64,000 nt of DNA. It comes from Rubritalea marina DSM 17716. GTDB taxonomy: Bacteria; Verrucomicrobiota; Verrucomicrobiia; Verrucomicrobiales; Akkermansiaceae. Shown in pieces: positions 1-64,000 of the stretch (position 1 is the stretch's first letter; every line of letters starts with the position of its first letter). The DNA lies in contig NZ_KB899249.1 in assembly GCF_000378105.1 (NCBI RefSeq), forward strand, positions 62,001-126,000. The letters run 5' to 3'. Position numbers and translations under genes: made by a program. Under the pieces are notes generated by a model, which was given only the letters and a program-made list of their open reading frames with translations, was not told the origin of the DNA and ran no database searches.

Positions 1-539
1 GATAGGTCTTCGAGCTGGATTCCAGCGAGGATCAAACCACCGAGAAGGATGATGGAGCCAAAGGCGAGGTAGATGGTAGTTTTCCATGCGATGTTGACGC
101 GCTCGTGACCACCTCGGCCTAAAATACCAATCATGAGGAAGGTGGGGATCAGAGCGAGCTCGTGGAAGGCGTAGAAGAAAAATAAGTTGGTAGAAACGAA
201 GGCTCCGATGGCGCCTGCGGCGATGAGGTTGATCGATGCATACCAGAGTCTTTCACGTCCGTCGGGACAGGAACCACTGAGGGCGGCGGCGAGAGTGACA
301 ATCACAGTGAGGGAGAGCATGACTGCACTCATGCCATCGAGTCCAAGGCTGAAGCTGATTGCTGGGTTTTCAAGTACCAAGACATCCATCGTGCCTGCGC
401 AGGTAGGACAGAGTGCCGCATAGAGCCCCAAAATCAGGTTGATGCCAGCAGCTCCGAGTGTGATCGTGCGCGCTGGCAGCTTCGCAAAGACTGCAAGAGC
501 TGCGAGTATGGGAATGAGAATGAGTGCGAGTAGTAGCAT
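1..539 (-). CDS. nuoM: NADH-quinone oxidoreductase subunit M (partial, N-terminal 179 aa)
   Basis: N-terminal part of the antiporter-like NuoM subunit of complex I, an inner-membrane proton-pumping protein. The frame is open from an ATG at 539 to the window edge and starts with hydrophobic MLLLALILIPILAALAVF. Family-typical stretches are the conserved FSLGLDGMSAVMLSLT segment, then the region around FFFYAFHELALIPTFLMIG, with the Glu-containing membrane helix typical of NuoM/NuoL/NuoN. It follows nuoL by 45 bases, as in most nuo operons. No Shine-Dalgarno is visible (upstream reads ACTTCACCTCC). nuoN is expected beyond the left edge but cannot be seen. Confidence 0.93.
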   Translation of the reverse strand, partial: MLLLALILIPILAALAVFAKLPARTITLGAAGINLILGLYAALCPTCAGTMDVLVLENPAISFSLGLDGMSAVMLSLTVIVTLAAALSGSCPDGRERLWYASINLIAAGAIGAFVSTNLFFFYAFHELALIPTFLMIGILGRGGHERVNIAWKTTIYLAFGSIILLGGLILAGIQLEDL

Positions 540-584
540 GGAGGTGAAGTGTGAAGTGAGGTGTGAGCTGTGGGTAACGCAGTC

Positions 585-2387
585 TTAGAGAAAGGTGACG
601 ATGTAGATAATGACGATGGCACCCAGACCTAAAAGGGTGGCGTAGCCTTGGAGTCGGCCGGATTGGCAATGATTACGGAAGAGGTTGCCCGTACCCTGAG
701 CGATGCGGGTGAGGCCACCCACGAGGAGTCCATTGATGAAGAATTCGTCAATGAAGTGGACGATGGCAGCCACGAGGTCTTGGAAGATCTTGATGAGTAT
801 CGCGTAGGCTTCGTCAACGTAGAACTTGTTGCGGAAGAGCTGCATCACTTTGTTGTTCGCGAGCGGGTCGCTTTCTTTTCCTTTGTAGAAGACGACGGCC
901 GCAGCGAGGCCGACCACGAAGGCGGCGATGGAAGCGATGGTGACGCTATTCATTTCAAGGCCGATGTGGGGGTGGAAGTCGTTGAGCGCAGGGATCGCTT
1001 TACCAATCCAGGGTGAAGCAAGCGACATGAGACCGAGGATGAGGAGTGGCACGGCCATGACGAGAGGTACTTCTTTGGCGTGGGCCGCGTGTTCGTCTTT
1101 GGCCTTACCGAAGAAGGCGATGAAGAGCAGGCGGAACATGTAGAATGTGGTGAGCGCGGCTACTGCTACAGCGATGTAAAAGAGCGCGGGGTTGCTCTCG
1201 TGTGCGGCGTGGAGGATGCCTTCTTTAGAGAAGAATCCTGAGGTGAATGGGACTGCAGTCAAACACAGGGTGCCGATAACGAAGGTGATGCCGGTGATGG
1301 GCATTTTCTTGAAGAGGCCACCCATCTTCCAGATGTTTTGTTCGTGGTGGCAGGCGTAGATGACGGCACCAGAGCCTAGGAAGAGGAGCGCCTTGAACCA
1401 TGCGTGGGTGTAGAGGTGGAACATCCCGGCATTCGGGTCGACCAAGCCAACAGCCATCACCATGTAGCCGAGCTGCGAGAGCGTCGAGTAGGCGAGGATC
1501 TTTTTGATGTCGTCTTGCTGAGTGGCCATGAGGGCGGCAGCCAATGAAGTGATCCCACCGATCCAGGCGATAGTGACCGCTGAGCAATCCGGGATGACAT
1601 CGAAGCCGATTGAGAAAAAGAAGCGTGCCATCATGTAGACACCCGCTGCTACCATGGTGGCAGCGTGGATCAGAGCTGAGACTGGAGTTGGTCCCTCCAT
1701 GGCATCGGGAAGCCAGACGTGGAGCGGGAGTTGGGCGGATTTACCAATGGCACCGCAGAAGACGAGGAGGACGGCGGCTCCGAGGAAGGGAGTGGCTGCG
1801 CTGAGAGCCATTTGATCAAAGACGATGGAGCCGGTGATGCCCCAGATCATGAGAATGCCGATGAGGAAACCAAAGTCGCCCACGCGGTTGGAGAGGAAGG
1901 CTTTCTTTGCCGCGTCTGCAGCACTGTCTTTTTGATACCAATGGCCGATGAGCAGGTAGGAAGAAAGACCAACGAGCTCCCAGAAGATAAACATCATGAC
2001 GAAGTTATCGGCTAGGACGATGCCGGTCATGGAGAACATGAAGAGCGAAAGATTGCCGAAGTAGCGAGCCTTGGATTCGTCGTCCTTCATGTAGCCGAGT
2101 GAGAACACATGAACCAGCAAGCCAATTCCAGTGACCACGACCATCATCCCCTTGGAGAGTTGATCGAGCTGGATGCCAATGTTGACGTTAAAGTCGCCAA
2201 TTTGCGCCCAATTGAAGCTGCAGCCCACAGCGTCTGAGCTGAGAAGGCTGAGCGAGATGCCGAGCGTGACTAAGGTGCCAATAGTGCCTAGAATGGCTGC
2301 GATACTGGCCATCTTTTGCTGAAGCAAAAAATGGATGAGGATGGCTGAGAGCAGCGGGATGATGAGTAGGAGCAATGCTGAATTCAT
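585..2387 (-). CDS. nuoL: NADH-quinone oxidoreductase subunit L
   Basis: Largest antiporter-like membrane subunit of complex I (600 aa, normal length). About 16 membrane segments are visible. The conserved proton-translocation core is present: WELVGLSSYLLIGHWY near residue 135, and the long signature from KSAQLPLHVWLPDAMEG through TPVSALIHAATMVAAG near 215-250 with its Lys and His residues. The C-terminal 90 residues form the lateral-helix region and a final membrane anchor. The ATG at 2387 lies 6 bases after the nuoK stop, so translation is probably coupled. AAAGGA about 10 nt upstream is one of the few weak SD-like matches in the window. Confidence 0.97.
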   Translation of the reverse strand: MNSALLLLIIPLLSAILIHFLLQQKMASIAAILGTIGTLVTLGISLSLLSSDAVGCSFNWAQIGDFNVNIGIQLDQLSKGMMVVVTGIGLLVHVFSLGYMKDDESKARYFGNLSLFMFSMTGIVLADNFVMMFIFWELVGLSSYLLIGHWYQKDSAADAAKKAFLSNRVGDFGFLIGILMIWGITGSIVFDQMALSAATPFLGAAVLLVFCGAIGKSAQLPLHVWLPDAMEGPTPVSALIHAATMVAAGVYMMARFFFSIGFDVIPDCSAVTIAWIGGITSLAAALMATQQDDIKKILAYSTLSQLGYMVMAVGLVDPNAGMFHLYTHAWFKALLFLGSGAVIYACHHEQNIWKMGGLFKKMPITGITFVIGTLCLTAVPFTSGFFSKEGILHAAHESNPALFYIAVAVAALTTFYMFRLLFIAFFGKAKDEHAAHAKEVPLVMAVPLLILGLMSLASPWIGKAIPALNDFHPHIGLEMNSVTIASIAAFVVGLAAAVVFYKGKESDPLANNKVMQLFRNKFYVDEAYAILIKIFQDLVAAIVHFIDEFFINGLLVGGLTRIAQGTGNLFRNHCQSGRLQGYATLLGLGAIVIIYIVTFL

Positions 2388-2393
2388 CTGATG

Positions 2394-2717
2394 TTATCCT
2401 TTCAAGCTAGTGAGGTCTTCGGTGTTCACGGTCTGGCGTGCGCGATAGAGGGCTACGATGATGGCAAGCCCTACGGCGACTTCGGCAGCGGCCACGGTGA
2501 TGATAAAGAACATGAGCATCTGTCCATCATAGTCGGGAAGTCCGTTGACGGTGTGGTAGCGGGAAAAAGCAATCAAGGTCAGAGCCGCGGCAGCGAGCAT
2601 CATTTCCAAGCACATGAAGATGACGATGATGTTGCGGCGAATGATCACTCCAGCCAGGCCAATGGCAAAGAGTAGGCCCGACATGAAGAGGTATTCGGTG
2701 AGTGAGGCGGTTTGCAT
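2394..2717 (-). CDS. nuoK: NADH-quinone oxidoreductase subunit K
   Basis: Small membrane subunit of complex I, 107 aa from the ATG at 2717. Three membrane helices are visible, with the conserved IFMCLEMMLAAAALTLIAF segment whose Glu belongs to the proton channel, and a C-terminal AAAEVAVGLAIIVALYR helix, the second NuoK hallmark. The frame stays open upstream to 2927, but that part lies over nuoJ and has no family similarity, so the ATG at 2717 is the start. It sits between nuoJ (61 bases) and nuoL (6 bases). Confidence 0.96.
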   Translation of the reverse strand: MQTASLTEYLFMSGLLFAIGLAGVIIRRNIIVIFMCLEMMLAAAALTLIAFSRYHTVNGLPDYDGQMLMFFIITVAAAEVAVGLAIIVALYRARQTVNTEDLTSLKG

Positions 2718-2778
2718 GAAATTCGTTATCCTGGAATGGTTTTCAGTGAGTGGCTTGGGGTCGTGGTTGCCCGAGACC

Positions 2779-3375
2779 CTAGGATTTTGCTTTGAGCTTC
2801 TTGGAGAGTGCGACACAGCCGACGGTGGCCACGAGCAAGAGCACGGCGATAATTTGCAGTGGTAGGTTGTATTCGTTGAAGAGCTTGTGACCGATGAGGT
2901 TGACGTCAGGCAGCTTGCGGTCTGCAAGGTTTTCGGCAGCCATTGAGCTGCGAATCACCGAGTCAGCGGGGATGCTTGGGTCGAGTTGTTGCTCGCTCAT
3001 TGCGAGCGACTCAGGAGTGATGGCTTGGAAGTTACCAAAGTCACTTGTTTGGAACACAGCGATCAACTGCAGCACGAGTAAGGTTGGGATGACGACGCCC
3101 GCTGCAATGGAGCTGGAGCTGAATTGCTTTTCTTCCTCTTTTTTGAGGTCTAGAAGCATGATGATGAAGAGGAATAGAACCATCACAGCGCCGGTGTATA
3201 CGAGGATCTGCAAGATGCCGACGAAGTAGGCATTCAAGCCAACAAACAAGGCAGCTAATCCGATGAAGGAAACAATCATCGAGAGGGCGCTGGACACAGG
3301 GTTCTTGAGGGCGACAACACCGATGCCGCCACCAATCATGATGAGGGCGAAAAGGTAGAATAGTATGGTAGGCAT
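2779..3375 (-). CDS. nuoJ: NADH-quinone oxidoreductase subunit J
   Basis: Membrane subunit NuoJ of complex I, 198 aa. It shows the typical start ILFYLFALIMIGGGIGVVAL, the conserved NPVSSALSMIVSFIGLAALF segment, and the QILVYTGAVMVLFLFIIML helix with the YTGA motif that lines the quinone/proton path. A soluble loop at about 110-165 precedes a last helix and a basic tail. The ATG at 3375 follows the small ORF at 3400-3600. Gene order I-J-K-L-M matches other nuo operons apart from that insertion. Confidence 0.96.
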   Translation of the reverse strand: MPTILFYLFALIMIGGGIGVVALKNPVSSALSMIVSFIGLAALFVGLNAYFVGILQILVYTGAVMVLFLFIIMLLDLKKEEEKQFSSSSIAAGVVIPTLLVLQLIAVFQTSDFGNFQAITPESLAMSEQQLDPSIPADSVIRSSMAAENLADRKLPDVNLIGHKLFNEYNLPLQIIAVLLLVATVGCVALSKKLKAKS

Positions 3376-3399
3376 TGTTTAGTGAATTGTTATGGGTGA

Positions 3400-3600
3400 T
3401 TAGTTAATCGGTGCTAGCGGCTTTGGGCAGCCGGTTAGTGTGATGATTTGTTGGCTGAGCGCTAGAGGTAGTTGGTCGGCAAGGCTGAATTCTTTGGCGC
3501 CAGCAATGGTAGTAAGAATGTGTTGGGACACGCGCATGCGAAAAGCTCTGCCTGCTTTGTAGGCTTCGAACTCTTCAAATCTATTGATCTCACTTTCCAT
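3400..3600 (-). CDS. small protein, possible truncated four-helix-bundle (S23/IVP-like) protein
   Basis: A 66-aa frame from the ATG at 3600 fills the gap between nuoI and nuoJ. The N-terminus MESEINRFEEFEAYKAGRAF resembles the opening FEDLEVWQKAR-type helix of four-helix-bundle proteins related to the 23S rRNA intervening-sequence protein, and KEFSLADQL resembles their FPLRDQI segment. It is about half the usual 110-120 aa, so it may be a remnant or a small protein of its own. It is not a complex I subunit that I recognise. Co-transcription with nuo is inferred from position and strand. Confidence 0.5.
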   Translation of the reverse strand: MESEINRFEEFEAYKAGRAFRMRVSQHILTTIAGAKEFSLADQLPLALSQQIITLTGCPKPLAPIN

Positions 3601-3645
3601 ATCCAAACCAGCTCACCAGAGCTGCAAATTCATTTCTAATAACAA

Positions 3646-4215
3646 CTATTTAATCTCATTCCACTTGTTGACGAGGCCGATGCGTTTGCCTCCGATTTCG
3701 TAGAGTTTCTGCTTGTCGTGGAGCAGTTCGGCACGTGAGGAACCGGTGATGGCGTAGTCTTTTCTGAGGTAGATAGCTTGTTCTGGGCAGACTTCTTCAC
3801 ACATGCCGCAGTAGATGCAGCGGGTCATGTCGATGTCGAATTCTTTAGGGCGCTTTTCTACTTTGGCCCATGGATCATCTGCTGGGATGTCGCCTGGGAT
3901 GATTTTGATTGCTTTGGGAGGGCAGATGAATTCACAGAGTTGGCAGGAAACACAGCGTTCACGATCTTGTTCGTCAGTCACGAGTGCTGGAGCCCCGCGG
4001 TAGTGTTCAGGTAGTTGGTCGTCCCACTTTTGCTCTGGGTACTGCATGGTCAAGCCAAGTCCAGATGACTTGAGTGCCTCAGATCCGCGTGCTTTGCCAG
4101 TCATCGATTTGAAGGCATGCTTGAGTGTGACGGCAGCTCCTTTCGCCAGGGCAAAGAGGTAGAGCTTCTCGGAGGTGTTGAGCTCCGGGCGTTTGAGTTT
4201 TTTTACTTCGGCCAT
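3646..4215 (-). CDS. nuoI: NADH-quinone oxidoreductase subunit I (2x[4Fe-4S] ferredoxin-like)
   Basis: Peripheral-arm subunit of complex I carrying clusters N6a and N6b, which pass electrons to NuoB/N2. It has 189 aa. Two complete ferredoxin motifs are present: CVSCQLCEFICPP with Cys at 88, 91, 94 and 98, and CIYCGMCEEVCPE with Cys at 133, 136, 139 and 143. The first 45 residues form the helix that rests on the membrane domain. It follows nuoH by 26 bases. No SD is visible before the ATG (CACACACCACC). Confidence 0.97.
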   Translation of the reverse strand: MAEVKKLKRPELNTSEKLYLFALAKGAAVTLKHAFKSMTGKARGSEALKSSGLGLTMQYPEQKWDDQLPEHYRGAPALVTDEQDRERCVSCQLCEFICPPKAIKIIPGDIPADDPWAKVEKRPKEFDIDMTRCIYCGMCEEVCPEQAIYLRKDYAITGSSRAELLHDKQKLYEIGGKRIGLVNKWNEIK

Positions 4216-4241
4216 GGTGGTGTGTGCGTGTGGGGTGATGA

Positions 4242-5513
4242 CTAAGCGTTTGCCTTGGGTTTTTTGTCAAAAGTCTTGGCGATGTAGAACATGAGGGCTG
4301 AGAAGATGATGGTGCCCAGGGCGAGTGCGCTGAGGGCGAGTGATTCCCCACGTTCTATCATGCTAGGTGCAGCCATGATGACTGCGGCAACGAGTACATT
4401 GATGAGAGCGAGTTCGAAGAAGACAACCCAACCAAGCTTCATGAGTTGGTCGTAGCGGAAGCGTGGAACGGTCCAGCGCACGAGGATGAAGAATAGGATG
4501 AAGAAGATGACTTTCCCAAGGAAGGCGGCGAGGTGGACGAGTCCAGCGTATGGCAGCCAGTTGCCCTGTGCATCTTGGAGAAGGGCATCGAGGCCAAAGC
4601 CCAGGGACCAGCCACCAAAGAATAATGTCACAATGAGTGCGGATCCGACGATCATGGCGGCATATTCACCGAGGAAGAAGAGCGCGAACTTCATGGAAGA
4701 ATATTCGGTATGGTAGCCACCGACGAGTTCGGTTTCACACTCAGGAAGGTCGAATGGCATGCGGTTGGTTTCAGCAAAGATGGAGACGGTGAATATGAAG
4801 AACGAAAGCATTAGTGGGAACCAAAGGAAGTAGCCGATAGCACCACCGAACTGGCTTAGACCACATTGGAACCCGTCATCGAAGGTGAATGGAAGAAGCA
4901 ACCAACCATGGTTCGCTTGCCAGGTGACGATGTCAGTTAGGTTAAGTTGGCCAAAAATCATCAGCACCGGAACGATCGAAAGGCCTAGAGAGATTTCGTA
5001 AGAGATCATTTGGGCACAGGAACGTACGCCACCGAAGAAGGAGTATTTGTTGTTGGATGACCAACCCGCAAAGGTGATTCCGTAGACAGAGAGTGAGGCG
5101 ATGGCAAAGATGAAGAGTGGGCCAACTGCGATGTCGGCGATCACAAGTTTTTCACCCCAAAGTTCCGAGCCAAATGGGATCACACAAAGCGTGAGCAAGG
5201 CGGGCACCATGGTAAGGCCGGGAGCAATCCAGAAGAAGAATTTGTGCACGTGGGATGGGGTGAAGTCTTCTTTGAGAATAAACTTTAGACCATCGGCAAG
5301 CGGCTGAAGCAGGCCTTGCACCGGGAGGTCTTTCTTGCCACCAAAGAGGGTGAGAGGGATTCCGGTACGGTTGGGGCCTACGCGGTCTTGGATGACAGCA
5401 GCGAAGCGGCGTTCAGCGTATACTGAATAGGCGATGAGAGGTAGGGTGAGAACGAAGGTGAAGCCGACGATCTTGACCAGAATGATGAGGAGCTGGATGA
5501 GTATGGAGTCCAT
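4242..5513 (-). CDS. nuoH: NADH-quinone oxidoreductase subunit H
   Basis: Membrane subunit that forms the quinone chamber at the junction of the two arms of complex I. The conserved first loop RRFAAVIQDRVGPNRTG lies near residues 35-52, with GLLQPLADGLKFILKEDFTP after it and the acidic ETNRMPFDLPECETELVGGY loop near 250. At 423 aa it is clearly longer than the usual 320-350. The extra length lies mainly in a loop near 195-225 that includes WQANHGWLLLPFTFDDGFQ, and at the C-terminus. About eight helices are seen. The ATG at 5513 is 25 bases after the nuoG stop. Confidence 0.96.
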   Translation of the reverse strand: MDSILIQLLIILVKIVGFTFVLTLPLIAYSVYAERRFAAVIQDRVGPNRTGIPLTLFGGKKDLPVQGLLQPLADGLKFILKEDFTPSHVHKFFFWIAPGLTMVPALLTLCVIPFGSELWGEKLVIADIAVGPLFIFAIASLSVYGITFAGWSSNNKYSFFGGVRSCAQMISYEISLGLSIVPVLMIFGQLNLTDIVTWQANHGWLLLPFTFDDGFQCGLSQFGGAIGYFLWFPLMLSFFIFTVSIFAETNRMPFDLPECETELVGGYHTEYSSMKFALFFLGEYAAMIVGSALIVTLFFGGWSLGFGLDALLQDAQGNWLPYAGLVHLAAFLGKVIFFILFFILVRWTVPRFRYDQLMKLGWVVFFELALINVLVAAVIMAAPSMIERGESLALSALALGTIIFSALMFYIAKTFDKKPKANA

Positions 5514-5538
5514 GAGAATGCAATTCTAGTTCGAGAGT

Positions 5539-7287
5539 TTAGCCGACAATCTCACCATTGTTGATGCGTTGTTTTTCAGCTTCGAGCAATGGGATAGTTT
5601 CGCCAGTGTCAATGAGTGGGAGCCCTTGGTCTCCAATCTTGGAGAAGGTGATGCCTTCGAATTCTTTGACGCTGGATGCGAGGAGCTTGAGTACATCTTC
5701 GATGATGAAGAGGTCATTCTGCTCGCCTGCGAGCTTGAGCGTGAGGTCACGGATGATCTCCCAGTCTTCGCGAGCGTTGCCTGGAGGTTGGAGGGCTTGA
5801 TTGAGTCGCTGGAGGCGTCCTGTGACGTTGATCATGGAGCCCCGCTTTTCGGCGAAGGATGAAGATGGTAGTACGATGTCGCTGGCTTCGGCTGTATGGT
5901 TTGCAACAGCGGCTACACTGATGATGAGCTCGCATCCAGCAAGGTCGTCGTGGGTGAATTCAGCAGCTTCAAACACATCTTCTTGAAGGATGACGAGGGC
6001 CTTGATTTTACCATCTTGGAGTCCGTTTTTGATGGATATTAGACGGCCTGCGGAGCCTTCTGTCCCTAGAATCAGGTTGACCCCCTGGGTGTTGGGGTTG
6101 CGGTCGGCTGAGATGAGCTTGCCATCTGCTTGATCATCGCGTGCCACCGTGGCGATGGATTCGGTACCCAGGACTTGGGCGAGGGTTTTGGTGAGGAAGA
6201 GTTCTTCATTGGTCATGCGGGCGGACGCGATAATAGCAACTTCCGCAGCGTCGAATTGCTTGAGTGCTTCGGCACTGGCATCGAGGGCTTGGTTCCAAGC
6301 TGAAACTTCGTGCTTGCCGTCCGCCTTGACCATGGGGTCGGTGAGGCGATCGTTTCCTTGAAATTTGTGGAATGACAAGCGATGTGAGTCTGGCATCCAC
6401 TCAGAATTCACCGCGTCATTGCGGCGTGGTGTGACACGGTAGACTTGGCTACCACGCGTCCAGATAGTGGTGTTGCATCCCGTGGCGCAATTGACATCGA
6501 TTGATTTGGTTTCCTTGAGGAACCAAACACGCATCTGGAAGCGGAAGTCTTTTGAGGTCAGGGCTCCCACTGGACAGAGGTCGATGGTGTTCATCCCATA
6601 GTTAGAATCGAGCTTGCGGTCTGGGTGGCAGGTGAGCGTGGTGTGTGTGCCACGTTCGGTAAAGCCAAGGACTGCGTCATCAGCAACTTCATCCATGAAG
6701 CGGACACAGCGTGAGCACATCACACAGCGTTCATCGTCGAGGTTCACGCGCGGGCCAATATCAACATTTTTAGGCTTCTTGACCTTATCTTCGATGAAAC
6801 GTGAGGTGCCACGTCCGTGCTCTACTGAGTATTCTTGGAGGGTGCATTCACCTGCTTGGTCACAAATCGGGCAATCGAGTGGGTGATTGATGAGAAGGAA
6901 TTCCATGACTCCTTCACGGGTTTTCTCTACGAGCTCCCCTTGGGTGCGAATCCCCATGTTTTCAGCCACCGTGTTGGCGCAAGCGATGACTGGACGAGGC
7001 ATCCATCCGATGTCCTGGTAGCCTTCGTTATTGTATTCGGGGTCTTGGCCAGGAGCTAGGCGCGGTGGCATACCCATCTGCACCATGCACATGCGGCAGT
7101 TGCCTGGAGAAGAAAGTTTCGGGTGGTAACAATAATGTGGAACTTCCGCTGCCGCTTGTTTGCACGCCTCAATCATGCGTGTGCCACGAGGCACTTGGAT
7201 CCAGTGGCCATCGATTTGCACATTGACCAAGCCCTTTTCGGCAGCAAGGTCTTTGGGGAGTGTTTGGGTTTCAGTAGTCTCTGACAT
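5539..7287 (-). CDS. nuoG: NADH-quinone oxidoreductase subunit G
   Basis: Iron-sulfur subunit of the NADH-dehydrogenase module, 582 aa, a short NuoG compared with the about 900-aa E. coli protein. From the N-terminus it shows a [2Fe-2S] plant-ferredoxin-like domain (HYCYHPKLSSPGNCRMCMVQ), the His-Cys [4Fe-4S] motif HPLDCPICDQAGEC, a [4Fe-4S] set CVMCSRCVRFMDEV with DLCPVGALTSKDF, and a shortened molybdopterin-oxidoreductase-like part starting at VNCATGCNTTIWTRG. The ATG at 7287 is chosen over a TTG two codons upstream. A DUF805 gene lies between it and nuoF. Confidence 0.96.
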   Translation of the reverse strand: MSETTETQTLPKDLAAEKGLVNVQIDGHWIQVPRGTRMIEACKQAAAEVPHYCYHPKLSSPGNCRMCMVQMGMPPRLAPGQDPEYNNEGYQDIGWMPRPVIACANTVAENMGIRTQGELVEKTREGVMEFLLINHPLDCPICDQAGECTLQEYSVEHGRGTSRFIEDKVKKPKNVDIGPRVNLDDERCVMCSRCVRFMDEVADDAVLGFTERGTHTTLTCHPDRKLDSNYGMNTIDLCPVGALTSKDFRFQMRVWFLKETKSIDVNCATGCNTTIWTRGSQVYRVTPRRNDAVNSEWMPDSHRLSFHKFQGNDRLTDPMVKADGKHEVSAWNQALDASAEALKQFDAAEVAIIASARMTNEELFLTKTLAQVLGTESIATVARDDQADGKLISADRNPNTQGVNLILGTEGSAGRLISIKNGLQDGKIKALVILQEDVFEAAEFTHDDLAGCELIISVAAVANHTAEASDIVLPSSSFAEKRGSMINVTGRLQRLNQALQPPGNAREDWEIIRDLTLKLAGEQNDLFIIEDVLKLLASSVKEFEGITFSKIGDQGLPLIDTGETIPLLEAEKQRINNGEIVG

Positions 7288-7324
7288 ACGCAAGGTGGTT
7301 GGCTAGGAGTGGGGCAGGAAGGGG

Positions 7325-7738
7325 TTATAGCGGGTCTTGGCCGAAGTTGTTTGGGCCATCAGTGCCTTTGAGGCATCCATTCTCAATGAAGGCCCAGAGG
7401 GCGCCGACGACGGGGACGAAGGCGATGAGCACCCACCATGCAGACTTGTCTCTGTCATGCCATCGCTTGGCTTGAATTGCGATGGTGATCCACAAGACTG
7501 GGAGGTAGCATACCAACGCAATGATTGAGGCGGCCAGGGACTCTGAGCCAAAGACTAGGGATGTCACGAAGACGATGGCATAAAAAGCCAACATCGTAAC
7601 AATGGAATAAGCCCAGTATGAGCTCCGGGATATTCTACCTTTGAAGCCGAACAAGATTTCATTGGGTGTGAGTTTCGCAGCTGATTCAGCTGGCAATTGG
7701 GTGTCGGTTGCTGGTGCGGTGTATGGGTTGTTGTCCAT
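7325..7738 (-). CDS. DUF805 family membrane protein inside the nuo operon
   Basis: A 137-aa integral membrane protein with DUF805 hallmarks: FGFKGRISRSSYWAYSI at the first helix, AKRWHDRDKSAWW (the RRLHDxxxSGWW signature) and GTDGPNNFGQDPL at the C-terminus. Four membrane segments are predicted by eye. DUF805 has no established biochemical role. It sits between nuoF (13 bases away) and nuoG (37 bases) on the same strand, so it is almost certainly co-transcribed with complex I. A role in assembly or regulation would be inference only. It could also be a chance insertion tolerated in the operon. Confidence 0.85.
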   Translation of the reverse strand: MDNNPYTAPATDTQLPAESAAKLTPNEILFGFKGRISRSSYWAYSIVTMLAFYAIVFVTSLVFGSESLAASIIALVCYLPVLWITIAIQAKRWHDRDKSAWWVLIAFVPVVGALWAFIENGCLKGTDGPNNFGQDPL

Positions 7739-7751
7739 AGGATGAAGTGCG

Positions 7752-9146
7752 TTATTGAGTCAAAAACTCCTCACGTTGGAGTTGTTCTTTGCTGAGGTAC
7801 TGGTTGTTCTCGGATGTTTCAGCTGTGAGTTCATCACGGAATTTGGCGATGATTGCTTCAACTGGCCATGAGGAAGCCTCGCCGAAAGCGCAGATGGTTT
7901 TGCCGTCGATTTGGTAGGCGACGTCTTCGAGGGTTTGGATATCCTCTGGCGCTGCCTCACCATTGACGATGCGGTCGGAAAGTTTCTTCATCCAGCCATT
8001 TCCCTCGCGGCACGGGGTGCATTGGCCACAGGATTCGTGGGCGTAGAAGTGATTGATATTGTTGAGCACCCAAGACATCTTTCGCGAGTCGTCTAGAACG
8101 ATCACGCCACCCGATCCAGCCATAGAGCCGCATGCGGCGAGTGTGTCGAAGTCCATCTGAATGTCCCAAAAATCGAGGTCTTTGGCATCTTCACCACGTC
8201 CAATCTTGAAGGTTTCATCACAACGAAGAATCTTGGAGGAGGAACCACCGGGGATTACCGCTTTGAATTCTCGCCCATCTTTGGGGCCGCCGCAGATGTC
8301 GTAAAGAAGTTCACGCATGGTGAGAGTGCCAACTTGGACTTCGTAGTAGCCAGGCTTCTTCACATCGCCGGAGACACAGAGGATGCGAGTGCCGGTGTTG
8401 CGCTCGACGCCGAGCTTGGCATATGCGTCACTACCCATCTCGATGATGTGTTTGACATGGCAGAGTGATTCGACGTTGTTGACGATGGTTGGTGCCATGT
8501 AGAGGCCAAGGGCGGCAGGGAAGTAGGGTGGTTTGATCCGTGGGTACGGACGCTTGCCTTCGAGTGACTCGATGAGTCCGGTTTCTTCGCCGCAGATGTA
8601 GGCTGCTGCACCACGGTGGACGTAAATTTCGAGATCAAACCCGGTACCGAGAATGTTTTTGCCAACGAAGCCTTTTTCACGTGCTTCTTCAATTGCCGCT
8701 TCCATGGTCTCGGCCGCGGCAGGAAATTCCTCACGCATGTAGAGGTAGGCAGTGTGTGAGCCAACCGCGAAGGCGGAGATGACCATGCCTTCAATCAGCT
8801 GATGCGGGTCTTGGTGTACAATGTAGCGGTCCTTGAATGTGCCGGGTTCCGATTCATCACAGTTGCAGATGAGGTAGACCGGCTTGGTGTTGTTTGGTGG
8901 GATGAAGCCCCATTTGACACCGGTGGGGAAGCCAGCGCCTCCGCGACCTCGAAGGCCGGATTTTTTCACCTCATCGGTGATAGCACCGGGCTCCATTTTG
9001 ACGGCTTTCTTGAGTTGTTCGTAGCCGCCATCCGCGATGTAGGTGGCAATGCTAGTGTCCCAGCCTTGGCGATCGATGTTCTTGAAAATCAAGCGATGTT
9101 CGCGTGGATGTGGTTCTTTACCTGGAAGGTATTGGATGTCTGCCAT
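7752..9146 (-). CDS. nuoF: NADH-quinone oxidoreductase subunit F
   Basis: NADH-binding flavoprotein of complex I, 464 aa, with FMN and the N3 [4Fe-4S] cluster. Visible motifs are RGRGGAGFPTGVKWGF (the Gly-rich NADH/FMN loop), the ICNCDESEPGTFKDR flavin segment, YICGEETGLIESLEGKRPYPR, and the cluster ligands ESCGQCTPCREG plus a later Cys in TICAFGE. The ATG at 9146 is used: the frame runs on to 9284, but that part lies over nuoE and lacks similarity. nuoE ends 22 bases upstream. Confidence 0.97.
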   Translation of the reverse strand: MADIQYLPGKEPHPREHRLIFKNIDRQGWDTSIATYIADGGYEQLKKAVKMEPGAITDEVKKSGLRGRGGAGFPTGVKWGFIPPNNTKPVYLICNCDESEPGTFKDRYIVHQDPHQLIEGMVISAFAVGSHTAYLYMREEFPAAAETMEAAIEEAREKGFVGKNILGTGFDLEIYVHRGAAAYICGEETGLIESLEGKRPYPRIKPPYFPAALGLYMAPTIVNNVESLCHVKHIIEMGSDAYAKLGVERNTGTRILCVSGDVKKPGYYEVQVGTLTMRELLYDICGGPKDGREFKAVIPGGSSSKILRCDETFKIGRGEDAKDLDFWDIQMDFDTLAACGSMAGSGGVIVLDDSRKMSWVLNNINHFYAHESCGQCTPCREGNGWMKKLSDRIVNGEAAPEDIQTLEDVAYQIDGKTICAFGEASSWPVEAIIAKFRDELTAETSENNQYLSKEQLQREEFLTQ

Positions 9147-9168
9147 ATGCTTGCTGGAGGGTGAGTGG

Positions 9169-9735
9169 TTATGCCTGATACTTGTCGATGAGTTCTTGAG
9201 CTTTGTCAGGCGTGACGCTTTCGTGGAAGTCGTCATTGACGAGGCAGACCGGGCCCGTGCCACAGGAGGCCAGGCACTCGGCAAATTCTACTGAATAATT
9301 CCCGCATGGCGAGACGACGATTGGCTGGTGGTGGGATAATTGTGTGCGGTCGATGTTGGTGATCTCACAGATTTTTTCCATCAATTCGTATGAGCCTTCC
9401 ATGGCGCAGGAAAGTGTGCGGCAGATGCGGTAATGGAACTTTCCTGGAGCGCTCTGGCGAAAGCCTGGGTAAAAGGTGACGACCGAGAGAACTTTGATTT
9501 TTTCAATTTCCAGTTTGTTGGCAACCCAATCGATGGCTTCCTTTGAGATGAATCCAAAGTGGTGCTGGACGATGTGTAGCAATGGGAGCACGGCGGAGAG
9601 TTTGCTCACGGGGTAGTGCGTGATGCGTTCGTCTGCGAGTGCTTCGATTTCAGCGCTGGCTTCAAAAGGTTTGAAGTGCTGTGTGCCCGGAGTGGTGTCG
9701 GATGCTACAGCATGTTCTAGGATTTCATGAGACAT
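9169..9735 (-). CDS. nuoE: NADH-quinone oxidoreductase subunit E
   Basis: Thioredoxin-like [2Fe-2S] subunit (cluster N1a) of the NADH module, 188 aa. The C-x4-C pair is in CRTLSCAM and the C-x3-C pair in ECLASCGTGP, as in the family, following a helical N-terminal region with the LPLLHIVQHHFGFISKEAIDWVA segment. It lies between nuoD (42 bases) and nuoF (22 bases). The start is the ATG at 9735. No SD is visible upstream. Confidence 0.96.
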   Translation of the reverse strand: MSHEILEHAVASDTTPGTQHFKPFEASAEIEALADERITHYPVSKLSAVLPLLHIVQHHFGFISKEAIDWVANKLEIEKIKVLSVVTFYPGFRQSAPGKFHYRICRTLSCAMEGSYELMEKICEITNIDRTQLSHHQPIVVSPCGNYSVEFAECLASCGTGPVCLVNDDFHESVTPDKAQELIDKYQA

Positions 9736-9777
9736 GGGGTCTGCGGAGTGAGAATTGGAATGAAGTGCTTGGGTGAT

Positions 9778-11040
9778 TTATCGGTCGCATTCACCCATCA
9801 CAAAGTCGAGTGAACCGAGGATCGCTGGAACGTCCGATACCATGGTGCCTTTGAGTAGCTCAGGGCAGATGGAAAGGTTGATGAAGGACGGAGAGCGGAT
9901 CTTGAGGCGGTGCGGAACGCCTCCTCCTTTGGAGTGGATGTAAAAACCCAGTTCGCCTTTCGGGTTTTCATGGCCAAAGTATACTTCACCCTTCGGGGCG
10001 TCGATGCCCTGTGTGGTGACAATAAAGTGGTGGATGAGTTCCTCCATCGACATCAACACGCGTTCCTTTTCTGGGAGCGTGCTTTTCGGATCGATGATGT
10101 TGATCGGTCCGTCTGGTAGCGAGACGATAGCCTGACGTAGGATGCGGATGGACTGGCGAATTTCCTCCAGTCGAATTTGGTAGCGAGCATAGCAATCTCC
10201 CTCATCTGCAATAGGAACATCAAAATCGTATTGTTCGTAGCCTAGGTATGGGTTGTCTTTGCGGAGGTCACGAGCAACTCCTGAGGCTCGAAGGTTGGGG
10301 CCGGTGAGGCCGTATGAGATCGCATCTTCCTTGCTGATGTGGCCGATGTCACACATGCGATTCATGAAAATCTTGTTCTTGTCTAGCAAGGTGGCGACTT
10401 CTTCCACAAGTGGTTCGCATTCGTCGAGGAAGGTGGTGAGTTGCTCAATGAAGCCGTCTGGGAGGTCGCGTGTTTGACCGCCGATGCGGGTGTAGGAAGT
10501 GGTGAAACGCGCGCCCGTGAGTTGCTCACAAAGGTTGTAGATCTTTTCTCTTTCGTTGAATGTGTAGAGGAAGACGGTCATGGCTCCTACATCCATGGCG
10601 CAGACCCCGACTCCTAACATGTGTGATGAAATGCGAGCGAGTTCGCAGGCGATGACTCGCACAGCTTGACCGCGTTCGGGTAGTTCCCAACCCATCAATT
10701 TTTCGACGGCGCAAGCGTAGGCGACATTATTTGCTAGTGGCGCGAGGTAGTCGAGGCGGTCAGTGTATGGGACGAACTGATTGTATTGCATGTTCTCCGC
10801 AATTTTTTCATCACCGCGGTGTAGGAAACCTACATCTGGTGTGGCCTTACTGATGACCTCTCCGTCGAGTTCGAGGATGAGGCGAAGCACTCCGTGGGTG
10901 GCTGGGTGTGATGGCCCCATGTTGAGTACCATCTTTTCGCCAAGCATGTCGTCAGCTTCTGCCTGGTGGTCTGCTACAGCCTGGACAGCGCGTGCTGCAT
11001 TATCGGGTGCTTCGTAGTGGGTAGTTTGTTTTGTGGCCAT
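9778..11040 (-). CDS. nuoD: NADH-quinone oxidoreductase subunit D
   Basis: 49-kDa subunit that forms the quinone-reduction site with NuoB, 420 aa. The diagnostic NMGPSHPATHGVLRLIL motif follows an N-terminal tail of about 45 residues. FLHRGDEKIAE and the C-terminal PAILGSLDFVMGECDR are also typical. The ATG at 11040 (MATKQTTHYEAPDN) is preferred over an upstream alternative start at 11064. It is the first gene of this operon: a terminator for the preceding gene stands at 11106-11141, so nuoA, nuoB and nuoC must be elsewhere. It is not a NuoCD fusion, because no NuoC domain precedes it. Confidence 0.96.
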   Translation of the reverse strand: MATKQTTHYEAPDNAARAVQAVADHQAEADDMLGEKMVLNMGPSHPATHGVLRLILELDGEVISKATPDVGFLHRGDEKIAENMQYNQFVPYTDRLDYLAPLANNVAYACAVEKLMGWELPERGQAVRVIACELARISSHMLGVGVCAMDVGAMTVFLYTFNEREKIYNLCEQLTGARFTTSYTRIGGQTRDLPDGFIEQLTTFLDECEPLVEEVATLLDKNKIFMNRMCDIGHISKEDAISYGLTGPNLRASGVARDLRKDNPYLGYEQYDFDVPIADEGDCYARYQIRLEEIRQSIRILRQAIVSLPDGPINIIDPKSTLPEKERVLMSMEELIHHFIVTTQGIDAPKGEVYFGHENPKGELGFYIHSKGGGVPHRLKIRSPSFINLSICPELLKGTMVSDVPAILGSLDFVMGECDR

Positions 11041-11105
11041 AGAAGTGTGAGTGTCTAACCACATATTAGAAAAAAGGAAAAACTACAGTGTATCAAGGAG
11101 GATTA

Positions 11106-11141
11106 TCAAAAAAGAAAGAGATCACCATGATAGTGATCTCT
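11106..11141 (-). terminator. Rho-independent terminator after the H1-like gene
   Basis: On the minus strand a 9-bp stem (AGAGATCAC/GTGATCTCT, 7-nt loop) is followed directly by TTCTTTTTTG. It ends the transcript of the H1-like gene at 11212-11505 and separates it from nuoD, whose promoter must lie in 11041-11105. Confidence 0.85.
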
Positions 11142-11211
11142 AAAGTGCGGGTAGCAATCTGAACTTGAGCAGATTAGCGGCGTGTGCAGCGGTGTCCTCA
11201 GGGCGTGAAGT

Positions 11212-11505
11212 CTAGCCTTTGAGTGACTCAACGGCCTTTGCCCAGTCGAGTTCTGCGCTGCCTGCTGTGCCGTTTGCGATGCGCTCACAGAAGTTGAGGT
11301 ATGCTGCTACAGCGATGTCGTCTTGGGTGATCTTGGAGAGCACGACTTTCTTTGGTGTTTTTTTAGCGGCTGCCTTTTTTGTGGTTTTCTTTGCGCTTGT
11401 CTTTTTTGTCGCCTTTTTGGCGCTTGCCTTCTTAGCTACTGTTTTTTTAGCGGCTTTCTTTGCAGTCTTCTTGGCGGCTGTTTTTTTGGTAGTTGATTTT
11501 GCCAT
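11212..11505 (-). CDS. histone H1-like Lys/Ala-rich protein with DUF2934-like C-terminus
   Basis: A 97-aa very basic protein. Residues 1-55 are repeats of KK separated by Ala/Thr/Ser ([15 protein letters not shown]), like the H1-type tails of AlgP and Hc1-like proteins, and should bind DNA non-specifically. The C-terminal 40 residues are not low-complexity: DDIAVAAYLNFCERIANG followed by SAELDWAKAVESL resembles the DUF2934 pattern (IAxxAYxxWExRG...DWxxAE). The ATG at 11505 is taken because the upstream extension is not lysine-rich. It has its own terminator and sits 2 kb from rpoD, which carries the same kind of tail. A nucleoid-associated role is inference. Confidence 0.8.
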   Translation of the reverse strand: MAKSTTKKTAAKKTAKKAAKKTVAKKASAKKATKKTSAKKTTKKAAAKKTPKKVVLSKITQDDIAVAAYLNFCERIANGTAGSAELDWAKAVESLKG

Positions 11506-11760
11506 GATAGGGGTGTGTTGCTGTTCGGTATAATATAGTGAGTGTAGGCTCACACGGAGTTACGCAGCAGAGTCAATGCCAACTAACAAATTAGTCAACG
11601 AATTATCGGTTGATATTCTGTCACGCAAATTCGTGTGTCTGAGTTAGCTGTAGCTGAATTTGTTAGGTTTTTCAATCATTTCTATGATGGCGTCAAAGAT
11701 TTTTATCTGATGGGTAATTATTACTTGAGGATTCTTCACTATGGGGTGTTATTGCGAGTG

Positions 11761-12471
11761 ATGCGATTGAGACAATTATTACTGGCTGTGTGTGTGATGT
11801 CATCTGGTTCCCTGATGGCGGATGATGCGGCGCGCGAGATATTGGCGCGCACGCGATACGCGGCGACGATGCAAGATGATCAGAGTTTGCATGGTACGAT
11901 GACTAAGAATGGGCTCCGCACACCGATTAGTTTGTATTTACGTCAGTCGGACATTCAATTTCGATATGAGGCTGCTGGGCAGGAGAAGCGTTTTCATATG
12001 CGTCTGGAAGATGATGATTTTTCCCTCTACCAGATTGTTGGTGATAAGGTGACTCCCTTTAGTGATGCTCAGATCTCGGAGCCTATCAACGGCACTGATT
12101 TTACTTATGAGGATTTATCCATGCGCTTTTTGTATTGGGATGATGCTTCGATCGAGGGGGATGAGAAGGTGAGTGGTCAGCTATGTACGAAGTTGCGCTT
12201 GATCAATCCGTCACAGACGAGTGGTCAGTACCGAATTGTTTATATCTGGGTACATAAGAAGTTTGGGAGCTTGATGAAGATGGTGGGTTATAATGCTGCA
12301 GGGAAGCCATTGAAGCAATTTCAGGTGACTGATGTGATGCAAGTAGGGAAGCAATACACGCTGCGCAAGATGCGTGTCGATAGCATCAGTCCAAAGACGA
12401 ATAAGGCTACCGGGATCACCTATTTGGAATTCCAGAAAGAGAAGCGTAAGAAGAGCCGCTTCAGGAGGTAG
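11761..12471 (+). CDS. LolA-like outer-membrane lipoprotein-sorting family protein
   Basis: A 236-aa exported protein. The chosen ATG (11761) gives a classic signal peptide, MRLRQLLLAVCVMSSGSLMA, with cleavage before DD; a longer frame from 11635 lacks one. The mature part is beta-rich with DEYSL-type strands (FHMRLEDDDFSLYQIVGDK, YIWVHKKFGSLMKMVGYNA), the half-barrel pattern of LolA/LppX-like proteins annotated as outer membrane lipoprotein-sorting protein. It ends in a basic tail (EKRKKSRFRR). It is probably a periplasmic carrier of a lipid or lipoprotein. There is no lolCDE-like partner nearby, so the substrate is unknown. Confidence 0.75.
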   Translation: MRLRQLLLAVCVMSSGSLMADDAAREILARTRYAATMQDDQSLHGTMTKNGLRTPISLYLRQSDIQFRYEAAGQEKRFHMRLEDDDFSLYQIVGDKVTPFSDAQISEPINGTDFTYEDLSMRFLYWDDASIEGDEKVSGQLCTKLRLINPSQTSGQYRIVYIWVHKKFGSLMKMVGYNAAGKPLKQFQVTDVMQVGKQYTLRKMRVDSISPKTNKATGITYLEFQKEKRKKSRFRR

Positions 12472-12552
12472 CATCGGCTCATCCGCCACTGCTGCCTAGC
12501 TTGCAAGTTCTGCTGTTGGTGGATTGATGACGAGCAGATTCCTTAAGTGTGA

Positions 12553-12587
12553 ATAAAAAAAGCGCCAAGCAGTGATGCTGGCGCTTT
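12553..12587 (-). terminator. strong terminator between the LolA-like gene and rpoD (works on both strands)
   Basis: AGCGCC(A)AGCA/TGCTGGCGCT is a GC-rich stem with one bulged A and a GTGA loop. On the minus strand it is followed by a run of seven T, ending rpoD. On the plus strand it is followed by TTTTG, which could also end the LolA-like gene. Confidence 0.88.
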
Positions 12588-12609
12588 TGTGTTGAGATGG
12601 AATTCCTGA

Positions 12610-14553
12610 TTAGGCGTTCGGGAGTTCGATGAAGCCTTCGAGCTTGCGGATACGAGTCGGGTGACGCATCTTACGCAGTGCTTTTGCTTCAATCTGACGG
12701 ATTCGCTCACGAGTGACTTGGAATTGACGTCCGACTTCTTCGAGAGTGCGGCTGTACCCGTCTTTGAGGCCAAAGCGTTGTTCGAGGACTTCGCGTTCGC
12801 GGTCGGTGAGTGTGTCGAGTACGTCGATGATCTTCTCCTTCAGCATCGCGAAGCCTGCTTCTTCCATTGGGTTTTCAGCAGCTTTATCTTCGATGAAGTC
12901 ACCGAATGAGGTGTCGTCCGAATCACCTACTGGCGCTTGGAGTGAGATCGGCTGTTGGGCCATCTTCAGGACTGCGCGGACACGCTCCACAGGTAGGTGG
13001 ATTTCCTCTGCGATTTCGTCTGGGGTAGGTTCGCGACCATATTCTTGCACGAGTTGCTTCTGCACGCGCATGAGCTTATTGATCGTTTCGATCATGTGCA
13101 CAGGAATACGGATGGTACGTGCTTGGTCGGCGATGGAGCGAGTGATCGCCTGACGAATCCACCAAGTTGCGTACGTTGAAAATTTGTAACCACGGCGGTA
13201 TTCGAATTTTTCAACCGCTTTCATGAGGCCCATGTTGCCTTCCTGGATGAGGTCGAGGAAGGAAAGTCCACGGTTGGTGTACTTCTTGGCGATGGAGATA
13301 ACGAGTCGGAGGTTGGCTTCGACCATTTCGGTTTTGGCTTTGTAGGCCATCTTCATCCAGTGGCGGAGATTTTTATTGTTCTCCATGAAGTCATCCGTGT
13401 TGTGCCAGGCGTGTTGCTGCGCTTCACGGATTTTAGTTTCAAATTCTTTGTCTTCCGGATGTGCTTGAAGCTTGCGGCTATATTTCCAGAATTTCTTTTG
13501 ATAATCTTCAACAACTTCGCAGAAGTCTTCGACAATCTTTTGTTTGTAGAAGAAGCGGTTGTAGAGTTTTGCAATGATCGTAAGTTGGCTCTCGAGCTCG
13601 TCTCTGAGTTTGGTGACACCACGTGGGTTCTTCGCATTGAGCTTTCGGAAAATGTCGTCAGCTTCCTCGTGAACTTGGCGGAGTTGGTCGCAGAGTTTTG
13701 GAAGTGTCTTCATGTAGCGCTCGCGTGATTCGATTTTCTTATCGAGGATGACGCGGTCGAAGCGTTCCTTGCCACGCATGAGCTTGTCTGCAAGGTCGAG
13801 GTATGATTGAGACACGAAGCCGAAGCGGTGGAGGTACTGCTGCACGGTGATTTCAGCATCTTCGATACGCTTGGAGATCTCCACTTCCTGCTCACGTGTG
13901 AGAAGTGGGACTTGGCCCATTTGCTTGAGGTACATGCGTACCGGGTCATCGAGGATGTCGAGTTTTTGCTCTGGCTTGGAATCGGCTTCCTCGCCACCAT
14001 TACGCTTCTTGTCGCGGTAGCGATCAACTTCAGAGGCGTCGATGATATCAAATTCCATCATGCGCAGGCGTTCGAGGATGGCCTCAACATCTGCGGGTTC
14101 GACGAGATCATTGGGGAGAATCTCATTGATGTCGTCGTAGGTGAGATATTCTTGCTCTTTGGCAAGCTTGATAAGCTCGCGCACCTTTTCCTGGATTTCA
14201 GGGGTGTCGATGCGGTTTTTTGGTGGCTTCTTGGACTTCTTCGCTTCGGCTTCTGCTTCGAGAAGTGCTTCAAGTTTAGATTTTTTAGGAGCAGCTTTTT
14301 TGGCGGCCTTTTTTGCAGGAGCAGCCTTTTTGCTTACTGTCTTTTTGGCAGCCTTTTTCGCAGGAGCTTTCTTGGCTACAGACTTTTTAGCTGCTTTTTT
14401 CGCAGGAGCCTTTTTTGCTACAGACTTTTTCGCGGCAGTTTTTTTAGCTGCGGTCTTTTTCGCGGTGGTTTTTTTTGCTGCAGTCTTCTTGGCTGCAACT
14501 TTTTTAGTTGCTGCTTTCTTGGCTGTTTTTTTCGCTACTTTCTTAGATGCCAT
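12610..14553 (-). CDS. rpoD: primary sigma factor RpoD (sigma-70) with histone H1-like N-terminal tail
   Basis: Housekeeping sigma factor, 647 aa from the ATG at 14553. Residues 1-92 are an almost pure Lys/Ala/Thr tail ([18 protein letters not shown]). Then come region 1.1 (about 115-165, [19 protein letters not shown]), region 1.2 ([20 protein letters not shown]), a non-conserved helical insert, region 2 ([20 protein letters not shown], then [20 protein letters not shown] for -10 recognition), region 3 and region 4 ([15 protein letters not shown], then [19 protein letters not shown] for -35). All core regions are intact. A similar Lys/Ala extension is known on actinobacterial HrdB/SigA. Here it probably adds non-specific DNA affinity, which is inference. 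Confidence 0.97.
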
Positions 14554-14633
14554 GGTGAGCTTGTGGTGGCTATGTGTGATCGTTCGGAGCACAAATATAG
14601 CTATTGTAAGTTGTCAAGGCGCAGAGATGCGCG

Positions 14634-14650
14634 ACAACTTTGAAAGTTGT
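14634..14650. promoter_or_regulatory. 17-bp palindrome upstream of rpoD
   Basis: ACAACTTT-G-AAAGTTGT is a perfect 8+1+8 inverted repeat about 80 bases before the rpoD ATG, in the 217-bp gap between murA and rpoD. It could be an operator. No T-run follows on either strand, so it is not a terminator. The function is unknown. Confidence 0.3.
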
Positions 14651-14770
14651 GCCACGAATGTCGATTCGTCAAGGGATTTCCTGACGCTCCTAGCAAGGAA
14701 ATCTCTGAGTGCTTGAGCGTCTGCGTGATTTGGATGTTAGAAAAAATCAATCACCCTGTCGGTTAGGGGA

Positions 14771-16048
14771 TTATCGTTCTTTTACTCGTTCGACTTTGGC
14801 GCCGAGAGCGAGGAGTTTTTCATCGATATGCTCGTAGCCACGGTCAATGTGGTAGAGGCGGTTGATCTCAGTGGATCCCTCAGCATTCAGTGCTGCTAGC
14901 ACGAGGGCTGCGGAGGCTCGTAGATCGGAGGCCATGACGGGGGCTGCTGAGAGCTTATCCGTGCCATCAATGACGGCTGTGCCATTGTCGACTTTCATGT
15001 TAGCTCCCATGCGGGACATTTCAGCACAGTGCATGAAGCGCTGAGGGAAGATGGTGTCTTCGATCACAGAGAGGCCTGGTGTGGTGGCGTAGAGCGCGGA
15101 GAATTGGGCCTGCATGTCTGTGGGGAATCCGGGATGAGGGGCTGTGACGATGCGAGCCCCTTTTGGAGTGCTCGCTGGTGCAACTTTCACCGAGCTTCCT
15201 TCTTCATTGAATTCGACGGAGTGTCCTGATTCGATGAGTTTTTCTGTGACTGGTTCGAGGTGTTCCTTGCAGATACGATTGATGGTGATGCCTTCGGGGC
15301 CAGCAGCCATGGCACCTGCTACCATGAATGTGCCAGCTTCGATACGGTCCGGGATGATGGTGTGTTCGGTGCCGTGGAGGCGTTCTACTCCTTCAATGGT
15401 GATGGTGCGGGTGCCGGCGCCTTGGATTTTTGCGCCCATGCTGATGAGGAAGTTGGCGAGGTCGACGACTTCTGGTTCAGCGGCTGCTGACTCGATCACG
15501 GTGGTTCCTTTGGCTAAGACGGCGGCCATCATGAGGTTGTCGGTGCCGAGCACGGTTGGGCCTTGCTTACCGCGCATGTCTACTTCGGTACCCACGAGTC
15601 CATTGGGAGTGGTCATGTTCATGTTGCCGCCTTCTAGGTCGATATCGGCGCCGATGGCGCGCAGTCCTTTGAGGTGGAGGTCCACTGGGCGGTCGCCGAT
15701 CACGCAACCTCCGGGCAGGGAAACCATGGCTTGGCCGAGGCGTGCGAGTAATGGGCCCATCACACAGATGGAGGCTCGCATTTTGCGAACAAGTTCATAG
15801 GGGGCTTCGTGGGTGATGGTTTGTGCGCTGATGCGTACGGTGCCGCTGGAGCGCTCCACATGGGCTCCAAGAGCTGAGAGGATCTGGATCATGTAGTTGG
15901 TGTCCGAGACGTCGGGCACGCGGCGAATGATCACATCATCTTCTGTGAGTAGTGAGGCTGCAAGGATTGGGAGCGAGGCGTTTTTTGCGCCGGAGATGTT
16001 GATGGCGCCAGATAGGGTATTGCCACCGTGTACGATGAGTTTGTCCAT
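14771..16048 (-). CDS. murA: UDP-N-acetylglucosamine 1-carboxyvinyltransferase
   Basis: First committed cytoplasmic step of peptidoglycan synthesis: transfer of enolpyruvate from PEP to UDP-GlcNAc. At 425 aa it has the family's length. Visible features are the substrate Lys-Asn pair in ISGAKNASLPILAASLL, the loop with the catalytic Cys in LPGGCVIGDRPVDLHLKGL near residue 119 (the fosfomycin target), and the second-domain copy with PDRIEAGTFMVAGAMA. It starts 4 bases after the prmC stop, so prfA-prmC-murA form one operon. Cys rather than Asp at the active site predicts the fosfomycin-sensitive type. Confidence 0.97.
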   Translation of the reverse strand: MDKLIVHGGNTLSGAINISGAKNASLPILAASLLTEDDVIIRRVPDVSDTNYMIQILSALGAHVERSSGTVRISAQTITHEAPYELVRKMRASICVMGPLLARLGQAMVSLPGGCVIGDRPVDLHLKGLRAIGADIDLEGGNMNMTTPNGLVGTEVDMRGKQGPTVLGTDNLMMAAVLAKGTTVIESAAAEPEVVDLANFLISMGAKIQGAGTRTITIEGVERLHGTEHTIIPDRIEAGTFMVAGAMAAGPEGITINRICKEHLEPVTEKLIESGHSVEFNEEGSSVKVAPASTPKGARIVTAPHPGFPTDMQAQFSALYATTPGLSVIEDTIFPQRFMHCAEMSRMGANMKVDNGTAVIDGTDKLSAAPVMASDLRASAALVLAALNAEGSTEINRLYHIDRGYEHIDEKLLALGAKVERVKER

Positions 16049-16052
16049 GTGA

Positions 16053-16949
16053 TCAGTCGGTTAAAGGGGTGTGTTCTGTAGAAGGGGCTTCTGGCTCTTG
16101 GGCTTCCTGCCATGTGGCCGTTGGAAAGCGTTGGATACCAGAGAGGTCTGAATAGGTGTGGATAGAGGAAAATCCAGCGCGATCAAGAAGTTGTTCTACT
16201 TCTTGATATTGGTGGATGCCAATTTCGAGAGCGATTTTCCCGTTCGGGTTAAGAAATTGTGGTGCTTGTTGGGTGAACTCTCTGAGGAGGTCGAGTCCGT
16301 CTTGTCCTGAATAGAGGGCGAGAGCTGGGTCGTAGTCGAGCTCAGCCTCTAGCGTTGGCTTGTCGCTGAGAGGCACGTAGGGGAGGTTGGCAACAATGAG
16401 GTCGTAGCGTTGGTCTGCCAATTGGCTGAAGCTATCGCTCTCGATCAAGTCGACGTTTTCGACACCTAGAAGTTGTTTATTTTTCTGGGTGAGTTCCAGT
16501 GCTTTGGTGGAAATGTCGGCACAGGTGATGTGTGACTTTGGGCCAAATTCTGCAGCGAGAGTGAGTCCAATCACGCCAGAGCCGGTTCCCATATCGAGAA
16601 CGCGAGCGGGTGAGGCTGAGTGGAGCTCGCTGAGGACGATTTCACAGAGTTCTTCGGTTTCAGGGCGCGGGATGAGGGCTCGCGCGTCGGTATAAAACTC
16701 GCGTCGGTAAAACTCCACAGTTCCTAAGATATGCTGGAGTGGCTCACGTTGCCCGCGGCGTTTTAGCATATCGCGCAAGGGAGCAAGCTGTGCTTCATCG
16801 AGCGGTTGGTCAAAGCGAGTGTAGAGCTGGATTTTTGTGCACTCGAGCTGATGGCAGAGCAGGAGCTGCATGTCGCGGCGCGCGGTATCGACGCCTTTGG
16901 ACTGCAGCCATTGGGTGCCAGAATCCAGTGTCTCTAGGATGGTTTTCAA
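16053..16949 (-). CDS. prmC: peptide chain release factor N5-glutamine methyltransferase
   Basis: Methylates the GGQ glutamine of release factors using SAM; 298 aa. It has the N-terminal helical PrmC domain (LQSKGVDTARRDMQLLLCHQL) and a Rossmann methyltransferase with VLDMGTGSGVIGLTLAAEF. The substrate-binding NPPY motif reads NLPYVPLS here, a Leu in place of the second residue. The start is TTG (16949): no ATG exists upstream before a stop, and the next ATG would cut the helical domain. It lies between prfA, its substrate gene, and murA. Confidence 0.93.
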   Translation of the reverse strand: MKTILETLDSGTQWLQSKGVDTARRDMQLLLCHQLECTKIQLYTRFDQPLDEAQLAPLRDMLKRRGQREPLQHILGTVEFYRREFYTDARALIPRPETEELCEIVLSELHSASPARVLDMGTGSGVIGLTLAAEFGPKSHITCADISTKALELTQKNKQLLGVENVDLIESDSFSQLADQRYDLIVANLPYVPLSDKPTLEAELDYDPALALYSGQDGLDLLREFTQQAPQFLNPNGKIALEIGIHQYQEVEQLLDRAGFSSIHTYSDLSGIQRFPTATWQEAQEPEAPSTEHTPLTD

Positions 16950-16992
16950 TTCGCTCGATCGCTGCGGTTAGGTTTAGTCGGGGATGGCTGGC

Positions 16993-18069
16993 TTACTCCA
17001 TGCCCGCATCGGCGAGGCGGTGTTCCATTTCCTTCTTTTGAAGGTTCTCGGTAAACTCGTCAATCGCGCCGCTCAGGATACCTTCAATGTTGTGGGAGGT
17101 GAAGCCGATGCGATGGTCGGTGACGCGGGATTGAGGGAAGTTGTATGTGCGGATTTTTTCGGAGCGATCGCCAGATCCGATTAAGGACTTACGTTGAGCT
17201 GAGTATTTTTCTGCTTCTTCGCGCACCTTAGCTTCATAGAGTTTGGTGCGCATGATTTGGAGGCCGATCTCGCGGTTCTGAGTTTGGCTTCGGCCATCTT
17301 GACACTTCACTTGAAGTCCGGTGGGCAAGTGGGTGATTTGGACGCATGAATCGGTGGTGTTCACGTGCTGACCACCTGAGCCACCTGATCGAGTTGCTTG
17401 GATGTGGAGTTCTTCCTTTTTGAGTTCGAAATCGACTTCATCGGCTTCTGGCATGACGGCAACAGTGCAGGTGGAAGTGTGGATGCGGCCTTGAGTTTCC
17501 GTGGCAGGGACTCGCTGAACGCGGTGCACTCCTGATTCGTATTTCATGTAGCGGAATACTTCCTCTCCAGTAATCTTAAGGACAACTTCTTTGAATCCGC
17601 CGACTTCGGAGGGCGATGACTCGAGGTGCTCTACTTTCCAGCCGCGGCCTTCTGCATGACGTTCGTACATGCGCATGACTTCGCCTGCGAAGAGTGAGGC
17701 TTCATCGCCGCCAGCACCCGCACGGATTTCAATCAGGGCATCGCGGTCTTCATTGGCATCGCGTGGTAGGAGTGCGTATTGCACTTTTTCGGAAAGGTCT
17801 TCGATGCTTGCTTCGAGTTCTGGGATTTCCATTTCAGCGAGCTCGGCGATTTCAGGATCGTCTTCTTTGGCGAGTTCCTGATTTTCGGTGAGGTTGGTTT
17901 TTGCTGTTTGGAGCGTTTCCCACATTTCGAGTAACTCTTTGAGGCGTCGGTGCTCACGCATCGTCTCAGAAGCTTTTTTCTGATCCGAGAAGAGGTTCGG
18001 GTCCGTGATGAGAACTTCAACTTCGGCGAAGCGTTCGCGTCGTTTCTCGATGAGTGAGGCGTAATCCAT
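16993..18069 (-). CDS. prfA: peptide chain release factor 1
   Basis: Reads UAA and UAG stop codons, 358 aa. The PAT anticodon-like tripeptide is in QRVPATETQGRIHTS, which marks RF1 rather than RF2. The catalytic GGQ is in RSGGSGGQHVNTTDS, followed by THLPTGLQVKCQDGRSQ. The N-terminal helical domain (1-105) and the C-terminal DHRIGFTSHNIEGIL segment are typical. It is the first gene of prfA-prmC-murA, 43 bases before prmC, so the factor and its modifier are co-expressed. Confidence 0.97.
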   Translation of the reverse strand: MDYASLIEKRRERFAEVEVLITDPNLFSDQKKASETMREHRRLKELLEMWETLQTAKTNLTENQELAKEDDPEIAELAEMEIPELEASIEDLSEKVQYALLPRDANEDRDALIEIRAGAGGDEASLFAGEVMRMYERHAEGRGWKVEHLESSPSEVGGFKEVVLKITGEEVFRYMKYESGVHRVQRVPATETQGRIHTSTCTVAVMPEADEVDFELKKEELHIQATRSGGSGGQHVNTTDSCVQITHLPTGLQVKCQDGRSQTQNREIGLQIMRTKLYEAKVREEAEKYSAQRKSLIGSGDRSEKIRTYNFPQSRVTDHRIGFTSHNIEGILSGAIDEFTENLQKKEMEHRLADAGME

Positions 18070-18219
18070 GCGCAGAGAGTCTATTCAGATCTCGGGAGGT
18101 GCAAGTTTTTTTAGTCGCAGATTCTTTGTGTTTCGGCTTGCTGGGGGATTTCTGTGTCCGAATCGTTCTGGGTTCTGTATTGCCGACTGGTCTGCTTGTG
18201 TTAGTGTGGATTCATCTTT

Positions 18220-19101
18220 ATGGCAGTCTCACAAAATACCATCGCCCTTGTCTTTGATTACGACCAAACCTTGAGCCCGAGCTTCATGCAGGACGATGTC
18301 CTTTTTCCAGAGTTTGGGATTCATCCAGCCTCGTTTTGGGATAAGTGCAATGCACTAGTTTCTGAGAATAAGTGGGATGGTGAATTAGCTTATTTGAAGT
18401 GCCTGTTAGACTACTTATCCATGGATGGGGTGTCGAACCAGCGGCTCAACGAGTTTGGTAAGAATTTGAGTTATTTTGAAGGAGTGCCTGAGATGTTTGA
18501 TGAAATTCCCCGGAGTTGTCTGAAGGATGCGCACCTGGCTGTGGGGATTAAAATTGAATTCTATATTGTGTCGTCAGGTTTGAAGGCGTTACTGGATGGG
18601 AGTTCGATTGCGCCGCATTTTAAAGAAATTTATGGATGTGAGTATGGAGAGGACGGATCAGGGGTGATTAGTTTTCCGAAGCGAGTGATCTCGCACACGA
18701 CCAAGACGCAGTATTTATTCCGAATCAATAAGGGGATGTTGAAGCATGGTGAAGATGTGAATGATCATATGCCCAAGCATCTGAGGCCAGTGCCCTTTTC
18801 GAATATGGTGTATGTGGGGGATGGGCCGACGGATGTGCCGTGTTTCACGGTGATGAAGCGTAATGGCGGGCACTCGATCGCCGTGTATAATCCAAAGGAC
18901 GAAAGTCGTCGTAGCTTTCGAAAATGTTATCAATTGAGTAATAAGTCAGACCGGGTGAAGAACATTGCACCTGCGGATTATCGTGCGGGGAGTCATTTGC
19001 GGTTGATTTTAGAGCAAATGGTGACTGATATAGCGGATCGTATCCTGTTGCAGCAACAGGAGGAACGTGAGAGTGGCACCGTGGCGGCTCCCAGTTTTTA
19101 A
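18220..19101 (+). CDS. HAD-superfamily hydrolase (PSP-like)
   Basis: A 293-aa haloacid-dehalogenase fold protein. Motif I is FDYDQTLSP (nucleophile Asp plus acid/base Asp), motif II is the Ser in YIVSSGLK, and motif III with Mg2+-binding Asp is [13 protein letters not shown] helical cap at about 40-100 is like that of phosphoserine phosphatases. The C-terminal 60 residues ([20 protein letters not shown]) are outside the core. Substrate unknown. It starts the plus-strand unit HAD-mpl-xer (16 bases to mpl), so a cell-wall or nucleotide-sugar role is possible but not shown. Confidence 0.85.
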
Positions 19102-19117
19102 TCCGTTATAGAGATCA

Positions 19118-20527
19118 ATGAGCATGAGTAAGAAGAAGTTTCACTTCGTAGGGGTGTGTGGCACAGCAATGGGTTCTGTGGCTGTGGCGATGCAAGAACG
19201 AGGGTACGAGGTGACTGGTTCAGACCAAAACGTGTACCCACCGATGTCGACCTTTCTTGCTGATAGTGGGGTGGCTGTGAGCTCTGGCTTCTCTGCTGAT
19301 CATATACCTGAGGACACCGATGTGGTGGTGATTGGTAATGCCATGAGCCGAGGGAATGCAGAGGTGGAAGAGGTGCTTAATCGGAAGCTTCTCTATGTGT
19401 CTCTTCCTGAGGTGTTGAAGGAGCACTTCCTGAGAGGTAAGCGCAACCTCGTGGTGAGTGGGACCCACGGTAAGACGACAACCTCTGCGATTTTGGCTTG
19501 GTTGCTGGAGTCCGCTGGCACGAACCCAAGCCACATGATTGGAGGGATTCCCACCAACTTAGGCAAAGGCGCGCGTTTCACCGATTCTGAATTCACTGTA
19601 CTCGAAGGGGACGAGTACGACACCGCTTTCTTTGATAAACGATCGAAGTTTTTGCATTATCTTCCAGAAGTGGTGGTGGTGAATAATATCGAGTTTGATC
19701 ACGCTGACATCTACGATTCGATTGATGAGATTAAGCTGACTTTTCAGCGTTTACTCAATGTGGTTCCGAGCAATGGGGTGGCCTTTGTGAATGGAGATGA
19801 TGCCAATTGTCTCGAGGTGGCGGCTAAAGCACCTGCTCCGATCCAAACGGTCGGTTTTGACGCATCTTGTGATGTGTGTATCGAGGATGTGGATTACCGT
19901 GGTGCGTGGAGTTCATTCACGGTTTATGGAGAGCAATTTAGTATCCCGATGTCCGGTGAGTTTAACGTCCGCAATGCGGCGATGGCGGTTTGTTCGGCCC
20001 GTTTTGTGGGGCTAAGTTCGGAGCAAATTCAATCTGGCCTTGAGCAGTTTGACGGCATTGCACGTCGCCAGCAACTTCGTGGTGAAGAAGCTGGGGTTAA
20101 GGTGGTGGATGATTTTGCCCACCACCCAACAGCAATCGATCTTGCGATCGACGCCTTGCGTCAGAAGTACAGTCCAGAACGTCTGTGGGTCGTCTTTGAG
20201 CCACGCTCGAATACGACTCGACGGAATATATTTCAGAAGGAACTAGCTCAGGCTTTGTGTCGCGCTGATCGTTCTGTCGTGGCAGGAGTGCCGAACCCGG
20301 AGAAGGTGGAGGAAGCAGACCGGCTGTCTCCAGAGCAACTTATTACTGATATCAATGAGCGCGGTGGCAGCGGATTTTTTCACGCAAATGTGGATACTAT
20401 TGTGGAACAGGTGGCCAATGAAGCCCAGCCTGGGGATGTGGTTGCGGTTCTTAGCAACGGAGGCTTCGATGGGATCCACGATAAATTGCTGGCAGCTCTG
20501 TCAGCGACTGCTGTGGCCAGCGAATAG
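19118..20527 (+). CDS. mpl: UDP-N-acetylmuramate:L-alanyl-gamma-D-glutamyl-meso-diaminopimelate ligase
   Basis: Recycling ligase that joins the murein tripeptide to UDP-MurNAc in the cytoplasm; 469 aa. Mur-ligase domains in order: N-terminal Rossmann (FHFVGVCGTAMGSVAVAM), P-loop GTHGKTTTSAILAWLLE near 113, and the C-terminal domain from about 320. The stretch LEGDEYDTAFFDKRSKFLHY is characteristic of Mpl and differs from MurC, and DDFAHHPTAIDLAIDALR is also typical. Either ATG at 19118 or 19124 could start. Its presence implies a meso-DAP peptidoglycan that is recycled. Confidence 0.92.
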   Translation: MSMSKKKFHFVGVCGTAMGSVAVAMQERGYEVTGSDQNVYPPMSTFLADSGVAVSSGFSADHIPEDTDVVVIGNAMSRGNAEVEEVLNRKLLYVSLPEVLKEHFLRGKRNLVVSGTHGKTTTSAILAWLLESAGTNPSHMIGGIPTNLGKGARFTDSEFTVLEGDEYDTAFFDKRSKFLHYLPEVVVVNNIEFDHADIYDSIDEIKLTFQRLLNVVPSNGVAFVNGDDANCLEVAAKAPAPIQTVGFDASCDVCIEDVDYRGAWSSFTVYGEQFSIPMSGEFNVRNAAMAVCSARFVGLSSEQIQSGLEQFDGIARRQQLRGEEAGVKVVDDFAHHPTAIDLAIDALRQKYSPERLWVVFEPRSNTTRRNIFQKELAQALCRADRSVVAGVPNPEKVEEADRLSPEQLITDINERGGSGFFHANVDTIVEQVANEAQPGDVVAVLSNGGFDGIHDKLLAALSATAVASE

Positions 20528-20535
20528 GCGAGCCG

Positions 20536-21420
20536 ATGCGAGAGAAGATTCGAGAGTTTATCATGTACCTGAGTGTGGAGCGCGGCTTGTCTCGTGCCTA
20601 TCAGAACTCGGTGCAGCAAAGCCTCGAATCACTGGCTGAGTGGGCTGAGGCTAGGCAGTCGGTATTGAAGGACCTGGGTACCGATGAGTTGGCGCAGTTT
20701 CTTGCTGCCCGGCGCGATGCATCATTGGCATCATCATCTCAGCGGATTTTGGTGGTCCATCTCAAGATTTTCTTCCGCTACCTTGTCTCCAAAAGGTCTG
20801 TGTTGGCAGATGTGGCAGAGCCATTGATCGCCCCCAAGACGCAGGGTAAGCTGCCTGAATCGGTTTCGATTGAGGTGATTCTCGGGATGTTGGAGTCGAT
20901 CGATACCACGCAGCGCCTGGGTAAACGAGATAAGGCGATGCTTGAGTTGTTCTATGCCTCAGGCCTGCGTTTGTCTGAATTGTGCCAACTATGTCTTGAG
21001 CACTATGATGCGGAGAGCGCGTTATTACGTGTGACGGGCAAAGGAAATAAAACACGTTTGGTACCGGTGGGGGAATCAGCGCAATCTGCGTTGGCTCTCT
21101 ACTTGACTGCTGAGCGTCCGAACTTGGTGAAAGCCAAGACGCGGTCACATATTTTTTTATCTGTGCGCGGAGGCTCTCTGAGTCCAGAGCGCGTGAGAGA
21201 GGTGGTGAAGCTGCGTGCTGCCGCCGCAGGAATTAAAGAAAATGTGTATCCGCACCTGTTGCGTCATTGCTTTGCCACACATTTGTTAGAGAATGGGGCG
21301 GACTTGCGAGTGATTCAGGAGATGCTTGGACATGCTGATATTTCGACGACTCAGATCTACACGCACGTTGACCAGCAGCGGCTGAAGTCCATCCACAAGA
21401 GCTTCCACCCTAGGGCTTAA
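20536..21420 (+). CDS. xerD: XerC/XerD-type tyrosine recombinase
   Basis: Site-specific recombinase of the chromosome-dimer-resolving type, 294 aa, the size of XerD. The N-terminal SAM-like core-binding domain spans about 1-90. The catalytic residues are all present: Arg in ASGLRLSELCQL, Lys in GKGNKTRLVPV, His-x-x-Arg in HLLRHCFATHLL, His in LGHADIS and Tyr in TQIYTHV. It follows mpl by 8 bases with no mobile-element features around it, which suggests the housekeeping enzyme. The choice between XerC and XerD is not certain from sequence alone. Confidence 0.88.
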   Translation: MREKIREFIMYLSVERGLSRAYQNSVQQSLESLAEWAEARQSVLKDLGTDELAQFLAARRDASLASSSQRILVVHLKIFFRYLVSKRSVLADVAEPLIAPKTQGKLPESVSIEVILGMLESIDTTQRLGKRDKAMLELFYASGLRLSELCQLCLEHYDAESALLRVTGKGNKTRLVPVGESAQSALALYLTAERPNLVKAKTRSHIFLSVRGGSLSPERVREVVKLRAAAAGIKENVYPHLLRHCFATHLLENGADLRVIQEMLGHADISTTQIYTHVDQQRLKSIHKSFHPRA

Positions 21421-21433
21421 TTAAGCTAGGGTG
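21406..21433. terminator. hairpin spanning both stop codons of the convergent xerD and marC genes
   Basis: CACCCTAG at 21406-21413 pairs with CTAGGGTG at 21426-21433, with the inner palindrome CTTAATTAAG between them. The stop codons of both genes (21418-21420 plus, 21426-21428 minus) lie inside the hairpin. There is no T-run, so it is an atypical bidirectional end or a transcript-stabilising structure. Confidence 0.45.
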
Positions 21434-22040
21434 CGCTACTGAAGTAGAGCTTGAAGCCCTCGAGAGTGTTTGCGGTGGCGACAGAGGCAAGGATGAGGCC
21501 CATGACGCGAGAGATGATGCTGGCTCCGCTGCTACCAATGACGCGGTGGATTTTGCTGGCGCCTAGCATGAGAATGAAGGCGATGGCAATCACCGCGAGG
21601 AGAGTGAGGGAAACTTGCGCCTGTTCGACGATGGTGAATTTTGCGTTCTCAGTCATCAAAACTGCGGCAAGCATGGCGCCGGGGCTGGCGATCGAAGGGG
21701 TGGCGATCGGGAAGATCGCAGTTTCTTTGAGGTCTTTGGTGAGCTTCACTTCCTGGTCTGGTTTGCTTTCTCCAAAGATCATGCTGAGAGCAAAGAGAAA
21801 GAGAATGATGCCACCTGCTATTTGGAACGCTGACAGGGGAATGTCCATCGCGGAGAGGATGGGTTCACCGGCTATCACAAAGAACAGAAGTATTCCCGCT
21901 GCTGAGAGTGAGGCGATCCCTGCGATTTTTTTCTTTTCCTTCTCCGTATGCGAGCTGGTGGCAGCAATGAAGACTGGTATGGTGCCGATCGGGTCGATGA
22001 CGGCGAAAAAGAAAATGAAGGTGGAGACAAAATCGATCAT
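21426..22040 (-). CDS. MarC/UPF0056 family membrane protein
   Basis: A 204-aa polytopic membrane protein of the MarC family. The FFFAVIDPIGTIPVFIAAT segment in the first helix and the FPIATPSIASPGAMLAAVL motif in the middle are diagnostic, and six membrane helices are seen. The ATG at 22040 starts directly at the first helix, while the longer frame to 22151 overlaps the mobA-moaD end. Function of the family is unsettled; the old multiple-antibiotic-resistance link was not confirmed. It lies 22 bases downstream of mobA-moaD. Confidence 0.88.
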   Translation of the reverse strand: MIDFVSTFIFFFAVIDPIGTIPVFIAATSSHTEKEKKKIAGIASLSAAGILLFFVIAGEPILSAMDIPLSAFQIAGGIILFLFALSMIFGESKPDQEVKLTKDLKETAIFPIATPSIASPGAMLAAVLMTENAKFTIVEQAQVSLTLLAVIAIAFILMLGASKIHRVIGSSGASIISRVMGLILASVATANTLEGFKLYFSSAP

Positions 22041-22062
22041 GGGGGCTTGTGAAGCTATGAGG

Positions 22063-22884
22063 CTAGCCACCTGCAACAGGCGGGATAAAGACGAGTTCAT
22101 CGCCTTCTTTGACTGGGGTGGCCCAGTCTGCAAAGTCGTCATTGATGGCAACCATCAATTGCTTTTGTTTGTGAGGGAATTGGTATTTCGCTTTGAGTTC
22201 CTCGTAGATGCCTGAGGGTGTGACTGATGATGTCTTCCATTCTTCGGCGTCTTTATTTGCGATTTCTTTGAGCTGAGCGAAGTAACGCACCTGGATAGAT
22301 TTTTCGACTCTTGCGCCGCTGAGGTGAGCGCGGACTTCGAGTGCGTCAGCTGGGCTGTTGGCATTGTCGAGGGCGTGTGGTTGGTCGGGTTGCATAGATT
22401 GTGTTTTAATCTTGTGGTGAAGGATGTGGCGTGGGCAGGCATCGCCTTGATCTATCGCAGTGGCTATGGCTGGGCCGGCGCTCTGTCGATAGAGTGTGCA
22501 GAGTGGTTCGTGCTTTCCGTCGACTCTGCTGCTGAAGGCGCTGGCGTCGTAGGTCGCGTCGCTTCCCTTGAGCAATTGCTCCAAGTTCGTGCGTTCGAGG
22601 AGTGGGAGGTCGCATGCGATCACTAACCAATCGGCATTGGCGTCGTGCTCAAAGGCGCTGTGAATAGCGGCGAGGGGCCCCTGGCCTGGGTCGTTGATAG
22701 CGGGCACTCCATAATCGATCCCTGCTGGGTGGCTGAGGTAGACCTCATCACAGAGTTCTTCGAGTATGGCGTGTAGGCGTTGCCACTCAGGTAGTCCATC
22801 GCGGTAGGTGAGCTGCGCTTTATTGCTGCCCATACGCGAGGATTTGCCACCTACCAGGAGCAGGCCATTGAGTGCGTGAATCAT
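22063..22884 (-). CDS. MobA-MoaD fusion: molybdenum cofactor guanylyltransferase with C-terminal sulfur-carrier domain
   Basis: A 273-aa protein with two molybdenum-cofactor domains. Residues 1-190 are MobA-like: LLLVGGKSSRMGSNKAQL (GTP loop), INDPGQGPLAAIHSAF and VIACDLPLLERTNLEQLL. Residues 195-273 are a complete MoaD: IQVRYFAQLKEIANK at the start, DELVFIPPVAGG at the end with the terminal Gly-Gly that is thiocarboxylated. MobA transfers GMP to molybdopterin, while MoaD supplies sulfur to make it, so the fusion joins an early and a late step. No other moa/moe gene is in the window. A linker of only a few residues joins them and there is no frameshift. Confidence 0.85.
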   Translation of the reverse strand: MIHALNGLLLVGGKSSRMGSNKAQLTYRDGLPEWQRLHAILEELCDEVYLSHPAGIDYGVPAINDPGQGPLAAIHSAFEHDANADWLVIACDLPLLERTNLEQLLKGSDATYDASAFSSRVDGKHEPLCTLYRQSAGPAIATAIDQGDACPRHILHHKIKTQSMQPDQPHALDNANSPADALEVRAHLSGARVEKSIQVRYFAQLKEIANKDAEEWKTSSVTPSGIYEELKAKYQFPHKQKQLMVAINDDFADWATPVKEGDELVFIPPVAGG

Positions 22885-22936
22885 TGGTGTTGATGATGCA
22901 GGGAATCTTAGCTTTCGGCAATGCTAGGCTCAAAGA

Positions 22937-23116
22937 AAAAAGCTCTGCCACCTCAGGGATGGCAGAGCTGAATGCTGAGCTAGGAATGGTGCTTGGTCGC
23001 ACTAGCCGCCGCAGTGGCATGAGTCGCACTTCTCTGAAGGAGCTTTGCATGTGCCACAGCATGAGGCCTTAGAGGCGCAGCTGGCTAGAGCGAGTGCTCC
23101 TACGCCAAGGATGATG
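22937..23116. repeat. 180-bp direct repeat, left copy
   Basis: Matches 24402-24581 over 180 bases without gaps and with five differences by eye (about 97%). It contains the terminator and the last 37 codons of the small Cys-rich lipoprotein gene. The match stops abruptly at 23116/23117, inside codon 6 of that gene. The two copies flank the SUMF/PEP-CTERM gene. The remainder of this gap, 23117-23345, is AT-rich and holds no gene or clear structure. Confidence 0.95.
22941..22969 (-). terminator. terminator, left repeat copy
   Basis: Same hairpin as at 24406-24434 (AGCTCTGCC/GGCAGAGCT), followed on the minus strand by T-rich sequence, but with one C-A mismatch in the upper stem. It now ends whatever transcript enters from the truncated gene copy, upstream of mobA-moaD. 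Confidence 0.7.
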
Positions 23117-23124
23117 TGGGTAAG
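23002..23124 (-). pseudogene. 5'-truncated copy of the small Cys-rich lipoprotein gene
   Basis: Codons 7 to 43 match the intact copy at 24467-24598, including the lipobox region LALASC and the whole Cys-rich tail. The first six codons are replaced by unrelated sequence: reading upstream the frame gives His, Thr, Leu and then TAA at 23125-23127, with no start codon. It is a broken duplicate, and the break coincides with the end of the 180-bp repeat. Confidence 0.85.
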
Positions 23125-23345
23125 TTACTTCACAATATGAACAGGTGACTTGAGTGATGATGAAGGCACGGTGAACAGAAAAAAGCTTTGAGACTAATTT
23201 GGGGCCTCACTTTGCTTACACAGAATTGATGGATGTATATCAACTCTCAAATCACCACCTAGATAGTACAAAGAGCATCTATCACACTCGGTAAATTAAT
23301 TTGTCCACTTAACTTTGAACTTGTTCTAGTTGTTGGTTTTGTTAG

Positions 23346-24311
23346 ATGAGGTGTATGCAAATAAATGAGCAATGTAAAAAGTATCTCAAGTCTATGGTCA
23401 TACTTAGCTTTGGAGGACTTGTTCATTCAGCTTCAGCTAGTACAGTATTATTTGGCGCTGGAGCTAATCAGTTTTCGATGGATTTTGTAGATGTACGTAA
23501 CTCTGGCAATTCAGCAGACAGTTCGGGCTATGGAGCTGTAAATTACAAATATAAGATTAGCACCTATGAAGTGAGTGAGTCGATGATTAGTGTCTATAAT
23601 GCCATTAGTGGGGAGCCTGCAATCACAATAGACTCTCGTGGTGATGATAGACCAGCGACAAGCGTTAGTTGGAATGAGGCTGCTCGATTCATTAACTGGC
23701 TAAACGTTAGTTCCGGTTACAGCGTAGCATATAAATTTACTTCGAACGGAGCGAATGACAATATAGCATTATGGGAGATTGGTGATGCTGGTTATGATGC
23801 AAGCAATTTGTATAGAAATAGTAATGCTCGCTTCTATTTACCTAGCGAGGATGAGTGGTACAAGGCTGCATATTATGATCCAAACCATGGCGGATCGGGT
23901 GTAGGAGGTTACTGGGACTATGCGACAGGTAGTGATGTAGCTCCTGTTGGTGTGACTAGTGGAACTGTTGCTGGCACCGCGGTATATGACAGCCAATCCG
24001 CTCCAGCAAACGTAAACGATGCAGGAGGTTTGAGTGCCTATGGAACAATGGCGCAGAATGGAAATGTGTATGAATGGAATGAATCCGCTCTTAATGCTCC
24101 GAATGATGCAGTTGCGGAATTCCGAGTGCGACGAGGAGGAGGTTGGGCCAACGACTCCATACCTTTAGATTCATCTACTCGACTTCTAAATTCACCGACC
24201 GATGAACAGGTTTTTATCGGTTTTCGTGTTGCGATGGTTCCAGAACCTACTTCAGCTTCTTTGCTGGGGATGGCAGCTTTGGGTGTTTCATTGCGCCGCA
24301 AGCGTCAATAA
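23346..24311 (+). CDS. SUMF1/FGE-like domain protein with PEP-CTERM sorting signal
   Basis: A 321-aa exported protein. An N-terminal signal sequence (MVILSFGGLVHSASAS region) is followed by a formylglycine-generating-enzyme-like domain: YKISTYEVSESMISVYNA, PATSVSWNEAARFINWLN, ARFYLPSEDEWYKAAYYD, GNVYEWNE and FIGFRVAM. The C-terminus is VPEPTSASLLGMAALG followed by LRRKRQ, a PEP-CTERM exosortase signal. The mature part has no cysteine, so it cannot be a catalytic FGE; it is probably a structural or envelope protein. The gene is more AT-rich by eye than its neighbours and is bracketed by the 180-bp repeats, which points to later insertion. Confidence 0.88.
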   Translation: MRCMQINEQCKKYLKSMVILSFGGLVHSASASTVLFGAGANQFSMDFVDVRNSGNSADSSGYGAVNYKYKISTYEVSESMISVYNAISGEPAITIDSRGDDRPATSVSWNEAARFINWLNVSSGYSVAYKFTSNGANDNIALWEIGDAGYDASNLYRNSNARFYLPSEDEWYKAAYYDPNHGGSGVGGYWDYATGSDVAPVGVTSGTVAGTAVYDSQSAPANVNDAGGLSAYGTMAQNGNVYEWNESALNAPNDAVAEFRVRRGGGWANDSIPLDSSTRLLNSPTDEQVFIGFRVAMVPEPTSASLLGMAALGVSLRRKRQ

Positions 24312-24401
24312 GGTTTTTCCTTATATTTGATCTTTTGCTGGCCGTGAATTATCTCTTTCTATAAGAGTTTAATGTTAGGTATATAGCAATAGAGATATTT
24401 T

Positions 24402-24434
24402 AAAAAGCTCTGCCATCTCAGGGATGGCAGAGCT
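24402..24434 (-). terminator. terminator of the small Cys-rich lipoprotein gene
   Basis: A perfect 12-bp stem AGCTCTGCCATC/GATGGCAGAGCT with a 5-nt loop, followed on the minus strand by TTTTTAAAAT. It lies 33 bases after the lipoprotein stop codon. Confidence 0.9.
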
Positions 24435-24581
24435 GAATGCTGAGCTGGGAATGGTGTTTGGTCCCACTAGCCGCCGCAGTGGCATGAGTCGCACTTCTCT
24501 GAAGGAGCTTTGCATGTGCCGCAGCATGAGGCCTTAGAGGCGCAGCTGGCTAGAGCGAGTGCTCCTACGCCAAGGATGATG
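24402..24581. repeat. 180-bp direct repeat, right copy
   Basis: Right partner of 22937-23116, with offset 1465 bases. It includes the terminator and codons 7-43 of the intact Cys-rich lipoprotein gene; the gene's first codons lie just outside the repeat at 24582-24598. Confidence 0.95.
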
Positions 24582-24598
24582 AGATATACTGATTTCAT
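24467..24598 (-). CDS. small Cys-rich lipoprotein (43 aa)
   Basis: Intact copy of a very short gene. The first 18 residues form a lipoprotein signal, MKSVYLIILGVGALALAS, with Cys19 as the lipidation site (lipobox LASC). The mature part has only 25 residues, six of them further Cys: CCGTC, then a spacer, then CDSCHCGG at the end. The CC-x2-C-x6-C-x2-C-x-C spacing with a His looks like a small metal-binding or redox-active tail on a membrane anchor; this is inference. A strong terminator follows. No SD is seen. The gene is supported by the second, decayed copy at 23002, whose protein frame is conserved. Confidence 0.8.
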   Translation of the reverse strand: MKSVYLIILGVGALALASCASKASCCGTCKAPSEKCDSCHCGG

Positions 24599-24676
24599 AA
24601 CTCATGTATGATGCTTGAGGAGGTGAGTTTATTTCCAGAATAAAAGGAAACTTGCGATTTTCTACCTGTAGAGGCA

Positions 24677-24714
24677 CAAAAAACGCCCACGCTGGTAGTC
24701 CAGTGTGGGCGTTT
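24677..24714 (-). terminator. terminator directly after sdhA
   Basis: A 15-bp stem AAACGCCCACGCTGG/CCAGTGTGGGCGTTT (one G-U), loop TAGT, followed on the minus strand by TTTTTTGTG. It lies 23 bases after the sdhA stop, so nothing downstream, such as sdhB, is co-transcribed. Confidence 0.92.
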
Positions 24715-24736
24715 GAGAATAAAGAAAATATTCGAC

Positions 24737-26707
24737 TTACTGGTAGGAGCGAACTGATGGCTTCACAAACTGGAAGTCGAGGTCTTCCTTGTGTAGTTCA
24801 GGCTTCTCACCGAAGCCTTTGTATTGCCATGCAGCGACGTAGGCGAACTCATCGTCGTGACGGAGTGCTTCACCTGCCTGAGTCTTGCCAGAGATAACCT
24901 CTGGTGATTCTTCAGTGAACTGGTGCTCACCACGGAAGTGGCCACCACAGGATTCTTCGCGGTTGAGTGCGTCGTGACAGAAGAGCTCTGCGAATTCGAA
25001 GTAGTCTGCAAGGCGAGCAGCCTTTTCGAGCTCCTGGTTCATTTCGTCGAGATCCCCAGGAATGCGCACATTCTTGTAGAACTCGTCGCGAATTTCAGGA
25101 ATGCGTTTGAGCGCGATTTCAAGACCTTCTTTACGACGGTCCATACCGCAGTAGTCCCACATGATGTTACCGAGTTCACGGTGGAAGGAGTCAACAGAAC
25201 GGTCACCTTTGATATTCAAGAGTTTCTCAAGTCTGTCTTCAACTTCCTTCTTCGCTTCGACGAATTCTGGGCGATCGGTGGTGACGGAACCAGGCTTTTG
25301 CGTGGCAAGGTAGTTCGCAATGGTGGTTGGGATGACGAAGTAACCATCAGCGAGGCCTTGCATCAATGCTGAGGCTCCGAGGCGGTTTGCGCCGTGATCG
25401 GAGAAGTTGGCTTCACCGAGTACGTGGAGTCCCGGAAGGTTGGACATGAGGTTGTAGTCCACCCAGAGTCCACCCATGGTGTAGTGCACCGCTGGGAAGA
25501 TCATCATTGGCTGCTGGTATGGGTTCTCACCAGCGATTTTTTCATACATCTGGAAGAGGTTGCCATAGCGCGCGCGAACCAAATCTTCACCTAGGCGGTT
25601 GATTGCGTCTTTGAAGTCAAGGTAGACGCCTAGGCCAGTCGGGGCTACTCCGCGGCCTTCGTCACAGACTTCTTTGGCAGCACGGGAAGCGATATCACGT
25701 GGGCAAAGGTTTCCGAAGGATGGGTACTTGCGTTCGAGGAAGTAATCGCGATCGTCTTCAGCGATGTCAGAGGCTTTCTTCTTGCCGGCGCGAATTGCTT
25801 CCGCATCCTCTTTGGTTTTTGGAACCCAGATGCGTCCGTCGTTACGCAGTGACTCAGACATGAGGGTGAGCTTGGACTGATAGTCGCCACTCACAGGAAT
25901 GCATGTTGGGTGAATCTGGGTGTAACATGGGTTGGCAAAGTACGCTCCTTTTTTGTGAGCCTTGAAGGCTGCCATCACGTTGCAACCCATCGCATTGGTG
26001 GAGAGGAAGAACACGTTGCCGTATCCGCCAGTAGCAAGACAGACAGCGTCTGCTGCGTGTGTGGTGACTTCACCTGTGACCATGTCGCGGACGACAATGC
26101 CTTTGGCGTGACCATCCACCATAACGAGCTCCATCATTTCAGTGCGTGGAAACATTTCCACACCACCTTTGGAGACTTCTTTGGAGAGTGCTTGGTAGCA
26201 ACCGATAAGGAGCTGCTGGCCTGTCTGGCCACGAGCGTAGAAGGTACGTGATACTTGGGCGCCACCGAAGGAGCGGTTGTCGAGGAGACCGCCGTATTCA
26301 CGGGCGAATGGCACACCTTGAGCAGTTGCTTGGTCGATGATGTTTGTGGAAACTTCAGCGAGGCGGTACACATTGGCTTCACGTGAACGGAAGTCGCCAC
26401 CCTTGAGTGTGTCGTAGAAGAGACGGTACACAGAGTCGCCATCGTTCTGATAGTTCTTTGCAGCATTGATACCACCCTGCGCTGCAATGGAGTGCGCACG
26501 ACGAGGGGAATCTTGGTAACAGAAGCACTTTACTTTGTAGCCGAGCTCGGAAAGCGTGGCTGCTGCAGCTCCACCTGCAAGACCAGAACCCACCATGATG
26601 ACGGTGAATTTACGCTTGTTCGCAGGGTTGATGAGCTTGGAGTCCATCTTGTGCTTTGACCACTTTTGCTCAAGCGGACCATCAGGAATATTTGCGTCGA
26701 TTGACAT
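24737..26707 (-). CDS. sdhA: succinate dehydrogenase / fumarate reductase flavoprotein subunit
   Basis: Catalytic FAD subunit that oxidises succinate in the TCA cycle; 656 aa, the length of the b558-type (Bacteroidetes/Bacillus-like) enzymes. The FAD-binding [18 protein letters not shown] and the covalent-flavin region [17 protein letters not shown] are visible, as are [32 protein letters not shown] and the [19 protein letters not shown] segment. It is 38 bases after sdhC. The Fe-S subunit gene sdhB is not downstream. Confidence 0.96.
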
Positions 26708-26745
26708 AATCTTAAATTGTGTGAGAGTTGAGGTGCGTTGAGAAA

Positions 26746-27429
26746 TTAGTTGAGCCAGCCTGCGAGTACAGCAACCGGAATGGATACGAAACCAACCCAG
26801 ATCACAGCGGTGTATGCTTTTGCAAGCTTGTCGATGATTGCTGAGGACTTCTTAGAGCGAAGGCCAAGGGTCTGGAAAATGGAGGCTACTCCGTGTGAAA
26901 GGTGGCTGCAGAGGCAGGAAATAGCAATCACGTAGAAGATGCTGACGAGCACGTTCTGGAATCCCACAATGACCATTTGATATGCATCCCCACCGTCTGC
27001 AAGTGCTGCGAGGTCGGAGTCGATACGAACGGTGTAGTGGAGGATGTGGAATACAACAAATGCAAGAATGGTGAGACCGGACCAGATCATCATGCGGGAT
27101 GACTTGGATGCCTGCACGGTGTTGTCGCATTCATAACGTTTTTCTTTGGAAGCTTTGTTGGCTGTGGTGAGCTGGATGGTAGCCACTACATGTAGAACGA
27201 GTGCTGTGAGAAGTACCACGCGAGCAATCCATACACCAGCTCCGTGGAGCATGCTGTGAAGGAACTTTGCGTAATCATTGAAGGCCTCAGCGCCTGCGTA
27301 CATGAGAAGGTTTCCGCTAAGGTGACCAGCTAGGAAGCCAACGAGTACGAGACCGGTGATGGCTACTACGAATTTCTTGCCGATGGATGAACTCCAAAAA
27401 CGGCATAGGGAACAGGATGTTGCGCTCAT
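26746..27429 (-). CDS. sdhC: succinate dehydrogenase cytochrome b subunit (b558 type)
   Basis: Membrane anchor with five helices that carries two hemes and the menaquinone site; 227 aa. The N-terminal [30 protein letters not shown], here with its conserved His in GHLSGN, then [29 protein letters not shown], and [18 protein letters not shown] supply the axial His residues of this family. It starts the transcription unit upstream of sdhA. The b558 type suggests menaquinone-linked succinate oxidation. Confidence 0.93.
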
Positions 27430-27621
27430 TATGTCTTTATTCTGTGTGAGAGAACTTGGTGGTTGATAGGCACAAAAGGTGGGAATTACAAGTAGTGGAT
27501 AGAAAAAATATCAGAAATTCTTAATCATTAGGATGAGGGGTTCTCATACTGAGCTTGAATTGAGAAAATTTGATCGAATTTAGTAGCGCATACATACGAT
27601 TGTGTTAGCCTTAGAGTACCT

Positions 27622-28002
27622 ATGAAAACCAAAATAAAATCCGTAGCAGATGAATTGCGTGAAGATCTTGACAGATGCCCGGACATGCGTGCTCAGGAGC
27701 TCATTGATTTGAATGAATCGATTGTGGCTCAATTGGATCGATTTGAGGGTGAGTTAGCGGATGGGCAGCTCGAGGCATGGCAGAAGCTCAGGGACTCAGT
27801 CGCTAAGATGTGCGACTACGCACAGAAGTCGAAGATGCGCCTCCTCTTTGGAGACCACGAGGTGATTGAAAAGCTTGATGTTCTCCATGAGAAAATAGAC
27901 ACTGAGGAGATGGAGGATATGGTGGGGCAGGGCCGCACGGCACATGAGCTACACGGAGTGTCTGACGTGCTCAAATCGTTGATGATGTGGAAGGATAAAT
28001 GA
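27622..28002 (+). CDS. hypothetical helical protein (126 aa)
   Basis: Not recognised. The 126 residues are almost all helical and charged (ADELREDLDRCPDMRAQEL, LHEKIDTEEMEDMVGQG), with no signal peptide or membrane segment and two Cys. It looks like a small cytoplasmic all-alpha protein or coiled coil. It lies 115 bases upstream of the kinase gene on the same strand and might be transcribed with it. The start is the ATG at 27622, with no SD. Confidence 0.65.
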   Translation: MKTKIKSVADELREDLDRCPDMRAQELIDLNESIVAQLDRFEGELADGQLEAWQKLRDSVAKMCDYAQKSKMRLLFGDHEVIEKLDVLHEKIDTEEMEDMVGQGRTAHELHGVSDVLKSLMMWKDK

Positions 28003-28117
28003 GCGCTTCCCAGTAGTCATCTAACGGAACTGTGAAAGTTTAATCTTGTTTGTGCTGCATTGCGGTATATGATGGCGAACAGATTCCACCCGATGACGCA
28101 CAAAAAGATCTCTATTG

Positions 28118-29728
28118 ATGTTGAATCGTTACGAAATACGGCAAGAACTTGGACAAGGTGGTTTTGGTAAAGTCTACTTGGCTTACGACAATAAACTGCG
28201 CCGTGAAGTTGCGTTAAAGAGATTAGAGCACGGCCTTTGTCGTGACGCATTGCGTAAGAAGCTTCTCGAAGAGGCGCAGGTTTTGGCTGCGTTGAAGCAT
28301 CCCAACATTGTATCAATTTATGATGTAGCTGAGCATCACGACCATGCCGAAATCGTGATGGAGTACATTCAGGGTATCACGATGGAGGATTTCGTGAAGC
28401 GCCATTTACTTCAGCCTATTGACTTTCGGCACATTGCCACGCAGATTTTACACGGTGTCTCCGCATCACACAAGGCAGGCGTGTTGCATTGTGATATCAA
28501 GCCGGAGAACGTGATGCTATCTCTAACGGCAAATGACCAATACGAGCTAAAGGTTTTTGACTTTGGTATATCGGAATCAGTTGCCGACATGGAGAATGGT
28601 GAAAAGGTGGCATTGGTGGGGTCGATCCACGTGATGGCACCTGAGCTATTTAGTGGGCAGGGCAGTACGGTGAAGACGGATATTTATGCTCTGGGTTGTT
28701 TATTTTATTACCTTCTAACCGGAGTCTATCCGTACATCGGAGATTCCACGAGTGCTACGATGCAAGCGCACCTATCCGGGAAGCACCATCCGATTCTGAG
28801 TTTGCGCCAAGATATAGGTAAGGAACTTGCTAATTGGATCGAGTCTCTGATTGAGACGAACCCAGCCAAGCGCCTCTCTGATTGTTCCGATGCTCTTAAG
28901 CAAATTGCTGCGATGCAATTCCCTGACAAGGTAGAAGTTTTCACCTTGCCGACGACTTTGCCGATCAAGACTGAGAATAGTACTGTGGTGCGAAGTTTGA
29001 CGCGTCGTTCTTTGGCGCATGTTGAGGCTTCACAAAGTAAGAGGGGTACGAGGTTTTTGACGAATACCATCACCAAAAACTTGGGCATGAGCTCTAAAGT
29101 AATGCAGATCATTGACCTGCATGCCGACGATGAAGATTTTGGGGATAAGCCCAAAGAGCTACCAGAAAAAGCCGAGTGGTTCTTTACTGTCGACAAGGAA
29201 GCCAAGGGACCAGTGACACTAGATCAATTGTACCGACTTGTAGAAGAAGATAAGGTAGAAGCGAAGAGTATGGTTTGGCACCCGAATTATGGTGAGTGGG
29301 TGCACGCGATTAGTTGTGCCGAGCTTAAGCCGTACTTCAAGCATGAGGATCTAGATGAAGGTGGGCACGATCGTGCGCGAAGTTTTGCGAGTGAACCGAA
29401 GAAAATCTCAGAGGCGTGGCGGGATCCTGGTGTGATTGTCACTATGCTGGGCTTCATTGCTTTGATGCTCTTGATGTTCATGCGTCCTGAGTTGCGTGAG
29501 TATGGGCTCTATGGATATGCCCTGATTCTCACCTTGATGGGATTCATGCGATTGAGGATCAATCAATTCCATCAGGGTATGGGGTGGCTCATTGGTGGGA
29601 TTTGTGTGCCAGTCTTGGTGGATGTGGCGTATGTTGTGCGTACGCGTGACATTGCAGCTGGAGTGGCCGTGGCAATGCTTTTCTCTGGAGCTCTTCTGCT
29701 CTACATGCTGCAGTTTTTGGTCCGTTAA
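28118..29728 (+). CDS. membrane Ser/Thr protein kinase with GYF_2 domain
   Basis: A 536-aa eukaryotic-like kinase. The kinase domain spans about 5-260: GQGGFGKV loop (12-19), Lys34 in VALKRL, catalytic loop HCDIKPEN (124-131), DFG at 148-150 and MAPE at 173-176. HCD replaces HRD, so it is a non-RD kinase that should not need activation-loop phosphorylation. Residues about 346-403 (EWFFTVDKEAKGPVTLDQLY to ELKPYF) form a GYF_2 domain, which usually binds peptides. Three or four membrane helices follow from about 430. A TTG one codon upstream is also possible. The stop overlaps the convergent gspJ-like stop. Confidence 0.92.
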   Translation: MLNRYEIRQELGQGGFGKVYLAYDNKLRREVALKRLEHGLCRDALRKKLLEEAQVLAALKHPNIVSIYDVAEHHDHAEIVMEYIQGITMEDFVKRHLLQPIDFRHIATQILHGVSASHKAGVLHCDIKPENVMLSLTANDQYELKVFDFGISESVADMENGEKVALVGSIHVMAPELFSGQGSTVKTDIYALGCLFYYLLTGVYPYIGDSTSATMQAHLSGKHHPILSLRQDIGKELANWIESLIETNPAKRLSDCSDALKQIAAMQFPDKVEVFTLPTTLPIKTENSTVVRSLTRRSLAHVEASQSKRGTRFLTNTITKNLGMSSKVMQIIDLHADDEDFGDKPKELPEKAEWFFTVDKEAKGPVTLDQLYRLVEEDKVEAKSMVWHPNYGEWVHAISCAELKPYFKHEDLDEGGHDRARSFASEPKKISEAWRDPGVIVTMLGFIALMLLMFMRPELREYGLYGYALILTLMGFMRLRINQFHQGMGWLIGGICVPVLVDVAYVVRTRDIAAGVAVAMLFSGALLLYMLQFLVR

Positions 29729-30432
29729 TTCGCCGGCTGAGTATCGATTTGCAGCTCAGGCGTGGCCCCATTGGTAGTGCCACCAGAATTCGGGGTATTG
29801 TTATTGCTGCTTTGAGTGGCGCTGGAGCCTACTAAGAAGATAGCTTCTTGTTGGAAATCGCTGTCTACTGAGCTCGGGGTGTATACAAGTTTTACCATCT
29901 TAGGTTTGCCAAGCTCCGCTTGCCATTCGGTCAGCCATACTTGGTCGTTTTGGCTATAGAAGAGGAATTCTAAGTGGCGCATGGGCTTGCTTATCCGGGT
30001 GCTGTAGGTGTGTTCTGGGAGGTCTGCGGCTTCTTCAGCAACCCAATTTTGCAGGCTGACTTGCAGTGCGTAAGCATCTTGGTTGGTGGCGATGGTTTCG
30101 ATCGTGAGGTCTCTCGCCATGAGTTCCTTTCCTTGAGAAGGAAAGGAGGTGTCTGGGTTGGTGATTCGAATGAACTGTAGACCGTCGTTGCCCGTTTCGA
30201 AGAGGACTTGAGATTCGGCTGGGAGGCGATTGAAGAGTGTCCTCAGGTAGTCGTTGGTTTGCGTTTGTTGCCTGGCCTCTACTTGAACTTCCACAATGCT
30301 GTTGCTCAGTGCGATATTGCTGCGAACAGTGATCATGATAAGGCTCACGACCATGGCAATTACGGCCATGGCTAGGATGACTTCTAGCAGGCTAAAGCCA
30401 GAGGATGTGTAGTGAAATCGGCGGTGTTTCAT
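29725..30432 (-). CDS. type II secretion-type pseudopilin, GspJ-like
   Basis: A 235-aa prepilin. The class III leader ends SSGFSLLEVILAMAVIAMVV, with cleavage before Phe and Glu at +5, followed by a long helix and a beta-rich head with a Ser/Asn/Thr-rich, probably disordered tail. Its position as last of four pseudopilins and its size suggest the GspJ role. It overlaps gspI by 4 bases, and its stop codon shares TTAA with the stop of the convergent kinase. Confidence 0.75.
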   Translation of the reverse strand: MKHRRFHYTSSGFSLLEVILAMAVIAMVVSLIMITVRSNIALSNSIVEVQVEARQQTQTNDYLRTLFNRLPAESQVLFETGNDGLQFIRITNPDTSFPSQGKELMARDLTIETIATNQDAYALQVSLQNWVAEEAADLPEHTYSTRISKPMRHLEFLFYSQNDQVWLTEWQAELGKPKMVKLVYTPSSVDSDFQQEAIFLVGSSATQSSNNNTPNSGGTTNGATPELQIDTQPAN

Positions 30433-30851
30433 GGGCGAGGCCCCCCGATGGCGTAGCGATAGTGCACCATGCTAAATTCTTGCCGATTCCTCTCTGGATC
30501 CTCTTTTGAGCTAATGGTGAGCTCCACCAGAAACATCTCATTTAATAAGTTTTCGTCGTCATTTGTCGTCTCGAGTGCTGTGACCAATAGGCGGGCCTCA
30601 GTCTGTTCATCGAGCTCGATTGTTTGGTCGCGCACGAACTCGCCATCTGGTGTGGCTTCGTGCATCACTTGAAGCATGATGTTTTGGGCGCGCTGAGCCA
30701 TAGCGCTACGATGGATGATGTCGTGATTGAGCTCTGACATGCTATGCAGCACCTTGATGGCTGCAGTGATAGCGATGCCAAATACCATCATTGCCAATAG
30801 GGCCTCCAGGAGTAGGAACGCTCGGCGTGTTGGTTGTTTGTTCGCGATCAT
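30429..30851 (-). CDS. pseudopilin, GspI-like
   Basis: A 140-aa prepilin with the cleavage motif RRAFLLLEALLAMMVFGIAI: the residue before Phe is Ala rather than Gly, which occurs in minor pseudopilins. The rest is a short globular head. Located between the H-like and J-like genes with a 4-base overlap to the latter. Assignment to GspI is by order and length. Confidence 0.7.
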   Translation of the reverse strand: MIANKQPTRRAFLLLEALLAMMVFGIAITAAIKVLHSMSELNHDIIHRSAMAQRAQNIMLQVMHEATPDGEFVRDQTIELDEQTEARLLVTALETTNDDENLLNEMFLVELTISSKEDPERNRQEFSMVHYRYAIGGPRP

Positions 30852-30872
30852 GATTATCGAGTTTATGAGTGC

Positions 30873-31397
30873 CTAGTTGTCGTCGGCTGCAGATCCGATG
30901 GGATGAAGGAAAAAAGGATCAAAAGTTAATGCATCATAGGCGCCGTCACCCAATTGGAATTTGAGCTGAATCGGCTCGCTCAGGCCGGAGCTACTGATGC
31001 ACCAGCTTGCTGTGGTGGAAGCCTCGAGGCGCGACCAATCATCAGATTCAGAAGCTGCGTAGTAGACGTCGACGCCATTGGGGATGTTGATGCTGCGTTT
31101 GCCTGCCGATGCATCGCTGGAGCTGGTGGCTTGGGCGTCAATCCAGATTTGTTGACCGCTGGCATTGAGGAAGTTTGCGCGCTCGTTGAATGAGGCATCA
31201 TAGCGTGCCTCTTGGATTAGCTGGAGAACATCGACTCGTAATTCAGATAGCTCTGATTGGTCGTTGTTGCCAATGTATAGGAGGGATGACCCTGCTAGGA
31301 TTCCGATGAGTAGCAGAGTGATCATGAGTTCAAGCAAGGTGAACCCAGAGGATGGTGAGTGAGGCTTAATAGGCTTCGTCTTGTGAACTAATGTCAT
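30873..31397 (-). CDS. pseudopilin, GspH-like
   Basis: A 174-aa prepilin with SSGFTLLELMITLLLIGILAG at the processed N-terminus (Glu+5 present) and a beta-rich head. The ATG at 31397 is chosen because it gives a short leader; it overlaps the gspG end by 32 bases, whereas a further ATG at 31442 would overlap more. Assigned to the GspH position in a G-H-I-J set. Confidence 0.72.
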   Translation of the reverse strand: MTLVHKTKPIKPHSPSSGFTLLELMITLLLIGILAGSSLLYIGNNDQSELSELRVDVLQLIQEARYDASFNERANFLNASGQQIWIDAQATSSSDASAGKRSINIPNGVDVYYAASESDDWSRLEASTTASWCISSSGLSEPIQLKFQLGDGAYDALTFDPFFLHPIGSAADDN

Positions 31398-31812
31398 CGT
31401 CGCCGCCAGCCACACCGTCACTACCGTAACTGATGATTTCATAGGTGCTGGAGTCTTTGCTGCCGGGCATTTTGTATATGTAATCGTTTCCCCATGGGTC
31501 TCTAGGAAGAGCTGTGAGGGTTTGAGTCCAACGGCGTGGTTTCGGCGCGGTTGTTGGCTTTGTCACCAAGGCTTGGAGCCCTTGTTCGGTGGTTGGGAAG
31601 CGACCTGCAAGGTTCTTGTATTGCAGCAGGTGTGCGGCCAAGCTTTGCATTTCGCTCTCTGTCTTTTGAATTTTTGCGCCAGCAGAAAAGTTTTTGGTCA
31701 TGCCAATGACGCCGCCTACGAGAATCCCGATAATGGCGAGAACCATCATCATTTCTAGGAGTGTGAAACCTTTGGCGAGTGGTTTCGTGAACTTGGATTG
31801 AGTCTTCTGCAT
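31366..31812 (-). CDS. gspG: major pseudopilin GspG-like
   Basis: A 148-aa protein with a class III leader MQKTQSKFTKPLAKG, cleaved before FTLLEMMMVLAIIGILVG (Glu+5), and the GspG head signature: AAHLLQYKNLAGRFPTTEQGLQAL and PRDPWGNDYIYKMPG, with the C-terminal Asp-rich calcium-binding loop in GSDGVAGGDDDI. This is the major pseudopilin of type II secretion. It leads the G-H-I-J cluster; the ATPase, platform and secretin genes are not in the window. Confidence 0.9.
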   Translation of the reverse strand: MQKTQSKFTKPLAKGFTLLEMMMVLAIIGILVGGVIGMTKNFSAGAKIQKTESEMQSLAAHLLQYKNLAGRFPTTEQGLQALVTKPTTAPKPRRWTQTLTALPRDPWGNDYIYKMPGSKDSSTYEIISYGSDGVAGGDDDISSQDEAY

Positions 31813-31963
31813 GTCTAGTTTGTTATGAATTGCGAGGAGCTTTGTCAATTAGGAGCAGGAAAGAATTGCACTTCACTAAAAGAAGGTGACTTGCATCGCC
31901 AGATGTCGGCCTGGAATACTAAGCTTGTGGTGTGGGCAGCAGGCACAACAGGTACTCCAGTTG

Positions 31964-32881
31964 TTAGGTCTTTCTAGCAGTAACGAGCAAGGTCTGGAAG
32001 TGTGGGGGCTCGTCTTCTTTATCTACCACTGCGGTTTCAATTTGCTGGAACTTGATGCTGCTGAGCATCTGGGTGATCTCGAGCTCTGAGAAGCCAAGCC
32101 AAGTGTCGTAGTAGAGCTCTTTGGCCTGTTCGAAGTTGTGTTGTAGAAGGTCGAGAATGATGAGGGTGCCTCCGGGTTGTAGAATCCGGTGTGCGTGCTT
32201 CAAGGCCGACGCTGGGTGCGTGGCGTGATGTAATGCCTGCGAGAAAATAACAAGGTCGACGCTGCAGTCATCGATTGGTGGATTCTCAATGTCACCGAGC
32301 CGATATTCGAGGTTCTTGAGGCCGTGTTCCTTGGCTAGATTGCGTCCGAAGTCGACCATGTTCTGGGAGTTGTCGATCGCAATGACTTGTTTGGCTCGTT
32401 GTGCAAGTAATTGGGAAAGGGTGCCTTCACCGGCTCCGAGGTCGGCCACCGTGTCGTAGTTGAGCACACGCAAGAGTGCTTCAGCCAGGCCTTTCCATGA
32501 GCGCCCAGGTACATAATGGCGTCCAAATTTGCCGGCAAGCTGGTCAAAGTAAGCGCGTGATTGATCTTGGCGCTTTTGTAATGCCAATGCCAGTGCGGCT
32601 CGGTCGGTGTGAATTTCGGGAATCTCCTCAGCAGCCAACTTGGCCACCTCAAGCAGATGGTTTGGAGCTTGGCTGGTGTAGAGGATATTTTTGCCCACGC
32701 GGCGGTCGCTCAGCAATGACTCATCTTTGAGTTTGGCTAGTTGGGTAGAAATCCGGCTCTGACCCATGCCCAGAATGCTTTGCAATTCGGCCACGCTGAG
32801 CTCTTCCTGCTCCAGCAGCATCACGATGCGCAAGCGAGTCGGGTCCGAGAGAAGTTTGAGTGAAATTAAAATTGACGCCAT
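31964..32881 (-). CDS. ArsR-family regulator with SAM-methyltransferase domain, SahR-like
   Basis: A 305-aa two-domain protein from the ATG at 32881. Residues 1-90 are an ArsR winged helix (LLSDPTRLRIVMLLEQEELS, MGQSRISTQLAKLKDESLL). About 115-305 form a class I methyltransferase fold (ADLGAGEGTLSQLLAQRAKQ, VIAIDNSQNMVDFG, SQALHHATHPASALKHAHRI). It is divergent from metK-ahcY with a 20-bp palindrome in the 55-bp gap. This architecture and context match SahR, the S-adenosylhomocysteine-responsive regulator of the SAM cycle described in Proteobacteria. The methyltransferase fold is probably the SAH sensor, which is inference here. Confidence 0.82.
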   Translation of the reverse strand: MASILISLKLLSDPTRLRIVMLLEQEELSVAELQSILGMGQSRISTQLAKLKDESLLSDRRVGKNILYTSQAPNHLLEVAKLAAEEIPEIHTDRAALALALQKRQDQSRAYFDQLAGKFGRHYVPGRSWKGLAEALLRVLNYDTVADLGAGEGTLSQLLAQRAKQVIAIDNSQNMVDFGRNLAKEHGLKNLEYRLGDIENPPIDDCSVDLVIFSQALHHATHPASALKHAHRILQPGGTLIILDLLQHNFEQAKELYYDTWLGFSELEITQMLSSIKFQQIETAVVDKEDEPPHFQTLLVTARKT

Positions 32882-32904
32882 GAGAATATACGTTACACAT
32901 AAAC

Positions 32905-32924
32905 GCATCAAGATTTGTTGATGC
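32905..32924. promoter_or_regulatory. palindromic operator candidate between sahR-like gene and metK
   Basis: Perfect inverted repeat GCATCAA-(6 nt)-TTGATGC in the 55-bp divergent intergenic region, 12 bases before the metK ATG and 23 before the regulator ATG. Its place would let one bound dimer control both directions. The binding protein is inferred to be the adjacent ArsR-type regulator. Confidence 0.7.
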
Positions 32925-32936
32925 AATAATAAAATT

Positions 32937-34115
32937 ATGAGCCGACCATTTATTTTTTCCTCTGAATCGGTGACTGAAGGTCACCCAGACAAAGTATGTG
33001 ACACCATTTCCGATGTGATATTGGATGCGTGTCTAGAGCAAGATGTTAACAGCCGTGTGGCTTGTGAAACCTTTGTCAAAGACAACGTGGTGGGGCTCGC
33101 TGGCGAGATCACCACACATGCAGACTTCGATAGCCGTTCGCTCATTGAGAAGGCGATTCGTGAAATCGGCTATGTGCACAAGGACTGTAAGTTTAACGCA
33201 GACAGTTTTTTCTTCGTAAACTTGATTGGCAAGCAATCACCCGACATTGCCCAGGGTGTTGATGAAGGTGGTTTTGATGATAAAACCACTGATGAGCAGG
33301 GCGCTGGTGACCAAGGTATCATGTTTGGCTACGCCTGTGATGAGACACCGGAATTCATGCCAGCACCGATCAGTTATTCGCACAAGCTTGGTCGTGAGAT
33401 CACCACATTACGCAAGTCAGGGCAGCACACTTGGTTGCGTCCGGATTCCAAGACCCAAGTCTCTATGGAGTACATTGATGGGAAGCCAACACGCGTTACC
33501 GCAGTTGTTGTATCCACCATGCACTCAGCTGATATCACCACATCTGAAATCCGTGAAGTTCTTCAAAAAGACCTCATCGAGAAAGTGATTCCAGCAAACC
33601 TGCTCACCGAAGATACCGAATACTTGATCAACCCGACAGGTCTCTTCGTGATCGGTGGGCCAGAAGGTGACGCGGGTCTCACCGGCCGCAAGATCATTGT
33701 GGATACTTATGGTGGTTCAGGCCGTCATGGTGGTGGCGCATTCTCAGGGAAAGATCCATCAAAGGTGGATCGCTCAGCTGCATACATGTGCCGTTGGGTT
33801 GCCAAGAATATTGTGGCTGCAGGCCTCGCGCAACGTGCAGAGCTTCAAGTTGCCTATGCAATTGGACACCCGCACCCGGTTTCTGTGAGCGTGAATACCT
33901 TCGGTACCAGCCAAGTGGACGAGCTAGTCATTGAGCAAGCGGTGAAAGAGGTCTTCTCCTTCAAGCCAGCTGATATCATCACCCAACTCAACCTCCTCAG
34001 ACCAATCTACAAGAATACGACTAACTACGGCCACTTCGGTCGCGAAGACAACCTCGACGCTCTCACTTGGGAACGTACCGACAAAGTTGACGCGCTCAAG
34101 GCGGCTATTTCCTAA
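32937..34115 (+). CDS. metK: S-adenosylmethionine synthetase
   Basis: Makes SAM from ATP and methionine in the cytoplasm; 392 aa, normal length. Visible motifs are [20 protein letters not shown] (ATP/Met binding), [26 protein letters not shown] (signature 1) and [19 protein letters not shown] (signature 2, Gly-rich loop). It is first in metK-ahcY and directly next to the palindrome at 32905-32924. No SD precedes the ATG (AATAATAAAATT). Confidence 0.98.
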
Positions 34116-34169
34116 CCCCGACTCACAAGAGTCTATACATTACTATTAACGAACACAATCAACGACACT

Positions 34170-35600
34170 ATGTCTACTGCAACACTCGAAAAGACTGCCG
34201 ATTACAAAATCGCTGATATCACCCTCGCTGACTTCGGTCGCAAGGAAATTGACATTGCTGAACACGAAATGCCGGGCCTCATGGCGATTCGTGAAAAGTA
34301 CGCTGCTGAAAAGCCACTTGATGGCGTGCGTGTGATGGGATCCCTTCACATGACCATCCAGACTGCTGTGCTTATTGAAACACTCGTGGACCTCGGTGCC
34401 GATGTGCGCTGGTGTTCATGCAACATTTTCTCGACTCAAGACCACGCTGCAGCGGCAATCGCTGAGGCTGGTGTGCCTGTGTTCGCCTGGAAGGGTGAGA
34501 CACTTGAAGAGTACTGGGAGTGTACTTGGAACGCGATTCTTAGCCCAGAGGGTCAGGGGCCAGAACTTATCGTCGACGACGGTGGTGACGCGACTCTCTT
34601 CATTCACAAAGGTTACGAGCTTGAAAATGGTTCTGACTGGGTAAACGAGCCAGCAGGTTCAGAAGAAGAGCAGGTCATTAAGAACCTTCTCAAGAAGGTA
34701 CACGCTGAGCAACCAGGGATTTTCGCGAAGATTCTTGCTGATTGGAAAGGTGTTTCTGAAGAAACCACCACTGGTGTGCACCGTCTTTACCAGATGGCGA
34801 AGGAAGGAAAACTCCTCGTTCCAGCAATCAATGTGAATGACTCCGTGACCAAGTCCAAGTTCGACAACCTCTACGGCTGTCGTGAGTCACTTGTGGATGG
34901 TATCAAGCGTGCCACTGATGTGATGATCTCTGGTAAGGTGGCGGTAGTTTGTGGATACGGCGACGTCGGCAAAGGTTGTGCGCAGGCACTCCGAGGCCAA
35001 GGCGCTCAGGTGGTAGTGACAGAGGTCGATCCAATCTGTGCCCTTCAGGCAGCGATGGAAGGGTACCGCGTACTCACCGTAGAGGACACCCTCGGCTGGG
35101 CTGACATCTACGTGACCACCACGGGTAATTACGATATCATCCGTTTCGAGCACATGGAGAAGATGAAGGACCAAGCGATCGTCTGTAACATCGGTCACTT
35201 TGACAACGAGATTCAGATGGAGGCACTCAACGGTGCGGCTGGTGTGACTCAGCTCAACATCAAGCCACAAGTTGACAAGTACACCTTCCCAAGTGGGAAC
35301 AGCCTATACATGTTAGCAGAAGGCCGACTCGTGAATCTTGGTTGCGCCACAGGCCACCCATCTTTCGTGATGTCAAATTCCTTTGCCAACCAAACACTAG
35401 CTCAGATCGACCTTTGGAAGAACAAGGACGCCTACAAGGCGGGTGAAGTGAAGGTGCTGCCAAAGCATCTTGACGAAGAAGTAGCTCGCCTCCACCTTGA
35501 GAAGATCGGTGCTAAGCTCACCACGCTTTCCCAAGATCAGGCTGACTACATCAGTGTGCCTGTGGAAGGCCCATACAAGCCAGATCACTACCGCTACTAA
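34170..35600 (+). CDS. ahcY: S-adenosylhomocysteine hydrolase
   Basis: Splits SAH into adenosine and homocysteine, removing the product inhibitor of methyltransferases; 476 aa including the usual bacterial insertion near 150-190. The NAD-binding [20 protein letters not shown] and the active-site segments [33 protein letters not shown] and C-terminal KPDHYRY are present. It follows metK by 54 bases and ends at a clear terminator, so the two form one operon with the divergent SAH-type regulator next to it. Confidence 0.98.
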
Positions 35601-35622
35601 GCGATTGAGTGACGACTCTTTC

Positions 35623-35657
35623 AGCGCTGTTCCGCTACCTCGGAGCAGCGCTTTTTT
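35623..35657 (+). terminator. terminator of metK-ahcY
   Basis: A 12-bp stem AGCGCTGTTCCG/CGGAGCAGCGCT with one T-G pair, loop CTACCT, followed by TTTTTTG, 22 bases after the ahcY stop. Confidence 0.93.
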
Positions 35658-35679
35658 GCGCTTGGTGCAGTCGTTAATA

Positions 35680-36270
35680 CTAGCTCCGTGCTGTGAGTAG
35701 TTTCTCGGTGTACTTGGCGAGGAGGTCGGCTTCAAGATTCACAGGGGAGCCTGCGCTGACGGCATGAAGGTGGGTGTGTTCGTGCGTGTGTGGGGTGATC
35801 CAGAACACGGCACTGTCGTCGGTGAGTTCGGCAATAGTGAGTGAGATGCCGTCTATGGCAAGTGAGCCCTTGGGGATACAGTACTTGTGGATTTCAGGTG
35901 GGAGCGCCACCTCAAAGCGATGGTCTTGTCCGTGTTGTGAGTAATCAGTGATCGTCCCAGTGGCGTCCACGTGGCCTTGCACGAAGTGGCCCCCGAGGCG
36001 GTCGCTAGGGCGTAGCGCGCGTTCGAGGTTGACGGTGGATCCAGTGCGTAGAGCGGCTAAGGAAGTCACTTTGAGGGTTTGGGCTAGGAGGTCGAAGTGG
36101 ACTCCATGTTCATCCCAGCCAGCCACGGTGAGGCAGCAACCATTGGTGGCAACGGAGTCGCCGAGTGCGAGTTCTGAGGCGAATGGGATTGCGATGGTGA
36201 AGCGGGATTGTTCACCCAATGCTTCGATTGAGACGATGGTGCCAGTGGCTTCGACTAGTCCAGTAAACAT
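35680..36270 (-). CDS. ribE: riboflavin synthase alpha subunit
   Basis: Last step of riboflavin synthesis, dismutation of two 6,7-dimethyl-8-ribityllumazine. It has 196 aa with two lumazine-binding repeats: MFTGLVEATGTIVSIE at the start (typical N-terminus) and the second copy from about residue 97 with GHFVQGHVDATGTITDYS. The Cys-containing ATNGCCLTV segment of the first repeat is intact. It stands alone; no other rib gene or FMN riboswitch is seen in the 156 bases upstream. Confidence 0.95.
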   Translation of the reverse strand: MFTGLVEATGTIVSIEALGEQSRFTIAIPFASELALGDSVATNGCCLTVAGWDEHGVHFDLLAQTLKVTSLAALRTGSTVNLERALRPSDRLGGHFVQGHVDATGTITDYSQHGQDHRFEVALPPEIHKYCIPKGSLAIDGISLTIAELTDDSAVFWITPHTHEHTHLHAVSAGSPVNLEADLLAKYTEKLLTARS

Positions 36271-36367
36271 GTTGGCACTCTGCGAGGATCACTTAGAAAT
36301 GTCGAATCCAAATTCAAGCTCCTTGGATGAAGGTGCTGTGTTCGTTATACTTGATTGGCTGAGGCAT

Positions 36368-36403
36368 AAAAAAGCCCCGCGCTCATGAGGTGAGTGCGGG
36401 GCT
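36368..36403 (-). terminator. terminator of the antiporter gene
   Basis: Stem AGCCCCGC-CTCA/TGAG-GCGGGGCT with a small internal mismatch, followed on the minus strand by TTTTTTATG, 24 bases after the stop codon of the gene at 36427. Confidence 0.92.
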
Positions 36404-36426
36404 GGTTGAAATGGTGAGCGAGCGAT

Positions 36427-38148
36427 CTAGTGCTCTTGAGCAGCCTCTGCTTCAGCGTGGACTTTCTCAGTCTTCGCCTTCGCTTCGTCTTCGTACTTTT
36501 TGAGTGGGTCGTTGGTCATGCCATCGGACTTGATGAGCATGAAGCAAGCGCCCATGATGAAGGTCGGTACGAGGGCTGCTAGCATGAGCTTGAATGGGGC
36601 AACGCCACCGTCGAAGTATTTCCCGAGGATGGACTGACCAGCAGGGTTTGGTGCGTTGGCAATGACCGTGAGACCGCCACCAGTGACGGCGCCTGCAAGG
36701 ATTGCGTACTTAGCAGTGATGCTGAGTCCTGGAGCTTGTGAGGCGAGGTAGGTGATTGCAGCATTGTCGTTGAATGCAGTGAGTACGGTAGAACCAATCA
36801 TGAGGATGTATTGGTTGTCGATAGAGGTGATGAGTGGCTCGATCCACCATGATTGGCATTTACCGTGAATCACAAGTCCAGCGAGGAAGAAGCCCACGAG
36901 GAGTGGTGATTTCATGCTGACGTCATTCTGGTGGTGACCGGTGGCTTGAGTGAAGCCGATGAAGAACATGAAGCCAGTGATGAAGAGTGGTGGGTAGTGC
37001 GCTGAGAGCACGGTCCAACCAAGGAAGGCAAGGTGAGTGAAGGTCACCATGAATGGGATGGGATCTTCGCGGTCTTCCCAAAGAACTTTACGGTCTTCGG
37101 CATCTTGGTTGTTGCTGAGTGCTGCAAATTGCTTCTTGAAGGCGATGAAGTAGAGAGCGTTGGCGATGATGATGCCGACGATGGCTTTGATACCATAGTT
37201 CATGAACATGTAGCCGAGGCCAAAGTTCCACTTCTGAGCGACCATGAGAACTGGAGGTGCGGCGAAGTGAGTGAGTGTGCCACCGACAGAGATGTTCACG
37301 AAAAGGAGGCCGAGTGTGGCGTAGGCGAAGAGTGTGGATGGTTTCTTATCGAAGAAGCGCTTAGAGAGGAGCATGGCAGAGATTGTCATGGCTGCAGGTT
37401 CGGTGATGAAGGAACCAAGGATCGGAGCGATCGTGATGACAGAGATCCACCAGGCAGCAGTGCCGCCACCGAATACTCTAGCAACGGAACCGATGATGCG
37501 CTCAGCAAAGCGAACCACTGGGCGGGTCGCGGAGATCGCCATGATGATGACAACGAACACTGGCTCGATGAAGTTCACATCCTTGGCAAAGTAGAGTTTG
37601 ATTTGGTTGTATCCATCAGCGATGCCGAGGATGCCTTCCCCTTGAATGCCGAAGAAGTAATACATTGAGATCACGAGAGCTGCGACCCAGATGCCGAAGA
37701 TCGCTTCGACTTCGCCGAGAAAGTGGTATAGGTGTGCTTTGAAAGAGACGTCATCCTTCGCACCTTCGTGCGGCTTGGCTTCGGCTGTGCGGCCTTCGGC
37801 TTCGATACGCTTACTGTGCTTTTCTTCTTCGTGGTGCGCCATACGCATGAAGATACCAGCGAGGAAGGTGTGGAGAATCGCACAGACAAAAATGATGGTA
37901 GCCACGAGGTTGAAGCCATTTTGTTGCTTGGCGCGGTAGGAAAGTGTGGCACCAAGGTCCATATCACCATTTTCGTTGACTTGTTTTTCATATTTACCAA
38001 GTGGGATTGGAAATACGGCGTATTGGTCTTCAGTGAGACCGTACTCACCAGCGTGGTAGGCTGGCTTGTCTTTACCTGCAGCCATGCTCAGGGAACTGAG
38101 CCCCAAGAGGGCGACGAGGGCGAAAATGAGATGTTTGTATGTGCTCAT
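36427..38148 (-). CDS. putative Na+/H+ antiporter (DUF1504 type)
   Basis: A 573-aa inner-membrane transporter. It has an N-terminal signal-like helix (MSTYKHLIFALVALLGLSSLSMA), a periplasmic stretch and a helix near 80, and a charged cytoplasmic loop (about 105-140). It then shows some 11 helices with ion-transporter motifs such as GTAAWWISVITIAPILGSFITEPAAM, VNISVGGTLTHFAAPPVLM and LTAFNDNAAITYLASQAPG, matching the putative Na+/H+ antiporter family pfam07399 as I recall it. The C-terminal 30 residues are charged and Ala/Glu-rich. A sodium role fits a marine organism but is inference. Confidence 0.8.
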   Translation of the reverse strand: MSTYKHLIFALVALLGLSSLSMAAGKDKPAYHAGEYGLTEDQYAVFPIPLGKYEKQVNENGDMDLGATLSYRAKQQNGFNLVATIIFVCAILHTFLAGIFMRMAHHEEEKHSKRIEAEGRTAEAKPHEGAKDDVSFKAHLYHFLGEVEAIFGIWVAALVISMYYFFGIQGEGILGIADGYNQIKLYFAKDVNFIEPVFVVIIMAISATRPVVRFAERIIGSVARVFGGGTAAWWISVITIAPILGSFITEPAAMTISAMLLSKRFFDKKPSTLFAYATLGLLFVNISVGGTLTHFAAPPVLMVAQKWNFGLGYMFMNYGIKAIVGIIIANALYFIAFKKQFAALSNNQDAEDRKVLWEDREDPIPFMVTFTHLAFLGWTVLSAHYPPLFITGFMFFIGFTQATGHHQNDVSMKSPLLVGFFLAGLVIHGKCQSWWIEPLITSIDNQYILMIGSTVLTAFNDNAAITYLASQAPGLSITAKYAILAGAVTGGGLTVIANAPNPAGQSILGKYFDGGVAPFKLMLAALVPTFIMGACFMLIKSDGMTNDPLKKYEDEAKAKTEKVHAEAEAAQEH

Positions 38149-38359
38149 AGCGGATTAATTACGAGTTCCACATATACGCTTATAGTCCAGCAGGCAAGCA
38201 ATTCCAGTGTGGGATCTGTGAGATTGCTGGTCTTGCTTGTGCTATAGGGATCTATATTGCTGAGTGCTAGAGCTGAACTTGCTAGGTTTGGCCGGTTTTT
38301 TTTGCTTCCCAAACTAGGGCGATGCTAGACATGCTGATGTTGTCATTCATTCCATTCCC

Positions 38360-39313
38360 ATGCCACGATCCAAGATTTTATTATTCAACCATCCGACGAG
38401 ACTGTTGTGGACGAGGCTGAGATCCGCCGCATGGTGTGCATGCTGCACGCTAGCGATGACGGGGTGCCAGTCGGTGAAGGATGCTGGCGGCGGGATGATG
38501 GAGTTTGTGGGCTTCGATAGTGATGTGCCACAGCAGAAACAAGGCTCAAAGAAGCTCAAAGAATTATCAAAGGTGAATCCTGTGGTGACTGTAGGAAATC
38601 ACGATAATCTCTATAGTGAGGACAAAATCGTGTGGGCTGATGAAGATCCAGATAAGCCGATGGCGGAGCTGGAGGCGGTCTGGGAGCAAGGTCCAAAAGA
38701 TGAATGGTTGGTGAGCTACTCCGAGGCGATGAAACAAGCGCGGGTGAAAGGGATTCCAGTGATGATTTGGTTTACCAACTCACGAGGTGCTGCGACATCG
38801 AAGTCACTTTCCAACGAGCTTTTCGATACGAGCGAATTTGATCACTGGGCAAATAAGCATGTGATCCGCCTGCGCGTGGATTCGTTCATTCAGGATGACG
38901 ACCAAAAACACGCGGGCATGAAGCGTGAATACGTGCAACGGTTGCGCAAGCGTTACAAAGTGCTGGGGGCTCCAGTGGTGGTGGTGCTCTCGCCTCGAGG
39001 CAACCAATTTGGAAAGCACACTGGCTATCGGCCAGGGTCTCCAGATTATTTTTGGGGTAAAATTAAGCATTCACAGAAGTTGGCGCTGGATGATTATGCC
39101 AATTGGCGCCAAGAGTATGAGGCTCGAGGCTACCGCGTGTGGCATGACCTCAAGGGGCGCAAAGTCTTTGCCAAGCCGGTTTCCTTACAAGAGGGAACAT
39201 TGCACCTTGTGAGTCCTGACGGAAAGCGCTCCAAGACCTCAGTAAAGAGGCTTTCGTCTGAAGATCAACTGTGGATCAAAGAGTACATCCGCAAAAAGAA
39301 CAGCAAGCGCTAG
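38360..39313 (+). CDS. lipoprotein with thioredoxin-like fold and SHD1-type C-terminus
   Basis: A 317-aa probable lipoprotein (lipobox LAMTGC near residue 36 after a basic, hydrophobic start). Residues about 105-225 resemble the thioredoxin_7 fold (SYSEAMKQARVKGIPVMIWF, then DSFIQDDDQKHAGM), but the CxxC position reads NSRGA, so it has no disulfide chemistry. The C-terminal 55 residues (YRVWHDLKGRKVFAKPVSL, then KRLSSEDQLWIKEYI) match the SHD1 domain (SLA1 homology 1), common in Planctomycetes and Verrucomicrobia envelope proteins. Function unknown. Confidence 0.78.
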   Translation: MPRSKILLFNHPTRLLWTRLRSAAWCACCTLAMTGCQSVKDAGGGMMEFVGFDSDVPQQKQGSKKLKELSKVNPVVTVGNHDNLYSEDKIVWADEDPDKPMAELEAVWEQGPKDEWLVSYSEAMKQARVKGIPVMIWFTNSRGAATSKSLSNELFDTSEFDHWANKHVIRLRVDSFIQDDDQKHAGMKREYVQRLRKRYKVLGAPVVVVLSPRGNQFGKHTGYRPGSPDYFWGKIKHSQKLALDDYANWRQEYEARGYRVWHDLKGRKVFAKPVSLQEGTLHLVSPDGKRSKTSVKRLSSEDQLWIKEYIRKKNSKR

Positions 39314-39321
39314 CTTGCATT

Positions 39322-40170
39322 TTACCAATCATCGGGTGCGATGAACATTGGTTTACTGGAGGGTGTGGGGAGTACCAATGTGCAGCGTTGGCTGGCCAGC
39401 GTCACTAGTTTTTCCTGATTGATGCTCGGCAGTGAGAGCTGCAGTGCCGAGCCTTCCTCAAGCTCGCATGGCCAGAGCGCCTTGTGCACAAGTTGGCATT
39501 GCTTGAGATCAGGGAATGCTTTGAGGAATTCATTCAGGTGCATCCAGCAACGGCGGCGCACGAGTGGGTTGGCTCCCTCAGGCAGGGGGGAGGCTGTGGC
39601 TTGGTGGTGATCATAAAAGATCCCGTGCACTAATTGCTGCGACTCGATCGCATCGATGCCGTAGCGTTGTAGGAGGATATTGCGTGTGTGTGGGTTTTGG
39701 CTGAGCTGCATCTGGTGCGAGCTAAGCCTCTCAAACTTCCGTTGGTAGTTATCACGCTTGTCTGGTCCCGGGAAGCTGAACCCAGTATCAGTCGGTTCCA
39801 CGAGGTAGAACTTGATGGCTACCTCAAGATGGAGGTGCTTCTGTGCCGTGCAATCGTGAAGAACAAAGTCGAGCTCTCCAAGAGTTTGTTTTTCTGGGGT
39901 GATGATCTGCATGTTACGAGCCACGATCTCGAAGCGTGGTGATTGCTCGAGGCAGACTGCAGCGGCATCCTCGTAGATGTAGCCGAGTTTTTGATTGAAA
40001 TTGAGTGGTTCCTTTAGGTCGGGGGCAATGAGGGAGTGGTGATTTAGTCTCGGGGGCACTTCACCGATCATCGGGGGCGACTGAACGAGGCTCGCGCAGA
40101 TGGCCTCGCTGTAGAGCAGCATGTGTTGCGTCTCCAGAGAGGGACCAAAATCTTTGCGTGGGGGCTTCAT
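39322..40170 (-). CDS. DUF1853 family protein
   Basis: A 282-aa protein with the DUF1853 pattern: YIYEDAAAVCLEQSPRFEIV at the N-terminus, LGELDFVLHDCTAQKHLHLE followed by VAIKFYLV, and GFSFPGPDKRDNYQRKFERL. The ELDF...HLEVAIKFYL arrangement resembles a PD-(D/E)xK nuclease-like fold, which is inference. It is 10 bases downstream of the carboxynorspermidine synthase-like gene and is probably co-transcribed. Its role is unknown. Confidence 0.8.
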   Translation of the reverse strand: MKPPRKDFGPSLETQHMLLYSEAICASLVQSPPMIGEVPPRLNHHSLIAPDLKEPLNFNQKLGYIYEDAAAVCLEQSPRFEIVARNMQIITPEKQTLGELDFVLHDCTAQKHLHLEVAIKFYLVEPTDTGFSFPGPDKRDNYQRKFERLSSHQMQLSQNPHTRNILLQRYGIDAIESQQLVHGIFYDHHQATASPLPEGANPLVRRRCWMHLNEFLKAFPDLKQCQLVHKALWPCELEEGSALQLSLPSINQEKLVTLASQRCTLVLPTPSSKPMFIAPDDW

Positions 40171-40180
40171 GGCCTTTAGC

Positions 40181-41407
40181 TTAGCATACCTTGAGAGCCT
40201 TCGCGTCTTCGACGCTCAGTTCCACACAGGTCCATGGTAAACCATACTTGTTGAGGGCGTCCATGAATGGGTCGGGATCATTTTGTTCCATGTTCCAAAC
40301 ACCAGCTTTTTGTGTCCAGGATCCCTCGAGGAGAAGCTTGGCGCCGATCATTGCTGGTACGCCGGTGGTGTATGAGACCCCTTGCGAGCCAAGTTCCTCG
40401 AAACATGATTCGTGGTCGCAGATGTTGTAGATGTATACGGCCTTCTCTTTACCGTCTTTGACGCCGCGGATGATACAACCAATGCAGGTGCGGCCAGTGG
40501 TGGTCTTGCCTAAATCACCTGGATCTGGGAGCACAGCTTTGAGGAATTGTAACGGAATGATCTTTTGTCCTTGGTAGTCGACTGCGTCGATGCGGGTCAT
40601 GCCGACGTTTTGTAATACTTCTAGATGTTTGATGTAGTTGTCTGAAAAGGACATCCAGAATTGTGCCCGTTTGATGCTGGGAATGTGCTTTGTGAGTGAC
40701 TCCATCTCTTCGTGGTACATCCGGTAAATCGAGTAATTCCCGACTCCTTCGGGGCACTCGAAGCGCTGGTTCACAGACATGGCTTCGCTTTCTTGGAAGG
40801 CGCCATCTTCCCAGTGGCGGCAGGGGGCTGTGACCTCGCGTATGTTGATTTCTGGATTGAAGTTGGTTGCGAACGCTTGTCCGTGATCGCCTCCATTGAC
40901 GTCGACGATGTCTAGGAAATGGATTTCATCAAAGTGGTGCTTCAGCGCCCATGCTGTGAATACATTCGTCACACCAGGGTCGAAGCCAGAACCCAGTAAT
41001 GCTTTGAGCCCACTGGCTACAAAACGATCGTGATACGCCCATTGCCAGTGGTATTCAAATTTTGCTTCGTTCGGCGGCTCGTAGTTAGCGGTGTCAAGAT
41101 AGTGGGCTCCAGACTCGAGGCAGGCTTCCATAATGCTCAAGTCTTGGTAGGGAAGGGCAACATTAATGACGAGTGTGGCGGCAGTTTCTTTGATGAGTGC
41201 TGCGGTGTCGGCGACGATGTCGGCATCAATTTGAGCGGTGTTGATTTTGACCCCATAGCGATCTAGTACTGAGCTAGCAATCGCGACGCATTTCGATTCG
41301 GTGCGCGATGCGAGTGTGATCTTGGTGAATGCTTCGGAGACTTGCGCGCATTTGTGCGCTACGACGGAGCCGACGCCGCCTGCGCCGATGATGAGAATAG
41401 CTGACAT
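40181..41407 (-). CDS. carboxynorspermidine synthase / saccharopine dehydrogenase-like protein
   Basis: A 408-aa NAD(P)-dependent reductase of the saccharopine-dehydrogenase fold. The N-terminal Rossmann motif is ILIIGAGGVGSVVAHKCAQ, followed by NVALPYQDLSIMEACLESGA and LLGSGFDPGVTNVFTAWALK, which are typical of carboxy(nor)spermidine dehydrogenase. It would condense aspartate semialdehyde with a diamine on the way to (nor)spermidine. The partner decarboxylase gene (nspC) is not adjacent; a DUF1853 gene follows instead. Confidence 0.85.
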   Translation of the reverse strand: MSAILIIGAGGVGSVVAHKCAQVSEAFTKITLASRTESKCVAIASSVLDRYGVKINTAQIDADIVADTAALIKETAATLVINVALPYQDLSIMEACLESGAHYLDTANYEPPNEAKFEYHWQWAYHDRFVASGLKALLGSGFDPGVTNVFTAWALKHHFDEIHFLDIVDVNGGDHGQAFATNFNPEINIREVTAPCRHWEDGAFQESEAMSVNQRFECPEGVGNYSIYRMYHEEMESLTKHIPSIKRAQFWMSFSDNYIKHLEVLQNVGMTRIDAVDYQGQKIIPLQFLKAVLPDPGDLGKTTTGRTCIGCIIRGVKDGKEKAVYIYNICDHESCFEELGSQGVSYTTGVPAMIGAKLLLEGSWTQKAGVWNMEQNDPDPFMDALNKYGLPWTCVELSVEDAKALKVC

Positions 41408-41585
41408 GGATTTACATACCTATGGTTTGAGTTTCAGAATGAATCGGATTTTGAAGGGCGATTCAATTAAAATGATTTTTTTCGAGCCTTAGCTTGCCAT
41501 GGCATCTGAAATAGTCATGATACCGCAAATTTGGTAATGACCTGCTAGGGTATTACCTGCACACAAAAAGACCACGCCCACACAC

Positions 41586-42992
41586 ATGAGTAACCCAATT
41601 GTTGAAATCACAGACCAAGAGTTGCCCCACAATCTCAAGACATTATGGCTTAAAGCATTATCTGCAGTTGAGATTAAAAATTTTAGTTATGCAATCAGCT
41701 TGGTTAATGCTGTGTTGAAAGAAGCTCCTGGCTTTTTGGAAGGACGCAGAGTGGCTCGTAAGTGTGCGGCTATGGTGGCAGCTGAGAGTGGGAAAAGGAA
41801 AGGTGGGGGCATGACGGCGCTTCTTTCTGGTGGGATGTCTACGATGAAGCTTGGCTCCGCAGCCAAGAAAGATCCTTTGGCCGCGTTGATTCAGATTGAG
41901 AAGGAACTGGAGAAGGACCCATACGACCCACAAGTCAATGAGGTTCTTCACGAGACGGCACTGAGTATCGGCTTCAAAGAAACCGCAGCATTTGCCCTCG
42001 AGACGGTGCGCGAAGGCGCACCAGAAAATTCTAAAGTACTGCATCGCTTGGCTGAATTTTATCTGGCTGAAGGACAGCCATCTAAGGCCTCCGACGTCTA
42101 CAACGACATTGTGAAGCATAACCCAGCCGACATCGATGCGGTGAAAGGAGCCAAAGATAGCTCAGCCAAGGCATCAATGCAGGAGCAAAAATGGGATTCC
42201 GCCAGTGGTATTCAAGATCTGAAGAAAGACGCCGCTAAGGCAGCCGAACTTGAAAATGCTGACCGTGCCGCTCTCACCAAGGATCAACAGGTGCAAAAGC
42301 TCTCTGGTCTCATCGACCAATACAACCAAGATCAAAATAACCTCAATGTGGTGAAGCAAATTGCAGCGCTCTACGAGGAAATGGAAAACTGGACCGACGC
42401 ACACGCATTCTATGATTGGGCTTACCAGCTCAGTAATGCGGACTCCGCTCTCAAGAAGAAGGCGTCTGATCTTGGAGATCGCGTGGCACGCGAGCAGGTG
42501 AAAGCTATGGAGGCTCAGCTTGCCGCGGATCCAGGCAATGCAGAGCTTCAGGCTCAAGTGGCAGAAATCAAGAAAGACCGTGCTCGCGAGGGAGTGACCG
42601 TGGCTCAGCAACGCGTTGAGCAAAACCCGACTGACCCGCAGCTTCGCTTCGAACTCGGTACCGCGCTCTACGATGCTGGCGAGTACAGCGATGCCATCCC
42701 GCACTTGCAGCAGGCGACACGCAACCCGCACATCCGCACCAAGGTGCTCCTCACCTTAGCACGTGCTTTCGATGGCAAGAATATGTTCGACCTCGCTGTG
42801 AAGCAGCTCTCTGATGCATTGGCTGACCTTCAGGCCATGGATGACACGAAGAAAGAGGTGCTCTACGAGAAAGGCCTGATTCACGCGAAAATGGAAGACG
42901 CTGTCCGCGCACTCGAGTGCTTCAAGGAAATCTATGAGGTCGATTACGGCTATCGTGATGTGGCACAACGTGTGGAGTCTTCCTATAGCTAA
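41586..42992 (+). CDS. tetratricopeptide-repeat protein
   Basis: A 468-aa soluble helical protein with TPR units at about 10-50, 125-190 (HRLAEFYLAEGQPSKASDVY) and 340-460 (QLRFELGTALYDAGEYSDAI, then KVLLTLARAFDGKNMFDLAV). A Gly/Met-rich stretch (KRKGGGMTALLSGGMSTMKL, about 72-91) separates the first repeat from the rest. No signal peptide is seen, so it is probably a cytoplasmic scaffold. It is monocistronic and ends at a strong terminator. Partners are unknown. Confidence 0.85.
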   Translation: MSNPIVEITDQELPHNLKTLWLKALSAVEIKNFSYAISLVNAVLKEAPGFLEGRRVARKCAAMVAAESGKRKGGGMTALLSGGMSTMKLGSAAKKDPLAALIQIEKELEKDPYDPQVNEVLHETALSIGFKETAAFALETVREGAPENSKVLHRLAEFYLAEGQPSKASDVYNDIVKHNPADIDAVKGAKDSSAKASMQEQKWDSASGIQDLKKDAAKAAELENADRAALTKDQQVQKLSGLIDQYNQDQNNLNVVKQIAALYEEMENWTDAHAFYDWAYQLSNADSALKKKASDLGDRVAREQVKAMEAQLAADPGNAELQAQVAEIKKDRAREGVTVAQQRVEQNPTDPQLRFELGTALYDAGEYSDAIPHLQQATRNPHIRTKVLLTLARAFDGKNMFDLAVKQLSDALADLQAMDDTKKEVLYEKGLIHAKMEDAVRALECFKEIYEVDYGYRDVAQRVESSYS

Positions 42993-43025
42993 TCGATTCA
43001 CTCTAAGAATCTGTTGAAAATCATC

Positions 43026-43062
43026 ATGCCGTCAGCTAATCTCATGGTTGACGGCATTTTTT
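43026..43062 (+). terminator. terminator of the TPR gene
   Basis: ATGCCGTCA/TGACGGCAT 9-bp stem, 14-nt loop, followed by TTTTTTC. It isolates infA from the upstream gene. Confidence 0.93.
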
Positions 43063-43171
43063 CTACGAAATTTTTTCAGATCCTCTGAAATAAGTATTGC
43101 GTAGATCAACGAAATGAAGGATATGACGGCAGTCGCACTCGCAGCTGGGTGTGAAACGGATCACAATTAAC

Positions 43172-43187
43172 AAAGGAGATACTTATC
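43172..43187 (+). promoter_or_regulatory. strong Shine-Dalgarno and AUC start codon of infA
   Basis: AAAGGAGA at 43172-43179 is followed, 6 nt after its last G, by ATC at 43185. Between the in-frame stop TGA at 43152 and the first internal ATG at 43338 there is no ATG, GTG or TTG in the IF-1 frame, and the downstream ATG would remove the first beta strands. ATC therefore decides the start. Confidence 0.75.
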
Positions 43188-43496
43188 GCTGGTAAACCAA
43201 AAAGAGGGGGCGGACGCCGCCCTAGAAGGAACGCTCGAGGCAGAAATGATCGTCGCTTTAAGAAGAAGGAAGACGACGGCCGTGAGGACAAGTCTGTAGA
43301 GATCGAAGGTACGATTAAGACGGTACTAGCAGGCACCATGTTCAAGGTTGAGCTCCCCGGTGGCCACGAAGTTCTAGCTCACATCTCTGGTAAGATGCGC
43401 AAGCGATTCATCCGACTTGTGGTTGGTGACCGCGTTCGCATGGAAATGTCTCCATACGATACCACCAAGGCACGTATCACCTTCCGAATTGGCTAA
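43185..43496 (+). CDS. infA: translation initiation factor IF-1 with basic N-terminal tail, AUC start
   Basis: IF-1 binds the ribosomal A site during initiation. The OB-fold body is complete: [60 protein letters not shown], ending FRIG. Ahead of it is a tail of about 33 mostly basic residues ([19 protein letters not shown] followed by KKK), which E. coli IF-1 (72 aa) lacks; the total is 103 aa. The start is ATC after a full SD, unlike every other gene in the window. A sequencing error of ATG to ATC cannot be excluded. Own terminator downstream. Confidence 0.93.
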
Positions 43497-43555
43497 GCCA
43501 GTGTTTGAACGATCCCCTCATCTGGTGATACACCATTGAGGAATTCAAATTTTCG

Positions 43556-43588
43556 AGCTTTGAACATGATTTGTGTTCAAAGCTTTTT
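43556..43588 (+). terminator. terminator of infA
   Basis: AGCTTTGAACA/TGTTCAAAGCT, 11-bp stem and 7-nt loop, followed by TTTTTC, 60 bases after the infA stop. Confidence 0.93.
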
Positions 43589-43685
43589 CATGTCTGATAG
43601 AATCGAAATCACATTTCTATTTACTTTGGAATTTTTGTAGAAATTTCGAGACGAATGATTCGTATGATACAAGCAACGAATACCC

Positions 43686-44033
43686 ATGAAGATTTACGCT
43701 CATAAAACCTGTGGTTCCTGTAAGAAGGCGCTCAAGTGGCTAGCCGCTAAGGGGCTAGAAGTAGACGCTATTGCTATTGCTGAGAACCCGCCACAACTTG
43801 GAGAGCTACAATTAGCTCTCGATTCTGGCTACACCCTGAAGCAATTATTCAATACCTCTGGGCAGGAGTACCGTAGACGTGACATGAAACATAAGCTTCT
43901 GACGATGAGTAACGAGGAAGCCCTCAGCGAGCTTGCTGCTTCTGGTATGCTAGTGAAACGACCATTCTTGATTGCAGATGGCCATGCCTTAGTAGGCTTC
44001 AAAGAAGAAGCTTGGACTGAAGTGTTAGGGTAG
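43686..44033 (+). CDS. ArsC/Spx/YffB family thioredoxin-like protein
   Basis: A 115-aa ArsC-fold protein. MKIYAHKTCGSCKKALKWLA carries the CxxC at Cys9/Cys12, and the C-terminal MLVKRPFLIADGHALVGFKE with the Arg-Pro is the family's second signature. It could be an arsenate-reductase-type reductase or a Spx/MgsR-like regulator; the CxxC pair and the lack of an ars operon leave this open. It is 51 bases upstream of the SLC13-type transporter on the same strand. Confidence 0.82.
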   Translation: MKIYAHKTCGSCKKALKWLAAKGLEVDAIAIAENPPQLGELQLALDSGYTLKQLFNTSGQEYRRRDMKHKLLTMSNEEALSELAASGMLVKRPFLIADGHALVGFKEEAWTEVLG

Positions 44034-44084
44034 CCTCCATGCCCTACGCATTCTATGACATAAACCCCTTGATTGATTGAATCT

Positions 44085-45923
44085 ATGATATTCGAAGACG
44101 GACATCAGATCTTCCTAGCAGTACTTCTGTTGGTAGTCTTTGCAGCTTTTGTAAAAGAATGGCTATCTGCTGAGTTGGTGGCCATTGGTGGATTGATTGC
44201 CTGTGTGTTTGCTGGCGTACTATCTGTGACTCCGGGCATGGAGAATAATGCGCTACAGGTGTTTGCGCATCCGGCGCCGATCACGGTAGCCTGCATGTTT
44301 ATCATGAGTGCAGCGCTTGAGCGTACTGGGGTGATTGATTCTTTGGGGAGTTGGTTTGAAGAGGTTGCGGCGAAGAGCCCGATTCGCATGTTGGTGATTA
44401 TGATGCTGTTGGTTTCCGGTTTATCTGGATTCGTCAATAACACGCCAGTGGTGGTGGTATTCATGCCAATTGTTTTGGGGATCTGCCGTCGCAAAGGATA
44501 CACGGCTTCCCGCTATTTGATACCACTTTCATACGCCGCTGTCGTAGGGGGGACGGTGACGATCATCGGTACTTCTACGAACCTTGTAGCTGCTGGTATT
44601 GCCAATAAGGTGATGACACCCTTCACGATGTTTGAAATCACTCCCTTGGGGGTGACTTTTGTGGTGGTGGCGTTTTTTTACATGCTCACGATTGGGCGGA
44701 AGCTACTGCCTGACCGAGTGACGCTTGCGTCATTGATCGATACTGAGGCGAGCCGAGAATTCATTACCCATGCATTCGTCAAGGAAGGTTCGCCGCTCGA
44801 TGGCCAATTATTTGCCGAGTCGAATCTTGCTGGCGTGAAAAAAGCGCGCGTCATCGAAGTGCGCCGCGACGGGCAGCAGGTGGTGGAGGCGCTTCCGGAA
44901 GTACGATTCCAGGCCGGAGATGAAATTGTGTTCAAAGGGCGGATTCAGGCGCTCTTAGGTATTAAAAAGAATGCGGATGTTGATGTGCGCGGTGAAGAGA
45001 AGCTGGGTCTCGAAGATGTGCGCACCGAATCGGCGCTTCTCATGGAGGGTATTCTAGGCCCAGAGTCCACCTTAGTAGGTAAGAGCTTGAAGGAATTAAA
45101 TTTCCGCCAGCGATTTGGTGTGTTGATTTTGGCGGTGCACCGACGTGGAGAAAATTTGCGAGACCGTTTTGAAGAGGAACGTCTGGAGTTTGGTGACACC
45201 TTGTTGGTGCAGGGGCCAGCGGAGAAGATGCGTGAACTTTTTGAGCAGAAAGATTTCATTAACTTGAGTGAGCCGCATCACTCGGACATGCGCACAGAGA
45301 AATCCAAGTTTGTCCTGATTGCGCTAGCGGCCTTCATTCTGTTTGGTGCCTTTGGTGGGAATTTCGGCATTCCTGCGGTACCTACTGTGTTGTTGGCACT
45401 GAGTTGTGCCTTGTTTGTGATGGTGACTCGCTGTATCGATCCGAGTGAAGCATTCCAGTCGGTAGAGTGGAAGGTGGTATTCATGATTTGCGGGATGCTT
45501 GGGTTGGGCATGGCGATGTCACAGAGTGGCCTCGCGGAGAATCTAGCCAAGGGAGTGGTCTCAGGGGTTGATTCGTTGAGCTTTGTGGATCCTGGAATGA
45601 AGCCCTATATCATGCTCGCGGCATTTTATTTGTTGGCGAATATCATGACTGAAATGATCTCAAACAACGCCGTGGCGGCCCTACTCACACCGTTGGCAAT
45701 TTATGTGGGTGTGCAGATGGGAGTGGATGCTCGACCATTTGTCGTTTCGGTGATGTTTGGCGCCTCAGCGAGTTTCTGCACCCCAATTGGCTACCAGACG
45801 AATACCTTCGTCTACGGCGCAGGTGGCTACAAGTTCTTTGACTTTTTCAAAGTTGGATTCCCACTGAGTCTCATTCTTTGGCTCGTTGCGAGCTTTATGA
45901 TCCCGATGCTCTGGCCATTTTAG
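44085..45923 (+). CDS. SLC13/DASS-type anion transporter with two RCK_C domains
   Basis: A 612-aa inner-membrane transporter from the ATG at 44085. N-terminal helices include the FVNNTPVVVVFMPIVLGICR (SNT motif) and VVGGTVTIIGTSTNLVAAGI. Residues about 215-390 are two TrkA-C/RCK_C modules (EGSPLDGQLFAESNLAGVKK and STLVGKSLKELNFRQRFGVL). The C-terminal half repeats the transporter motif with MISNNAVAALLTPLAIYVGV and CTPIGYQTNTFVYGAGGYKF. The substrate is probably sulfate or another anion/dicarboxylate, Na+-coupled; the RCK modules probably regulate it. Confidence 0.88.
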   Translation: MIFEDGHQIFLAVLLLVVFAAFVKEWLSAELVAIGGLIACVFAGVLSVTPGMENNALQVFAHPAPITVACMFIMSAALERTGVIDSLGSWFEEVAAKSPIRMLVIMMLLVSGLSGFVNNTPVVVVFMPIVLGICRRKGYTASRYLIPLSYAAVVGGTVTIIGTSTNLVAAGIANKVMTPFTMFEITPLGVTFVVVAFFYMLTIGRKLLPDRVTLASLIDTEASREFITHAFVKEGSPLDGQLFAESNLAGVKKARVIEVRRDGQQVVEALPEVRFQAGDEIVFKGRIQALLGIKKNADVDVRGEEKLGLEDVRTESALLMEGILGPESTLVGKSLKELNFRQRFGVLILAVHRRGENLRDRFEEERLEFGDTLLVQGPAEKMRELFEQKDFINLSEPHHSDMRTEKSKFVLIALAAFILFGAFGGNFGIPAVPTVLLALSCALFVMVTRCIDPSEAFQSVEWKVVFMICGMLGLGMAMSQSGLAENLAKGVVSGVDSLSFVDPGMKPYIMLAAFYLLANIMTEMISNNAVAALLTPLAIYVGVQMGVDARPFVVSVMFGASASFCTPIGYQTNTFVYGAGGYKFFDFFKVGFPLSLILWLVASFMIPMLWPF

Positions 45924-45975
45924 CATGCTGCGTGGTCTGTCATGCCAGCCACGCGGCTGAGTGCTGGGTAGTGTG

Positions 45976-47907
45976 TTATTGTTTAGCTGAGTGTGCCATT
46001 AGGATGCCCACTAACTTCTTGCCAATGGCGCAGGAACACGCACCGGTGCTATTCATGTGGCGGTGAGCTTGGCCGAGGGCCAGCGGATCCAAGTGATTGT
46101 ATGGCGATTGGTGACTTGCAACGGGGCCAAACACTTGTGAGCGTTTGGCCTTACCCGTGGCGCTTGGGTGGGCTTTGATCTTTAGGACGCGCCCCTCATT
46201 GACCGTTCCCCAGATTGGAATGTCTTTAATTGCTGTGGGCTCACAGGTGATTGGGTTCTCTGCGAGGATCGTAAAGTTGGCAAGCTTCCCGGCCTCAATG
46301 CTGCCGACCTCGTGTTCGAGTTGTAGCGAATAGGCGGCGTCGAGGGTGACGGCTTTGAGCGCACCCAACCTACTCACGCGTTGTTCTGGGGCGGCCACGC
46401 GTCCCGTGGGTGTGATGCGGTTGACACCGCAGTGCATGAGAAAGAGAGGCTGCCCTGGAGCCATCGGCATATCCGAGTGAAACGAGTATGAAACCCCGGC
46501 GCGCTCTACATCGCCCATGCGGGTCATTGGGTCGGCGCGTTCTGGGCCCAAGCCAGACTTCCCGTATTGGTCGGCTAGAGCGACTGGGTAGTAGGGATTG
46601 GCGCTCACGATCGCACCGAGGCGCTTGATGCGATCGACTTGATCGCGGGATGAAACAGCGAAGTGCACAATCACGGTGCGGTGGTTGTGGCGCGGGTTGC
46701 GGCGCATGTTTTCTTCAAGGGTATTGAGCACCATTTCGAGTCCGGCGTCGCCATTGACGTGGATGTGGAGCTGATAGCCAGCTTCCCAGTAGGTGCGAAA
46801 GGCTTTGCTGAAGACATCAAGGTTCATCATCCATTCACCTTCGTGGCCATCGGTGTAGGGTTCCTTGACCTGCATCAGCTGGGAGTAGATTGCGCCGTCG
46901 GCAAAGAGCTTGATTTGTTTGGGCACCATGGCGGTCATACCGCTTCCCCAGTCCATGATCTTCTCAGTTTCTGCTACGGCGTTATCTGGGTGAGCGGCGA
47001 TGATGGATTTTCCATCGGGGATGAAGTAAAAGCGGAAGGGGGCATCAGGGGAAGACATGATGGCATTTTGAGTGTCTTGCAATTGCTTCGAGAGGATACC
47101 GCCAGGCTCACAACCGAGTGTGACACCTGCGCGGTGGAAGAAGTCTACCATGAATTTGAGCCCGTTATTGATGCGCTCTGGTGTGGCGAGCGTGGGGGCG
47201 ATGGCGGGCATGATGCCAAACATCCCTTGTTCCCAGAAGTGTCCCTCGGCGAGGTTCGATTGCTTTTGAGCGCTTTCGCTTTGTTTGGCGAGGTACGCTT
47301 TATCGATGCCCATCAGTTTGAGTGCTGCACTGTTGAGAATAAATTCGTGGCAAGAACGATGCCAGACGATGATGGGGCGTTGTGCATTGAGTGAGTCGAG
47401 GTCTGAGCGTGTGAGTTTACCATGGAAATAATGGTGATAGCCCCAAGTGATCAAGGGTTCGCTTGGATCACTTAGCTTGGCTTCTGCTTCCTCGATCCTC
47501 TGCCGGTACTCCAGGGCATTCCTTGCTGCCGGCACGAGCCCGCTCGGTAGGTTCCAGTCTTCGATGGCGATGACTTCGGTTTCCATCGTCAGAGCGGTGA
47601 GGAAAGGATGGTCGTGCTGGGCAATGAGGCCAGGAATGATGACCTGGTCCTGAAAGCTGTGATCAATCTGAAATGCCTGGCCGTCGGCAGCGGCTTTAAG
47701 TTCTTCGAGTGTGCCAGTAGCCAGGATGCGCTTGCCCACGACGGCCACAGCATTGGCAGATGGGCTTGAAGGGTCCAGGGTGATGACTTCTTTGGCTGTG
47801 TAGATGGTGGCCTTTGGCAGGGATTCCGTGGCTAAGGCGAGATCTTGCAACGAGGACGCTGGGCTGATAGCGCAGCTGAGGTAGAGGAGGACAGGGATGA
47901 GTTTCAT
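45976..47907 (-). CDS. secreted amidohydrolase, YtcJ-like (copy 1)
   Basis: A 643-aa metal-dependent hydrolase with a signal peptide (MKLIPVLLYLSCAISPASS). An N-terminal beta-sandwich part (ATIYTAKEVITLDPSSPSAN) precedes the metal motif HDH in IPGLIAQHDHPF. Family segments include QLHIHVNGDAGLEMVLNTLE and the C-terminal GSIEAGKLANFTIL. An extra C-terminal tail of about 60 residues contains His pairs and a CSC motif (STGACSCAIGKK). It is 36 bases downstream of a paralogue with the same layout. The substrate is unknown. Confidence 0.88.
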   Translation of the reverse strand: MKLIPVLLYLSCAISPASSLQDLALATESLPKATIYTAKEVITLDPSSPSANAVAVVGKRILATGTLEELKAAADGQAFQIDHSFQDQVIIPGLIAQHDHPFLTALTMETEVIAIEDWNLPSGLVPAARNALEYRQRIEEAEAKLSDPSEPLITWGYHHYFHGKLTRSDLDSLNAQRPIIVWHRSCHEFILNSAALKLMGIDKAYLAKQSESAQKQSNLAEGHFWEQGMFGIMPAIAPTLATPERINNGLKFMVDFFHRAGVTLGCEPGGILSKQLQDTQNAIMSSPDAPFRFYFIPDGKSIIAAHPDNAVAETEKIMDWGSGMTAMVPKQIKLFADGAIYSQLMQVKEPYTDGHEGEWMMNLDVFSKAFRTYWEAGYQLHIHVNGDAGLEMVLNTLEENMRRNPRHNHRTVIVHFAVSSRDQVDRIKRLGAIVSANPYYPVALADQYGKSGLGPERADPMTRMGDVERAGVSYSFHSDMPMAPGQPLFLMHCGVNRITPTGRVAAPEQRVSRLGALKAVTLDAAYSLQLEHEVGSIEAGKLANFTILAENPITCEPTAIKDIPIWGTVNEGRVLKIKAHPSATGKAKRSQVFGPVASHQSPYNHLDPLALGQAHRHMNSTGACSCAIGKKLVGILMAHSAKQ

Positions 47908-47943
47908 AGAGGCTTCTGTGAGTTAGGGATTACGATGCTTGTG

Positions 47944-49785
47944 TTAGTATTGAATCATGCGTTTTGTGAGTTCGCTCAGTGTGCGGCAGAGGCATTCAGG
48001 GCAGGGGTTGCCGAGGCTTGGTCCCACGGCACGGATGGAACGGGCGAAGGCGACTGATGCTTCATCGACGGATCGCAGAGCGCTGGATTCAGCGATGTCG
48101 AAGATTACTTGATCTTCTTTGATGGTTTTAAGGACGACGAGTTTGTCCAGAGTTTCTGGGTCAACCGCTCGTGGGTCTTTGTCGAGGATGACGAAGTCAG
48201 CGAGCTTTCCTGGCTCAATCGAGCCTTTGGTATCTTCTTCAAAGTGCTGCCATGCTGGCCACAGTGTCATTGCTTTGAGCGCTGTCATGACATCGACCCG
48301 GTGGTCAGGGCCAATGATGTCGCCGGATCGCGAGCGGCGGGTGACGGTGGCGTCAAGGACGCGCATTGAATTGGGGAAAGCAACTGGAGCGTCGTGGTGG
48401 CTGGTAAAGCGCATGCCGCGTTTCACGCACCACCCGGTAGGAGAGATGTCGTTGGAGAGGATAGGGCCCACAGTGTGCTCGCGATGCCAGTCTCCCCAAT
48501 AGAATGTGTGCATGGGAAAGAGCGAGGGAATCACGCCGAGCTGGCGCATGCTGTCTACCTGATCTTCACGGAGGAATTGGCCGTGGATGAGTACTGGGCG
48601 CCGATCTCCAGCGCCATGGCGGCGGGTGGCTGCGTGGATGTGAGCGAGTAAGAGGTCACTAGCAGCCTCACCATTTGAGTGAGTAAGGATTTGGATGTCG
48701 TGCTCATAGGCCCATTGGATTGCACCGCTGACCTGCTCCGCGGTGGCTGCCGGGTAGCCGGCGTAGCCAGGTTCGTAATTGCCTACTGGGTCGTAATACG
48801 GACGGTCGCGCCATGCGGTGAAGCCTTGAGGCGATCCATCAATAGTGAGTTTGGCCCCCGCGACGCGAAAGCGGTTGGTGTAGTCTGAGCTGAGTTCTTT
48901 CAGAATGATCTCTCGATTCATCAAGACATCGGGATAGCTGACCACGTCGATCTTTAGCGCGCCTGAAGCAGCTACTTTTTTCATCGCGGGGATCGAGCCT
49001 GGGGTGCTGCGTCCATCTTGTGCTGTGGTGTAGCCGAAGCGAGCCCAGAGCTCAGCTCCAGCCTTAAAAAAGACTTCAGAGCCTTCGGTGCCCACGCGGC
49101 TGAGCAAGGTGATCAATAATGGGAAGGCGGCAGTCTCTTCCAAGACTCCATCGGGTTCCTTGCCATCCTGCATGCGCCGGATCACTCCGCCATCTGGGTT
49201 TGGTGAGTCTGGGGTGATTTTACCTGCCTCTAGCGCCTTAGAATTGGCACTGACGATGTGGCCGGATTGGTGGACAATGATGACGGGGAAATCGGTAGTG
49301 ACTGCATCGAGGTCTTGCTTCGTGGGGTGGCGAAGCTCTTTGAGTTGGGCATTGTCATAGCCAAAGCCAACAACAAGTTGGAGCTTCTCAACAGCTTCAC
49401 GATTACTTCTGATCCAGTCGCGTAAGGTTTGCTGGAGGCTGGCAATGTCTTGCACTTCGCCATCTGGTGGGGCGAGCAAGTTTGCAGAGAGTGCTTGGAG
49501 CCCCCCGCCCATGACGTGCCCGTGGGCGTCGACGAAACCTGGTAGCATCGTCTTGCCTTGAAGGTCAAAGTTTGTGGTGTTCGGCCCTTGGGCCTGCATT
49601 ACGGATTCCTTGCTGCCGACTGCGAGAATCTTGCCGTCTTTGACCGCGACAGCTTGAGCGCTGGGTTGCTGATCATCGATGGTGATGATCGGCCCGTTGA
49701 AGTAAATGGTATCTGCAGTTGCGGCGCACAGGGTGGCGCTGGCACTCAAGGTGAGGAGTGCCATTAGGGAGTGCTGTAGTTTCAT
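47944..49785 (-). CDS. secreted amidohydrolase, YtcJ-like (copy 2)
   Basis: A 613-aa paralogue of the next gene. The ATG at 49785 gives a clean signal peptide MKLQHSLMALLTLSASATLCAA; a longer frame to 49875 overlaps the chagasin gene. It has DTIYFNGPIITIDDQQPSAQ, then the metal motif HGH in LPGFVDAHGHVMGGG, QILTHSNGEAASDLLLAHIH and GSIEPGKLADFVILDKD. It also ends in a Cys-containing tail (NPCPECLCRTLSEL). The two copies differ widely, so the duplication is old. They form a unit with the chagasin gene 19 bases upstream. Confidence 0.88.
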   Translation of the reverse strand: MKLQHSLMALLTLSASATLCAATADTIYFNGPIITIDDQQPSAQAVAVKDGKILAVGSKESVMQAQGPNTTNFDLQGKTMLPGFVDAHGHVMGGGLQALSANLLAPPDGEVQDIASLQQTLRDWIRSNREAVEKLQLVVGFGYDNAQLKELRHPTKQDLDAVTTDFPVIIVHQSGHIVSANSKALEAGKITPDSPNPDGGVIRRMQDGKEPDGVLEETAAFPLLITLLSRVGTEGSEVFFKAGAELWARFGYTTAQDGRSTPGSIPAMKKVAASGALKIDVVSYPDVLMNREIILKELSSDYTNRFRVAGAKLTIDGSPQGFTAWRDRPYYDPVGNYEPGYAGYPAATAEQVSGAIQWAYEHDIQILTHSNGEAASDLLLAHIHAATRRHGAGDRRPVLIHGQFLREDQVDSMRQLGVIPSLFPMHTFYWGDWHREHTVGPILSNDISPTGWCVKRGMRFTSHHDAPVAFPNSMRVLDATVTRRSRSGDIIGPDHRVDVMTALKAMTLWPAWQHFEEDTKGSIEPGKLADFVILDKDPRAVDPETLDKLVVLKTIKEDQVIFDIAESSALRSVDEASVAFARSIRAVGPSLGNPCPECLCRTLSELTKRMIQY

Positions 49786-49804
49786 ATGATGGGAGCTAGG
49801 TTTT

Positions 49805-50284
49805 TTACTGGATCGTGATCCTGAGCTTGAGCGTCTTGCTGGGAGCTTTTTTTTCCCATGGACGCAGGTAATCAAAATGTAGCACCAAATCTCCAGCCTC
49901 TAGCGCCTTGATCTCGAAAGTTTGCTGGATTGGGCTGCCTGTGCGTTTCTGATCGGTCTGTGCTGCGTTTGTTCCCTTATTCATCCATTGGGCGAGGGGA
50001 CTATCAGATTGCTTTGGAACCCATGCGTAACCGGTGGATGGGTTTCCTGTGAGAGTGATTCGGAGTGTCTGGCCAGCCTGGAGCTCGATATCTTTGCTGT
50101 TGGAGCTTTCATTCCATTCGACAATGCTACTCGAGCCTTCATGGGTGCTCACGGTGGTGAACGAAGCGAAACTGGCTACGACGTCTTTGAATGGGTCATC
50201 ATCGCTGGCCAATACAATGGGGGTGAGGGCCAGTGCCATAGCGATGGTACAAGCCTCCACAGTCTTGGGGTGTGGGGTTTTCAT
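49805..50284 (-). CDS. chagasin-family cysteine-peptidase inhibitor (I42)
   Basis: A 159-aa exported protein (signal about 1-26, ending LTPIVLAS). The mature C-terminal 110 residues show the three I42 loops: GNPSTGYAWV (the NPTTGY loop), the Gly-containing loop near GSPIQQTFEIKAL, and LRPWEKKAPSKTLKLRI (the RPW loop). Chagasins block papain-like proteases. It is the first gene of the unit with two secreted amidohydrolases. Whether it protects against host or predator proteases or controls an own enzyme is unknown. Confidence 0.9.
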   Translation of the reverse strand: MKTPHPKTVEACTIAMALALTPIVLASDDDPFKDVVASFASFTTVSTHEGSSSIVEWNESSNSKDIELQAGQTLRITLTGNPSTGYAWVPKQSDSPLAQWMNKGTNAAQTDQKRTGSPIQQTFEIKALEAGDLVLHFDYLRPWEKKAPSKTLKLRITIQ

Positions 50285-50397
50285 TTATTGTTGGGGTTTG
50301 GGTGTCGTGTCGATGCATTGGGGGCGCATCAACATTCACTAGTGTAAGGGTTAACTCTAACAATATAAAGGGTTTTTGATCTTTGACCCTTTTGGCG

Positions 50398-50964
50398 CTA
50401 TGCGGAGATCACCGCATCCATCTGGATGTCGTGATCTTCAGTTGGGAGATGGTCGAGGACTTGGCACTGAAATGCGACCCCGAGAATGTGTGCATCTTGC
50501 TTGCGCGATTCTAGAATGCGATCGTAGTAGCCGCCACCTTTCCCCAAGCGCAGGCCAGTAGCGCTGAAGGCAATGCCTGGGCAGATAAAGGTATCGATGC
50601 GATCTGCAGCGACTAATGGGTGATGTTCAGGATGTGGCTCTAGGATACCGTATCGGCCGTGGCGAAGCTCTGAAATCTCATGAACCAAGTGGAATTGCAT
50701 GGCTCCATTGCTATCTTGGGTGAGTGGGTAGACAAAATTGATCCCGTCGGCGAGTTGGTGTAATTGCTCGAGTTGTGGTTCATTCTCAAGCGCTGCGTAG
50801 ATGGCGACTGTCTTCACATCATGTTGTTGCATCACCCAGTCATTGAGCTGTCGCACAATGCTTAGTGAGGCGAGATGTTTTTCGGCGCCGCTCAAGGTAT
50901 TTACTTGTTCTGTGATTGCGTGGCGCGTGGCAGACTTGAGCTCAGCAGTGGAAGGCGTGGTCAT
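50398..50964 (-). CDS. 5-formyltetrahydrofolate cyclo-ligase
   Basis: Converts 5-formyl-THF to 5,10-methenyl-THF with ATP; 188 aa, typical length. The ATP/folate loop is LRLGKGGGYYDRILE, preceded by FICPGIAFSATGLRLG, and the N-terminal helix SATRHAITEQVNTLSGAEKH contributes the phosphate-binding residues. It ends 113 bases before the chagasin start; the link between them is probably only positional. Confidence 0.93.
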   Translation of the reverse strand: MTTPSTAELKSATRHAITEQVNTLSGAEKHLASLSIVRQLNDWVMQQHDVKTVAIYAALENEPQLEQLHQLADGINFVYPLTQDSNGAMQFHLVHEISELRHGRYGILEPHPEHHPLVAADRIDTFICPGIAFSATGLRLGKGGGYYDRILESRKQDAHILGVAFQCQVLDHLPTEDHDIQMDAVISA

Positions 50965-51118
50965 GGTGATGGGTGGAAAATTTGGTGTGGATCACAAGAA
51001 AGAAGCATTTCCCGCTTGCCAGTGCGGATAATTCTGGTAAACGAGCGATCCCGCTTTGCGCCAATAGGTGCATAATTTCCTGCGGAGCAAAAATAATAAC
51101 ACTAAATAACCGATTACC

Positions 51119-51487
51119 ATGGCAAGAATTTTCGGAATCGAAATTCCCAATGAGAAGCGCATCGAAGCGTCTCTCCCATACATCTACGGTATCGGCCGCA
51201 CTACTGCTAAGAAGATTCTTGAGCAGGCAGGCGTCGATGCAAATATTCGCACAGGTCAACTCACTGAAGAACAACTCGTTAAGATTGCCTCGGTAATCAC
51301 TTCAGAGACTATCATCATTGAAGGTGACCTCCGTCGTGAGAAGCAAGGTGCGCTTAAGCGTCTTACTTCAATCAACTGTCACCGTGGTCAGCGCCACAAG
51401 CGCGGCCTTCCAGTTCGCGGTCAGCGTACCAAGACCAACGCACGTACTCGTAAGGGTAAGAAGCGCACAATGGGTGCAGCCAAGTAA
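51119..51487 (+). CDS. rpsM: 30S ribosomal protein S13
   Basis: Head protein of the small subunit, 122 aa. ARIFGIEIPNEKRIEASLPY, YGIGRTTAKKILEQAGV and the C-terminal RGLPVRGQRTKTNARTRKGK with its basic tail near the P site are all standard. It starts a three-gene ribosomal operon; infA and rpmJ, often just upstream, are absent (infA is 7.6 kb away). No SD precedes the ATG (AATAACCGATTACC). Confidence 0.98.
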   Translation: MARIFGIEIPNEKRIEASLPYIYGIGRTTAKKILEQAGVDANIRTGQLTEEQLVKIASVITSETIIIEGDLRREKQGALKRLTSINCHRGQRHKRGLPVRGQRTKTNARTRKGKKRTMGAAK

Positions 51488-51506
51488 ACTTTGACCTGTA
51501 AATACA

Positions 51507-52046
51507 ATGTCTGAAGAAATTAAAGAAACAGAAGTTGCTGATGAAGCAACTCCAGCAACAGAAGCTCCGGTAGAGACACCTGCTACAGAAACTCCAGCAG
51601 CAGAAGCTCCACAAAAGGAAGAAAAGAAGCGCGACATTTTTGCCGAGCTTGCAGGTGGTGAAGAAGAACTCAAGATCCACAAAGCGAAGAAGTCGAAGAA
51701 TGTTCTCACTGGTATCGTTCACGTGACTGCTACATTCAACAACACTCTCGTGAGCGTCACCGACTACAATGGTAATGCAATCGGTTGGTCATCTGCTGGT
51801 AAGATGGGCTTCAAAGGCTCACGTAAGTCTACAGCATACGCTGCACAGGTTGTTTCCCAGGACGCATGCCGCCAGGCAATGTCCCACGGTCTCAAGACTG
51901 TTGAGGTTCGCGTAAAGGGACCAGGTGCTGGTCGTGAGTCCGCTGTGCGTGCTGCACAAGGTCTCGGCCTCGAAATCACTGCAATCAAAGATGTGACTGC
52001 AGTACCACACAACGGCTGCCGTCCTAAGAAAGCACGTCGCGTATAA
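51507..52046 (+). CDS. rpsK: 30S ribosomal protein S11 with acidic N-terminal extension
   Basis: Platform protein near the mRNA exit and the anti-SD helix. The S11 body begins at about residue 60: [40 protein letters not shown], ending [13 protein letters not shown]. Before it are about 55 extra residues rich in Glu, Ala, Pro and Thr ([20 protein letters not shown]), giving 179 aa instead of about 129. Such a negatively charged tail is unusual for an rRNA-binding protein. It is 19 bases after rpsM. Confidence 0.97.
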
Positions 52047-52077
52047 TCATATTTAACTTACAAACTACTTTTTTATT

Positions 52078-52689
52078 ATGGCACGTTATATTGGCCCTAA
52101 AGATAAAATCAGCCGCCGTTTCGGTGTAGCTCTCTTCGGTCCTTCAAAGGCACTCGAGCGTCGTAACTTCCCTCCAGGTCAGCACGGTCTCCGTGCAGGA
52201 CGTCGTAAGAAGTCTGACTACTCAGTAGCACTTGGCGAAAAGCAGAAGCTTCGTTTCCAGTTCGGTGTTCTCGAAAAGCAATTCCGCGCATACTATGCAG
52301 AAGCAGTACGTCAGCGTGGTGTTACAGGTGACACACTTGTGCGTCTTCTTGAAACTCGTCTCGACAACGTATGCTACCGTCTCGGATTTGGTAACACACG
52401 TTCCGCAGCACGTCAGTTGGTAAACCACGGTCACATCCTTGTGAACGGCACTAAGACAGACGTAGCATCCTACCAGTGTAAGCCTGGTGACGTGATCGCT
52501 ATCAATGATAAGCCATCCTCCAAGCAGCTCGGTCTTCGCGCACTCGACCTCACGCAGGCAGTGCCACTCAAAGACTGGCTCACTCTCGATCGTGAAAAGA
52601 TGGCTGGTACCATCGCTCGCCTTCCTGAGCCGGACGATGCAGACCACGGTGTGAACGTTCAGCTCGTTGTTGAACTTTACTCACGTTAA
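52078..52689 (+). CDS. rpsD: 30S ribosomal protein S4
   Basis: Primary assembly protein of the 30S body, 203 aa. ARYIGPKDKISRRFGVALFG, FPPGQHGLRAGRRKKSDYSV, LRFQFGVLEKQFRAYYAEAV and the S4 RNA-binding domain VRLLETRLDNVCYRLGF through HGHILVNGTKTDV are all standard. The Zn-binding Cys of some S4 proteins are missing. It follows rpsK by 31 bases and is followed by a terminator, so rpoA and rplQ are not in this operon. Confidence 0.98.
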   Translation: MARYIGPKDKISRRFGVALFGPSKALERRNFPPGQHGLRAGRRKKSDYSVALGEKQKLRFQFGVLEKQFRAYYAEAVRQRGVTGDTLVRLLETRLDNVCYRLGFGNTRSAARQLVNHGHILVNGTKTDVASYQCKPGDVIAINDKPSSKQLGLRALDLTQAVPLKDWLTLDREKMAGTIARLPEPDDADHGVNVQLVVELYSR

Positions 52690-52718
52690 TCTCACTCAGA
52701 GATTTCCGATTTCAAAAG

Positions 52719-52752
52719 GCACAGAGTCGTCACAGACTCTGTGCTTTTTTTA
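52719..52752 (+). terminator. terminator of rpsM-rpsK-rpsD
   Basis: GCACAGAGTC/GACTCTGTGC, 10-bp stem with a 6-nt loop, followed by TTTTTTTA, 30 bases after the rpsD stop. Confidence 0.95.
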
Positions 52753-52791
52753 TTGCTCATTACGGCTGCATCTCCTACAGAATCCGAAGTC

Positions 52792-53292
52792 ATGAATGAA
52801 GCCTGGGATGTCCAACTAACCGCACGTCAACATTGGAACAGCGTGAGCTGGTTCAAGCCAATGAAATGGCCATCTGGTCACCAAGTCGATCTCGGTGATG
52901 CGTTGCTGGAATTTGACTTTGATGCCTGTAGAGTCACGGAAATTAGTGACGGGGTAGAGCGTGAGGTCGCACGCTTCCCTGATCAAAAGCGTGGGACGCA
53001 TCTCGGTTCGCTAGCCGGAGCGTTCCGCTGTGGGGAATTCATCGTCGAGCGCCACGCCTCGGATGAGGGGGATCCACTCAAAGTGACAGTAAAGGCGGCA
53101 GGCGGCAATGACTCGGTAGAGCTCATGATGCGAAAGGTGCATCAGCCTGTCCTCTGTGAAGGCGCGTTCGAGTTGAACTTCCTCAATGACAACAAGGATA
53201 GCCGTGTGGAAATCAAGAGCAGCAATGAAGCACGCGATGTTGCTGTGCTCGTGGCGAGCCTCTTGTTGTTCAATCGCTTTGCCTTAGCGTAG
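52792..53292 (+). CDS. hypothetical protein (166 aa)
   Basis: Not recognised with confidence. The ATG at 52792 is used because the longer frame starts inside the rpsD terminator. The protein looks beta-rich with a final hydrophobic helix (DVAVLVASLLLFNRFALA). The arrangement of strands ending in a buried C-terminal helix is reminiscent of tubby/LURP-one-type folds, a guess only. It lies between the ribosomal terminator and a minus-strand terminator of the RidA gene, so it is monocistronic. Confidence 0.65.
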   Translation: MNEAWDVQLTARQHWNSVSWFKPMKWPSGHQVDLGDALLEFDFDACRVTEISDGVEREVARFPDQKRGTHLGSLAGAFRCGEFIVERHASDEGDPLKVTVKAAGGNDSVELMMRKVHQPVLCEGAFELNFLNDNKDSRVEIKSSNEARDVAVLVASLLLFNRFALA

Positions 53293-53294
53293 GG

Positions 53295-53320
53295 CAAAAA
53301 AGGCGGCCTGTTCGGCCGCC
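53295..53320 (-). terminator. terminator of the RidA gene
   Basis: GGCGGCC/GGCCGCC stem with a 5-nt loop, followed on the minus strand by TTTTTTGCC. It lies 90 bases after the RidA stop and directly after the convergent gene's stop, so it may act for both. Confidence 0.85.
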
Positions 53321-53409
53321 TCTAAGAGCATGCTTGGCTAGCTGAGCTTCTGCCGGAATGATTGAATCGCGTTGATTCGCATATTCTACTGCATTGCTGA
53401 CAGTATGTT

Positions 53410-53847
53410 CTAAGCAGTCGAGGGAGATTGATTATACTCACTCAAAACAGCCACGGCATCTACCTCAAAGAGCATGCCGTCGAGTGCTAATCGAGGAACA
53501 GGTACTAGTGTCTGAGCGGGCAGGGCATCGCCGAACATTGCAACCAAGGTCTTGGTCATTATTTCGAGTTTTGATGGATCGTAATTGACAACATAGGTCG
53601 TTAACTTTGTGACTTGTTGCGGTTCTGCTTCTAGGCTCTCTAGTACGCTCTGAAGGTTGCAATATGCTTGCTTCACTTGATCCTCGAAGCTTGGAGATAA
53701 ATGACCGTTCTTGGCTTCTCCTCCTTGGCCTGCAATGTAGGCCGTTGCACTAGCTCCAGTAGCAACAACTGCATGGCTATAACCGTTGGAGCTTGGATCA
53801 TAGAGATTCGGTGGGTTGATGATGGTGGTTTTTACTGATTCACTCAT
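53410..53847 (-). CDS. RidA/YjgF family enamine/imine deaminase
   Basis: A 145-aa RidA-fold protein. Family landmarks are SHAVVATGASATAYIAGQ, SFEDQVKQAYCNLQSVLESL, VTKLTTYVVNYD and PAQTLVPVPRLALDGMLFEV. The usual catalytic Arg of RidA (in the RxxxxVxxLP region) has no clear equivalent: the region reads PVPRLALDG, so the Arg is present but the context differs. It may be one of the Rid subgroups without proven deaminase activity. Monocistronic. Confidence 0.88.
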   Translation of the reverse strand: MSESVKTTIINPPNLYDPSSNGYSHAVVATGASATAYIAGQGGEAKNGHLSPSFEDQVKQAYCNLQSVLESLEAEPQQVTKLTTYVVNYDPSKLEIMTKTLVAMFGDALPAQTLVPVPRLALDGMLFEVDAVAVLSEYNQSPSTA

Positions 53848-54069
53848 TGTTTTGTTGGTTGTAGCAGGTGAGATTAATTATTCTGATTATTATTCCATCA
53901 TCATAGAGAAAGGGGAGTTTTAAATTGGTTTGATCCATTACTAGTTCTGGCTTTAGCTATCCACTGCTTCCTGTACGGTGAACGGCGACAATCCATGGTT
54001 GATTAGCCCAATCTTATGTTGTGCGGATTCGAGGAACCATAGCCTTGATAGGGGGGGATTCTAGCCAAT

Positions 54070-55602
54070 TTAATTCAGCTCTATGTCACGTATGCCATTC
54101 TCAGCTTCGAGGATATTACTGAGTGTCTGCTGCATCGCCTCAGCTTTCTCAGGGTGCTTCTGTAGAATATTGTCTTGCTCGCTCGGGTCCTTGGCTAGGT
54201 TGTAGAGCTCCACATGTTTATTCTTTCGTTTGTGAATGAGCTTCCATTGGTTGTGGCGCAGGGCGATTTGTTGGTGTGCTGCTTCTTGAAACGAGTACTC
54301 AAGCCCGGAGGAGGCTTCACGTTGTTTTCCTAAGAATGCAGCGAGGGTGTTGCGGCTATCGATGGCTTCATTCGCTGGGACTTCAATGTCAAGTAAGTCG
54401 GCGAAACTCGCAAGTAGGTCGATCTGGTTGACCATGGCATCCGATCTGCCTGGTTGGATGGCTGCTGGCCATTTGATGATGAATGGCACTCGGGTGCCGC
54501 CCTCGTAGATTTGGTACTTCCCGCCGCGGTAGATACCTGAACCATCATGTCCTTGGTCTGTTTCTTTTTGAGAGGTGAGGGTGATGGTGCCATCCTTGTA
54601 GCCATCGTCGTAGACTGGGCCATTATCGCTGGAGAAGATGATGATGGTATTCTCCTCCATGCCTAGCTGTTTGACATGCTCTAGGATCGCGCCGGTACTC
54701 CAATCAAACTGCACCATGGCGTCCCCACGGAATCCGGTATCGGTTTTTCCGTGAAAACGAGGATGTGGGGCGCGTGGTACGTGAATGTCTTGTGAAGCGA
54801 AGTATAGAAAGAATGGGGTGTCCTTCTTCGCCTGAGCGTCGAGATACTTTTTTGTCTGGTTGACGAATTCGTCCGCCATGGTCTCGCCATTCCAAAGTGC
54901 TGACTTGCCGCCGACTTGGGTGCCAATGCGGCCAATGCCATTGATCACCGAATGGTTATGACCATGGGAGGATGGATAGTAAGTCATCGCCTCCGGTGTC
55001 TTTCTACCATCGGGATAGACCGTGCTATTGTGTTCCTTAGGGATGTTTCTTCCTACGAAGAGCGGGTCTTTTGGATCTAAATTTACCACGTGATGGTTTT
55101 CAAGATACACGCAGGGTACGCGGTCGTTCGTGGAGGGGAGTAGGAAGGAATAATCGAAACCAATTTCAAGTGGTCCCGGCTTCACTGCTCCATTCCAGTT
55201 GGTTTTTACTCCCTTTTTACCGAGCCCTAAGTGCCACTTTCCAATCACCGCAGTGTCATAGCCAGCACTCTTGAATAGCTTTGGTAGTGTCAGTATGTTT
55301 GTAGGGATCAGTAATGGGGCATCTGGTGGTAGGATATTGGCATTGTGACGGAAGCCGTAGACGCCAGTGAGTAATGAGAAGCGTGAAGGAGTACAAGTAG
55401 CCGCTCCACAGTGGCCATCGGTGAAGACTAGTCCCTCGCTTGCCAGCTTGTCGATATGCGGGGTGGGAATCTTCTCTGAACCATAGACGCCGACATCACC
55501 ATAGCCGACGTCGTCGCCGTAGATGATGATAACATTGGGGCGCGGCTCCGCAAGGGTAGCCAGTGAGCTCAGAAGTAAGGTTGTGATTGTGACTATTTTC
55601 AT
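54070..55602 (-). CDS. secreted arylsulfatase (type I, formylglycine-dependent)
   Basis: A 510-aa sulfatase with a signal peptide (MKIVTITTLLLSSLATLA). The metal-binding DD is at 30-31 (IIYGDDVGYGD), and the formylglycine motif CTPSR starts at Cys70 (GAATCTPSRFSLLTG). Further motifs are GYDTAVIGKWHLGLGKKG and TIIIFSSDNGPVYDDGY. It is of the arylsulfatase A type and probably removes sulfate from polysaccharides in the periplasm or outside. It needs a catalytic formylglycine-generating enzyme, which the cysteine-less SUMF-like protein at 23346 cannot supply. Confidence 0.95.
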   Translation of the reverse strand: MKIVTITTLLLSSLATLAEPRPNVIIIYGDDVGYGDVGVYGSEKIPTPHIDKLASEGLVFTDGHCGAATCTPSRFSLLTGVYGFRHNANILPPDAPLLIPTNILTLPKLFKSAGYDTAVIGKWHLGLGKKGVKTNWNGAVKPGPLEIGFDYSFLLPSTNDRVPCVYLENHHVVNLDPKDPLFVGRNIPKEHNSTVYPDGRKTPEAMTYYPSSHGHNHSVINGIGRIGTQVGGKSALWNGETMADEFVNQTKKYLDAQAKKDTPFFLYFASQDIHVPRAPHPRFHGKTDTGFRGDAMVQFDWSTGAILEHVKQLGMEENTIIIFSSDNGPVYDDGYKDGTITLTSQKETDQGHDGSGIYRGGKYQIYEGGTRVPFIIKWPAAIQPGRSDAMVNQIDLLASFADLLDIEVPANEAIDSRNTLAAFLGKQREASSGLEYSFQEAAHQQIALRHNQWKLIHKRKNKHVELYNLAKDPSEQDNILQKHPEKAEAMQQTLSNILEAENGIRDIELN

Positions 55603-55752
55603 GGATGTAATCCATTAGTTCGTCATCGCTGGGGTGAATCTTTCAAATGGAATTTGTGCGTCTTACTGTCACGATCAGAACCGCACAAAATTTGTAGGCA
55701 TGCATTGGGTTTCGGGCTTGCGAAGCTATTGCAGCCAGCTAAGTTCTTGTGC

Positions 55753-56847
55753 ATGTCGATTCAGCAATTCGCCAACCAATTTGTGTGTGACCTCGTGGCC
55801 TACGAGCCAGGTAAGCCAATCACTGAAACTGCCCGTGAGCTTGGACTCGATCCAGAAGCTATCGTCAAGGTCGCTTCCAATGAGAACCCGCTCGGCCCGG
55901 CGCCGATGGCGCTTGATGCGATCCGCAATGCGGCTACTGAGATGCACATTTACCCAGATGGTGGTGGTTACAAGCTTCGCACCGCGCTCGCTGAAAAGTA
56001 CGACCTAGGTCTCGAGAATGTGGTTTTAGGGAATGGTTCCAACGAAATCATCGAATTGCTCTGTCATTGTTTCCTCAATCCTGAGGCTGAGTTGATCGCG
56101 GCGGAGCACGCATTTGTCGTGTACAAGCTCATGGCGACTCTCTTCGGCGCAGGCTATGTGGAGGTGCCAGATCCGAACTTCGTGCACGATCTCGATGCCA
56201 TGGCGGATGCAATCACTGACAAGACTCGTCTTGTGTTCATTGCCAATCCAAACAACCCGACAGGTACCATCGTTGGTGAGGAGGCGATTGAGCGCTTCAT
56301 GGCGCGCGTGCCAGACCATGTGGTCGTGGTGTTCGATGAAGCGTACTTTGAATTTTTGCACGACGCTCCAGACACGCTGAAGTACGTACGTGAAGGTCGT
56401 AATGTGGTGGTGCTTCGCACCTTCTCTAAGGCTTATGGTCTCGCAGGCCTGCGCATTGGTTACGGTCTCGCAGCTCCGCAGGTGGCTGCTATCCTGCAGA
56501 AGGCCCGTCAGCCATTCAACACCAACGAAGTGGCTCAGCGTGCTGCTCTGGCATCACTGGAAGATACTGCGCACGTGAAGGCGACCGTCGACAACAATTC
56601 TGAAGGTCTCGCATTCTACGAAGCAGCCTTCCAAGAGCGCGGTATGAACTACGTGCCATCTGTGGCAAACTTCATCCTCGTGGAAGTGGGTGACGGCGAC
56701 GCTGTCTTTGACGGGATGCTCAAGCAAGGAGTGATCGTGCGCGCGATGCGCGGTTACAAGCTTCCGGGTTGGGTGCGTATTTCTGTTGGTACCGCTGAGG
56801 AGAATCAGCGATGTCTCGAAGTACTCGATGCTGTGCTTGCAAATTAA
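55753..56847 (+). CDS. hisC: histidinol-phosphate aminotransferase
   Basis: PLP-dependent step of histidine synthesis; 364 aa from the ATG at 55753. It has ASNENPLGPAPMALDAI at the N-terminus, LGNGSNEIIELLCHC, IANPNNPTGTIVGEEAIERF, the DEAYFEF motif, and the PLP lysine in TFSKAYGLAGLRIGYGLA. The C-terminal VIVRAMRGYKLPGWVRISVG binds the substrate phosphate. It could act on other aromatic or histidinol substrates; no other his gene is near. It is 35 bases before mnmE. Confidence 0.93.
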   Translation: MSIQQFANQFVCDLVAYEPGKPITETARELGLDPEAIVKVASNENPLGPAPMALDAIRNAATEMHIYPDGGGYKLRTALAEKYDLGLENVVLGNGSNEIIELLCHCFLNPEAELIAAEHAFVVYKLMATLFGAGYVEVPDPNFVHDLDAMADAITDKTRLVFIANPNNPTGTIVGEEAIERFMARVPDHVVVVFDEAYFEFLHDAPDTLKYVREGRNVVVLRTFSKAYGLAGLRIGYGLAAPQVAAILQKARQPFNTNEVAQRAALASLEDTAHVKATVDNNSEGLAFYEAAFQERGMNYVPSVANFILVEVGDGDAVFDGMLKQGVIVRAMRGYKLPGWVRISVGTAEENQRCLEVLDAVLAN

Positions 56848-56882
56848 TTTCTATCAGACTCTAACGCGCCCTAACTGACTCT

Positions 56883-58232
56883 ATGATTCTGCACGATACC
56901 GTTGCCGCCATTGCTTCCGCACCGGGAGTGGGTGCGGTGTCATTGATTCGAGTGAGTGGGCCGGATGCGGTCGACATCGCCGACAAGGCGCTGCGCTGCA
57001 AGGGTGGGCTGAAATCCCAGCCAGACCGCTACGCCGCTCTTGCGAAGGTGGTGAATGCCGAGGGGCTGGTGGTGGATGAGGTGTTGGCTACTTGCTTTCA
57101 AGGTCCTCGTAGTTTCACTGGCGAACATGTGGTGGAACTTGCGTGCCATGGCGGCGTGTTGGTCACGCGCCGCGTGCTCGAGCGCCTACTGGAATGCGGG
57201 GCGCGCTCGGCCGATCCCGGCGAATTTAGCCGTCGTGCCTTTGAGAATGGGAAGCTCGACCTGACCCAAGCCGAGGCGATCATGGATCTGATATCGGCGC
57301 AGACTGACATGGCACTGCGAGCTGCGCATGAGCAACTCACTGGTCGCCTAGGCGATCAATCAGAGGCATTGCGTGAGAACCTGCTCGGGGTGGTTGCCCA
57401 CGTGGAGGCATACATCGATTTTCCCGAAGAAGACATCGATCCGGACACGGGAGCCGCGATGCTGAAGCGTATTGACGAAGTTCTTAGCGGCATTCGCACG
57501 ATGCTCTCAACAGCCGAGCAAGGACGCATCATCCGTGAGGGGGTGCGTACGGTGATTTGCGGCGAGCCAAACGTGGGTAAGTCATCGCTTTTGAATGCTC
57601 TGTTGGGCTACGAACGTGCGATTGTTTCTGATGTGGAGGGTACCACACGTGATACCGTGGAAGAGGTGATCAATGTCAAAGGAATCCCAGTGCGTTTGAT
57701 TGATACCGCGGGCGTGCGGGAGTCTAGCGACCAAATCGAACAACAGGGGATCGTACGCTCAGAGAAGCAAATCGAACTCGCAGACTTGATTTTAGAAGTG
57801 GTGGACGGCAGTAAGCCAGGTAAGCGGCTGCTCACCGACGAACAGATTGGGGGGCGCCATCACTTGTTGGTGGTGAATAAGTCCGACCTTGGCGAGTCCG
57901 ATGTGTGGGCTGGGCATCATTCCGTGCGTGTGTCTTGTCGTGAAGAACATGGACTGGATGCTTTGGCGGACGCGATTTCTGATGAGCTCTTGTTAAGCGA
58001 ATCCGCATGGGGTGGGCACGCCATGGCGATCAATGCGCGCCACCAAGATTGCTTAAAGAAGGCCGCGGAGTCGCTTGGCCACGCCAGAGAGGCAATGGAG
58101 CTTGGTACTGGGGTGGAGTTTGCAGCCATAGACCTTCGCGAAGCTCTTGACGCGATTGGACAGATCGCAGGTCGAGTGGATACCGAAGAAGTACTTGGAG
58201 TCATCTTTGGTAGTTTCTGCATTGGTAAATAG
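56883..58232 (+). CDS. mnmE: tRNA modification GTPase MnmE
   Basis: Forms the cmnm5U34 modification of tRNA wobble uridine with MnmG. It has 449 aa. The N-terminal folate-binding domain begins DTVAAIASAPGVGAVSLIRV, followed by a helical domain. The G domain carries GEPNVGKSSLLNALLG (P-loop), EGTTRDTVEE (K-loop region), DTAGVRESSD and NKSD. The C-terminus GSFCIGK holds the conserved Cys. Normal length; co-oriented with hisC and the M20 peptidase. Confidence 0.97.
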   Translation: MILHDTVAAIASAPGVGAVSLIRVSGPDAVDIADKALRCKGGLKSQPDRYAALAKVVNAEGLVVDEVLATCFQGPRSFTGEHVVELACHGGVLVTRRVLERLLECGARSADPGEFSRRAFENGKLDLTQAEAIMDLISAQTDMALRAAHEQLTGRLGDQSEALRENLLGVVAHVEAYIDFPEEDIDPDTGAAMLKRIDEVLSGIRTMLSTAEQGRIIREGVRTVICGEPNVGKSSLLNALLGYERAIVSDVEGTTRDTVEEVINVKGIPVRLIDTAGVRESSDQIEQQGIVRSEKQIELADLILEVVDGSKPGKRLLTDEQIGGRHHLLVVNKSDLGESDVWAGHHSVRVSCREEHGLDALADAISDELLLSESAWGGHAMAINARHQDCLKKAAESLGHAREAMELGTGVEFAAIDLREALDAIGQIAGRVDTEEVLGVIFGSFCIGK

Positions 58233-58344
58233 TTGGGTGATCGAGGAGGTGCTCATGTTAGCCACGTTGTTCTCAGCATATTCATTGCTTGAGCGCACGC
58301 TTTTACCTTGCCGAGTACTGCCTAGTTACGGCATCACTTAGGAC

Positions 58345-59679
58345 ATGGATTCCCATCTCGAAGACCTTTTTTCCTTCCTCCGATTTCCGAGCATTTCCAC
58401 AGCAAGTGAGCACGCTAGTGATGTGCGTGCCTGCGCCGAATGGCTCCAACAAAAGTTAACAAATATGGGGCTCAATACTGAGCTGCATCCGACCTCTGGT
58501 CACCCGGTAGTGGTGGCGCGCAATGCGCATAGGGCTGATCGCAAGACGGTGTTGATCTACGGTCACTATGATGTGCAACCAGTGGATCCGATCGAGCTTT
58601 GGGATACCGATCCATTTGAGCCAGTACTCAAAGATGAACGGATCTGGGCCCGAGGGGCCACCGATAATAAGGGGCAGATGATGGCGCATGTGCTCGGCGT
58701 TGAGAAAACACTGAAAGAGCAAGGCGAGCTGCCAGTGAACTTGATCTTCCTTTTTGAAGGGGAAGAGGAAATTGGTAGCCCGAATTTGGTTCCATTTTTA
58801 GAACAACACAGAGAGGAACTTGCGTGTGACATTATCGCAGTTTCTGACACCGGCATGGTGGCACGTGGGGTGCCTACCATGGGGTATGGCCTGCGTGGGA
58901 TCACATGTTGTGAAGTCACCGTGCGGGGGCCGAAAGGAGATCTTCACTCGGGAGTCTATGGTGGTGCAGTCGCCAACCCAGCCACCGCAGTGGCGCGCTT
59001 GGTTGCCAGCCTGCATGACGCCGATGGTAGGATCGCGATTGATGGGTTCTACGACGATGTGAAGCCATTAGAGCAATGGGAGCGCGACATGTGGGCGCAG
59101 GTTCCTGGTGTGAGTGATGCCGACATTGCGGATCAGACCGGAGTGTGTGAGGTATTCGGTGAGCCTGGCTACAGTTCCGCCGAGCGTCTCTGGGCTCGTC
59201 CGACAGCAGAGGTCAATGGCATCGGTTCTGGCTACCAAGGTGAGGGCTCTAAGACGGTATTGCCTGCCGAGGCTATGGCAAAGTTTTCCTTCCGATTGGT
59301 CCCGAATCAAGACCCTCAAGATATAGCAAAAAAAGTGGAAGCACATCTCAACAAGCACGCCCCACAAGGAGTGTGTGTCGAGGTTGAAGCTGGCCATGAC
59401 GGCAAGCCATACTACGCTGATCCCAATAGTCCATTTGGGCAGGCTGCCCAGGGGGCCCTCCAACAAGCATTCGGAGCCACACCTGTACTGATTCGTGAAG
59501 GCGGCAGTATTCCGATCATCAAAGACATGCAGGATGTCCTAGGCTCAGATACTTTATTGCTAGGGCTTGCGCTTCCAGATTGTCAAATCCATGCGCCGAA
59601 CGAGAATTTTTGGGTGGAGAATTTTGAATCAGGAATTCAAATGAACCAGATTTTGCTCCAGGAACTGGCAAAGGTTTGA
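58345..59679 (+). CDS. M20-family dipeptidase
   Basis: A 444-aa zinc peptidase. The metal and catalytic residues are in VLIYGHYDVQP (His and Asp), DNKGQMMAHVLG (bridging Asp), LFEGEEEIGSPNL (catalytic Glu and metal Glu) and AVSDTGM. The dimerisation domain spans about 185-325 with GDLHSGVYGGAVANPATAVA. Similar to carnosinase-type dipeptidases. No signal peptide, so cytoplasmic. It is followed 25 bases later by galM. Confidence 0.93.
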   Translation: MDSHLEDLFSFLRFPSISTASEHASDVRACAEWLQQKLTNMGLNTELHPTSGHPVVVARNAHRADRKTVLIYGHYDVQPVDPIELWDTDPFEPVLKDERIWARGATDNKGQMMAHVLGVEKTLKEQGELPVNLIFLFEGEEEIGSPNLVPFLEQHREELACDIIAVSDTGMVARGVPTMGYGLRGITCCEVTVRGPKGDLHSGVYGGAVANPATAVARLVASLHDADGRIAIDGFYDDVKPLEQWERDMWAQVPGVSDADIADQTGVCEVFGEPGYSSAERLWARPTAEVNGIGSGYQGEGSKTVLPAEAMAKFSFRLVPNQDPQDIAKKVEAHLNKHAPQGVCVEVEAGHDGKPYYADPNSPFGQAAQGALQQAFGATPVLIREGGSIPIIKDMQDVLGSDTLLLGLALPDCQIHAPNENFWVENFESGIQMNQILLQELAKV

Positions 59680-59704
59680 TCGATACCATCCACTGCATAT
59701 TGCC

Positions 59705-60730
59705 ATGACTGAGTTTTTCAACCTCGTATCTGACGACCCCAGTGGGATTCGGATACGCGTCTCCAATCATGGCGCCAGCCTAATCTCAGTCTGGGTGCCA
59801 GACCGAGATGGGAAGGTGGCGGATGTTGTGATTGGGCCAGAAACGGCTAGGCAATTGGAAACCAATACCGCATACATGGGGGCAACCGTGGGGCGTTTTG
59901 CCAATCGCGTGGGGTTTGGTCGCTTTGACTTGGATGGTGAATCTTACCAATTGAGCTTGAACCACGGGCGGCACCACCTTCATGGGGGTACTGGAGGGGT
60001 CCACCATCGTTGTTGGGATGTGCTGGAGCTGACGGGCTCCGAAGTCCTCTTTGGGCTGCGCGCCGCTGATGGTCTGGATGGCTACCCAGGGAATCTTGAA
60101 ATGACAGCACGCTACCGCGTTGTGGATGCTGCTACTTTCACCGTGGAGTACGAAGCTCAGACCGATCGAGCCACCCCAGTCAATCTCGCCCAGCACGCCT
60201 ATTGGAATCTCTCGGGTGAGCCCCAGACCACTGTGGCCGAGCACGAGGTCTTGAGTGATGCAGTGTCCTGGGTAGTAGAGATTGATGAGGACATGATTCC
60301 TACTGGGCAATTGCTGCCAGCAGCTGATGGCCCCTTTGACTTTAGACAGGCTAAACCTTTGAGTGCGGGATGGGATAGTGAGCATCCCACCATCCAAATC
60401 GCGGGGGGCTATGATCACGCCTTGGTTTTTCATGGCGGCCTTTCTGAGGAGCTTCAGAATCGAGTCACCGTGCGCGACCCGCAGTCAGGTAGGCAAATGC
60501 AGGTGCAGACGAATATGCCATCCCTTCAGCTGTATTCAGGGAACTTCCTAGATGGCACTCAGGTCGGCAAGGGCGGAGCGATCCAAAGTCGTACAGGCTT
60601 GTGCCTAGAAACCCAACACCTGCCTGATTCGATGAATCATGAGCACTTTCCATCGCCGGTTCTCCACCCAGGGGAGCTCTACTCCCATCACATGCGCTTC
60701 AGCTTTGCGCTATTGAGCGAGATTCATTGA
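59705..60730 (+). CDS. galM: aldose 1-epimerase
   Basis: Interconverts alpha and beta anomers of sugars; 341 aa. Landmarks are VRVSNHGASLISVWVPDRDG, MGATVGRFANRVGFGRFDLD, LNHGRHHLHGGTGGVHHR (catalytic His), VNLAQHAYWNLSGE (second His) and YDHALVFHG, with the catalytic Glu in GLCLETQHLPDSMNHEHFPS. No signal peptide. It lies in a tightly packed plus-strand run, with no gal or sugar-transport gene beside it. Confidence 0.94.
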   Translation: MTEFFNLVSDDPSGIRIRVSNHGASLISVWVPDRDGKVADVVIGPETARQLETNTAYMGATVGRFANRVGFGRFDLDGESYQLSLNHGRHHLHGGTGGVHHRCWDVLELTGSEVLFGLRAADGLDGYPGNLEMTARYRVVDAATFTVEYEAQTDRATPVNLAQHAYWNLSGEPQTTVAEHEVLSDAVSWVVEIDEDMIPTGQLLPAADGPFDFRQAKPLSAGWDSEHPTIQIAGGYDHALVFHGGLSEELQNRVTVRDPQSGRQMQVQTNMPSLQLYSGNFLDGTQVGKGGAIQSRTGLCLETQHLPDSMNHEHFPSPVLHPGELYSHHMRFSFALLSEIH

Positions 60731-60776
60731 TTTCATAGGCGTTACTAGCTTGACGATTTAGCGGCTCGGGTGAAGC

Positions 60777-61211
60777 ATGTCGGCGATGCAAGTCGACACT
60801 GTATATCCTCGCAGTACGAAGGATGAAATTGATGGTCTCCCTTATTTTTTACGCATGTGCCACAAGGTGCGCTTGCATGCAGCTGGTGAGCTTGGTGATG
60901 ACTACCAAGCGAATCTAGGGAAGGGGATGGATCTGTGGACTTGCCAGTTGCTACAGGTGGAATACCAGGAGCTGGTTCACTTCATCACCGCGTCTGGTGC
61001 CGACGATCGAGCCGCTCTCGACTGGTGTTACGAAAATGGAACCAAACCTGAGTCACCAATTAAAGACTGGTGGTGTAGCTACATGCGCAACTGCGGATTC
61101 CAAGACGGCCTCTCAGAGCGTTTGCTGATGCGTGTCGCTGAAGCCGGCCTACAAAATAGACCTGATATCCATACATTCTTCGACTTTATCGATGCCGAAG
61201 AGGGTCGATAA
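60777..61211 (+). CDS. DUF5069 family protein
   Basis: A 144-aa small soluble protein matching DUF5069: the opening VYPRSTKDEIDGLPYFLRMC and HKVRLHAAGELGDDYQANLG (RMxxKxRxxxAGxLGxxY), then the helical C-terminal half with WCYENGTKPESPIKDWWC. The family is frequent in Verrucomicrobia and Planctomycetes and has no known function. It is 46 bases after galM. Confidence 0.82.
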   Translation: MSAMQVDTVYPRSTKDEIDGLPYFLRMCHKVRLHAAGELGDDYQANLGKGMDLWTCQLLQVEYQELVHFITASGADDRAALDWCYENGTKPESPIKDWWCSYMRNCGFQDGLSERLLMRVAEAGLQNRPDIHTFFDFIDAEEGR

Positions 61212-61336
61212 CTGGGGCATCAACATGGCCCTGAATTCCCTTAATAATAATACACTCGTTTGTAGAAAAATTGTACAATCTTGCTCTTTTTACGTGACAG
61301 TTATGAGCAACAGACTTCATCATAGAATACTTACCC

Positions 61337-62353
61337 ATGCCTAGAGAAATCCAACTTCGTTCACCACTCGACATGCATTTGCACCTTCGAGATGAGGAAA
61401 TGCTCAAGCTTGTCACCCCTTTGACAACAGAGACCTTTGCTGGTGCTGTGATCATGCCTAACCTGGTGCCGCCAGTGGATCATCTTGAGCGCCTGCTTGC
61501 CTACCGAGAGCGTATCATGGCTGCGTCTGATGGGCATCGCTTTGACCCATTGATGACACTGTTCTTCCGAAATTATACGGAGCAGGAGCTCGCTGAAGCG
61601 CGCGATCACATCATTGGCATCAAGCTGTATCCAGCCGGAGCGACGACGAATAGTGAAGCCGGGGTGAAAGCAATCGATGCCGTAGAACCAACATTCAGAA
61701 TGATGGAAGAAATGGGCATCCCATTGCTGGTGCATGGCGAGACCCACGGCTTTGTCATGGACCGCGAGAAAGAATTCCTCGAGAGCTACGACTACCTCGC
61801 TACAAAGTTTCCAAAGCTCAAAATTACGATGGAGCACATCACCACCGCGGATGCCGTAGCAATGCTCGACAAACATGAAAACCTTAGAGCCACAGTGACG
61901 CTCCAGCACCTTGTGATCACGCTCGATGATGTGGCTGGAGGTATGCTAGACCCGCACCTCTTCTGCAAACCGATTGCAAAGCGTCCTGAAGACCGTGAGG
62001 CATTAGTCAATGCGGCTGTGAATGCGCATCCTAAGTTGATGTTTGGTAGTGATTCTGCGCCACACCCGATTGAGAAAAAAGAATGTTGTGGATGTGCCGC
62101 GGGGGTCTTCACTGCACCGCTTGCGCTGGCAAGGTTGGCACAACTCTTTGACAAATATGGTAAATTGGATAACCTTCAAGCATTCATCAGTGATACTGCA
62201 CAGCAACAGTATCAGGTGAGCCCCCCAGAAAAAATAGTGACTTTAAGCAACGAACCTTTCCAAGTACCAGAAGCATACACCGGCTATGGTCAGCACGTTA
62301 TTCCGATGCACGCAGGAGAATCTCTCGAGTGGACGGTAAGCAAGGTGCAATAA
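61337..62353 (+). CDS. pyrC: dihydroorotase (class II)
   Basis: Closes carbamoyl-aspartate to dihydroorotate in pyrimidine synthesis; 338 aa, the length of the E. coli-type enzyme. Metal ligands are in [16 protein letters not shown] (HxH), the carboxylated Lys in [16 protein letters not shown], His in LVHGETHG and [10 protein letters not shown], and Asp in [20 protein letters not shown]. It is in the cytoplasm and stands 125 bases after the DUF5069 gene, where it may have its own promoter. Confidence 0.97.
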
Positions 62354-62432
62354 ATTTTCCCACACAAACTCCACTGAATAACCCTACCTCAACAAAAAAA
62401 CTTAGTAACCTTAGATCAGTATACCTAGCGCA

Positions 62433-63464
62433 ATGAGCGAAGACGTTCTCAAACAAAAAGTTCAAATCCTCCTTACAGCCATGGAGACTGTGTTCCACCA
62501 AGAATGGAGGAAGACGAAGTTGAATATGGATCATGAAATGATTGAGCATTTCATTGACGCCAAGGGGTCATTTTTGCAACCAGAAGGTCCAACCACGGTG
62601 ATCCCATGGCACAGCCGGGATGCACTTCTTGCAGCCTACCGCAGCCTACAAGAAGAACTGGGTGAATCCACTTCGGGGGTTCCTCTGACCACGCGTCAAG
62701 TGGTGCAACAGCCAGCTTCACCGATTTCTCAAGCTCAGGCTGCCGCTCCGGCTCAGCCAGCAAAGCAAGCTCCGACCCCGCCAGACAATGAACCATTAGC
62801 GGACACCCAGAGTTACCTCGATATTGTCAATGGTGTGGGAGTGGATGATGATCTCTCTAAATCTGCACAGCCAAGTCCTCAGAATCCAGCTCCTACAGAG
62901 CAGTTGGATGATGTGAAGAAACCTGAGTCAGCACCGGTAGAGGCTAAAACTGCACCCGAGGAGCCAGCGGTTCCGAAACCGCAAATGCCTGCTTCTGAGA
63001 ATACCGGGTCACAAGCGATTCCTAAACCAGGTGATGTGCAGTGGCCGGGCCCAATGACGGCTCCGATTGGTATCCAACCCGCTGGAGCAGGTGCGCCAGG
63101 TTTCCACAACCCATTTGCCGCCGCGGTCACCAAGAAGGAACCTAAAGCCCCAGCCAGCATGGTTGGTCCCGACACTGGGAAGCCGCAAGTGAAGGCCGAT
63201 CCTGCTACATTGCGGGCAATTGCCTCAAAGGAAAAATTTAGTCATCTCCTCAAAGATGTGAAGCATGAGGTCGTTCGTGACTTTATCCTCGCCGAAGGGA
63301 CTCATTCTGGTACCGACAAACCAACGATCATCATTTACACGCTGGAAAATATTTGGCTGGATTTCGCCTTCCCTTACGAAGAAGGCCACCGAATCCTCAA
63401 TAAATACCCACAGCGTGACCCAGAACTCATCGAGTTCATGAAAGCTTCAGGGCAGTCAGAATAG
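62433..63464 (+). CDS. hypothetical protein with two similar end domains and a Pro/Ala-rich linker
   Basis: Not recognised. Residues 1-75 form a compact domain (VFHQEWRKTKLNMDHEMIEH, FIDAKGSFLQPEGPTTVIPW). About 80-265 are low-complexity, rich in Pro, Ala, Gln and Glu. Residues about 265-343 form a second domain (FSHLLKDVKHEVVRDFILAE, DKPTIIIYTLENIWLDFAFP). The two domains share the pattern FI-x-A-x-G-xx-PT-x-I-I, which suggests an ancient duplication. No signal peptide is present. It is 79 bases after pyrC; a 7-bp hairpin without T-run follows at 63467-63489. Confidence 0.7.
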   Translation: MSEDVLKQKVQILLTAMETVFHQEWRKTKLNMDHEMIEHFIDAKGSFLQPEGPTTVIPWHSRDALLAAYRSLQEELGESTSGVPLTTRQVVQQPASPISQAQAAAPAQPAKQAPTPPDNEPLADTQSYLDIVNGVGVDDDLSKSAQPSPQNPAPTEQLDDVKKPESAPVEAKTAPEEPAVPKPQMPASENTGSQAIPKPGDVQWPGPMTAPIGIQPAGAGAPGFHNPFAAAVTKKEPKAPASMVGPDTGKPQVKADPATLRAIASKEKFSHLLKDVKHEVVRDFILAEGTHSGTDKPTIIIYTLENIWLDFAFPYEEGHRILNKYPQRDPELIEFMKASGQSE

Positions 63465-63652
63465 ATACGACTGATTCAGTTACAGTCGTCTAGGGTGTGG
63501 TGTCTAAAACGACAGAACTGTGACGCAAATTAAATCCTAAATTAGTGTAGAATATGCTTGCGCAAATACAGGATCAGGGCTAGCTTTCGCCCGCACCCGG
63601 AAGGGTTCACCACCACGAGTTTAACCACTCAGGTGACTGGCAAATTTTCAAT

Positions 63653-63729
<77 letters not shown>

Positions 63730-63733
63730 ATCT

Positions 63734-63770
63734 AAAGCGCTGTAACTGTATAAGGTTACAGCGCTTTTTT
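63734..63770 (+). terminator. terminator of the tRNA-fMet gene
   Basis: A 13-bp perfect stem AAAGCGCTGTAAC/GTTACAGCGCTTT with an 8-nt loop, followed by TTTTTTG-rich sequence, a few bases after the CCA end. Confidence 0.95.
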
Positions 63771-63861
63771 GTTTGAGGGTGGGACCTTGATCATCCTCTA
63801 CAGCTGGGTTAATGAGAAATGCATTGTTTGATTCTATCTCAGTGTGTTAGCATTTTTCACT

Positions 63862-64000
63862 ATGAGGGTTGGTCAATCTTGGGTCTTTGGCTTGTTGATG
63901 TGTTTTGGCGGGGGATTGGACTATTCCCTAGCTGAAGAGGGTGGCTCTGGCCATTATATGCCGGGTTCGATGTCGAGCTTTGTCGACTCGGTGGCACCGA
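63862..64000 (+). CDS. COG4313-like outer-membrane protein (partial, N-terminal 46 aa)
   Basis: Open frame from the ATG at 63862 to the window edge. A signal peptide (MRVGQSWVFGLLMCFGGGLD region) is followed by EEGGSGHYMPGSMSSFVDSV, which closely matches the GxGHYxPG start of mature proteins of the meta-pathway phenol degradation-like (SphA, pfam13557) family, predicted outer-membrane beta-barrels for hydrophobic substrates. Only the beginning is visible, so the call rests on this short motif. Confidence 0.6.
   Translation, partial: MRVGQSWVFGLLMCFGGGLDYSLAEEGGSGHYMPGSMSSFVDSVAP

Follow-up and report, generated by a model that had tools for sequence, protein, structure and literature searches.

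The window, that is, the whole 64,000-nucleotide stretch of Rubritalea marina DSM 17716 that was analysed, is part of contig 3 of a 30-contig draft genome of 3.01 Mb, whose nearest named relatives belong to the Akkermansiaceae, order Verrucomicrobiales. It carries infA, encoding for the translation initiation factor IF-1, and an initiator tRNA gene (Table 1). Based on its score against TIGR00008 (88.6 bits, with a cut-off of 61.15), the infA product is a member of IF-1, and it also matches PF01176 (77.8 bits). Translation from 43185 gives a basic tail and the whole of IF-1, as noted in the first-pass annotation. Solved IF-1 structures cover residues 33–102 at the widest, the best one covering 35–101. 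The IF-1 proteins of relatives also possess basic tails, which differ in length.

Table 1. Features at the infA locus and the initiator tRNA gene of the window.
Feature	Position	Strand	Basis or comment
infA, 103 codons + TAA	43185..43496	+	proposed AUC start; TIGR00008, PF01176; start by conservation
Proposed start codon ATC	43185–43187	+	read from sequence
infA stop codon TAA	43494–43496	+	read from sequence
Shine-Dalgarno AAGGAG within AAAGGAGA	43173..43178 (AAAGGAGA 43172–43179)	+	6 nt ahead of infA start
UU preceding the infA start codon	43183..43184	+	possible extra pairing with initiator tRNA A37 and A38
In-frame TGA upstream of infA start	43152..43154	+	read from sequence
Internal ATG, first canonical codon of the IF-1 frame	43338..43340	+	not taken as start
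Basic Arg/Gly/Lys-rich N-terminal tail, codons 1–34	43185..43286	+	translation
IF-1 OB-fold core, residues 39–101	43299..43487	+	PF01176 match range
Promoter-like block TTGCGT ... GATATGAC	43097..43127	+	authors' reading by eye
Terminator-like hairpin upstream of infA	43026..43057	+	consensus scan
Terminator-like hairpin downstream of infA	43555..43585	+	consensus scan
Initiator tRNA gene, anticodon CAU, loop CUCAUAA	63653..63729	+	RF00005 match, authors' reading

Since terminator-like hairpins flank the gene, infA looks monocistronic. If the TTGCGT...GATATGAC block is taken as a promoter, the leader would measure roughly 50 nt; many relatives also have a TTGC(G/T) block upstream of infA, and a consensus scan of the region did not report the block of the window. 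An Rfam search of 42900–43800 gave no matches. It should be noted that an 18-codon ORF, from ATG 43114 to TAA 43170, closes just ahead of the infA Shine-Dalgarno (SD) sequence and probably lies upstream of the infA transcription start.

In the following, AUH stands for AUC, AUA or AUU, and ATG, GTG and TTG are referred to as canonical starts. Read codon by codon, the IF-1 frame has no canonical codon from the TGA at 43152 to the ATG at 43338, as had been claimed; 62 codons follow that TGA, the last being that ATG, with none of the three ahead of the latter. The list of ORFs of at least 40 aa held a single entry for this frame, a 52-aa ORF from 43338. Judged by the match ranges of PF01176 and of the structures, a start there would cut the OB fold, in keeping with the earlier reading, and this ATG was therefore rejected. 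The SD precedes ATC 43185 by the 6 nt given in the first-pass annotation if counted from AAGGAG, and by 5 nt if counted from AAAGGAGA. An in-frame ATA at 43179 was also considered as a start and is implausible, as it adjoins the SD without any spacer.

It had been stated that this SD is the only full one in the window. In substance this holds: none of the window ORFs of at least 150 aa has an SD match of at least 6 bases ahead of a candidate start within the first 60 codons. Literally it does not, since the two strands together contain 28 copies of AAGGAG; where it lies near a canonical codon, the two cases with the longest frames (18479 and 15712), the only two checked, are gene-internal. Within the source genome taken by itself, the odds of a 6-base SD arising by chance are appreciable, one being present in 8 of 155 internal controls. 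The weight of the infA SD comes from its conservation across relatives, and all 11 infA loci of the window's genus have a 6-base SD ahead of AUH.

To place the start among relatives, infA start codons were called for 145 sampled Akkermansiaceae loci (a PF01176 match is present in 253 of 260 family genomes), giving 55 AUH and 90 AUG calls. The family genomes comprised the best rows by E-value together with picks for genus coverage, g9 and g16 being under-sampled (the genera are numbered g1 to g16). L039 and L042 (no tblastn match), eight paralogue loci below 60 bits and L146 (contig end) were left out. The calls were made by genus and pattern. In g7, g10 and g13, the last ATG before the core was taken; in g3, AUH was called only if it had an SD of at least 5 bases, and ATG otherwise; in the other genera, an SD-bearing AUH was preferred. 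L105 and L381 are ambiguous among the 55 AUH calls. In g3, an ATG exists at all 34 ATG-called loci, and of the 15 AUH-called loci 13 are devoid of any canonical codon.

The comparison with relatives that the first-pass annotation had proposed placed AUH at the homologous position in 13 of the 16 genera (g1, g2, part of g3, g4, g5, g6, g8, g9, g11, g12, g14, g15 and g16). The remaining g3 loci and those of g7, g10 and g13 were called ATG. At 35 of the 145 loci, no canonical start lies between the upstream in-frame stop and six codons before the core (g1, 6; g2, 1; g3, 13; g4, 1; g5, 2; g6, 1; g8, 2; g9, 4; g12, 3; g16, 2); the remaining 20 of the 55 AUH loci have the homologous AUH plus some canonical codon in this stretch. 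The distinct AUH leaders (n = 47) include 33 with ATC, 7 with ATA and 7 with ATT. Isolates with an AUH infA are Persicirhabdus sediminis (ATA), Roseibacillus persicicus (ATC) and Akkermansia muciniphila CSUN-56 AmIII (ATC), and ATG was found in A. glycaniphila and Haloferula rosea. At the order level outside the family, an in-frame ATG is present in 51 of 52 loci, the remaining one being cut by a contig end. At the class level (n = 50), 39 loci have ATG and 10 lack it but carry GTG at the corresponding position; 1 was not assigned.

A frame test was performed by counting pairwise substitutions at codon positions 1/2/3 in five groups, the pairs not being independent and g3 being taken without L136, L381 and L396. 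Downstream versus upstream of AUH, the counts were 64/81/367 versus 231/260/278 in g12, 280/140/392 versus 149/165/170 in g3, 72/71/185 versus 70/85/71 in g1-ATA, 122/116/154 versus 60/65/56 in g1-ATC, the window's own group, and 84/55/128 versus 106/98/111 in g9. Indels in multiples of three accounted for 28 of 28 downstream and 0 of 42 upstream in g12, 27 of 27 and 5 of 130 in g3, 13 of 13 and 5 of 35 in g1-ATC, and 4 of 8 and 3 of 17 in g9; g1-ATA had no indels downstream and 2 of 41 in threes upstream. Frame constraint thus begins at AUH, clearly in g12, g3 and g1-ATA and more weakly in g1-ATC, owing to its third-position signal, and in g9, owing to its downstream indels. The spacer behind the 6-base SD measures 4–7 nt (9 nt in L136 and L381), and since such varying spacers interrupt every frame that would cross them, the start does not lie upstream. 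The codon ahead of AUH is variable, and the one after it is mostly Ala. In several family loci a stop codon sits one codon before AUH, and an in-frame stop lies at most two codons ahead of it in loci of g4, g5, g8, g9, g15 and g16.

Two alternatives concern the start itself. IF-1 might be translated from elsewhere, namely from a canonical codon further upstream, from a different non-AUG codon or from ATG 43338. The 20 AUH loci with some canonical codon in the stretch leave room for this, and among the canonical codons listed (no more than the final four of each locus) those with an SD of at least 5 bases are found in L032, L105 and L381; an SD-bearing canonical codon upstream of AUH is present solely in L105 (g16), hence its ambiguity. 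However, the 35 loci have no such codon to offer, where examined, the frame boundary and spacers differing by single bases rule out an upstream start, and a start at ATG 43338 would cost the protein part of its OB fold, so that we regard a start elsewhere as very improbable. The other alternative, raised in the first-pass annotation, is a single-base error turning ATG into ATC during sequencing or assembly, for which the draft state of the source genome could speak. It was ruled out for practical purposes, because separate assemblies from 13 genera, isolates included, carry AUH at the homologous place. We conclude with high confidence that infA starts at AUC 43185, a reading based on conservation in the sequences compared.

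SD usage was assessed in 224 kb of the source genome. Of 161 ORFs, 6 have an SD of at least 6 bases ahead of a candidate start, versus 8 of 155 internal controls, so there is no enrichment; the corresponding numbers were 8 of 77 versus 4 of 75 in the relative G063 and 1 of 78 versus 0 of 70 in the relative G135. This scarcity agrees with PMC10783764, where Akkermansia is listed among the SD-scarce genera that retain a conserved CCUCC. A search of 39 genomes for the anti-SD pattern was successful in 14, including two AUH-infA genomes (G021 and G024); in the other 25, the source genome (G000) among them, the 16S end was not found.

Against this background, an SD of at least 5 bases is present in 33 of the 47 distinct AUH leaders versus 1 of 90 AUG leaders, and in 24 of 38 versus 1 of 56 without g3, where the SD was used in calling. 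It should be noted that the association is partly built in, through the SD criterion in g3 and the preference for SD-bearing AUH elsewhere, and that the Fisher values ignore relatedness. On the tree described below, the SD changes three times, and the independent-pairs test comprises two pairs. The association between SD and AUH is striking, yet it rests on few independent events. The SD is not essential to the AUH design, because 14 of the 47 AUH leaders have none; an SD of at least 5 bases is lacking at the AUH loci read in g4, g5, g6, g8, g9, g15 and g16. TT at positions −2 and −1 occurs in 33 of 47 distinct AUH versus 16 of 90 AUG leaders, including 13 of the 14 SD-less AUH leaders, and T at −1 in 45 of 47 versus 37 of 90; TT before the start changes ten times on the tree. 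The predicted accessibility of the leaders showed little difference (unpaired 0.62 for 51 AUH versus 0.67 for 90 AUG). In addition, several of the SD-less AUH leaders (L097, L098, L102–L104 and L173–L176) share a C-rich and then a T-rich stretch before ATCGC, for example CAACCC..TTTTAAGTT.

The initiator tRNA of the window has an A29–U41 pair where E. coli has G29–C41; PMC11497404, which names the E. coli pair, ties this stem to start-codon discrimination. The pattern GGGCTNNNAACCC matched three places in the source genome, none with CAT; it missed the initiator tRNA because Akkermansiaceae carry A29–U41. Among 43 tRNA matches in the source genome, 30 loci were read, with one initiator-like tRNA, anticodon CAU. 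A family-wide initiator pattern matched in 230 of 260 genomes. A29–U41 is present in every match among those listed (g3, g15, g7 and part of g13), with AUH or AUG infA alike, and therefore this stem fails to explain the difference between them. The loop CUCAUAA would permit pairing of U-1 with A37 and of U-2 with A38, which accords with PMC5622118, where the SD and the bases at −1 to −3 are described as compensating for weaker starts.

The genomes also contain a second, short IF-1-like protein (L002, G000 contig 13, 14808–14960; L037–L045). In most of the ten loci read it has about 71–73 aa, with no basic tail, an ATG or GTG start and no obvious SD. Two of these proteins scored 31 and 38 bits against TIGR00008, below the cut-off of 61.15. 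The short protein could serve as a backup for IF-1.

The parallel with infC drawn in the first-pass annotation was borne out in the same genome, where infC has AUA behind GGAGGA. Of the 79 family genomes examined, 56, the source genome among them, have AUH at the homologous place of infC, and GTG stands there in the 23 others, which are all 23 of the Akkermansia genomes read (L306, L436 and L438–L458). Both genes have AUH in g1, g2, g4, g5, g8, g9, g11, g12, g14, g15 and g16; g6 also has both, with infA and infC read from different genomes. AUG infA accompanies AUH infC in g7, g10 and g13, AUH infA accompanies GUG infC in the A. muciniphila group, and AUG infA accompanies GUG infC in other Akkermansia. 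Since all combinations occur, AUH on infA is not a by-product of AUH on infC, and because Akkermansia infC has GUG, the two genes need not be co-controlled. A search of 227 kb of the source genome for SD plus AUH retrieved, besides infA and infC, three further frames (24631 in the window, L367 and L368), which were judged by eye; such a search cannot reach SD-less AUH genes.

According to a tree of 76 genomes built by a quick search from IF3 and IF1-core proteins (234 columns), the AUH/AUG state requires three changes, two of which are forced by the starred branches alone. We read this as one gain of AUH at the base of the family followed by two apparent returns to AUG, one in g7, g10 and g13 together and one within Akkermansia; this polarity depends on the outgroup having AUG. 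The AU test rejected a single clade of the family's AUG rows, a group chosen post hoc (p-AU 0.0006). Within AUH rows the codon switched six times among C, A and T, and AUH/AUG changes inside the family number two; these counts do not bear out an avoidance of G at the third base and fail to show that AUG is avoided.

Based on the above results, we propose the following course of infA initiation. The ordinary initiator tRNA would read AUC 43185, so IF-1 would still begin with Met. The third base of AUC would be unpaired with the anticodon, and initiation would thus be weak and dependent on other contacts, presumably the UU ahead of the codon and the full SD, which is uncommon in this SD-scarce lineage. 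In the literature, IF3 discriminates against its own AUU start at high IF3 concentration (PMC9410913) and speeds the dissociation of non-canonical complexes (PMC8266586), and IF1 enhances IF2 and IF3 (PMC9031893). If IF3, aided by IF1, also rejects AUH codons in Akkermansiaceae, high initiation-factor activity would lower the synthesis of IF-1, and low activity or relaxed stringency would raise it, like AUU on E. coli infC. AUH would limit infA translation, and the net effect may be a buffered IF-1 level. We lean slightly towards the view that infA, like infC, has a start codon discriminated against by IF3 and IF1, allowing feedback on IF-1; that such feedback acts is about an even call.

Several points speak against simple feedback: the 14 SD-less leaders among 47, the two groups with AUG infA and the GUG of Akkermansia infC. 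In the main rival, AUH would be a fixed brake that sets a low, constant IF-1 output without sensing initiation factors. AUG leaders nearly all lack an SD (1 of 90 has one), as if strength were balanced, and compensation of this kind between start and SD is described in PMC5622118. However, infC has AUH in many of the same genomes, and in E. coli the infC codon senses IF3 (PMC9410913), so that we find a constant brake rather unlikely. It is also conceivable that the SD is the sensor and that a minority of ribosomes, those whose anti-SD is free, translates infA, as for rpsU of Flavobacterium (PMC9976891). A strong infA SD in an SD-scarce genome (PMC10783764) would suit this, as would the anti-SD, intact in the AUH genomes G021 and G024. 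But the strong SD is not found throughout, being absent at 5 bases or more from g4, g5, g6, g8, g9, g15 and g16, and such a role for the SD seems improbable. To return to feedback through the start codon, we tentatively extend it to the whole family, as an ancestral IF-1 stringency control via AUH infA that was lost twice. Its SD-less lineages, the seven genera just named, might use AUC or AUU with UU, so that tRNA pairing extended upstream replaces both the third base pair and the SD. This wider scheme is less probable than the feedback itself.

Among initiation-factor genes, infC is already known to have an AUH start; on infA, where it is apparently ancestral to the family, it appears to be new. 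Feedback by start-codon discrimination is known for IF3, and a family-wide AUH infA would add a second fidelity factor. Control of the IF-1 level would become directly testable in a culturable and widely studied genus, with AUG-start relatives, some of them in the same genus, as ready-made controls. It also raises the question of how AUC initiates without an SD. Gene callers restricted to ATG, GTG and TTG would probably truncate or miss IF-1 in AUH genomes. A literature search by titles and abstract openings, with subscription papers and arXiv mostly uncovered, returned no report of AUH on infA. Genes preferring non-AUG starts are reportedly treated by Gvozdjak and Samanta (arXiv), which may bear on the AUH infA. 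Autoregulation is not known for E. coli infA.

The closest known system is E. coli infC, likewise an initiation-factor gene with an AUH start (AUU, under IF3 feedback) and a product involved in start-codon discrimination. It differs in that the gene here is infA, that IF1 is an accessory and not the main discriminator, that the feedback on infA is a proposal and that the SD occurs in part of the family only. E. coli pcnB is likewise a chromosomal gene with a rare AUH start, whose AUU limits expression; unlike infA, it does not encode an initiation factor, and PMC9410913 describes limitation, not feedback. In Flavobacteriales, rpsU (bS21) has an extended SD and is autoregulated by bS21-free ribosomes (PMC9976891); like infA, it is a translation gene that carries a strong SD in a lineage where SDs are scarce, whereas the oddity of infA also includes the start codon. 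Finally, the truncated annotation of Borrelia burgdorferi pncA (BBE22) was likewise mended via an AUU start (PMC13398362), but pncA is a metabolic gene unconnected to the stringency of initiation.
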